Source of the DNA: Myxococcales bacterium | Lineage (GTDB): Bacteria > Myxococcota_A > Polyangia > Polyangiales > Houyiibacteriaceae | DNA length: 35,273 nt | NCBI GenBank assembly: GCA_012744445.1 | Contig: JAAYBZ010000025.1 | Span: 1-35,273, forward strand | Direction of reading: 5' to 3' | Part shown: one piece after another, positions 1 through 35,273 of the stretch | Layout of the letters: each line of letters starts with the position of its first letter | How positions within the stretch are numbered: position 1 is the stretch's first letter | Program-made: the position numbers and the translations under genes | The notes under the pieces: generated by a model | What the model saw: only the letters and a program-made list of their open reading frames with translations | Database searches by the model: none | Told to the model about the DNA's origin: nothing

Positions 1-419
1 CCGAGGAAGACGGGCGGCGAGACGGGGCGCGCCATGGCCCAGACCACCGGGACGCCGCCCAGCGTGAGCCCGATGAAGAGGCTGTACATCATGTAGCGGT
101 GCTCGACGACGGCCGCGTGGACGAGCCCGGCGAAGAGCAGGATCGACGCGAGCGCCGCGACGATCGTCACGGCGAGGACCGCCACGGCGGTGCGCGAGAA
201 GCGCAGCGCGCTGATCTCCGCGATCGAGCGCATCACGTAGGGGTAGATGCCGGACGCGAGGAGCATCGTCCCGCCGCTGATGCCGGGGACGAGGTTGGCG
301 AGGCCCATGAGGGTCCCGCCCAGGATCGCCCGCACCATGAGGAGCGGGGCGCGGCCGTAGCCGTAGACTTCGCCCGGCTTCTCTGCTTGCTCGGTGGGCT
401 CGATCGAGTCGGATGCCAT
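1..419 (-). CDS. DUF368/PopT-family undecaprenyl-phosphate translocase, N-terminal part (runs off window)
   Basis: Partial gene: 139 codons from an ATG at 419, open to the left edge. After a short polar N-terminus, residues about 23-56 carry the DUF368 signature: a hydrophobic helix, then MGLANLVPGISGGTMLL and GIYPYV. Two further hydrophobic segments follow. DUF368 (PopT) proteins are polytopic inner-membrane proteins that, with the DedA family, recycle undecaprenyl phosphate across the membrane for envelope polymer synthesis. The start lies 48 bp beyond the stop of the acyl-CoA ligase gene on the same strand, so the two may be cotranscribed. The C-terminal half of the family, including its second PGVSGG-like repeat, lies outside the window. 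The family call is firm from the motif; the substrate is inferred from the family. Confidence 0.82.
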   Translation of the reverse strand, partial: MASDSIEPTEQAEKPGEVYGYGRAPLLMVRAILGGTLMGLANLVPGISGGTMLLASGIYPYVMRSIAEISALRFSRTAVAVLAVTIVAALASILLFAGLVHAAVVEHRYMMYSLFIGLTLGGVPVVWAMARPVSPPVFL

Positions 420-467
420 GGCGGCGTTGTACCCCGCCGCGCGAACGCCGCCTAGAGGACGCAGGTC

Positions 468-2318
<1,851 letters not shown>

Positions 2319-2440
2319 AGCAGCCGCGCCCACCCCGGGCGACCCCTGGACCGGGGGGTGGCCGCGGCTTCAACCTCCACGCTTTGCGTGCTACGCCTCG
2401 GCTCCGCAAAAGGACCTCCTTCGAGCACCGGGACCATCGA

Positions 2441-4336
2441 ATGAGCTTCACGATCGAAGACGCCGCCGAGCGCTACCTCATCCGCGGCTGGGGCGAGCCG
2501 TACTTCCGCATCAACGAGCGAGGACACGTCGAGGTGCGCCCCGACAGCCGCTCCGATCGCACGGTCGACCTCTACGAGCTCACGCGCGAGCTCGAGGCGA
2601 GGGGCCTCGATCTGCCGCTCCTCATCCGATTCCCGAACATCCTCGAGGACCGGATCCGACTCATCAACGAGTGTTTCCGGAAGGCCATCAAGGAGTACCA
2701 GTACGGCGGCTCCTATCGGGGCGTCTTCCCCATCAAGGTCAACCAGCAACGCCACATCATCGAGGACATCGTCGAGTTCGGGCGCGACTACCGCTACGGC
2801 CTCGAGGCGGGCTCCAAGCCCGAGCTCCTCATCGCGCTCGCGGCGATGCACCACGAGGACGGGTTCATCGTCTGCAACGGCTACAAGGACCTCACGTACA
2901 TGGAAACGGCGCTCGTCGCGACGCGCTTCGACAACGAGGTCATCGTCGTGCTCGAGCGCATCGAGGAGCTCGGCCTGATGCTCAAGGCGTCGGAGAAGCT
3001 CGGCATCCGGCCGTCGCTCGGCGTGCGCGCCAAGCTCTCGCAGCGCGGCATGGGCCAGTGGGCCGACTCCGCCGGTGATCGCGCCAAGTTCGGCCTCACC
3101 ACCGCCGAGATCGTGCACGTCGTCGACGAGCTCCAGAGCCGCGAGATGCTCGACTGCCTCAAGCTCCTCCACTTCCACATGGGGAGCCAGGTCTCGAGCA
3201 TCATCCCCATCAAGAACGCGATGCGCGAGGCGAGCCAGCTCTACGTCGAGCTCGCGAAGATGGGCTGCGCCATGGGCTACCTCGACGTCGGCGGCGGCCT
3301 CGCGGTCGACTACGACGGCTCCAAGACCGACTTCCGCGTCAGCATGAACTACGGCGTGCAGGAGTACGCCTACGACGTGATCTCGGCGATCGGCGACGCC
3401 TGCGAGAAGGCCGGCATCGCGGCGCCCACCGTGGTCAGCGAGTCGGGCCGCGCCATCGCGAGCTACCAGAGCGTGCTGGTCTTCGACGTCCTTGGCGTCG
3501 ACCGCACCGGCTTCGGCGAGCCCAAGCCCGTCGAGGAGGACGAGCACGACATCCTCAAGGGCCTCTACGAAACCTGGAAGGGCGTCCAGCGCAAGAACGT
3601 CCAGGAGGCGTTCCACGACGCGCAGCAGGGGCTCGAGGAGGCGCGGAGCCTCTTCAAGTTCGGCTATCTCTCGCTGCGCCAGCTCGCGCGCGCCGAGCGC
3701 CTCTACTGGCACTGCCTCGAGAAGATCCACGAGGTGGCCAAGCGCCTCGACCACGTCCCCGAGGAGCTCCAGCGCCTCGGGGAGCTCCTCGGTTCCATCT
3801 ACTACTGCAATTTCTCGCTCTTCCAGTCGGCGCCCGACATCTGGGCGATGGATCAGCTCTTCCCGTTCATGCCGATCCACCGTCTCGACGAGGAGCCCAC
3901 GGTAAAGGCCCGTCTCGCCGACCTCACCTGCGACAGCGACGGCATGGTGGAGACCTTCATCGACGTCGAAGAGGTGGGCACGAGCCTCGACGTGCACCCG
4001 GTGCGCGAGGGCGAGCCCTACATCCTCGGCATGTTCCTCGGCGGCGCGTACCAGGAGATCCTCGGCGACCTGCACAACCTCTTCGGCGACACCAACGTCG
4101 TGCACGTGCGGCTCGAGGACTACGGCTACAGCGTGAGCAACGTCATCAAGGGCGACTCCATCTACGAAGTGCTCCGCTACTTGCAGTACGATCCCGAGGA
4201 CATGATCGAACGCGTCCGCAAGCAGGCCGAGCGCGCGCTCTCCGCCAAGCGCATGACGGTGAGCCAGCTCCGCGCCTTCATGGAGCACTACGAAGAGGCG
4301 CTCCGCGGCTACACCTATCTCAAGGGGGATGGGTGA
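2441..4336 (+). CDS. speA: Biosynthetic arginine decarboxylase
   Basis: PLP-dependent, fold-III enzyme that decarboxylates arginine to agmatine, the first step of the agmatine route to putrescine. It has 631 residues, close to the E. coli enzyme. The PLP lysine is K99 in VFPIKVNQ. HFHMGSQ, the glycine-rich DVGGGLAVDYDG and SESGRAI belong to the alanine-racemase-like barrel, and CDSDGMVE near the C-terminus carries the Cys-Asp active-site contribution. The open frame extends upstream to a TTG at 2384, but MSFTIEDAAERYLIRGWGEPYF matches the usual family N-terminus, so I start at the ATG at 2441. Its stop overlaps the GTG start of the next gene, so the two are coupled. Confidence 0.96.
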   Translation: MSFTIEDAAERYLIRGWGEPYFRINERGHVEVRPDSRSDRTVDLYELTRELEARGLDLPLLIRFPNILEDRIRLINECFRKAIKEYQYGGSYRGVFPIKVNQQRHIIEDIVEFGRDYRYGLEAGSKPELLIALAAMHHEDGFIVCNGYKDLTYMETALVATRFDNEVIVVLERIEELGLMLKASEKLGIRPSLGVRAKLSQRGMGQWADSAGDRAKFGLTTAEIVHVVDELQSREMLDCLKLLHFHMGSQVSSIIPIKNAMREASQLYVELAKMGCAMGYLDVGGGLAVDYDGSKTDFRVSMNYGVQEYAYDVISAIGDACEKAGIAAPTVVSESGRAIASYQSVLVFDVLGVDRTGFGEPKPVEEDEHDILKGLYETWKGVQRKNVQEAFHDAQQGLEEARSLFKFGYLSLRQLARAERLYWHCLEKIHEVAKRLDHVPEELQRLGELLGSIYYCNFSLFQSAPDIWAMDQLFPFMPIHRLDEEPTVKARLADLTCDSDGMVETFIDVEEVGTSLDVHPVREGEPYILGMFLGGAYQEILGDLHNLFGDTNVVHVRLEDYGYSVSNVIKGDSIYEVLRYLQYDPEDMIERVRKQAERALSAKRMTVSQLRAFMEHYEEALRGYTYLKGDG

Positions 4337-5064
4337 CGCAGACCGGGCGGGGGGTGCTCGTCGTCACGCCCACGTACGACGAGCGCGAGAACCTCGAGGA
4401 GCTCGTCTCGGGCGTGCATCGCTTCTGCCCCGAGGCCGAGATCCTCGTGGTGGACGACGCCTCGCCCGACGGAACCGGGGCGCTCGCGGATGCGATCGCC
4501 GCGCGCGATCCCCGCGTCCACGTCCTCCACCGCCCCGGCAAGCTCGGCCTCGGAAGCGCCTATCTCGACGCCTTCCGCTGGGGCCTCGCCCGCGACTTCC
4601 AGGTGTTCGTGCAGATGGACACCGACGGAAGCCACGACCCGGGCTACCTCCCCGCGCTCCTCGAGGAGCTCGAGCATGGCGCCGATCTCGTCGTCGGCTC
4701 GCGCAACGTGCCGGGCGGCGCCGTGGAGGGCTGGGGCCTCGGCCGGCACCTCCTCAGCAAGGGCGGGAGCCTCTACTCGCGCCTCCTCCTCGGCCTCCCC
4801 GTCCGCGACCTCACGAGCGGCTTCAAGGCGTTCACGCGCGATACGCTCCTCGCCATCGATCTCGACGAGGTCCGCTCGGAGGGCTACGCGTTCCAGATCG
4901 AGCTCACCTACCGCGCCTTCCTCGCGGGCAAGCGCGTGGTCGAGCACCCGATCGTCTTCGTCGATCGCCGCGTCGGCCAGAGCAAGATGAGCCGCCGCAT
5001 CGTCGCCGAGGCCGTCGTCATGGTGCCGGCGCTCCGTCTCCGCGCGGCGCGGCGGCGGCTCTGA
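4333..5064 (+). CDS. GT2 glycosyltransferase, polyprenol monophosphomannose (dolichol-P-mannose) synthase-like
   Basis: Family GT2 enzyme expected to move mannose (or another hexose) from a nucleotide sugar to a polyprenyl phosphate on the inner membrane. The 243 residues include the nucleotide-binding start VVTPTYDERENLEEL, VVDDASPDGTG at 39-49, the metal-binding D96-T97-D98 in QMDTDGSHDP, the acceptor-loop LTSGFKAF, and a VGQSKMS segment typical of Dpm1/Ppm1-like proteins. No C-terminal membrane helices are present, so it belongs to the soluble catalytic type. The start is a GTG whose last two bases fall inside the speA stop (GTGA overlap), with AAGGGGG at 4322-4328 as a ribosome-binding site inside speA. 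The donor sugar is not certain from sequence. Confidence 0.9.
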   Translation: MTQTGRGVLVVTPTYDERENLEELVSGVHRFCPEAEILVVDDASPDGTGALADAIAARDPRVHVLHRPGKLGLGSAYLDAFRWGLARDFQVFVQMDTDGSHDPGYLPALLEELEHGADLVVGSRNVPGGAVEGWGLGRHLLSKGGSLYSRLLLGLPVRDLTSGFKAFTRDTLLAIDLDEVRSEGYAFQIELTYRAFLAGKRVVEHPIVFVDRRVGQSKMSRRIVAEAVVMVPALRLRAARRRL

Positions 5065-5070
5065 CGCGGC

Positions 5071-6153
5071 TCAGCAGCCGCAGCCCCACGTGCGCATCGC
5101 GAAGCGCGTGGCCTCGTACCCTCCCGGCGCGATGACGCCGTAGGCGTACGGGGCGATCCACCCCACGAAGGCGATGACTTCGCCGCGGCGCACGAGGTCC
5201 GGGGTGGACCAGGGGACCGAAGTCTCGGCCAGGGGAATCCGTTCGGCGCGGCCGCCGCGGAGCGGCTGACGGATCAGCACGGAGAACGCGGTGTAGTCGC
5301 CTCCGCAATCCCACGGGAGGTACGTGAGCACGTAGACGTGGTCGTCGTCGCCGAAGCGATAGGCCTCGGTGATCTCGGAGAGCTCGATCCAGGCCCGGCC
5401 GCGCTCGTGGTGCGCCTCGCGCTCGTACGAGGCCTGGTTCTCGAGGTAGCGGGGATCGTCGAGGACGAGGCGCTTCCAGTCGTCTGGGATCGAGTCGAGG
5501 TCGACGCGCTCGGCGAGCTCGGGCATCGGCTCGACCGTCGCCTTCGTGGCGAAGGCGGGCGCGCGGCAGGCGCCGAGCTCCTCGACCTCGACGACCACGG
5601 TCCGAACGCCGTGCGCCCAGATCGTCTCCGGCGAGAGCATCGAGGCGCGCTGATCGACGCACTCGAAGAGGTCCTCGCCCTCGACGCCGAGGGCGTCGCA
5701 CTCGATCTCGGCGAGCACGCGCGCGTCGGCGAACGAAGCCAGCACCATCGGCTCGCTCGTCCGCGTCTCGCAGACGCGACCGGTGCGATCGAGGACCCGC
5801 ACGTCGCGCCAAGCCCAGACGCGCTCCGCCGTGCGCGCCGGCGAGACGAGCTTCGCGAGCGCGACGGCGCCCTCCGGCCCCGAGGTCAGGCGCTCGAGGT
5901 CCCGGGGCGACTCGCCCTGCGCGAGCGCGGCGAGCGCCTCGTCCTCTTCACGATCGGGCGCGTCCTGCGAGCGGAGCACGAGGAAGGTCCGCCCACCGAG
6001 CTCGAAGATCGGCGCGAGCTCCCCCCCGAAGATCGAGCTCTCGCGCGCCTCCGCGGGCGTCGTGCGATCGGGGCGGAAGGCCTCTGCGAAGGCAATCGAC
6101 GAGATCGAGGCGGCGAGGAGCGAGGCGAGGGCGATGCGTCGGAGCGGTTTCAT
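5071..6153 (-). CDS. Exported protein of unknown function
   Basis: 360 residues starting with a Sec signal peptide (MKPLRR, a hydrophobic stretch, cleavage predicted after about residue 23 at AFA/EAF). The mature part is acidic, has about seven cysteines including a closing TWGCGC, and shows no enzyme motif I recognise. The start is the ATG at 6153, preceded by GAGGT. The gene converges on the glycosyltransferase with only 6 bp between stop codons. Cys pairs in an exported protein suggest disulfides. A secreted or outer-surface structural role is possible but not shown. Confidence 0.8.
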   Translation of the reverse strand: MKPLRRIALASLLAASISSIAFAEAFRPDRTTPAEARESSIFGGELAPIFELGGRTFLVLRSQDAPDREEDEALAALAQGESPRDLERLTSGPEGAVALAKLVSPARTAERVWAWRDVRVLDRTGRVCETRTSEPMVLASFADARVLAEIECDALGVEGEDLFECVDQRASMLSPETIWAHGVRTVVVEVEELGACRAPAFATKATVEPMPELAERVDLDSIPDDWKRLVLDDPRYLENQASYEREAHHERGRAWIELSEITEAYRFGDDDHVYVLTYLPWDCGGDYTAFSVLIRQPLRGGRAERIPLAETSVPWSTPDLVRRGEVIAFVGWIAPYAYGVIAPGGYEATRFAMRTWGCGC

Positions 6154-6273
6154 GACCTCGGATGGAGCAATCCTGGTGCCAAGCCTAGAACCGCGTGAAT
6201 TCAGCCCGTTACCGCCAGGGCGGCGCGCCGCGTGTGTCGCACGGGACGCACCCTCGGCGCCCCCCGGACACGA

Positions 6274-7368
6274 TCAGCGGCGGACGCGCCCGAAGCGCCG
6301 CACGAGCTCGAGGGCGAGCTCGAAGGTGAGGTGCGAGCTCGTCGGCGTGTTGAGGAAGGTCGGCGCGATGAGGTCGGCGCCGAGCTCCCAGTCCTGCCCG
6401 AGGTCGAGGTTGAGCCCTGCGGAGAAGCGCGCGATCGGGCCGTTGTAGGGCAGGTAGCCCATCGCGAAGCGGATCGGGAGACGGAGCCGCTCGAGATCCG
6501 CGAGGTGCGCCTTGTACTCGAACTGGCCGAGCACCGGGAGGTTGTGCGCGCGCTGCCCGCCGCTCGGGAGGTTCGCGTAACCCGCGATCACGCTCAGCGC
6601 GAAGGTGTCGGAGACGCGGAGCTCGAGCCGCCCGCGGAGGTGGAAGACGGCGAAGCGATCGTCGCCCGTGCCGATCGCCGGCGCCGCGATGAGCGCGATC
6701 GCGCCGCGATGCGAGGGGCGGCGATCGTCGTCGCGCGCGAGCGTCGGGAGCGGCGCGACGGGCGGCGAGGGCGACGGGGCGAGCGCGCGCGCCGCGGCCT
6801 CGCGATCGAAGTCGGTGGCCGGCGGCACGCGCTCGTCGACGAGCGCGTCGATGGCGGGCCCCAGGTTCTTCGCGTCGGCGGCGACGCGCCCGGCGACGAC
6901 AGGGCTCCCGTCGATCGAGACGACGACGATCTGCACGACGTAACGCCCCTGCTCCGCCCAGACCTGCGAGGAGACGACGCGCCCGACGCCCGCCACGCGC
7001 GCGGCGCGCTCGAGGGCGAGCGCCGAGGGCGCGGCCGGGAGCCCCGCGCGCGCCGCGACCTCGCGCGACGCATGACCATCGAAGACCGCGTAGCCGCGCG
7101 TGGCGAGCCGGGCGCGGAGCCGATCGACGACGAAGCGGGGCACGACGGGATCGACCCCGTAGCCGTAGGTGTCGAAGGCGACGAGCGGGAGGAGGCTCGG
7201 CCGCGGCGTGCCAAGCGCGGCCGACGACTCGAGCGGTCTCGACGCCTCCGGCGCCGGTGCCTCGGCGCTCGGCGCGGGCGCTTCGCCTTCGGCAGGAGCC
7301 TCGGCGTCGGCCCGGAGCGTGCCCGGCGCCATCGCGAGGATCACGACGAAGACGATCGCGAGCCGCAC
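6274..7368 (-). CDS. Exported two-part protein: TolB/CsgG-like N-domain and predicted beta-barrel C-terminus
   Basis: 364 residues from the GTG at 7368. The frame is open further upstream, but a start here gives a proper signal peptide (VRLAIVFVVILAMAPGTLRADA) and a GAGGGACGAG sequence just before it. Residues about 25-60 are Pro/Ala/Glu-rich. About 60-190 look like an alpha/beta domain of the kind in periplasmic nucleoside/TolB-N or CsgG-like lipoproteins: a hydrophobic strand LLPLVAFDTYGYG, a helix RFVVDRLRARLATRGY, and VVSSQVW...YVVQIVVVSI. About 215-364 alternate polar and hydrophobic residues (FHLRGRLELRVSDTFALSVIAGY and similar), as outer-membrane strands do. It begins 8 bp after the stop of the upstream gene, so it is cotranscribed with it. 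Function unknown. Confidence 0.72.
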   Translation of the reverse strand: MRLAIVFVVILAMAPGTLRADAEAPAEGEAPAPSAEAPAPEASRPLESSAALGTPRPSLLPLVAFDTYGYGVDPVVPRFVVDRLRARLATRGYAVFDGHASREVAARAGLPAAPSALALERAARVAGVGRVVSSQVWAEQGRYVVQIVVVSIDGSPVVAGRVAADAKNLGPAIDALVDERVPPATDFDREAAARALAPSPSPPVAPLPTLARDDDRRPSHRGAIALIAAPAIGTGDDRFAVFHLRGRLELRVSDTFALSVIAGYANLPSGGQRAHNLPVLGQFEYKAHLADLERLRLPIRFAMGYLPYNGPIARFSAGLNLDLGQDWELGADLIAPTFLNTPTSSHLTFELALELVRRFGRVRR

Positions 7369-7376
7369 CTCGTCCC

Positions 7377-7916
7377 TCAGCCTCCGCGCCGCGAGAGCAC
7401 GAAGAAATTCGAGAACACGCGCGTGACGCCGAGGTCGATGTACGCCTTGCCGAGGAGGAGCGTGGGGTTCTCCGGATCGACCTGGACGAGGAAGTCGCGG
7501 ATGCGCGACTCGGGGTTCAAGCGGTGGTTCCGCCCCGAGCCGTAGTCGAGGAGGTAGGCGTTGGGGTAGTCGCCGTAGCGGCCGGGGGTGACGGGCACGA
7601 CGTCGTAGAAGCCGTGCCGGGACTCGGGCCCGCCGCCGTCCTTGGGCACCCATGGCGCCGTGATGCCGGCGCGCGGCCGCTCGACGAAGAGGTTGTAGCC
7701 CACGAGCTTCCCCGCCTCGTCCTCGAAGAAGCCCTTGATGAACTTCTGGAAGCCGAGGACGCGGGTGAAGGCCGGCGTGTTGAAGCCGTCGAACTCGCGG
7801 CCCACGAGCTCCGCGCGCGCGGGGCGCGTCCCGCGCCGGAGGGCGTCCTCCAGCCGCTCGCGCGGGGAGGTGGCGAGTTCTTCGAAGGTGATGCCTGCGT
7901 ACGGGTGATCCGCCAT
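7377..7916 (-). CDS. Conserved hypothetical cytoplasmic protein
   Basis: 179 residues starting MADHPYAGITFEEL at the ATG at 7916. The open frame continues upstream, but codons before this Met look non-coding and a -10-like TATGGT sits 8 nt before the ATG. Recognisable blocks are EFDGFNTPAFTRVLGFQKFIKGFF, a central LVGYNLFV, NAYLLDYGSG and DFLVQVDPENPTLLLGKAYI. They suggest a compact beta-rich domain that I have seen as an uncharacterised family in myxobacteria but cannot name. There is no signal peptide or membrane segment. It is the first gene of a two-gene unit with the exported barrel-like protein. Confidence 0.75.
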   Translation of the reverse strand: MADHPYAGITFEELATSPRERLEDALRRGTRPARAELVGREFDGFNTPAFTRVLGFQKFIKGFFEDEAGKLVGYNLFVERPRAGITAPWVPKDGGGPESRHGFYDVVPVTPGRYGDYPNAYLLDYGSGRNHRLNPESRIRDFLVQVDPENPTLLLGKAYIDLGVTRVFSNFFVLSRRGG

Positions 7917-7924
7917 CGTCGTCG

Positions 7925-7930
7925 ACCATA
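7925..7930 (-). promoter_or_regulatory. -10-like TATGGT just upstream of the 7916 start
   Basis: On the minus strand TATGGT ends 8 nt before the ATG at 7916. If used, transcription would start at about the initiation codon. It is one of a set with the same spacing in this window. No good -35 is visible. Confidence 0.4.
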
Positions 7931-8015
7931 CCCGCCCCGACCCATCTTCGTCGAGCGAGGGCCCCGTGGCGTGCAATTCCGTGGAAGACCTGCTATTTGG
8001 CGCGCCGCGTTATCC

Positions 8016-8906
8016 ATGGCCCCCATCGATCTCGACGCATTTCTCGACTTCATCCGCGAGCGGACGGACGAGACCGTGATCGACGCGCTGAACGCCATGC
8101 CCCGCGGCGATCTCGCGCGGCTCTCCGCCGCCGTCCGAAACGCCCTCGAGGCCTGCCCCATCCCCATCGAGCGCGGCAAGCGCGCCGCCGTCGCCGAGCG
8201 CCGCGCCCGGCTCCGCCGCGCCGAGGCCCTCCTCGAGGCGCGCAAGGGCGACCCCACCCGCCTCATCGGCTTCGCCCGCGAGCGCTGGGTCGAAGGGGGC
8301 AAGCACCTCGAATACCTCCGCCTCATGGTGGCCTTCGGGCGCCGTGAGGCCGCGCTCGACCTCGCCTTCGCGCTCCTCGAGCGCGACTTCGACGAGGACC
8401 AGGAAGAGCTCGAGCGCTTCGTCGAGGAGGTCCTCGCCGTGCCCGAGGGCCACGCGGCGGCCCTCGAAGCCTACCTCCGCGAGCCCTCGGCCGAGGCCTT
8501 CGACGCCCTCCTCCGCTTCGCGCCGCCAGCCCTCGCCGAGCACCGCCTCCGCCACACGGTGCGCAAGCTCCTCGTCGCCGGCGCCGATCCGGTGCGCCTC
8601 CTCGAGGTGGCCGGCCCGCGCGCGCTCACCGAGGAGATGCAGGCGCGCATCGACGACGGCGAGATCCCCGCGGCCGAGCTGGCCCGCCTCCCCGAGCACC
8701 ACCCGGACTTCGCGCCCGACTGGCTCGGCCTCGCCGCGCGCAGCGCCCTCGCCAAGGGCGATCAGCTCGGGACGATCCGCCACCTCCGCGGCGCGCTCCG
8801 GCACGCGGGTCACTCGGCCGAGCGCGCGCGCGAGCACCTCGAGACCGTGCGCGAGCTCGCCGAGCCCGACCTCCTCGAGCTCCTCGATCGCGCCGGCCTC
8901 CGCTGA
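8016..8906 (+). CDS. Helical hypothetical protein
   Basis: 296 residues from the ATG at 8016. Almost entirely predicted alpha-helix, rich in Ala, Leu, Arg and Glu, with heptad-like and helical-hairpin segments (LARLSAAVRNALEAC, ERRARLRRAEALLEARKGD, RREAALDLAFALLERDF). It has no signal peptide, membrane segment or catalytic motif. The pattern suggests a HEAT- or TPR-like scaffold, but no repeat consensus is clean enough to name. The frame is open far upstream as an artefact of high GC; the ATG was chosen because the preceding codons do not resemble protein. It is followed 45 bp later by the lipid kinase gene on the same strand. Confidence 0.7.
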   Translation: MAPIDLDAFLDFIRERTDETVIDALNAMPRGDLARLSAAVRNALEACPIPIERGKRAAVAERRARLRRAEALLEARKGDPTRLIGFARERWVEGGKHLEYLRLMVAFGRREAALDLAFALLERDFDEDQEELERFVEEVLAVPEGHAAALEAYLREPSAEAFDALLRFAPPALAEHRLRHTVRKLLVAGADPVRLLEVAGPRALTEEMQARIDDGEIPAAELARLPEHHPDFAPDWLGLAARSALAKGDQLGTIRHLRGALRHAGHSAERAREHLETVRELAEPDLLELLDRAGLR

Positions 8907-8935
8907 CGGCATCGACTCCGCGCCGCGAGACTCGT

Positions 8936-8941
8936 TATAGT
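8936..8941 (+). promoter_or_regulatory. -10-like TATAGT upstream of the lipid kinase gene
   Basis: TATAGT matches TATAAT at five of six positions and ends 10 nt before the ATG at 8952, implying a 5' leader of only a few bases. No clear TTGACA lies at the right distance. Confidence 0.45.
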
Positions 8942-8951
8942 CGCGCGCGCC

Positions 8952-9899
8952 ATGCTCGACGCTGCGCATACGACCGTCATCGCCAACCCGGCCGCGCGCG
9001 GCGGATGGGTCCGCAAGCACTGGAGCTCCCTCGCGGCGGAGATCGAGCGGCACCTCGGGCGCGTGCGCTTCGCCCGCACCTCTCGCCCCGGCGACGCGCG
9101 CATCCTCGCGCGGAAGGCCATCGAGGAGGGCGCGACCTGCCTCGTCTCCTTCGGCGGCGACGGCACGCACGGCGAGGTGGTAGCCGGCATCCTCGATCAG
9201 GGCGCCGGCGACCGGGTCTCCCTCGGGATCCTCAACGCCGGCACGGGGGGTGATTTCCGCAAGCTCCTCATCGACGCCGGGACGCTCGAGGGGGCCTGCC
9301 GCACCATCGCGAAGACCGAGCCCGTCCCCGTCGACGTCGGCCGCGTCGAGTACCAGGGCGACGCCGGCGCGCGCGAGGATCGCCACTTCCTCAACATCGT
9401 CACGGCGGGCATCGGAGGCCTCGTCGATCGCTACGTCAACGAGTCACGGCTCCGCCTCGGCGGCACGCTCGACTACGCCATCGCCACGCTCCGGGCGAAC
9501 GTGCGCTATCGGCCCGCGCGCCTCCGCGTCGAGGTCGACGGAGCCACGATGGGCGAGTACGTGGTGAACGCCGTCTGTGTCTGCAACGGCCGATACGCGG
9601 GGGGCGGGATGTTCCTCGCGCCCTCCGCGCGCATCGCCGACGGCCTCTTCGAGGTCGTCGTCATCGAAGCCGCCCCGCTCCTCCAAGCCCTCGCGGTGGG
9701 CAAGGCCATCTACTCGGGCGCGCACCTCGAGTCCCGCCTCGTGCACCACGCGCGGGGCCGTCGCGTCGTCCTCACGCCACTCACGAGCGACGCAGCTTAT
9801 CTGGACGTCGACGGAGAAGCGCCGGGGGTGGCCCCGGCGACGGTGGAGGTCCTGCCCGGCGCGATCCGTCTCCACGGACCGCGCGCGGACGTGCTCTGA
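8952..9899 (+). CDS. Diacylglycerol kinase-fold lipid kinase (YegS/BmrU/DgkB family)
   Basis: 315 residues with the NTP-binding fold of the diacylglycerol/sphingosine kinase family. The N-terminus VIANPAARGG opens the fold. GGDGT at 68-72 is the signature nucleotide-binding loop, followed by ILNAGTGGDF, which aligns with the usual GTxNDF. The C-terminal beta-sandwich contains VCNGRYAGGGMFLAPSARIADGLFEVVVI, the expected second signature. It should phosphorylate diacylglycerol or a related lipid at the inner membrane. Two usual Asn positions (GGDGTxNE and GTxND) are both Gly here. It converges on the PA14 lipoprotein gene 27 bp away. Substrate unknown. Confidence 0.88.
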   Translation: MLDAAHTTVIANPAARGGWVRKHWSSLAAEIERHLGRVRFARTSRPGDARILARKAIEEGATCLVSFGGDGTHGEVVAGILDQGAGDRVSLGILNAGTGGDFRKLLIDAGTLEGACRTIAKTEPVPVDVGRVEYQGDAGAREDRHFLNIVTAGIGGLVDRYVNESRLRLGGTLDYAIATLRANVRYRPARLRVEVDGATMGEYVVNAVCVCNGRYAGGGMFLAPSARIADGLFEVVVIEAAPLLQALAVGKAIYSGAHLESRLVHHARGRRVVLTPLTSDAAYLDVDGEAPGVAPATVEVLPGAIRLHGPRADVL

Positions 9900-9926
9900 G
9901 GCGCACGGACGAGCCGCGCCCCCGCC

Positions 9927-10730
9927 TCACTCGAGCGAGAAGATCTGCTCCGCGCCGCCCGGGGGCGTGACGAAGAGCTGGAGCGCGATCTGGTAGCGCG
10001 GCCCCTGGAAGTACTCGATCACGAACTCGTGCACGCCGGGCTCGAGGTCGATCTTGCCGCTCTTCGACTGCGGCGCGTGCTGGCCGTCGTTGTCGATCAC
10101 GAGCCTTCCGTCGATGAAGAGCTTCGCTCCGTCATCGGAGTTGATGCGGAATCCGTACTTGCCGCCCTCGTCGATGACGACGCGCGCCGTGTAACGGATC
10201 GCGAACCACTCGAAGCGATCGGAGATGCCGGGGAAGCCTTGATCGAAGGAGCGCGGCGCGATGTCGAGCTTGGAGGCGTAGACCGTGCCGACCGGCTCGA
10301 GCTTGGTGAGATCCGGGAGCTTCTGCGTGTTCTCGGGGAGGAAGTAGATGTTGCCCTCGAAGGTGCCGTCGGAGGCGACGGGCGAGCCGAAGATCGGCTC
10401 CTCTTCCTCGGGCTCGGGCTGCGGCGCCGGCTCGGGCTCGGGCTGCTTGGGCTGACGGCGGCCGAGTTCGGGCGGACGGCGGACGACGACGAGCTTGGCG
10501 GGAGGACGCTCACGCGGCTCCGCCGTGCGCGGCGAGGAGTCTTCGGGCGTGCGCACGGCCGGCTCGGGGCGCTCCCTGGGCTCACGCGATTCGGAGCGCG
10601 CATCCCCCGACCCACCCGCACGATAGGACGCGGAGGCGGACGCCGAGGCCGAGGACTTGTGATGGACCGTGCAGCCGCCGAACGCGAGGAGCGCGGCGAG
10701 CGCGGTGAGGAGGAAGGGGGTACGAGTCAT
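9927..10730 (-). CDS. PA14-domain lipoprotein
   Basis: 267 residues from the ATG at 10730. A lipoprotein signal ends at F-G-G-C20. It is followed by a short Ser-Ala repeat (about residues 27-35) and a long disordered Arg/Pro/Glu-rich linker to about 115, with many PEPEP units, of the kind that spans the periplasm or cell wall. Residues about 140-267 form a PA14-type beta-barrel domain: RYTARVVIDEGGKYGF, then INSDDGAKLFIDGRLVIDN, then LEPGVHEFVIEYFQGP. The family usually binds carbohydrate, with Asp-Asp in the SDDG loop ligating calcium. The role is therefore probably surface glycan or matrix binding, by inference. The frame extends upstream without protein character. Confidence 0.87.
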   Translation of the reverse strand: MTRTPFLLTALAALLAFGGCTVHHKSSASASASASYRAGGSGDARSESREPRERPEPAVRTPEDSSPRTAEPRERPPAKLVVVRRPPELGRRQPKQPEPEPAPQPEPEEEEPIFGSPVASDGTFEGNIYFLPENTQKLPDLTKLEPVGTVYASKLDIAPRSFDQGFPGISDRFEWFAIRYTARVVIDEGGKYGFRINSDDGAKLFIDGRLVIDNDGQHAPQSKSGKIDLEPGVHEFVIEYFQGPRYQIALQLFVTPPGGAEQIFSLE

Positions 10731-10811
10731 GTCGATTCCGTTTCGCTGTGCGGGGGGATGATACACCTCGTGGATAGCGGAACGCACCCCGGCGTGCTTC
10801 GATTCAAACGC

Positions 10812-11627
10812 ATGACCAAGCGCGCGTATTTCGACGGTCCGCGGCCGCTCGCCTTCGCTCACCGCGGTGGCGCGCGGACGTTCCCCGAGAACACGCTCCT
10901 CGCGTTCCAAGGGGCGATCGCCATGGGCTACCGGCACATCGAGACCGACGTGCACCTCACCCTTGACGGCGAGATCGTCTGCTTCCACGACGCGACGCTC
11001 GACCGCACGACGAACGGCAAGGGTCTGCTCCGCGAGCGCACGCTCCGTGAGCTCCGGGAGCTCGACGCCGCCCATCACTTCTCCCCCGACGGGAGGACGA
11101 CCCCCTATCGCGGGCAGGGGATCACGATCCCCACCTTCGAGGAGGCGCTCGCGCTCCACCCCGACGTGAAGTGGAACGTGGAGATCAAGCCGCGCTCCAA
11201 GGAGGCCGTCGAGAAGGTGGTCTCCTTCCTCGAGGCGCGCGGCCTCGAGGACCGCGTGCTCCTCGCCGCCGCCGACGATCGCACCAACGCCTGGATCCGC
11301 GAGCGCACCCGGGGCCGCTTCGCCACGAGCCCCGGGATCCGCGGCGTCTTCCTCTATTGGCTCGGCGTGCGCCTCGGCCTTTCACGCTTCATGCGCCCGA
11401 GCTTCGACGCGCTCCAGGTCCCTCCGACGCACGGCCCGCTCGTGGTCGTCGACGAGCGCTTCGTCGAGGCCGCGCACGCCCACGGCGTCGAGGTCCACGT
11501 CTGGACGATCGACGATCCCGCCGAGATGCGGCGCCTCGTCTCGCTCGGCGTGGACGGCATCATGACCGACGAGCCGGCGCGGCTCCTCGAGGTGCTCGGG
11601 CGGCGACGCGACGAGGCCTCCGCGTGA
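10812..11627 (+). CDS. Glycerophosphodiester phosphodiesterase (GDPD family)
   Basis: 271 residues from the ATG at 10812. Hydrolyses glycerophosphodiesters to glycerol-3-phosphate and an alcohol. The TIM-barrel motifs are complete: H17-R18-G-G with PENT at 25-28, metal ligands E44 and D46 in ETDVHL, and catalytic H59-D60 followed by LDRTTNG. Later come VEIKP and the C-terminal VHVWTIDD and GVDGIMTDEP. No signal peptide, so it is cytoplasmic. The frame runs upstream through the antisense of the PA14 gene and was trimmed to the family start (RPLAFAHRGG). It follows the divergently transcribed lipoprotein and precedes nadE by 55 bp on the same strand. Confidence 0.94.
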   Translation: MTKRAYFDGPRPLAFAHRGGARTFPENTLLAFQGAIAMGYRHIETDVHLTLDGEIVCFHDATLDRTTNGKGLLRERTLRELRELDAAHHFSPDGRTTPYRGQGITIPTFEEALALHPDVKWNVEIKPRSKEAVEKVVSFLEARGLEDRVLLAAADDRTNAWIRERTRGRFATSPGIRGVFLYWLGVRLGLSRFMRPSFDALQVPPTHGPLVVVDERFVEAAHAHGVEVHVWTIDDPAEMRRLVSLGVDGIMTDEPARLLEVLGRRRDEASA

Positions 11628-11682
11628 GCCCCGCGCGTTTCACGGGATCCGCCGCCCGATCGGCGTTAGCCTGAGCGGACCC

Positions 11683-13644
11683 ATGCGAATCGTCCGTGTC
11701 GGCGCCGCCTCCCTCAACCAGACGCCCCTCGATTGGAAGGGCAACCGCGAGCGCATCGAGCGCGCCATCGACTGCGCGCGGCAAGCCGGGGTCCGGCTCC
11801 TCGCGCTCCCCGAGCTCGCCATCACGGGGTACGGCTGCGAGGACATGTTCCACTCGCCCGCCGTCCTCGAGCGGGCGCGCAAGACGCTCGTCGAGCTCCT
11901 GCCCAGGACCCGCGGGATCGCCACCGTCCTCGGCCTCCCGCTCGTCTACCGCGGCGCGGTCTTCAACACCGCCGCGTTCGTCGCCAACGGCCGCCTCCAC
12001 GGCGTCGTCGCCAAGACGCACCTCGCCGGCGACGGCCTGCACTACGAGCCGCGATGGTTCGAGTCCTGGCCCCCGGAGGCGATGGGCTCGATCGAGATCG
12101 ACGGCGAGACGATCCCCTTCGGCGACCCGGTCTTCGACCTCGGCGACGTCCGCGTCGGCCTCGAGATCTGCGAAGACGCGTGGGCGCCCGATCGGCGCGG
12201 GGCGAGCGCGGCCAAGCTCGGCGTCGACGTGCTGATCAACCCGTCGGCGAGCCACTTCTCCTTCGGCAAGCAGGCGGTGCGGCGGCGCATCGCGCTCGAG
12301 GGGTCGCGCGCCTACGGCGTCACCTACCTCACCGCCAACCTCATGGGCAACGAGTCCGGCCGGGCCATCTACGACGGCGGCTGCCTCGTCGTCTCCGCGG
12401 GCGCCGTCGTGGCCGAGGGGGCGCGCTTCAGCATGCGCGAGATCGATCTCGTCCACGCCAAGGTCGACCTCGATCTCGATCGCATGAGCAAGATGCGCAC
12501 GATCGCGCATCGACCGCTCGCGGAGCCGAGCCCGCGCGTCGTGACGACGGGCTATCCGCTCCCGGGTGACGAGGTCGAGCTCCCGGTGTCGCCGCCCGCG
12601 CCCGCCTTCCCCGAGACCAAGGAAGAAGAATTCGCCCGCGCGATCGCGCTCGGCCTCTTCGACTACATGCGCAAGAGCCGCGCGCAGGGTTACGTCGTGA
12701 GCATGAGCGGCGGCGCCGACTCGGCCGCGTGCGCCTGCCTCGTCGCGCTCATGGTGCGCTTCGGCATCCAGGAGCTCGGCCTCGACGAGCTCAAGGCCAA
12801 GCTCTCGCACGTACGCGGCATCGAGGAGGCCGAAGACGAGCGCGCCCTCGTCCGCACGCTCCTCGCGACGGCGTATCAGGCCACGCGGCACAGCGGCCCC
12901 GTCACGCGTGAGGCGGCGCGCGCCGTCGCCGAGGCCATCGGCGCCCAGCACCACGAGCTCGACGTCGAGCCGATGTTCGCCGCCTACGTCTCCGCCATCG
13001 AGGCGGCCGTGGGGCGCACGCTGCGCTTCCCCGACGACGATCTCGCGCTCCAGAACGTCCAGGCGCGCGTGCGGAGCCCCAGCATCTGGCTCCTCGCGAA
13101 CCTCCGCGGCGCGATCCTGCTCTCCACCTCGAACCGCTCCGAGGCCGCGGTGGGCTACGCCACGATGGACGGCGACACGAGCGGCGGCCTCTCGCCCATC
13201 GCCGGCATCGACAAGGCCTTCCTCCGCCTCTGGCTCCGCTGGCTCGAGACCCAGGGCCCCACGGGCGGCGCGCCCATCCCGGCGCTCGCCCTCGTGAACG
13301 CGCAGATCCCCACGGCCGAGCTGAGGCCGCCCGACGCGCGACAGACGGACGAGGCCGACCTCATGCCCTACCCGCTGCTCGACGCGATCGAGCGGCACGC
13401 GATCCGCGACAAGCGCTCACCCAAGGAGTGCCTCGAGGCGCTCCGCCCCGCGTTCCCCGAGTTCGACGACGAGACGCTCCGCCACTTCGTGCGGCGCTTC
13501 TTCCGCCTCTTCGCGATCAACCAGTGGAAGCGCGAGCGCTACGCGCCCTCGTTCCACGTCGACGACGAGAACCTCGACCCGAAGACCTGGTGCCGCTTCC
13601 CCATCCTGAACGGGGGCTTCTCGGCGGAGCTCGACGAGCTCTAG
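11683..13644 (+). CDS. nadE: Glutamine-hydrolysing NAD+ synthetase
   Basis: 653 residues, the two-domain form. It makes NAD+ from nicotinic acid adenine dinucleotide and ATP, using ammonia released from glutamine. The N-terminal nitrilase-type amidase domain (about 1-275) has the triad E44 (LPELAITGYG), K111 (VAKTHL) and C163 (EICEDAW). The C-terminal ATP-pyrophosphatase domain (about 315-650) has the PP-loop SMSGGADSA at 340-348, STSNRSEAAVGYATMDGD and the closing KRERYAPSFHVDDENLDPKTW. The start is the ATG at 11683, with a weak -10-like TAGCCT at 11667-11672. Its TAG stop lies in a CTAG shared with the convergent cytochrome gene. Confidence 0.96.
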   Translation: MRIVRVGAASLNQTPLDWKGNRERIERAIDCARQAGVRLLALPELAITGYGCEDMFHSPAVLERARKTLVELLPRTRGIATVLGLPLVYRGAVFNTAAFVANGRLHGVVAKTHLAGDGLHYEPRWFESWPPEAMGSIEIDGETIPFGDPVFDLGDVRVGLEICEDAWAPDRRGASAAKLGVDVLINPSASHFSFGKQAVRRRIALEGSRAYGVTYLTANLMGNESGRAIYDGGCLVVSAGAVVAEGARFSMREIDLVHAKVDLDLDRMSKMRTIAHRPLAEPSPRVVTTGYPLPGDEVELPVSPPAPAFPETKEEEFARAIALGLFDYMRKSRAQGYVVSMSGGADSAACACLVALMVRFGIQELGLDELKAKLSHVRGIEEAEDERALVRTLLATAYQATRHSGPVTREAARAVAEAIGAQHHELDVEPMFAAYVSAIEAAVGRTLRFPDDDLALQNVQARVRSPSIWLLANLRGAILLSTSNRSEAAVGYATMDGDTSGGLSPIAGIDKAFLRLWLRWLETQGPTGGAPIPALALVNAQIPTAELRPPDARQTDEADLMPYPLLDAIERHAIRDKRSPKECLEALRPAFPEFDDETLRHFVRRFFRLFAINQWKRERYAPSFHVDDENLDPKTWCRFPILNGGFSAELDEL

Positions 13645-14057
13645 TCCTCGGCAGGCGAGAGGCCGCGCAGATAGGCGACGATCGCCTGCATCCCGTCGGG
13701 CGGGATCGTGCCGCCGAAGGCGGGCATCCCGGCGCCGCCGAGGCGGATCTTCTCGACGAGCGCCTCGTCGGGCTTCTCACGCGTCGCGGCGGCGGTGAGA
13801 TCGGGGACGGTGAGCCCCGTGGCGAGGGGTCCGTCGCCCTTGCCGCCTGCGCCGTGGCAGGACGCGCAGTGGAGCATGTAGAGCGTGCGCGCGAGATCGA
13901 CGCTCGCCTCGCGGCGGGCCGGCGCGCGCCCCGCGGGATCCTGGAGCGAAGGCGGTTGCGCGTGATCGGCCGGCGTCCACTCGGGGAGCGAGCTGGGGTC
14001 TTCGCCGCAGGCCGTGAGGAGGGCCGCGCAGAGGAGCGTCGAAAGGAGGTACTTCAC
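13641..14057 (-). CDS. Cytochrome c lipoprotein (mono-heme)
   Basis: 138 residues from the GTG at 14057. A lipoprotein signal (VKYLLSTLLCAALLTAC, Cys17) is followed by a linker and a class I cytochrome c domain with the heme-binding CASCH at 64-68, axial M111 in GAGMPAF, and a C-terminal helix MQAIVAYLRGL. The GAGGKGDGPLA after the heme site is typical of small c-type electron carriers. It should be a membrane-anchored periplasmic electron carrier. The GTG overlaps the stop of the SRPBCC gene upstream (GTGA), so translation is coupled. Its partner oxidase is not in the window. Confidence 0.9.
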   Translation of the reverse strand: MKYLLSTLLCAALLTACGEDPSSLPEWTPADHAQPPSLQDPAGRAPARREASVDLARTLYMLHCASCHGAGGKGDGPLATGLTVPDLTAAATREKPDEALVEKIRLGGAGMPAFGGTIPPDGMQAIVAYLRGLSPAED

Positions 14058-14590
14058 GTGTCTTCGTTCTCGGCGAGCGAGGCGATGCGGGCGAGCCCGC
14101 GCTCGAAGTCGCGCCCCACCATGGCGTCCATCAGGGTGGCGAACCAGCCGGCGAGCGGACGCGGCCCTTGCCCTTCGCCGCGGAACCCCCATACCACGTC
14201 GCACGTCGCGCCGTCGCCCTCGAAGACGAAGTAGACCTCGCTCTTCCCCATCTCGCCGAAGTCGATCTCGGCGAGGACGCGCGCGTAGGGCTCGGCCTTG
14301 CGGATGACGTAGGCCCCGCTCCCCACCTTCTCGCTCGTCCAGCGGTAGCGGGCCCCCTCGCCCCGCGAAGGCTCCCCGACGACGATCTTCGCCGTGGGGT
14401 CCTTCTCGAGCCAGGGCATCCAATAGCCGTAGGTCTCGAGATCCTCGACGACGGCGTAGGCCTCCTCGCAGCTCGCCCGCACCGTCCGCGAGCGCGTGAC
14501 GTGGTAGTCGGTCGGCAGGAAGAAGCCGATCACGAGGAGGAGGAGCACGAGCGAGACGAGCATCCCGAAGGCGACGCGGAGCGGTTTCAT
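14054..14590 (-). CDS. Membrane-anchored SRPBCC (START/polyketide cyclase-like) protein
   Basis: 178 residues from the ATG at 14590. One N-terminal membrane helix (about 8-24) is followed by an SRPBCC domain: HVTRSRTVRASCEEAYAVVEDL opens the helix-grip fold, then MPWLEKDP, a central strand set, and the long C-terminal helix. This domain binds hydrophobic ligands in a deep cavity; anchored versions probably sit in the periplasm. No catalytic residue set is evident. The frame is open to 14671, but MKPLRVAFGML is the natural signal-anchor start. It is translationally coupled to the cytochrome c lipoprotein. Confidence 0.84.
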   Translation of the reverse strand: MKPLRVAFGMLVSLVLLLLVIGFFLPTDYHVTRSRTVRASCEEAYAVVEDLETYGYWMPWLEKDPTAKIVVGEPSRGEGARYRWTSEKVGSGAYVIRKAEPYARVLAEIDFGEMGKSEVYFVFEGDGATCDVVWGFRGEGQGPRPLAGWFATLMDAMVGRDFERGLARIASLAENEDT

Positions 14591-14711
14591 CGTTGGAGGG
14601 CGGTGGTGGTGGGACGCGATGGGCCGACGCCCGAGCCACGAAATCCTAGGCCATGGCCCTCGCGGCGTCACACGCGGATCGTGGAATCTATCCCCGAGGC
14701 GTGCGAGGGGC

Positions 14712-14717
14712 TATGAT
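14712..14717 (+). promoter_or_regulatory. -10-like TATGAT before the 14726 start
   Basis: TATGAT (five of six to consensus) ends 8 nt before the GTG at 14726, which would give an essentially leaderless transcript. No consensus -35 is seen. Confidence 0.45.
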
Positions 14718-14725
14718 CCAGCCGC

Positions 14726-15808
14726 GTGGACGTTTCCATCCTCGAGCTCGTCAAACGCGCGCACGAAGCGACCGGTGATTCCCGGCGGATCGCCGCCATC
14801 GAAGAGATGAGCGCGATGGTCTCCACCAACTCCGTCTTCCGACTCACGTTCGAAGACGGAAAGGAGCGCATCGCGAAGGTGAGCTCGTACGGCTCCTTCG
14901 TGCACTTCAAGCAGGACCACGAGCGGATCGCGACCCTCATCGCGCTGCTCAAGCCCACCCGCTTCGCGAATTTCCTCGCGCCCATCCTCCTCCGCGACGA
15001 CGGAAAGGTCTTCCTCCACCGCGAGGATCGCGCCTGGGTCGTCTTCTACGAGAAGGTCCCCTTCTACGATTTCCTCCCACCTCGCCTCGAGCCCGGCCAC
15101 ATCGACTCCCTCGGGCGCGAGCTCGCGGAGTTCCACGTCGCCTGCGCCCGCGTCTCCGATCGCCTCGGCCCCACGTGGAAGACCCTCGGCTCCGACGTGG
15201 CCCGCCTCTTCGACAAGCTCGGCCACGAGAGCTACCGCGCGCACCGCGGCCTCTCGATCGACAAGGCCGAGCTCGTCCGGCGCCATTGCGAGACCTTCCT
15301 CGAGAACGCCGAGGCGCTCGGCTACCACGAGTTCCAGAAGATCCCCGTCCTCGTCGACTGGAACATCGGGAACTTCTCGGTGGGCATGGACAACGAGGGC
15401 TTCAAGTTCTTCAGCCGCTGGGACTACGACTGGTTCCGCATCGAGCCGCGCACCCTCGACTTCTACTTCTGCAGCCGCGTCGTGCGCGACGAGGGCGACC
15501 AGAGCACGTTCAGCTACCTGATCGACACCTTCTTCGAGCCGCGCTTCGTGCGCTTCCTCCGGGCCTACCACCAGACCTCACCGCTTTCGCCCAACGAGGT
15601 GCGCTTCCTCGTCGAGATCTACCGGTTCTTCGTCCTCAACTACGTGATCCTCGAGGGGCACCACTTCTTCCGGCCGAGCCATTGCCGGCGGCTCCAGCAA
15701 GAAGCGATCGACGTCTACCTCCCCTCGCTCGACCGCGTGAGCGCCGAGCCCTTGGTCGATGCCGTCTTCGGCGAGGAGCCCCGCGCGCAGGGAATCGAGC
15801 GGGCCTAG
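14726..15808 (+). CDS. APH/choline kinase-fold phosphotransferase-like protein
   Basis: 360 residues from the GTG at 14726. The protein-kinase-like fold of the aminoglycoside/choline phosphotransferases can be traced: beta-strand lysine K51 (RIAKVSS), a linker FYEKVPFYDF, a helix DSLGRELAEFHVAC, the Brenner-type catalytic loop VLVDWNIGNF with D211 and N216, and the metal loop RWDYDW with D233 or D235. The usual HxD is V-x-D here (the His is replaced), so substrate handling may differ. No signal peptide; cytoplasmic. The next gene on the strand encodes a degenerate receiver protein 143 bp downstream. The substrate is unknown, and I make no antibiotic-resistance claim. Confidence 0.78.
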   Translation: MDVSILELVKRAHEATGDSRRIAAIEEMSAMVSTNSVFRLTFEDGKERIAKVSSYGSFVHFKQDHERIATLIALLKPTRFANFLAPILLRDDGKVFLHREDRAWVVFYEKVPFYDFLPPRLEPGHIDSLGRELAEFHVACARVSDRLGPTWKTLGSDVARLFDKLGHESYRAHRGLSIDKAELVRRHCETFLENAEALGYHEFQKIPVLVDWNIGNFSVGMDNEGFKFFSRWDYDWFRIEPRTLDFYFCSRVVRDEGDQSTFSYLIDTFFEPRFVRFLRAYHQTSPLSPNEVRFLVEIYRFFVLNYVILEGHHFFRPSHCRRLQQEAIDVYLPSLDRVSAEPLVDAVFGEEPRAQGIERA

Positions 15809-15951
15809 GCGCGTTCCTCCCTGGTGACGGCCTCGGGACCTCCCCGGGACGGGGATTGCGGCCGCGGGAGCCTCTTCCTATGCTGCCCCCGTCGAAGATT
15901 CCGAGGAGCCGTCGGAACCTCACACGTACGACTGGTACTCCCGATCACGTC

Positions 15952-16443
15952 ATGTCGCTTCGTTCCCTACACTCGGCCGATACGGCCGCCTCCATCGACT
16001 TCCAAGGTGCGGAGGAGGCCACCGGTCTCGAATCGGGGGCGTTCGAAGCCCCGACGGAGATCATCCGCGACGTCCTCGTCGTGGAGCCGGACCCCGAGGC
16101 GCAGACGGCGCTCAGCCGGGCCCTCGCGCTGCCGGGGCGGCGCCTCGTCGGCACCTCGTCGGCAGAAGGCGCCTACGCCTTCCTCCGCGCCAACCCGCCC
16201 GACGCCATCTTCGTCTCGAGCGAGAACGCCGGCATGGATCCGCTCGACTTCTGCGCCCACCTCCGCGAGCTCTGCCCCGCCGCCCTCATCGTCTTCATGA
16301 CCGAGAAGGACGGGAACGCCGCGCAGCGCGCCCTCCACGGCGTCGACGTCGAGCTCTCGCACGCCGAGATCCTCGACCTCCCGCCGGGGACGCTCGAATA
16401 CCTCCGCCTCACCTCGATGCGCAGCGCCCCGCGCCCCGCCTGA
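15952..16443 (+). CDS. Degenerate receiver (CheY-like) domain protein
   Basis: 163 residues from the ATG at 15952; an ATG at 15880 in the same frame would add a basic extension. About 39 residues of low-complexity N-terminus precede a response-regulator receiver fold: DVLVVEPDPEAQTALSRAL (strand 1, helix 1), DAIFVSSENAGMDPLDFCAHLRE (strand 3 and loop) and LIVFMTEKDG (strand 4). The phosphoacceptor Asp expected in strand 3 is S89, the acidic pair is only E45 with D47 nearby, and the conserved Lys near the C-terminus is missing (ELSHAEI). T117 is kept. It is therefore predicted not to accept a phosphoryl group in the usual way. There is no output domain. Confidence 0.72.
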   Translation: MSLRSLHSADTAASIDFQGAEEATGLESGAFEAPTEIIRDVLVVEPDPEAQTALSRALALPGRRLVGTSSAEGAYAFLRANPPDAIFVSSENAGMDPLDFCAHLRELCPAALIVFMTEKDGNAAQRALHGVDVELSHAEILDLPPGTLEYLRLTSMRSAPRPA

Positions 16444-16488
16444 AGGACTCCACGTCGGTGAGGGTGGGCAGCGCCCTCCGCGGTGCTG

Positions 16489-16494
16489 TACTAA
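16489..16494 (+). promoter_or_regulatory. -10-like TACTAA before the S55 peptidase gene
   Basis: TACTAA ends 10 nt before the ATG at 16505. It is weaker than the other members of the set, and no -35 is apparent. Confidence 0.3.
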
Positions 16495-16504
16495 GCATCG
16501 ACGG

Positions 16505-18352
16505 ATGCTCCGCGTTCACCCAAAGAGGGGATGGCTTCGCCTCGCGTTCCTGCTGCTCGCCGGCGGGAGCGCCGCCCACGCGGCGAGCCCTTCGCCCTCG
16601 ATCCTCCGCGTCGAAGAGATCCGCCCCGGCATGAAGGGCTATGGGCTCACCGTCTTCCGCGGCACCGAGCCCGAGCGCTTCCCCATCGAGGTCGTCGACG
16701 TCCTCCATGGCTTCCGGCCGAACCAAGAGCTCATCCTCGTCAAGACGCCGCATCCCCTGCTCGATCGCGCGCACGCGGTCGCCGGCATGAGCGGGAGCCC
16801 CATCTACATCGACGGAAAGCTCGTCGGCGCCTACGCCTACGGCTTCGCCTTCTCGGCCGAGCCCGTGGTCGGCGTCACGCCCGCCGCGATCATGCTCGAA
16901 GAGCTCGCGCGCCCGGTGCGGAGCGTCCCGCCCGCGCTCACCGTCGCGGGTCGAGGTGGCAAGGACGCCGCGCGCCTCGCCGTACACCCGATCCCGCTCC
17001 AATTCGGGTCGGATGGCTCGCTCCCCGACGCGCTCGCCGGGCTCCGCGCCTTCGAGGCCGAGACGCCGCGCGGGAGGACGCTCGTCCCCGTCGCCACGCC
17101 ACTGATGCTCGGCGGCTTCGGCGACGAGGCGACGACGCTCCTCGAGTCGATCTTCGGCAAGCACGGCTACCTCCCGCTGCAGGCGGGCGGCGCGGGTCCG
17201 AGGGCGAGCGCCGCGAGCGGCTCGCAGCGCTTCGTCGACGGAGGCGCCCTGAGCGTCACGCTCGTCCGCGGCGACATGAGCATCTCGGCCGTGGGCACCG
17301 TCACCCACGTGGGGCCGAACGGCCGCCTCATCGCCTTCGGCCACCCGATGATGAACCAGGGCGAGGTCTTCTTCCCCACGGCGCTCGCGCGCGTGCTCCA
17401 CGTCTTCGTGAGCCAGCAGCGCTCGTTCAAGATCGCCGAGCCGCTCGCGCCGCGCGGGACGCTCGTCCACGACCGTCAGAGCGCGATCGTCGTCGACGAG
17501 AACCGCGTGGCCGAGACCATCCCGATGCGCGTGCGCCTCCACGGCGTCCCCGCGGCCAAGACCGAGTGGAACGTAGAGCTCGTCTCCCATCGCCTCCTGA
17601 GCGCCCCGCTCGCCTTTGCCGCGCTCACCAACGTCCTCGACGCCTCCGTCTCCGATCGCATCCCCGTCCGCGTGCGCGCGCGCACCGTGCTCCACCTGGA
17701 CGGGCGGGCGCCGATCGAGCTCGTGGACGAGGGCACGCTCGATCAGGGCCCCGGGGCCACCGCGCCCTTCAAATCGCTCCGCCTCTTCGCGCTCCTCGAG
17801 GCCGCCTTCGCGAGCCCCTTCGGGCCCGAGGTCCCCAAGCGCATCGAGGTCGACCTCCATTTCACCTTCGGCGAGCGCGCCCGCACCATCGTGGGCCTCT
17901 CGACGCCACGCACGCACGTCGAGGCCGGGAGCACGATCCCGGTCCTCGTCCGGCTCGCGAGCTACGACCAGCCCGACGTCGTGGAGCGCGTGATGGTGAA
18001 GATCCCCTCGCACCTCGCGGGGCAGAAGACCACGCTCGTCGCCGCGCCGGCGCCCGCGCTGCCGCGCGCCTTCCCACGGCCGCGGCGCTTCGACGACCTC
18101 GTGCGCTACGTGAGCGAGGCGCGGCCTTCGACCAGCCTCGGCCTCTCACTCACGCTCCCGAGCCGCGGGCTGCGCTTCGACTCCCACGTCGTCGACCACC
18201 TCCCCGCCTCGGCGCTCGCCGCCCTCCAATCCTCGAGCTCCACCGACGCGAGCACGCCCTTCGACAGCCTCGCCGAGATCATCGTCCCCGTCGACGCCGT
18301 CCTCGACGGCAAAGCCGAGCTCGAGCTCTTCGTCACCGAGAGACGCCGATGA
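16505..18352 (+). CDS. SpoIVB-type S55 serine peptidase domain protein, exported
   Basis: 615 residues with a signal peptide (cleavage around AAHAA, residue 27). Residues 36-70 (VEEIRPGMKGYGLTVFRGTEPERFPIEVVDV) and the AGMSGSPIYIDGKLVGAYAYG block at 93-113 are the hallmarks of the SpoIVB/S55 group; S96 is the expected nucleophile. A second block at about 258-282 (MSISAVGTVTHVGPNGRLIAFGHP) carries the expected catalytic H280. The C-terminal half is beta-rich and may hold substrate- or partner-binding domains. It acts in the periplasm or outside. Its stop overlaps the start of the beta-propeller gene (ATGA), so the two products are probably made together. The substrate is unknown; an endospore role is not implied. 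Confidence 0.85.
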   Translation: MLRVHPKRGWLRLAFLLLAGGSAAHAASPSPSILRVEEIRPGMKGYGLTVFRGTEPERFPIEVVDVLHGFRPNQELILVKTPHPLLDRAHAVAGMSGSPIYIDGKLVGAYAYGFAFSAEPVVGVTPAAIMLEELARPVRSVPPALTVAGRGGKDAARLAVHPIPLQFGSDGSLPDALAGLRAFEAETPRGRTLVPVATPLMLGGFGDEATTLLESIFGKHGYLPLQAGGAGPRASAASGSQRFVDGGALSVTLVRGDMSISAVGTVTHVGPNGRLIAFGHPMMNQGEVFFPTALARVLHVFVSQQRSFKIAEPLAPRGTLVHDRQSAIVVDENRVAETIPMRVRLHGVPAAKTEWNVELVSHRLLSAPLAFAALTNVLDASVSDRIPVRVRARTVLHLDGRAPIELVDEGTLDQGPGATAPFKSLRLFALLEAAFASPFGPEVPKRIEVDLHFTFGERARTIVGLSTPRTHVEAGSTIPVLVRLASYDQPDVVERVMVKIPSHLAGQKTTLVAAPAPALPRAFPRPRRFDDLVRYVSEARPSTSLGLSLTLPSRGLRFDSHVVDHLPASALAALQSSSSTDASTPFDSLAEIIVPVDAVLDGKAELELFVTERRR

Positions 18353-20322
18353 TGCGCCACTTCGCCTTCGCCCTCGCCACGCTCCTCGTCCTCCCGCACG
18401 CGGCCCTCGCGGGCGGCGCCGAAGAGCTCGTCATCGACGACTTCGCCTCGTTCTCACGCGGCACGCTCGAGGGCACCATCCTCCACGGCCGCGGCGAGGT
18501 CTCGGTCGGACATCGCTTCGAGCGCTTCGAGCTCGAGGACGCCTTCGTCGCCTACGCGCTCGTGCGCGCGCCCGATGGTCGCGTCTTCGTCGGCACCGGG
18601 CCGAACGGCCTCGTCTACGCGCTCGACGGCACGCGCCTTGCGCGCTTCGCCGAGACGGGCACGCTCCTCGTCGCCTCGCTCGCCCTCGGCCCCGACGGGA
18701 CGCTCTACGCGGGCACGCTCCCCGACGCCCGCGTCTTCGCGATCGATCGCGCGGGCGAGGCGCGCGAGCTCGCCAAGCTCGAAGGCGCCGAGCACGTCTG
18801 GGCGCTCGCCTACCACGAGAAGCGCAAGGCGCTGGTCGCCGCGACCGGTCCGGAGGGCAAGCTCTTCGCCATCGATCCGCGGAGCGGCGAGGCGCGCGTC
18901 CTCCTCGACACGGAGCAGGATCACCTCCTCTCCCTCGCGCTCGACGTCGACGGCTCCATCCTGGTTGGCACGGACGGCCCCTCGCTCCTCTACCGCGTCG
19001 ACGCCAGCGACCGTGCGCGCGTGATCTTCGAGCTTCCGGGCAACGAGCTCCGCGCCCTCGCGGTGGGCGAGGACGGCATCTACGCCGCCTCGAACGAGAT
19101 GCCGAGCCCGCCGGCCGGAGGTCGCGCCGACGGCCCCGCGCCCCTCCAGGCCAAGCTCGACCGTGCGAAGATGGGCAAGGGCCGGCTCTATCGTCTCGGC
19201 CGCGACGGGAGCTTCGAGCGACTCCTCGCGCGCACCGACGGACACTTCACCGCGCTCTCCTTCGACGCCGCGGGGCAGCTCTTCGTCGCGCAGGCGGGCG
19301 AAGGCCGCCTCTTCCGCGTCGATCCGGACGGGCGCCCGAGCATCGTCGCCGACCTCGACGACAAGCAGCTCCTCGCCCTCGACGCGACGCGCGCGCCTCT
19401 GCTCGTGGCCACCGCCAACGGCGCCGCGCTCCACCGCGACGGAAAGCGCGGCGAGCCGCCGGCCTACGTCTCCAAGGTCTTCGACGTGGGCCCCGGCGCC
19501 CGCCTCGGGCGGCTCGCCTTCCGCGGCGAAGGCGCCCTCCGCGTGCAGACGCGCACGGGCCCGCGAGAGACGCCCGACGAGAGCTGGAGCGAATGGTCGA
19601 CGCCGATCGCGACGCCCGGCCCTGCGCGGAGCCCCGCCGATCGCTTCGTGCAGCTCCGTGTGCTCTTCCCCGAGAAGGGGGACGCCGTGCTCCGCTCGCT
19701 CTCGCTCGGCTACCTCCCGCAGAACCGCCGCGCGCGCGTCTCCAACGTCCGCGTCGAGAAGGGCAAGGGGAGCACGCCCTCACCCAAGCTCGAGCTCACC
19801 TGGGACGTCGACGAGGCCGACGGCGACGAGCTCCGCTACCGCCTCACCTTCCGGGAGGAGTCGCAGACGATCGAGCGGCCGATGTTCCTCGAGGACGTCG
19901 TCCTCACGACCAACAAATACACCTGGGACACCTCGGGGATCCCGGACGGCCACTACGTCGTCGTCGTCGAGGCGAGCGACGAGCGCGCCAACGCCCCCTC
20001 GCGCGTCCAGCGCCACCGCGAAGAGAGCAAGCCCATCACCGTCGACAACCACCCCCCGGAGTTCACCTCCCTCCGCGTGGACGGCCGCCGGGTGAAGGGG
20101 CGCGTGGTGGACGCGATCGGCCCGATCCGCAAGCTCGAGGTCTCGATCGACGGCGGCCCCTTCCGCGACGAGCTCCCCGTCGACGGCATCCTCGACGGCC
20201 CGGAGGAGGAATTCGACCTCGAATTCCGCGACCTCCCACCGGGTGAGCACATCGTCACGGTGCGCGCGACCGACGCCGCCCACAACGCAGCGCGTCGTGA
20301 AGTGGTGCTCCGAGTGCGCTGA
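18349..20322 (+). CDS. Exported beta-propeller protein with C-terminal Ig/FnIII-like domains
   Basis: 657 residues starting MMRHFAFALATLLVLPHAALA (signal peptide); the tandem ATGATG allows a start at 18349 or 18352. Residues about 55-400 contain repeating blades of the SMP-30/NHL/PQQ-like kind, each with a D-G-x-[VIL]-[YF]-[VA]-G-T pattern (DGRVFVGTGPNGLVYALD, DGTLYAGTLPDARVFAID, DGSILVGTDGPSLLYRVD, GQLFVAQAGEGRLFRVD). Residues about 470-657 form two beta-sandwich domains; the first has LELTWDVDEADGDELRYRL, the second EFTSLRVDGRRVKGRVVD. It looks like an extracellular binding or scaffold partner of the S55 peptidase encoded immediately upstream with overlapping codons. Confidence 0.85.
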   Translation: MMRHFAFALATLLVLPHAALAGGAEELVIDDFASFSRGTLEGTILHGRGEVSVGHRFERFELEDAFVAYALVRAPDGRVFVGTGPNGLVYALDGTRLARFAETGTLLVASLALGPDGTLYAGTLPDARVFAIDRAGEARELAKLEGAEHVWALAYHEKRKALVAATGPEGKLFAIDPRSGEARVLLDTEQDHLLSLALDVDGSILVGTDGPSLLYRVDASDRARVIFELPGNELRALAVGEDGIYAASNEMPSPPAGGRADGPAPLQAKLDRAKMGKGRLYRLGRDGSFERLLARTDGHFTALSFDAAGQLFVAQAGEGRLFRVDPDGRPSIVADLDDKQLLALDATRAPLLVATANGAALHRDGKRGEPPAYVSKVFDVGPGARLGRLAFRGEGALRVQTRTGPRETPDESWSEWSTPIATPGPARSPADRFVQLRVLFPEKGDAVLRSLSLGYLPQNRRARVSNVRVEKGKGSTPSPKLELTWDVDEADGDELRYRLTFREESQTIERPMFLEDVVLTTNKYTWDTSGIPDGHYVVVVEASDERANAPSRVQRHREESKPITVDNHPPEFTSLRVDGRRVKGRVVDAIGPIRKLEVSIDGGPFRDELPVDGILDGPEEEFDLEFRDLPPGEHIVTVRATDAAHNAARREVVLRVR

Positions 20323-20477
20323 ACTGGGAATCGCGCGGAAGAGGGCCGTCGATCCCTACGGAGGGTCCCTCGTTCGTGTATGCTCGGGAAGTTGTAGCTT
20401 GCCACCCGTACGTGTTATCTGTGCGGCTTACGATTACCTCGTATCGTCCCGAGTCGACACACGCGCGGACTTACGAC

Positions 20478-20483
20478 AGGAGA
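20478..20483 (+). promoter_or_regulatory. Strong Shine-Dalgarno AGGAGA
   Basis: AGGAGA lies 7 nt before the ATG at 20491 and fixes that start. It contrasts with the genes in this window that seem to lack a leader. A possible promoter further up (TTGTAG at 20392 with a poor -10 at about 20416) is too weak to call. Confidence 0.7.
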
Positions 20484-20490
20484 CATCGGA

Positions 20491-21432
20491 ATGGACATCA
20501 AGAAGCTTGTAATGATCGCGCTCGCTGCGGGCACGATGACGCTCGCCGCGGCCTGCGGTGACGACAACGACAACGGAGGCGGCAAGCCGGACGGCGACGT
20601 CCCCGGCGAATGCTCCCTCGAGGGTCCGCCCGCCGAGGCGGTTGCCTGCGACCTCGGCGCCGGCATCGAGCCGACGGCCTGCGACGAGGACGGGGATGCG
20701 GAGCAGCTCGTCGTCCAGATCACCGAGATCTCCATTCCGGCGCGTAACGACCTCGCCGGGTTCAACCTCGACTGCGTGACCACCACCGCCACCGACGAGT
20801 TCGGCTGCGGCAAGGCCGACGGCGCCGGCGGCATCGACAACGGCCTCGCGCAGGTCAACTTCTACGTCGGCCTCGCGAGCCGCGACCTCAACGAGATCAT
20901 CGGCGAGGGCATCGAGGCGGGTCACATCGGCTTCCGCGTCGTCGTCGACGGCTGGAACGGCACCGCCGACGACTCCTGCGTGACCCTCGGCCTCCAGGTG
21001 CTCGACGGCGGCGACTACGTCGACGCCGGTGAGTCGGTCCAGGGCGTCGTCGAGGGCGGCGTCGTCAAGGCGCTCGTCCCCGCGCTCCCGCTCGTCATCC
21101 CCTTCGAGAGCGACGAGGGTGACCTCCTCCCGCTCGCCGTCAGCGTCCAGAACGCGCCGGTCGAGCTCACGCTCAGCGAGTCGGGCGACGTCACGAGCGG
21201 CCTCCTCGGCGGCCACGTCCTCTGGGACGACGGCTCCGACACCGACCTCCTCTCGCTCGTCGAAGAGGTGTCGAAGAGCATCGACATCCCCGGCCTCAAC
21301 CCGGTCGACCTCGTCCGTCGTGAGCTCGACGTCTACATCGAGGGCGACGCGGCCAACACGAACGCCTGCGAGTGCGCGGCGCTCTCCGTCGGCCTCCGCG
21401 TGGCCGGCGAGCGTCTCGGCCCGCCCGTCTGA
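20491..21432 (+). CDS. Lineage-specific lipoprotein, paralogue A
   Basis: 313 residues. The lipoprotein signal ends at A-A-A-C22, followed by an acidic linker CGDDNDNGG. The mature domain carries the motif GFNLDCVTTTATDEFGCGKADGAGGIDN at about 90-117 in shortened form (GF-x-LD ... GCG-x-x-DG ... G-[IV]-DN) and a second block LLGGHVLWDDGSDTDLLSLV at about 238-257. Both recur in the next gene. The protein is acidic, beta-rich and has several cysteines. No enzyme motif is present. It probably sits on the outer membrane, perhaps binding calcium through the many DxDG-like loops (inference). It has a good ribosome-binding site and a clear downstream terminator, so it is an independent transcription unit. 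Confidence 0.85.
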   Translation: MDIKKLVMIALAAGTMTLAAACGDDNDNGGGKPDGDVPGECSLEGPPAEAVACDLGAGIEPTACDEDGDAEQLVVQITEISIPARNDLAGFNLDCVTTTATDEFGCGKADGAGGIDNGLAQVNFYVGLASRDLNEIIGEGIEAGHIGFRVVVDGWNGTADDSCVTLGLQVLDGGDYVDAGESVQGVVEGGVVKALVPALPLVIPFESDEGDLLPLAVSVQNAPVELTLSESGDVTSGLLGGHVLWDDGSDTDLLSLVEEVSKSIDIPGLNPVDLVRRELDVYIEGDAANTNACECAALSVGLRVAGERLGPPV

Positions 21433-21456
21433 TCCAGGCGCCATCCGTAAACGATG

Positions 21457-21483
21457 AAGCCGATCCCCGAGGGGGTCGGCTTT
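21457..21483 (+). terminator. Rho-independent terminator
   Basis: A 12-bp stem (AAGCCGATCCCC paired with GGGGGTCGGCTT, one G-T wobble) with a tiny loop, followed directly by a T-rich tract (TTTCGTCGTTCTT). It sits 24 bp after the stop at 21432, so it ends the paralogue A transcript before the paralogue B promoter. Confidence 0.85.
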
Positions 21484-21525
21484 CGTCGTTCTTGGAGCGG
21501 GTTTTCGTGGCGCGACGGACTCGTA

Positions 21526-21531
21526 TAGGAT
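21526..21531 (+). promoter_or_regulatory. -10-like TAGGAT (or TATAGG at 21524) before the 21539 start
   Basis: Within GTATAGGAT, either TATAGG (9 nt before the ATG) or TAGGAT (7 nt before) could be the -10. The short distance leaves almost no leader. It lies just after the terminator of the upstream gene, as expected for a new transcription unit. Confidence 0.45.
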
Positions 21532-21538
21532 CCCCCCC

Positions 21539-22414
21539 ATGCGCCGCTTCGCTCCGCTTTTCGCGCTCCTCGGCCTCTCGGCTTGTTACGAGTCCTCCGT
21601 CACCCCCGACGCCTCGGGCGCCGAACCCGACACCGGTCTCCTCGACGACGGGGGCGTGGACGCGGCCGAGGACGCGGCCTTCGACTGGACGCCGCCCTTG
21701 CCCTTCGACGGCGCCGTGCCGCCCGACGATCCCGGCCCCGGCGTGATGCGCTACCGCGTCGAAGGCCTCGACCTCGGCACCGACGCCAACACGGGCTTCG
21801 ACCTCGACGGCTTCGACACACGCAGCTTCAACGACCCCGTGGGCTGCGGCATCCTCGACGGGACGGACGGCGTCGACAACCGCCTCCAGAGCCTCGTCTC
21901 GCTCGCGGGCACCTTCGGCTTCGATCTCGGCTCGATCCTCTTCGGGATCGACCTCGGGCTCACGATCGAGATCCGCGGTTACGAGGGCCTCGAAGAAGAC
22001 TGGATCCGGGCCGACATCCTCGCGGGCAGCGATCTCGTCGCGGAGGACGCTCCCGGGCTCGTGCGCGACGGCGTCGCCGAGATCCACTTCGAAGAGCTGC
22101 GGCTCCCCGTGGTGCCGGGCATCGGCGGGGGCATCGTCCTCCCGCTCGCGCTCGTCCGCGTGCGCTTCGACCTCGAGGCCCCCGACTCGGCGCAGGCGCT
22201 TCTCGGCGGCGCGCTCGTCTGGGACGACGGGACGGAGAGCGATCTCCAATCGCTCGTGCAGCTCTTCATCGCCAACTTCGGCGGCGGCAACTTCCCGGTG
22301 GCGCTCATCCAGACGGTGATCGTGAACAACCTCGACGTCGCCTTCGACGGCCCGGGCTCCGCCTGCAACGGCATCTCGCTCGCGGCCTTCGTGGAGGTCG
22401 AGCGGCTCGAGTGA
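21539..22414 (+). CDS. Lineage-specific lipoprotein, paralogue B
   Basis: 291 residues with a canonical lipobox L-S-A-C16 and a long acidic Asp/Pro/Gly-rich linker to about residue 70. It shares with the upstream gene the block GFDLDGFDTRSFNDPVGCG followed by DGTDGVDN (about 86-114) and LLGGALVWDDGTESDLQSLV (221-240). Overall identity outside these blocks is low, so the duplication is old or the family is fast-evolving. No catalytic motif is visible. Its stop is 3 bp from the stop of the convergent RelA/SpoT-like gene. Confidence 0.82.
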   Translation: MRRFAPLFALLGLSACYESSVTPDASGAEPDTGLLDDGGVDAAEDAAFDWTPPLPFDGAVPPDDPGPGVMRYRVEGLDLGTDANTGFDLDGFDTRSFNDPVGCGILDGTDGVDNRLQSLVSLAGTFGFDLGSILFGIDLGLTIEIRGYEGLEEDWIRADILAGSDLVAEDAPGLVRDGVAEIHFEELRLPVVPGIGGGIVLPLALVRVRFDLEAPDSAQALLGGALVWDDGTESDLQSLVQLFIANFGGGNFPVALIQTVIVNNLDVAFDGPGSACNGISLAAFVEVERLE

Positions 22415-22417
22415 GCC

Positions 22418-23551
22418 TCAGTCCTCGTCCGCGTCGGGCTTCCGATGCGGGAGGTTGCCCACCTCGAGGCGGCGCATCACGGCCTCGTTCTGACGCGCCT
22501 TGTAGGCGGCGTGGCTCGCGTCGCCCTCCTGGTTCTGGCGGTCGGTCTCCTGATCGAGGATCTGGAACTCGGTCTGCACGAAGATCACGCGCCCGAGCGG
22601 CCAGGCCGCGGGCGGCGCCTCGACGAGGATCTCCTCCGGGAGCCGCACGGGCATGTCGACCACGAAGTGCACCACGCGGTACTTCCGCGAAGTGAAGACG
22701 TTGTCGACGTTGGGCTCGATCGCGTCCTCGAGGTGGCGGTCGATCTGCAGGCGCGGGAGGAGCGAGGCGAGGTGCGGGTGCTCCTCGCAATAGCGCCGGA
22801 ACGGGATGAGCGTGTTCGTGCTCTGCCCCGGGATCGTGGAGTTGAAGGGCACGATCTCGCGCTGGAGGAAGTTGAGCACCGGGAAGATGTCGTCGCGCGT
22901 GCGCGTGACGATGCGGAACCGGAGCTTGTCGTAGATCTGCGCGGCCGTGACGTCGGGCTTGGACAGGAGCTTGGTGTAGAGCGAGTCGCGGTTCTTCCGA
23001 CCGCCGATGAACTCCACGATGGGTGCGCCCGCCGCGAGCGCGCCGCCGATCAGCCGGTAGACCTTCCGCTCGACGAGGTGGAAGACCTCCTCGTCGGAGA
23101 TCGGGAGCATGAAGAGCAGCTCGCGCGCCTCGAGGTGCTGGACGATCTGCATCACCTTGAGGATGGCGCAGGCGCAGAGCTGGCGATGGCCCTTGCCGCT
23201 CGCGAGCCGGATGAGGCCCACGACGTCTTGCTCGGAGACGGGGCGCGGGATCGGGAAGTCGAAGTGGCGCTTGAGGTAGTCGATCGCGTCCTGCTTCACC
23301 TTCTCGGCACGCGCGCGATCGGCGGGGTCCTCGGGATCGAATTCCTGCGCGCGCAGGAAGCGCTCGATCTCGGCGTCGCTCTCGAAGTTCAGCCGATACC
23401 AGTCGATCACCGAGCCGCCGCGCAGGAGCAAGCGGATCCCTTCGAGATCCGAGAGGCTCATCGACGCGAGCTCGGGAAACGCGGTGGCTTGGCTGGAGCT
23501 GTCCATACCCCTCGAGAGCCGAAGCATGAGCGACTTCGGCGCCGCGCGCAT
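22418..23551 (-). CDS. RelA/SpoT-fold protein, atypical synthetase-like domain (myxobacterial family, probably TIGR04552)
   Basis: 377 residues from the ATG at 23551, which has GGGAGGGGAA directly upstream. Residues 183-351 align by eye with the (p)ppGpp synthetase domain: GGRKNRDSLY with K186, a helix, IYDKLRFRIV with the metal-binding-type D208, the DDIFPVLNFL helix, Y291-R-V-V-H295 (compare YQSLH), TEFQI with E328 (compare VEVQI), and QEGDASHAAYK at 341-351 (compare EEGVAAHWKYK). An insertion of about 45 residues (236-282) separates the halves. No HD hydrolase domain, TGS or ACT domain is present. The first 100 residues are helical and unique to the family. I believe the family is catalogued as TIGR04552 without a function, but could not check. 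Whether it makes an alarmone is untested. Confidence 0.78.
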   Translation of the reverse strand: MRAAPKSLMLRLSRGMDSSSQATAFPELASMSLSDLEGIRLLLRGGSVIDWYRLNFESDAEIERFLRAQEFDPEDPADRARAEKVKQDAIDYLKRHFDFPIPRPVSEQDVVGLIRLASGKGHRQLCACAILKVMQIVQHLEARELLFMLPISDEEVFHLVERKVYRLIGGALAAGAPIVEFIGGRKNRDSLYTKLLSKPDVTAAQIYDKLRFRIVTRTRDDIFPVLNFLQREIVPFNSTIPGQSTNTLIPFRRYCEEHPHLASLLPRLQIDRHLEDAIEPNVDNVFTSRKYRVVHFVVDMPVRLPEEILVEAPPAAWPLGRVIFVQTEFQILDQETDRQNQEGDASHAAYKARQNEAVMRRLEVGNLPHRKPDADED

Positions 23552-23576
23552 TTCCCCTCCCCCGGGGCCGGCGCGC

Positions 23577-23768
23577 TCAGTCGTGCGTGGAGCGCGTGGC
23601 GCGCTCGGTCTTCCCCCCCGCGACGTCCGTGGCCCGCCCGAGCGCGAGCGTCCCGGCGAAGACCAGCGCCGACGCCGCGACCGCCGTGAGCTGGCCCCAG
23701 ATCATGGCCTGACAGCCGGTGAGGGCGATGGGGAGCGCGGAGATGACGGCGATCTTGGCGAGATTCAT
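23577..23768 (-). CDS. Small lipoprotein or membrane protein
   Basis: 63 residues. The N-terminus MNLAKIAVISALPIALTGC ends in a canonical lipobox L-T-G-C19, and a second hydrophobic helix follows at about 27-46. GGGAGA lies 9 nt before the ATG. The gene is only 25 bp upstream of the RelA/SpoT-like gene on the same strand, so they are probably cotranscribed. No family is recognised. The short length leaves some doubt, but the combination of signal and ribosome-binding site supports it. Confidence 0.62.
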   Translation of the reverse strand: MNLAKIAVISALPIALTGCQAMIWGQLTAVAASALVFAGTLALGRATDVAGGKTERATRSTHD

Positions 23769-23936
23769 GGGTTTCGTCTCCCTCGGTGGGTAGGAACGCG
23801 CATACGTTATCCTACACTCGTCGAAGGCGCCAACCTTCTACCAAACGCGGATTGGGTTGTCCACGCAGGCGGGCGATAACCCACGGTTTTTCCAGGAGGG
23901 TCGGCGCGACGATTGCCGCCTCACCCCTCCCTGCTC

Positions 23937-23942
23937 TATGGT
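23937..23942 (+). promoter_or_regulatory. -10-like TATGGT before the Lon-like gene
   Basis: TATGGT ends 11 nt before the ATG at 23954, giving a leader of about 5 nt. No sigma-32-like heat-shock promoter is apparent upstream, unlike classical lon genes. Confidence 0.42.
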
Positions 23943-23953
23943 GCCCTCGTGTG

Positions 23954-26299
23954 ATGAACGACCTCTCCGACGGTGACTTCCTTCCCCTTCTTCCGTTGCG
24001 CAACTCCGTTCTCTTCCCGGCGGCGGTCGTACCCGTCAACGTGGGTAGGAAGCGCTCGGTGAGGCTCATCGAGCAGGTCGAGGCCAACGAACGCGCGCTC
24101 ATCGTCGCGGTGGCCCAGCGCTCGCACGAGACCGAGGACCCGGACTTCGACGACCTCTACGAGGTCGCCACGGTCGCCCGGATCCTCAAGATCATCCGGC
24201 TCGGCTCCAAGAGCTACTCGGTGGTGCTCCAGGGCATGTCGCGCTGCCGCATCACCGAGCACGGCCAGTTCGACCCCTACCTCTCGGCCCGGATCGAGCC
24301 CGTGAACGTGCCGCGCCCCGCCGACCCGGTGGAGGTGGACGCGCTCGCCGCACACCTCCGCGAGACGGCGCGCCGGCATTTCGAGCGCATGCCTGCGCCT
24401 CGGCGCGACACGCCCACGATCGTCGAGAACGTGAAGGAGCCCGGCGCGCTCGCCGATCTCGTCGCCTCCAACCTCACCATCCCCACGTCGACCAAGCAGT
24501 CGGTCCTCGAGACGGTCGACGTCCGCGAGCGCATCCGCGCCGTGCTCGACATCGTGCAGCGGCAATCCGAGGTGGAGCGCGTCCGCAAGGAGATCACCAC
24601 GATGGTGGAGGAGGAGATGTCGCGCTCCCAGCGCGAGCTCATCCTCCGCCAGCAGCTCAAGGCCATCCGCCAGGAGCTCGGCGAGAGCGACGACGACGAG
24701 GAAGAGCTCGAGGAGCTCCGAGATCGCGTGGCGCACGCCAACCTCCCGCCCGACGCGGAGAAGGCCGCGCGCAAGGAGCTCCGCCGCATGAGCTCGATGG
24801 CGTCGGCGAGCGCCGAGTACCAGGTCGCGCGCACCTACGTGGAGTGGCTCCTCGACGTGCCCTGGAACGTGCTCACGCCCGACAAGCTCGACGTCGCGAC
24901 CGTGCGGCGCGTGCTCGACGAGGACCACTTCGGCCTCGAGCGCCCCAAGCGGCGCATCGTCGAGCAAGTGGCCGTGCGCAAGCTCCGCCGCGATGGGCGC
25001 GCGCCCATCCTCTGCTTCATCGGGCCGCCCGGCGTGGGCAAGACCTCGCTCGCGCGCTCCATCGCGCGGGCCGCGGGGCGCGCCTTCGAGCGCATCTCGC
25101 TCGGCGGCGTCGCCGACGAAGCCGAGATCCGCGGCCATCGCCGCACCTACGTCGGGGCCTTCCCCGGCCGCGTCATCACCGCGCTCAAGAAGGCGGCGAG
25201 CCGCAACCCCGTGATCGTCCTCGACGAGATCGACAAGTTGGGCCGCGATCACCGCGGCGATCCGTCGAGCGCGCTCCTCGAGGTGCTCGACCCCGAGCAG
25301 AACAAGGAGTTCGTCGATCACTACCTCGACGTGCCGGTCGACCTCAGCCAGGTGATGTTCATCGCCACGGCGAACCAGCGCGACAAGATCCCCTGGGCGC
25401 TCCTCGATCGCATGGAGGTGATCGAGATCCCGGGCTACACGCGCGACGAGAAGAAGGCGATCGCGCGCGAGTTCCTCGTGCCCAAGCAGCTCTCGGAGCA
25501 CGGGCTCACGCCCAACGAGCTCGAGTTCTCCGACGAGGCGATCGAGCACCTCATCGACGCCTACACCTACGACGCCGGCGTGCGCCGGCTCGAACAGAAC
25601 ATCGCGGCGATGTGCCGCGCGGTGGCGGTCGACTTCGCGCAGGGCGTGGGCGAGCCGCGGGTCGCCGATCCCGCCTTCGTGGAGAAGGTCCTCGGCCCGC
25701 CCAAGCACGTGCGTGAGCGGCCCGAGCGCACGGCGCGCGCCGGCGTGGCCACCGGCCTCGCGTGGACGCCAGCGGGCGGCTCGGTGATGCTCGTCGAGGC
25801 CACGCAGATGCCGGGCACCGGCAAGGTCCAGCTCACGGGCCGCATGGGCGAGGTGATGCAGGAGTCGGTGCAGACCGCGCTCAGCTATCTGCGCTCCAAG
25901 TCGGAGCAGTTCGGCCTCCCCGCCGACTTCCTCAGCTCGCTCGACGTGCACGTCCACATGCCCGAGGGCGCGGTGCCGAAGGACGGCGCGGCCGCGGGTC
26001 TCCCCGTGCTCGTCGCGCTCGCCTCGCTCCTCACGCGCCACGCCGTGCGCCCCGACATCGGCATGTCGGGCGAGGTCACGCTCCGCGGCAACCTCCTCCC
26101 CGTCTCCGGCGTGAAGGAGAAATGCCTCGGCGCGCTCCACGCGGGCATCCACGACGTGGTGCTCCCCGAGCGCAACGCGCCCGATCTCGAGGAGCTTCCG
26201 CCCGACGTGCGCGAGTCGATGCACTTCCACCTGGTCTCGCACGTCCGCGACGTCCTCCCCCTGGTGCTCGAGGGCACGCTGCCGTCCACGCTCGCATGA
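23954..26299 (+). CDS. Lon-family AAA+ protein with catalytic Ser replaced by Ala (predicted proteolytically inactive)
   Basis: 781 residues, full Lon architecture. The N-domain starts at PLLPLRNSVLFP. A coiled-coil stretch (about 200-260) precedes the AAA+ module with Walker A GPPGVGKT at 357-364, Walker B VIVLDEID at 420-427, sensor-1 Asn in IATANQ and sensor-2 Arg in GVRRLEQNI, all intact. The C-terminal protease domain is recognisable (GEVMQES, VHVHMPEGAVPKDG, MSGEVTLRG), with the active-site Lys K721 in GVKEKC. But the nucleophile motif PKDGPSAG reads PKDGAAAG, so the catalytic Ser is A680 (codon GCC at 25991-25993). ATP-driven unfolding should persist while peptide hydrolysis should not. 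The TGA stop overlaps the ATG of the metallopeptidase gene. The frame is open upstream to 23786 without Lon-like sequence. Confidence 0.93.
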   Translation: MNDLSDGDFLPLLPLRNSVLFPAAVVPVNVGRKRSVRLIEQVEANERALIVAVAQRSHETEDPDFDDLYEVATVARILKIIRLGSKSYSVVLQGMSRCRITEHGQFDPYLSARIEPVNVPRPADPVEVDALAAHLRETARRHFERMPAPRRDTPTIVENVKEPGALADLVASNLTIPTSTKQSVLETVDVRERIRAVLDIVQRQSEVERVRKEITTMVEEEMSRSQRELILRQQLKAIRQELGESDDDEEELEELRDRVAHANLPPDAEKAARKELRRMSSMASASAEYQVARTYVEWLLDVPWNVLTPDKLDVATVRRVLDEDHFGLERPKRRIVEQVAVRKLRRDGRAPILCFIGPPGVGKTSLARSIARAAGRAFERISLGGVADEAEIRGHRRTYVGAFPGRVITALKKAASRNPVIVLDEIDKLGRDHRGDPSSALLEVLDPEQNKEFVDHYLDVPVDLSQVMFIATANQRDKIPWALLDRMEVIEIPGYTRDEKKAIAREFLVPKQLSEHGLTPNELEFSDEAIEHLIDAYTYDAGVRRLEQNIAAMCRAVAVDFAQGVGEPRVADPAFVEKVLGPPKHVRERPERTARAGVATGLAWTPAGGSVMLVEATQMPGTGKVQLTGRMGEVMQESVQTALSYLRSKSEQFGLPADFLSSLDVHVHMPEGAVPKDGAAAGLPVLVALASLLTRHAVRPDIGMSGEVTLRGNLLPVSGVKEKCLGALHAGIHDVVLPERNAPDLEELPPDVRESMHFHLVSHVRDVLPLVLEGTLPSTLA

Positions 26300-28482
26300 G
26301 GCGCACGAAGGCCTTCTTCGCCCGCTTCTTCCCCGAGCTCTTCGCCTTCGCCCTCGGGGCCGCGCTCACCGCCGATCGGCTCCTCGGGATCCCAGGGCCA
26401 GAGAGCGCGCTCCTCGTCGGCGGCCTCGTCGCGCCGGCGCTCGCGGCGTGGACGGCGGGCCGCGCTCCGAAGGAAGGCGCCCGCGCGATCCTCGGGAGCG
26501 CCATCCTCCGCGCCTACACGACGCTCTTCGCCGCCGTGGTCCCCCTCGTGGTCCACGCGGCCTTCGTGCCGTTCTGCGGCCCGGGCGAGGCCCTCCTCTT
26601 CTTCGCGTACGGGCCCTGTGTCGGGCTCCCGCTCGCGGCGCTCGTCGGCGCGAGCGCGCGCAAGGTCCTCGAGAGGCGCGGGCCGGCCGTCGCCGCCGCG
26701 CTCGCGCTCACGCTCGGCAGCATCGTGCTCGGCGTCGCGGAGTTCTGGTCCACGCCGGGCATCGCGATCTTCGGCGAGTACGCGGGCTTCTTCCCCGGCA
26801 CGTTCTACGACATCGGCGTGCGCTTCCCCGAGTCGATGCACTCCTACCGCCTCGGGAGCGCCTTCCTCGCCGCGGCGCTCGTGCTCTTCCTCGCCGCGTC
26901 CGATCGCCGCGCGCGCGCCGTGGCCTTCGTCCTCTTCCTCGTCTTCGTCGCCTTCCGCGCCGAGGGAGAGCGCCTCGGGCATCGCACGAGCGTCGCGCGC
27001 ATCGACGAAGCCCTCGGGGGCGTGCTCGTCGGCGAGCGCTGCACGCTCCACTACCCGCGCGAGGTGCCGCTCCCCACGGCTCGCCTCCACCTCGACGACT
27101 GCGACGGGATCGTGGCGCGGCTCTCCTCGCGGATGGGCCTCGCGGCGCCGCCGCGCGTCGACGTCTTCTACTATCGCTCGGCGCCGGAGAAGCGCGAGCT
27201 CATGGGCGCGGGCCAGGTCGACCTCGCCAAGCCTTGGCGGCGCGAGGCGCACCTCGTCCTCGACCGCTTCCCGCACCCCGTCCTCACGCACGAGCTCACG
27301 CACGTGGTGGGCGGCGAGCTCGTCCCCAACCTCTTCGGCGTGCCGGGACGGCTCGGCGGGCTCGTGCCCAATCCCGGCCTCATCGAGGGGTTCGCCGTCG
27401 CGCACGCGTGGGAGGAGCGCATGGATCTCGAGCCGCACCAGGCCGCGCGCGCGCTCCTCGAGCTCGACCGGCTCCCTCCGGCCGTGGACGTCACGGGCCT
27501 CGGGTTCGTGCGGCACCCGGCCTCGGCCGCCTACGCCGCGGCCGGCTCCTTCCTCCGCTTCGTGATGGAGCGCTTCGGCGACGCCGCGCTCTCCAAGGTC
27601 TACGCCGAGGGCTCGATCGAGGCGCTCGGGGTTCCCCTCGCCGAGCTCGAGGCCACCTACCGCGACTTCCTCCGCGGCGTCTCGCTCCCCGAAGGCGCCG
27701 TGGCGCTCGCGGCCACGCGCTTCTCGCGGCCGAGCGTCTTCCATGCGGCGTGCCCGCACGAGACCACGAGCCTCCGCGCAAAGCTCGCGGCCGACCTCGC
27801 CACGTCGGACTTCGAGCTCGCCGTGGAGACCGCCGACGCGATCCTCGCGATCGACGACACGGACCTCGGGGTCCACGTCGACCACGTGCGCGCGCTCGCG
27901 GCCGCCGGTCGCTTCGACGAGGCGGAGCGCGCCCACGCCGAGATGGAGTCGCGGCGCTTCCCGGGGCCGATCCTCGCCCGCTCGCTCGGACACCTCGGGG
28001 ACGAGCGCTGGCGCCGCGGCGAGTCCGAGATGGCGCGCGCACATTACGAGGCGGCGCTCGCGCTCCCCGACACCGACGACGCCGCCCGGAACCTCGAGGT
28101 CCGCCGCTACGCCATCGAGCGCGGGGGCGAGGTCGAGTCGATCCTCCGGAAGCTGCTCCTCGGCGAGCCCGACTTCCCGAGCGACTCGGTCTACGTCGTG
28201 CACCTCACGCGCGCGCTCGCCGAAGCGGGGGAGCCCTCCCTCGCGGCCTATCTCGAGGCTCGACAGCTCGCGATGCGCGATCGCAACGACGCCGCGCTCG
28301 CGCTCCTCTCGCGCGTGGGCGACCTCCCCACGCAGCGCCTCCGGCGCGAGGCCGACCGCATGAGGCTCCGCGCGCTCTACACGACGGGGCGATACGAGGA
28401 GGCGCGCGCGCTCGCCCGTCGGCTCCTCGCCGACCCGGCCGCCGCGCGGGAGGCCAAGGGCTACCTCGAGCGCCTCGACTGA
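26296..28482 (+). CDS. Multi-pass membrane metallopeptidase (gluzincin, peptidase MA-like) with C-terminal helical repeats
   Basis: 728 residues. About seven membrane helices lie at 16-32, 38-53, 74-93, 98-118, 130-150, 186-201 and 207-222; basic loops (RAPKEGAR, ARKVLERRG, DRRAR) all fall on the N-terminal side, so the C-terminal part should be periplasmic. Residues about 245-470 form a zinc peptidase domain with H332-E333-L-T-H336 and, 28 residues on, the third-ligand motif GLIEGFA with E364, as in gluzincins. Residues about 500-728 are TPR-like helical hairpins. The ATG overlaps the Lon stop (ATGA), so expression is coupled. The product could process envelope proteins, with the repeats recruiting substrate. 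Its stop is 4 bp from the convergent coiled-coil gene. Confidence 0.85.
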   Translation: MRRTKAFFARFFPELFAFALGAALTADRLLGIPGPESALLVGGLVAPALAAWTAGRAPKEGARAILGSAILRAYTTLFAAVVPLVVHAAFVPFCGPGEALLFFAYGPCVGLPLAALVGASARKVLERRGPAVAAALALTLGSIVLGVAEFWSTPGIAIFGEYAGFFPGTFYDIGVRFPESMHSYRLGSAFLAAALVLFLAASDRRARAVAFVLFLVFVAFRAEGERLGHRTSVARIDEALGGVLVGERCTLHYPREVPLPTARLHLDDCDGIVARLSSRMGLAAPPRVDVFYYRSAPEKRELMGAGQVDLAKPWRREAHLVLDRFPHPVLTHELTHVVGGELVPNLFGVPGRLGGLVPNPGLIEGFAVAHAWEERMDLEPHQAARALLELDRLPPAVDVTGLGFVRHPASAAYAAAGSFLRFVMERFGDAALSKVYAEGSIEALGVPLAELEATYRDFLRGVSLPEGAVALAATRFSRPSVFHAACPHETTSLRAKLAADLATSDFELAVETADAILAIDDTDLGVHVDHVRALAAAGRFDEAERAHAEMESRRFPGPILARSLGHLGDERWRRGESEMARAHYEAALALPDTDDAARNLEVRRYAIERGGEVESILRKLLLGEPDFPSDSVYVVHLTRALAEAGEPSLAAYLEARQLAMRDRNDAALALLSRVGDLPTQRLRREADRMRLRALYTTGRYEEARALARRLLADPAAAREAKGYLERLD

Positions 28483-28486
28483 GGCG

Positions 28487-29359
28487 TCATTCCCGCTCGA
28501 GGAGATCGCGGATCTGCCGGGCGACGCCGCAATCCGCCGCGCCGCGGAGCGGCTTCTCGTCCTCGGGCGGAGGCGCGTTCGTGCTGCGCACGCCCGCGAA
28601 TTCGGCGCGCGCCGAGATGAGCCGTCCGACGTCGGAGCGGGCCAGGAGGCGCATGAGGTCGCGCCCGGTCTCGAGCTCCAGGATGAACACCTCGATGCGC
28701 GCCTCGTCGGGACGCTCGATGGAGAGGATCATCCGCCCCGAGGCGACGCCCTCGCGGAGCCTCGGGAGCACCTCGTAGAGCCGCCGCTCGAGCTGATCGC
28801 GGATGCCGCGGAGCTCGAGCTCGGAGTCGGCCGCTTGGACGTTCTCCACGAAGTCCTCGCCGAGGAAGTCGCTGCCCTCGTAGAGCACCGAGGCGGGGAT
28901 GTTCTTCACGCCGAGGCAGCTGCCGATGTCGTCGGGCGCCCCGTGGCGGACGGCGAGCCCCACGTCGCCCTCCCCGAGCTCGCCGCGGCGGATGAGCCGG
29001 AGCGTGAGCACCTGGCCTTCGCGGAGCGACTCGAGGTCGAAGCCCTCGGCCACGAAAGGGGCGTCGAGCTCCTCCCGGCGGTAGCGCTCGAGGGCGAGCT
29101 CGGAGACGCGGGCGCGGAGCCCGACGATCTCCTTGCGCATCGGCACGACCTCGGCGTCGATGAGCGCGAGGAGCTCCGATCGCGCGCTCTCCACCCTCCG
29201 CATACCGGCGAAGGTGTGGAGGGCGATCACGCCACCGATGACGACGGCGATCCCGAGGAGCAGCTTCCACGGGAACGCCCGTCGATAGCCCTCGAAGCCG
29301 CCGTCCTCTCCCCACCGGGCGGGCTCGAGGTTCAGGTCACGCGACTCTTCGCCGCTCAT
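28487..29359 (-). CDS. Single-pass membrane protein with coiled coil, last gene of the first ExbBDD cassette
   Basis: 290 residues. A cytoplasmic N-terminus of about 30 residues, one membrane helix (31-50), then a helical stretch with coiled-coil character (about 53-95, SARSELLALIDAEVVPMRKEIVGLRARVSEL), then a mixed alpha/beta domain of unknown type to the C-terminus, which has two cysteines (about residues 148 and 280). It follows the second ExbD gene by 31 bp on the same strand. In such cassettes the extra gene often encodes a periplasmic partner that the ExbB/ExbD motor drives, which is my inference here. No family recognised. Confidence 0.75.
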   Translation of the reverse strand: MSGEESRDLNLEPARWGEDGGFEGYRRAFPWKLLLGIAVVIGGVIALHTFAGMRRVESARSELLALIDAEVVPMRKEIVGLRARVSELALERYRREELDAPFVAEGFDLESLREGQVLTLRLIRRGELGEGDVGLAVRHGAPDDIGSCLGVKNIPASVLYEGSDFLGEDFVENVQAADSELELRGIRDQLERRLYEVLPRLREGVASGRMILSIERPDEARIEVFILELETGRDLMRLLARSDVGRLISARAEFAGVRSTNAPPPEDEKPLRGAADCGVARQIRDLLERE

Positions 29360-29390
29360 GAACGAACCGAGCGTCGCCCGGCCGAGGGGA

Positions 29391-29960
29391 TCACTCGCTG
29401 CCCTTGTTGACCGCGAAGTTGATGTTCGCGTAGCCCGCCTGCGTGGCGGAGAACATCACCTTCTTCACGGCGAGGTAGTCGATGTCCTGGTCGGCCTGGA
29501 CGATCACGATCCCGGGGAACTGCTTGGCGGTGCCCGCGTAGATCGTGTCCCAGTTCCGCTTGCGCTGCTCGAGCGCCTGGATCATCGGCTCGATGCGCTC
29601 GAGCTGAGGCGTCGAGAGGATGGTCGGCGTGTCGGCCACGCGGTTCCCCGCCACGGTGATGACGCGCTTGTCGATCGTGATGACGGGCGCCTCCTCGAGG
29701 TCGGTGGCGTTCACGGCCGTCGGCATGTTGATGTCGGCCTGCTGCTGCACGATCTCGCCCGAAGCCGAGAACGACATCAGGAGGAAGACGACGAGGGTGA
29801 TGAGGAAGTCGATGAAGGGGATCAGGGGGATCTCCTGGTTCATCGCCTTCTTGCCGCCACCCGCGACCTTGTCCGTGACGAACTTCAGCGGGATGTGGTG
29901 CAGGAGCACCTTCCCAGGCTTGTTGATGCTCGGATGAACGGGTTTTTTGTCAGCGCTCAC
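29391..29960 (-). CDS. ExbD/TolR-family biopolymer transport protein (first cassette, second copy)
   Basis: 189 residues. A basic cytoplasmic N-terminus of about 45 residues leads through NQEIPLIPFID to a single membrane helix (about 46-66) with the proton-path Asp D51. A periplasmic ExbD-type domain follows (APVITIDKRVITVAGN, then GIVIVQADQDIDYLAVKKVMFSATQAGYANINFAV). ExbD/TolR proteins form the dimer inside the ExbB pentamer and transmit proton-motive force to periplasmic partners. The NQEIPLIPFID segment is identical in the neighbouring ExbD, pointing to duplication within this cassette. The gap to the upstream ExbD gene is 42 bp. Confidence 0.93.
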   Translation of the reverse strand: MSADKKPVHPSINKPGKVLLHHIPLKFVTDKVAGGGKKAMNQEIPLIPFIDFLITLVVFLLMSFSASGEIVQQQADINMPTAVNATDLEEAPVITIDKRVITVAGNRVADTPTILSTPQLERIEPMIQALEQRKRNWDTIYAGTAKQFPGIVIVQADQDIDYLAVKKVMFSATQAGYANINFAVNKGSE

Positions 29961-30002
29961 GCGTCACTCCGGGGCTCGAATGGATGAGATGAACCCGCGT
30001 CA

Positions 30003-30536
30003 TCACTGAAGCGTCGCCGCGTCAGAGAGCGAGACCTTGGGGAACAGCACCTGTTCGTTCTTGTTCGCGTCGAGGATGGGGCGACCCGCGTCGTCGACGA
30101 TGTGGCCCTTGGCCACGTCCATCGCCGCGATCACGCTCTTGTAGAGGACGCCGTTCTCGGGCGCGATGACGATGTCGTCCTTGTTGGGGAAGACGTTGAG
30201 CTTCTGGTGCTGGAGACGCCGGCGAAGCTCGTTGAAGTCGTAGTCGTCGCCAAGCTTGTCGATGGTCTCGCTGTCGCCCGCCGAGGATCCGAGGACGAAG
30301 CCCGTCTGCTGGATCTGCAGGATCAGGCGCTGGGGCGGCTCCTCGGGGACGTCGTCGCTCTGCGACTGCCCGGGCACCTGCTGGTTCGCCTCGAGCCGCG
30401 CGAACTGATTCCAAACGGCCGAGACCAAAAGGAACATGACGCAGCAGAGGAGGAGATCGATGAACGGGATCAGCGGGATCTCCTGGTTCACGCCCTTTTT
30501 GCCGCCGTGACCTCCGCCAGTATCGATCGATGCCAT
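30003..30536 (-). CDS. ExbD/TolR-family biopolymer transport protein (first cassette, first copy)
   Basis: 177 residues from the ATG at 30536, preceded by GAGG at proper spacing; the frame continues upstream without ExbD-like sequence. Short Gly-rich N-terminus with GGKKGVNQEIPLIPFID, membrane helix about 21-42 with D27, then a periplasmic domain containing an acidic insertion and, near the end, an ExbD-type element (DDIVIAPENGVLYKSVIAAMDVA). It lacks the long N-terminal extension of its neighbour, so the two ExbD copies probably have non-equivalent roles in a mixed dimer. It is transcribed between exbB and the second exbD. Confidence 0.92.
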   Translation of the reverse strand: MASIDTGGGHGGKKGVNQEIPLIPFIDLLLCCVMFLLVSAVWNQFARLEANQQVPGQSQSDDVPEEPPQRLILQIQQTGFVLGSSAGDSETIDKLGDDYDFNELRRRLQHQKLNVFPNKDDIVIAPENGVLYKSVIAAMDVAKGHIVDDAGRPILDANKNEQVLFPKVSLSDAATLQ

Positions 30537-30603
30537 GCTACCTCGCTGGTGGGTGAGAACGTCTGGAGGGCCCTGGACGGGGCCGGGGCCCTCCAAAGTG
30601 GGC

Positions 30604-31266
30604 TCAGGCCGCGTCGGCCTCGGCGCCCGAGAGGTTGATCTTCGAGCGGTTGTTCACGACGAGGTTCATGACCTGGACCGTCGCCGAGTTGATCTCGTCG
30701 AGGAGCGACTGCGTCTTGCCGTTGATGAGGGCGAAGCCGATGAGCGCCGTGATGGCCGAGAGGAGGCCGAACGCGGTGCAGTTCATGGCCTCGGAGATGC
30801 CGGCCGCGAGGACGAGGGCCTTGGTGGCCGCGTCCGCACCCGAACCGACGGCGCCGAACGCGCCGATGAGGCCGACGACGGTGCCGAAGAGGCCGCAGAG
30901 CATCGTGAGGTTGGCGAGGAGGCCGAGGTACGGCGTGCGGCGCTCGATGCGGGGGAGCTCCTTGAGGGCCGTCTCATCCATGGCCGCCTGCACTTCCTTG
31001 TCGGAGCGGTTCACCTTCATGAGGCCCGCCTTGATGATCCGCGAGAGGGGCGCGTCCTGAGCGGAGCAGAGCTTGATGGCACGTGCGAGGTCGCCAGCAA
31101 GGATGCACTTCTGCAACGTCGCGATGAACGCATCGGCGTTGATCGAGCACTTGTAGAGATAGACGACGCGCTCGACGATGATGGCGATCGAGAGGAGAAG
31201 GAACAACGCGATGATGTGCATCGCGAAGCCGCCTTCGACGTAGTGCTCTCCGAGTGTGGACAACAT
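30604..31266 (-). CDS. ExbB/TolQ/MotA-family proton channel protein (first cassette)
   Basis: 220 residues with three membrane helices (about 17-36, 117-140, 160-182). The cytoplasmic loop between helices 1 and 2 is the usual size (about 75 residues). The channel motifs GLFGTVVGLIGAF and AGISEAMNCTAFGLLSAITAL hold the conserved Thr and Ala-Glu residues of ExbB/TolQ. It forms the pentameric stator-like channel for the two ExbD proteins encoded next. A perfect GGAGGT lies 6 nt before the start, and a sigma-70-like promoter lies about 155 bp upstream. It heads the four-gene unit 31266 to 28487. Confidence 0.94.
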   Translation of the reverse strand: MLSTLGEHYVEGGFAMHIIALFLLLSIAIIVERVVYLYKCSINADAFIATLQKCILAGDLARAIKLCSAQDAPLSRIIKAGLMKVNRSDKEVQAAMDETALKELPRIERRTPYLGLLANLTMLCGLFGTVVGLIGAFGAVGSGADAATKALVLAAGISEAMNCTAFGLLSAITALIGFALINGKTQSLLDEINSATVQVMNLVVNNRSKINLSGAEADAA

Positions 31267-31272
31267 TCAGGT

Positions 31273-31278
31273 ACCTCC
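31273..31278 (-). promoter_or_regulatory. Consensus Shine-Dalgarno GGAGGT of exbB
   Basis: GGAGGT on the minus strand, 6 nt before the ATG at 31266. Full consensus and ideal spacing predict strong translation of the motor subunit, which is needed in excess over ExbD. Confidence 0.8.
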
Positions 31279-31421
31279 AAGCAACCAGTTCGGACTGGCC
31301 GGGATTCGTCAGACGAAGGGGGTTTCCTCCGCCACGTGGATTCGACGTTCTCTTCTTCTCAGAACCGCGCCCGGGACCTCGGGTTACGCAAGGCAGCCTA
31401 CGAAGTCTCGAACGAGGGTCG

Positions 31422-31449
31422 ATGATACGTTTCGCCCCAAGCGTGTCAA
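31422..31449 (-). promoter_or_regulatory. Sigma-70-type promoter of the first ExbB cassette
   Basis: On the minus strand TTGACA (31449-31444, perfect -35), a 16-nt spacer, then TATCAT (31427-31422, five of six to TATAAT). Transcription would start at about 31415, leaving a leader of about 150 nt before exbB. It is the best-formed promoter in the window. Confidence 0.72.
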
Positions 31450-31474
31450 CAACGTTATGCAGGGGCTCCTGACT

Positions 31475-31577
31475 GAAAAACGGCGTGGTCACGAGCACTT
31501 TGGCCACCTACCGGCGGGCATGGGGTACACCCGTCGGGATCTCGCGACATGAGCATAGGAGAGCTCCCGACCACGCC
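31475..31577 (-). terminator. Possible long-loop terminator after the esterase-like gene
   Basis: In minus-strand sense GGCGTGGTC (31577-31569) and GACCACGCC (31490-31482) can pair perfectly, followed by G and five T. The 78-nt apical region contains a smaller inverted repeat (CCGACGGG/CCCGCCGG, one mismatch). The long loop makes an intrinsic terminator uncertain. Confidence 0.35.
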
Positions 31578-31582
31578 GGATC

Positions 31583-32848
31583 TCAGAGCTCTTCGGGAGG
31601 GGGCTCCTCCTCCTCGATGGGGCTGGGCTCGGCCGTGAGGTCGACCCAGTTCTCCTCGTCGTCGGCGATCATCGCCGCGAGCCACTCGGCGAGCGTCACG
31701 TCGCCCACCTTGGCCGTCTCGAGGCCGAGGATCTTGAGGCCCGCGAGCTTGATGCTGGGCGGGAGCTCCACGCCGCCGAGGTCGGTGCCGACGATGCCGA
31801 TGGGGTTGCCGAGGGTCGCCGTGTGCCCGGGGCCGTCGTAGATGAAGCGGCGGTAGCGATCGGGGAAGGCCTCGTGGAGCGCGCCCGTGTGGAGGTCGAT
31901 GGACTCCATGAACGCGAGCGGCCCGATGGCGAGGAAGATCTCACTGAGCACGCTGTCGTACCAAGACGTCACGGCCGCGACGCGGATGTCGGGATCACGG
32001 TCGAGGAGGTACTCGATGAGCTTGAGGATGTGCCCGCTCGCGAAGCAGTCCTCGCAGTCCTCGGGGACGAACTCCTCGGCGCCGAACTCCGAGATGAGCG
32101 TCTCGACGAAGGTCGGATCGCCTTCCTTGCCGATGCCGATGCCCGAGTCGTTGACGACGTAGATGGGCACGCCCGGGTAGACGTAGCGGACGAGGTAGCT
32201 CGCGAGGATCGTGCCGTAACCACCGCCGGAGCTCCCGGTGAGCACGATCTTACGCGGCGACGGGAAGTGGTACTTGCCCACCGCGAGCGCGGCCGAGAGG
32301 TTCGCGAGGCCGCGGTAGTGCCGCGTGGTGAGCCCGCGCTCGAGCTTGGCCGGATCGTTCTCCGGCATGTCCCGATCTCCCGAGAAGAGCGAGCCGTCGC
32401 AGTACGGGAGGTAGAGGACGTTCATGTCACGGAAGGGGTTCGACTCGAGCTCGGTGTTGGTCGCGTCGATCTTGGGGATGCCCTTCGGCGCCGTGACGAT
32501 CGCGAAGCAGAAGTCGCTCCAGCAGGCGCCGCCGCCCTGGAGGAAGATGAGGAGGTCCTCGGAGCCCGTATCCCGCACCGACGCGCGATACGGCTTGCCG
32601 CGCATGCACATCGGACCGTCCTCGGAGTCGAAGGTGTAGGTGATCACTCCCTCGGAACCCACCTCGGCGGATACGGGCGGCGTCTTGTCGAGGTATCGAG
32701 TGAGTCCGGCGTCGTACGCGAGACGCTCGGGCGTGCCGGGCTCGGGCTCGTAGATCTCGAACGGAGTGGGACCGCTCGTCTTCTCGTCACCACCACAGGC
32801 GACGAAGGCGAGCGCAGACAGGACGGCGAGGAGGCGGGCAGTTCGCAT
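31583..32848 (-). CDS. Pectinacetylesterase/Notum-family lipoprotein (alpha/beta hydrolase)
   Basis: 421 residues. A lipoprotein signal ends at F-V-A-C18, then an acidic linker. The hydrolase fold is clear: LIFLQGGGACWSDFC at 100-114 (oxyanion-hole strand with the family Cys), YCDGSLFSGDRD at 149-160, the nucleophile elbow LTGSSGGGYGT with S207, a candidate acid D298 in SWYDSV, and catalytic H342 in GPGHTATLG. The family removes acetyl or palmitoleoyl esters from polysaccharide or protein; in an outer-membrane lipoprotein the likely target is a surface or environmental polysaccharide ester. The acidic tail EPSPIEEEEPPPEEL is unstructured. It lies between two outward-pointing motor cassettes. 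Confidence 0.88.
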   Translation of the reverse strand: MRTARLLAVLSALAFVACGGDEKTSGPTPFEIYEPEPGTPERLAYDAGLTRYLDKTPPVSAEVGSEGVITYTFDSEDGPMCMRGKPYRASVRDTGSEDLLIFLQGGGACWSDFCFAIVTAPKGIPKIDATNTELESNPFRDMNVLYLPYCDGSLFSGDRDMPENDPAKLERGLTTRHYRGLANLSAALAVGKYHFPSPRKIVLTGSSGGGYGTILASYLVRYVYPGVPIYVVNDSGIGIGKEGDPTFVETLISEFGAEEFVPEDCEDCFASGHILKLIEYLLDRDPDIRVAAVTSWYDSVLSEIFLAIGPLAFMESIDLHTGALHEAFPDRYRRFIYDGPGHTATLGNPIGIVGTDLGGVELPPSIKLAGLKILGLETAKVGDVTLAEWLAAMIADDEENWVDLTAEPSPIEEEEPPPEEL

Positions 32849-33035
32849 GGCCGCCTATGATCCGCAACGCCGTCGAAAAGTAAACGGGGGAGTGTGGGGA
32901 GGACGCGCAGGGCGCTCGGAGGGGCGACGCAGCCGTCGGGGGCGGGCATCCTACCCACGCGGGCGATGGTGGGGTGACCTACCAGATCACCTCGAAATTC
33001 ACGGCGAATTGCCGCGCCGCGCCCCTCGTCTCGCG

Positions 33036-33065
33036 TTGACAGACCGCGCGCCGCTGGAGTAGTTT
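33036..33065 (+). promoter_or_regulatory. Promoter of the second ExbB cassette
   Basis: Perfect -35 TTGACA at 33036-33041, an 18-nt spacer, and a weak -10 TAGTTT at 33060-33065. The -10 ends 10 nt before the ATG at 33076, so the transcript would have a leader of only about 4 nt. Confidence 0.6.
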
Positions 33066-33075
33066 CGCCCTCCCC

Positions 33076-33708
33076 ATGGACCAAATTTGGCACGCGCTCG
33101 TCGAAGGTGCGCCCTTCTCGTTCATCAACATGGCGATCTTGGCGTTCGCCCTCGCGATCGTCGCCGATCGCTTCTACTACATCACCAAGAATTACCGCAT
33201 CAACAGCGCCGAGTTCATGGGCTCGATCCGCAAGTACGTGCAGGCGGGCAACGTGGATCGCGCCATCAAGAGCTGCGACGCCGGTCCCTACCCCCTCCTC
33301 CAGGTCGTCAAGGCCGGGCTCACGCAGATCAACAAGGGCGAAGAGGCGATCATCGCCTCCATGGACGAGAAGCTCAACGAGGTGCTCCCCGCGCTCGAGA
33401 AGCGCACGCCGGCCCTCTGGACGCTCGCGAACCTCGCGACCCTCATCGGCCTCCTCGGCACCATCAAGGGTCTCATCGCGGCGTTCGCGTCGGTCGGCCG
33501 CCCGGGCCTCGACGCCTCGCAGAAGAGCGAGATGCTCTCGGCGGGCATCTCGGAGGCCATGTGGAACACCTTCTTCGGCCTCCTCATCGCCGTCATCTGC
33601 ATGTTCTTCCACCTCATCCTCAACGGGATGACCAAGCGCAGCAAGGCCGAACTCGAGCACTCGGCCACGCGCCTCGAGAACCTCCTCACGCTCAAGCCCA
33701 AGGGCTGA
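33076..33708 (+). CDS. ExbB/TolQ/MotA-family proton channel protein (second cassette)
   Basis: 210 residues. First membrane helix about 14-30, then a cytoplasmic loop, then helices at about 113-135 (LATLIGLLGTIKGLIAAFASVG) and 154-178 (AGISEAMWNTFFGLLIAVICMFF). The GLLGT and GISEAMxxTxxGLL motifs give the family. It differs from the first cassette's ExbB along most of its length, so the two cassettes are not a recent copy. It starts a unit with two ExbD genes and a lipoprotein. No classical ribosome-binding site precedes the ATG (CTCCCC only), which fits a leaderless start. Confidence 0.93.
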   Translation: MDQIWHALVEGAPFSFINMAILAFALAIVADRFYYITKNYRINSAEFMGSIRKYVQAGNVDRAIKSCDAGPYPLLQVVKAGLTQINKGEEAIIASMDEKLNEVLPALEKRTPALWTLANLATLIGLLGTIKGLIAAFASVGRPGLDASQKSEMLSAGISEAMWNTFFGLLIAVICMFFHLILNGMTKRSKAELEHSATRLENLLTLKPKG

Positions 33709-33725
33709 GGCGATAGGGCGTCGAC

Positions 33726-34289
33726 ATGGCGGTGAAGTTCACGCCAGCCCAGCGCTCGTACATCCGCAAGCGCACCAAGGTGCACGTGCCGGGGCCGGAC
33801 GAGCTCGACGACGAGCTCAACATCGTCCCCTTCCTCGACATCGTCATCAACCTCATCATGTTCCTCCTGATGACGATCTCGACGGCGGCGTTCTTCAACC
33901 AGATCGACACCTCGCTGCCCAAGCTCGGCAGCGGCGGCGCCAAGGGCGCGCAGCAGGAGAACCCCCTGAACCTCACGGTGACGGTCACGCGCGAAGGCAT
34001 CGCGCTCACCGGCTCCAACGGGAAGATCCTCCCGGGCTGCCGCGAGTTCACGACCACGGGCCGCGTCGTCACCGTCCCCAACCGCCCCGACGGCAACTTC
34101 GACTGGGCGGGCCTCACCGAGTGCGCGGCGCGGATCAAGGAGACCTTCAAGGACGAGCAGCGCGTGACGGTGAGCGCCGATCCGACCGTCGCCTATCAGA
34201 GCGTCGTCGACGCGATGGACGCCGTCCGCAACGACAAGGACGGCAAGCCCCTCTTTCCCGAGGTGCTCATCTCGGCGGGTGTGAGGTGA
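33726..34289 (+). CDS. ExbD/TolR-family biopolymer transport protein (second cassette, first copy)
   Basis: 187 residues. A basic N-terminus and an acidic segment (DELDDELNIVPFLD) lead into the membrane helix about 34-55 with D38. The periplasmic domain contains LNLTVTVTREGIALTG, a segment with two cysteines (about residues 101 and 138) and the terminal ExbD element (RVTVSADPTVAYQSVVDAMDAVR). The two cysteines are unusual for ExbD and could form a disulfide in the periplasm. It lies 17 bp after the ExbB gene. Confidence 0.93.
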   Translation: MAVKFTPAQRSYIRKRTKVHVPGPDELDDELNIVPFLDIVINLIMFLLMTISTAAFFNQIDTSLPKLGSGGAKGAQQENPLNLTVTVTREGIALTGSNGKILPGCREFTTTGRVVTVPNRPDGNFDWAGLTECAARIKETFKDEQRVTVSADPTVAYQSVVDAMDAVRNDKDGKPLFPEVLISAGVR

Positions 34290-34296
34290 GGCGGTC

Positions 34297-34866
34297 GTGA
34301 GCGCGGTCGACGAGAACGAGCCGAAGCCGGCGACGATGCTCCACGTGAAGCAGGCGATCCGCCGCAAGCTCAAGAAGCACGGGGAGCACGAGCACTACGG
34401 GCTCAACATCTACCCGATGATGGACATGATGACGATCCTCCTCGTCTTCATGGTCATGCAGTTCGCCTCGTCCACGGCGGCGGTGATCCAGCAGAGCGAA
34501 GAGCTCAAGCTGCCCTACTCCACCTCCGACGTGCAGCTCGGCGAGACCACCGCCATCCAGATCTCCAAGAGCGAGATCATCGTCGACGGCAAGCTCGTGC
34601 TCCGCCTCCGCAACGGCATCGTCGACCCCGCCGACAAGCGCGACGGCGCGCAGGGCTTCCTCATCACGCCGCTGCACAAGACGCTGAACACCGTGCGAGA
34701 CGTGCGCAAGCAGATCGCCGCGAGCGATCCCCGCCGCCCCTTCACCGGCGACGTCCAGATCATCGCCGACGCCGACACGCCCTTCCGGACGCTCTCCGAG
34801 GTGATCTACACGCTCGGCCAGAGCGAGTTCGGCAACCTCCACTTCGTCACGAACGCCAAGAAGTAG
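34297..34866 (+). CDS. ExbD/TolR-family biopolymer transport protein (second cassette, second copy)
   Basis: 189 residues from a GTG at 34297, 7 bp after the upstream stop. A long basic N-terminus (IRRKLKKHGEHEHYG) precedes a Met-rich membrane helix, NIYPMMDMMTILLVFMVMQF, with D43 in the proton-path position. The periplasmic domain follows, with TAIQISKSEIIVDGK, an insertion, then GDVQIIADADTPFRTLSEVIYTLGQSEFGNLHFVT. It resembles the longer ExbD of the first cassette in layout (long basic N-terminus), so both cassettes pair one short and one long ExbD. Confidence 0.92.
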   Translation: MSAVDENEPKPATMLHVKQAIRRKLKKHGEHEHYGLNIYPMMDMMTILLVFMVMQFASSTAAVIQQSEELKLPYSTSDVQLGETTAIQISKSEIIVDGKLVLRLRNGIVDPADKRDGAQGFLITPLHKTLNTVRDVRKQIAASDPRRPFTGDVQIIADADTPFRTLSEVIYTLGQSEFGNLHFVTNAKK

Positions 34867-34915
34867 CCCCGGGCTTCTTCGCGCCGCCTCTTTCCGCGAC
34901 GCCCCTCGAGGCGTT

Positions 34916-34932
34916 AGTGTGATCCCCACACT
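34916..34932 (+). repeat. Inverted repeat AGTGTG-N5-CACACT upstream of the terminal lipoprotein gene
   Basis: A perfect 6-bp palindrome with a 5-nt centre (ATCCC), ending 3 nt before the Shine-Dalgarno of the 34949 gene. It could be a repressor operator or an RNA hairpin next to the ribosome-binding site. There is no U tract, so it is not a terminator. Confidence 0.45.
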
Positions 34933-34935
34933 CGC

Positions 34936-34941
34936 AGGAGG
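34936..34941 (+). promoter_or_regulatory. Consensus Shine-Dalgarno AGGAGG
   Basis: AGGAGG 7 nt before the ATG at 34949, which decides the start of the partial lipoprotein gene. Confidence 0.8.
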
Positions 34942-34948
34942 GATCCAC

Positions 34949-35273
34949 ATGCGTCTGTCTTCATGGATGTGCGCGATCGGTACCGCCGCCCTCGTCGCCG
35001 GCTGCGGGAGCGAGAGCGGGAGCCAAGCGTCCGCCCCCACGACCGGAGACGAGGTGAACGTCGAGCTCCACGACCACCCCACGCGCGAAGAGCTGGCCGA
35101 GGTGCTCGGCGAGCAAGCGGCGCACATCCGGGACTGCGGCCCGGGCACCGGGGAGACCGTGAGGGTCGAGATCGTCTTCGAGGGCACCTCGGGGCAGCCC
35201 ATCGAGATCAACTACCCGGACGACGTCGCGCGGAGCACCCGCATCTGCATCGAATCGAACCTGGTGCACGCGG
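34949..35273 (+). CDS. Lipoprotein, possibly AgmX/TonB-C-like (partial, runs off window)
   Basis: 108 codons to the right edge. The lipoprotein signal ends in a perfect lipobox L-V-A-G-C19, then a Ser/Gly/Glu-rich linker. From about residue 45 a small domain begins (EELAEVLGEQAAHIRDCG, then TVRVEIVFEGTSGQPIEINY, then TRICIESNL). The order helix-Cys, two beta-strands with a G-x-P/D turn, then a Cys-containing helix resembles the TonB-C-like or AgmX/PglI C-terminal domains common in myxobacteria. Lying 82 bp after the second ExbD gene on the same strand, it may be a partner of that motor. The domain assignment is tentative and the C-terminus is missing. Confidence 0.72.
   Translation, partial: MRLSSWMCAIGTAALVAGCGSESGSQASAPTTGDEVNVELHDHPTREELAEVLGEQAAHIRDCGPGTGETVRVEIVFEGTSGQPIEINYPDDVARSTRICIESNLVHA

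Follow-up and report, generated by a model that had tools for sequence, protein, structure and literature searches.

Chaperone-like roles of Lon, apart from its proteolysis, have long been suspected, and the evidence comes largely from engineered dead mutants. Overproduced, proteolytically inactive yeast Pim1 made up for a missing m-AAA protease (PMC7072132), although this rescue was later considered indirect. The lon(S679A) gene of Escherichia coli serves as a catalytically inactive allele (PMC4554461). Natural pseudo-protease relatives of AAA+ or chambered proteases are known from plant plastids: FtsHi and ClpR keep the fold of their families (FtsHi its ATPase too) and are important there although their catalytic site is gone (PMC8197885). 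Among Bacteria, BrxL of the BREX defence system is an AAA+ protein whose Lon-like domain, at the C-terminus, is inactive (PMC12839542). A further Lon relative, LonC, has lost its ATPase and kept its peptidase, and MEROPS lists non-peptidase Lon homologues (both PMC9569914). A natural clade of full-length LonA proteins that has repeatedly lost the catalytic dyad was not described in the open-access literature that we searched.

This clade differs from each of these systems. FtsHi and ClpR derive from other families (the metalloprotease FtsH and the serine protease ClpP) and belong to eukaryotic organelles, whereas LonX, as we call the protein studied here, sits in a bacterial LonA clade with about 10 separate losses. 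BrxL has another architecture and a phage-restriction function. E. coli Lon S679A and inactive Pim1 carry the same kind of substitution, but they are laboratory mutants, whereas the change in LonX is natural and recurrent.

LonX is a full-length LonA with a broken peptidase site

The window, that is, the whole stretch of 35,273 nucleotides that we analyzed, is contig C140 of a 3.77-Mb genome that is 94% complete and comprises 236 contigs. On its forward strand, lonX (23954-26299) encodes a 781-amino acid LonA-type protein without the catalytic Ser. The likely start is the ATG at 23954; the enclosing open reading frame (23786-26299, forward strand, 837 amino acids) adds an N-terminus that is superfluous for the family match. 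LonX has the LonA architecture in one chain, with an N-terminal LON substrate-binding domain (PF02190), an AAA+ module with its lid (PF00004 and PF22667) and a Lon_C protease domain (PF05362). It scores 885 bits against TIGR00763 (cut-off 608) and only 53.5 bits against the BrxL profile TIGR02653, below the cut-off of 628. Identity to its orthologues and paralogues ranges from 43 to 69%. LonX shares domain order, predicted fold and an above-cut-off profile match with the LonA protease (endopeptidase La, MEROPS S16), from which it differs by a broken Ser-Lys dyad and by Ala in place of the Pro before the Ser.

The catalytic serine loop (25976-25999, forward strand; CCG AAG GAC GGC GCG GCC GCG GGT) reads PKDGAAAG. 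Alignment places Ala (GCC, 25991-25993) at the position of E. coli S679 and a second Ala (GCG, 25988-25990) at that of P678. Codons and alignment thus bear out an earlier sequence-only reading of this DNA, which had described a Lon with PKDGAAAG for PKDGPSAG, the preceding Pro being Ala as well. LonA has been described as invariably carrying a Pro before the catalytic Ser (PMC9569914); LonX has Ala-Ala. Farther on, a Met-Ser-Gly (26063-26071, forward strand), part of MSGE, puts Ser at the T704 position. The catalytic Lys is retained, as the same reading had held, 42 residues lying between the Ser position and the Lys. The residue that it named, K721 (26114-26116), is the first Lys of a KEK motif (26114-26122, forward strand), two residues before the true K722 equivalent (AAA, 26120-26122). 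This misassignment leaves the conclusion unchanged because both residues are Lys.

By contrast with the peptidase site, Walker A, Walker B, the sensor Asn, the Arg and the pore-loop residues of LonX are all intact, in agreement with the earlier claim that the ATP-driven motor is preserved. This pattern (ATPase residues kept, dyad lost) is the reverse of that in LonC. The AlphaFold model of LonX, computed with 22 homologues, has a mean pLDDT of 85 and a pTM of 0.56, and its domain arrangement is uncertain. Its top matches in the PDB are bacterial Lons, including MtaLon S678A (7ypk, substrate-bound) and E. coli LonA S679A (6u5z). The modeled dead-site fold appears compatible with a closed, substrate-holding ring.

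Loss of the dyad is recurrent within a distinct clade

Orthologues came from searches of relatives, of the order and of the class, followed by reading of the loci. The resulting clade comprises 54 sequences, two of which are named records duplicating other genomes in the set, and its members span many families of one Myxococcota order. It is distinct (SH-aLRT 99) on a tree built without the active-site columns. Residue 679 is Ala in 34 members, Gly in one and Ser in 19, so that Ser is replaced in 35 of 54, more than chance would give. In the tree set, each of the 35 sister and outgroup Lons carries Ser679, and Ser was absent from none of the readable Lons outside the clade from other phyla. 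The loop reads AAAG in Myxococcales bacterium SG8_38 and Myxococcales isolate bin861, PAQG in the Sandaracinaceae isolate ACE_MYX11 and TSGG in a Sandaracinus sp. bin.

Residue 679 changed at least 10 times on the tree, a number that a losses-only model also gives, and a single inherited loss of Ser is thereby ruled out. Four members keep Ser and instead have K722R (L021, L034, L052 and L036, the last being the orthologue from the same genus as the window). The Ser-Lys dyad is therefore missing in 39 of 54 clade members, compared with 0 of 35 sister and outgroup Lons. Both residues are kept in 15 members, three of which have a fully canonical PSAG (L010, L023 and L024). These findings bear on the earlier question of whether the Ala is conserved in a distinct clade: the clade exists, but the Ala is not clade-wide, and Ser or Lys has been lost repeatedly. 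Close orthologues with Ser had been named as evidence against a dead Lon, and the same-genus orthologue is formally such a case; yet its K722R breaks the dyad by a different path.

Some of the members with both Ser and Lys may have remained proteases; proteolysis was presumably the ancestral function of the clade. Three ASAG members (L013, L014 and L081) nest inside a genus that is otherwise AAAG. Their Ser was either retained or regained, and a one-base change from GCN to TCN would suffice for the latter. An independent-pairs test of Ser loss against changes at T704, G717, A680, P678 and C723 had very few pairs to draw on.

The motor is conserved and constraint is lifted at the peptidase site

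Walker A K362, Walker B D423 and E424, pore Y398, sensor N473, R484 and R542 are invariant in all 54 members; T363 is Ser in one. Rates of change, normalized against active relatives, are 0.90 for the N-domain, 1.07 for the AAA core, 0.84 for the lid and 1.17 for the protease domain, and constraint on the N-domain and AAA+ region is not relaxed. The most shifted sites include G717, A680, M703, T704 and S679, together with a few others such as L144, L771, Q408 and A602 (single-site P values uncorrected), and sites that vary in this clade alone cluster in the peptidase site. That site is not fully eroded: H665, H667 and E706 are conserved in the clade, as are nearly all D676 and most K722. In seven serine-less pairs, Ka/Ks was 0.03 to 0.10 overall and 0.03 to 0.175 in the protease domain.

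Low Ka/Ks together with site-focused rate shifts indicates that the protein is maintained and that constraint has been lifted specifically on the peptidase site. An intact motor in every member and low Ka/Ks mean that LonX is neither a sequencing error nor a pseudogene. The former, already doubted in the sequence-only reading, is further ruled out because many independent assemblies carry the change. With a conserved motor, lost catalytic residues and purifying selection, LonX has the features of an AAA+ pseudo-protease.

LonX as a probable peptidase-dead unfoldase

We propose, with a probability of roughly 0.6, that LonX is a recurrently evolved, peptidase-dead LonA unfoldase or remodeler. 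Judged from the residues lost, members without the Ser or the Lys are very probably dead as peptidases. LonX would bind ATP and should assemble as a Lon hexamer, and its motor should then pull, unfold or remodel clients. Cutting them would be impossible with the dyad broken, through loss of the nucleophilic Ser or, in some relatives, of the general-base Lys. The protein would thus be a specialized, peptidase-free extra copy, probably in one pathway with the metallopeptidase-like membrane protein encoded by the overlapping downstream gene. We infer each of these components (unfolding without cutting, a homo-hexamer and the functional link to the neighbor). A natural Lon-type unfoldase or chaperone, or a regulatory subunit, had been suggested before; the intact motor, the broken peptidase site and the distinct clade fit that suggestion, but the dyad is not lost in all members.

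The genome encodes three other full-length Lons (on contigs C108, C188 and C80), all with PKDGPSAG and the Lys. A search for another lon with this motif, which had been advised earlier, thus gave three, and the genome therefore keeps ordinary Lon proteolysis. In the C188-type Lon (L071, on G001:C307) of a genome from the same genus, the residue aligned with E. coli K720 is Gln (GGIQSK), and the K722 equivalent is kept. The presence of three active Lons, and of a paralogue 56% identical to LonX, raises the unlikely alternative that LonX is a regulatory subunit, joining hexamers of an active paralogue and tuning proteolysis or substrate choice. ClpR, which mixes with ClpP, provides a precedent (PMC8197885), and the protease domain and fold remain under constraint despite the lost catalytic residues. 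However, the N-domain and ATPase of LonX are complete, and its gene forms an operon of its own.

A conserved membrane protein gene overlaps lonX

The gene directly downstream of lonX (26296-28482, forward strand) encodes a 728-amino acid protein, here called the zincin, with about seven N-terminal transmembrane helices, a gluzincin-like HExxH...E motif (HELTH, with the downstream Glu in GLIEG) and C-terminal TPRs. Its start codon overlaps the lonX stop (ATGA, 26296-26299). The gene lies immediately downstream of lonX in 44 of 46 testable genomes (the exceptions are G177 and G178), a count that leaves out five genomes with contig-end breaks and one without a match. This conserved operon was absent from the sequence-only reading. 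HExxH and the downstream Glu are present in all 20 zincin orthologues examined, beside dead and live Lons alike. The gene also adjoins several active sister Lons, so the pairing is older than the loss of Ser. Furthermore, nearly every genome of the order carries a single copy of it (165 of 179 have the gene), also where the Lon clade is absent, and it is therefore not dependent on lonX.

The zincin has no peptidase family match in Pfam or NCBIfam and no peptidase match in the PDB, and it appears to represent an uncharacterized metallopeptidase-like family. In its AlphaFold model, built with five sequences, the peptidase region is poorly predicted (mean pLDDT 64), and most matches in a structure search with this model were to TPRs and helical repeats. 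Visual inspection of hydropathy, combined with the positive-inside rule, suggests that it probably has its N-terminus inside, seven transmembrane helices and a periplasmic catalytic domain. Direct hand-over of substrates from LonX was not taken as the main model, because a catalytic domain in the periplasm would have no direct contact with a Lon in the cytoplasm. It is doubtful, but conceivable, that the two form a split AAA+/metalloprotease module, in which LonX would be the ATP-driven partner of the zincin or would extract or control it across the membrane. If so, unfolding and cutting, which FtsH combines in one chain, would be divided between two proteins.

Other genes of the window include a TIGR04552-family gene with a weak RelA/SpoT-like region (22418-23551, reverse strand), divergent upstream of lonX and conserved in most clade loci; a pectinacetylesterase-family gene (PF03283; 31583-32848, reverse strand); and an ExbD/TolR-like gene (33726-34289, forward strand) within a downstream cluster also found in several relatives.

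Holding, cutting and decay as alternatives

LonX could also act as an ATP-driven trap or scaffold, keeping hold of bound clients instead of unfolding and releasing them. Closed rings with substrate bound are formed by engineered S678A Lon (7ypk), and a dead chamber would have no obvious route by which to clear translocated chains. We nevertheless regard this as quite improbable, since conservation of the ATPase-cycle residues in 54 of 54 members suggests turnover rather than static holding.

Residual peptidase activity, with another residue standing in for Ser679, might explain why most members retain the catalytic Lys, the two active-site His, D676 and E706 and why a Cys follows the catalytic Lys in 49 of 54 members. 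As a replacement nucleophile, this Cys was rejected: other lineages have the same KEKCL Cys in Lons that bear Ser (L105, L108, L109, L126 and L131). Moreover, AAAG members have no Ser, Thr or Cys at or beside position 679, four members lose the Lys instead of the Ser, and S679A is, as the earlier reading stated, the standard inactive form of E. coli Lon, in use as such (PMC4554461). A cryptic protease is thus very unlikely. That LonX is a decaying, unimportant extra copy is hardly credible: recurrent catalytic loss does resemble relaxed constraint on cutting, but frames are open throughout, Ka/Ks is 0.03 to 0.1, motor residues are invariant and the operon is conserved across families.

Implications

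By profile score, genes of the lonX type come out as 'endopeptidase La' and would be labeled proteases, an annotation that we correct here. The clade offers matched dead and apparently live orthologues for testing a motor-only role of Lon. That the dyad was lost about 10 times while the motor stayed intact is evidence from evolution that a Lon motor can be of use even if it does not cut.
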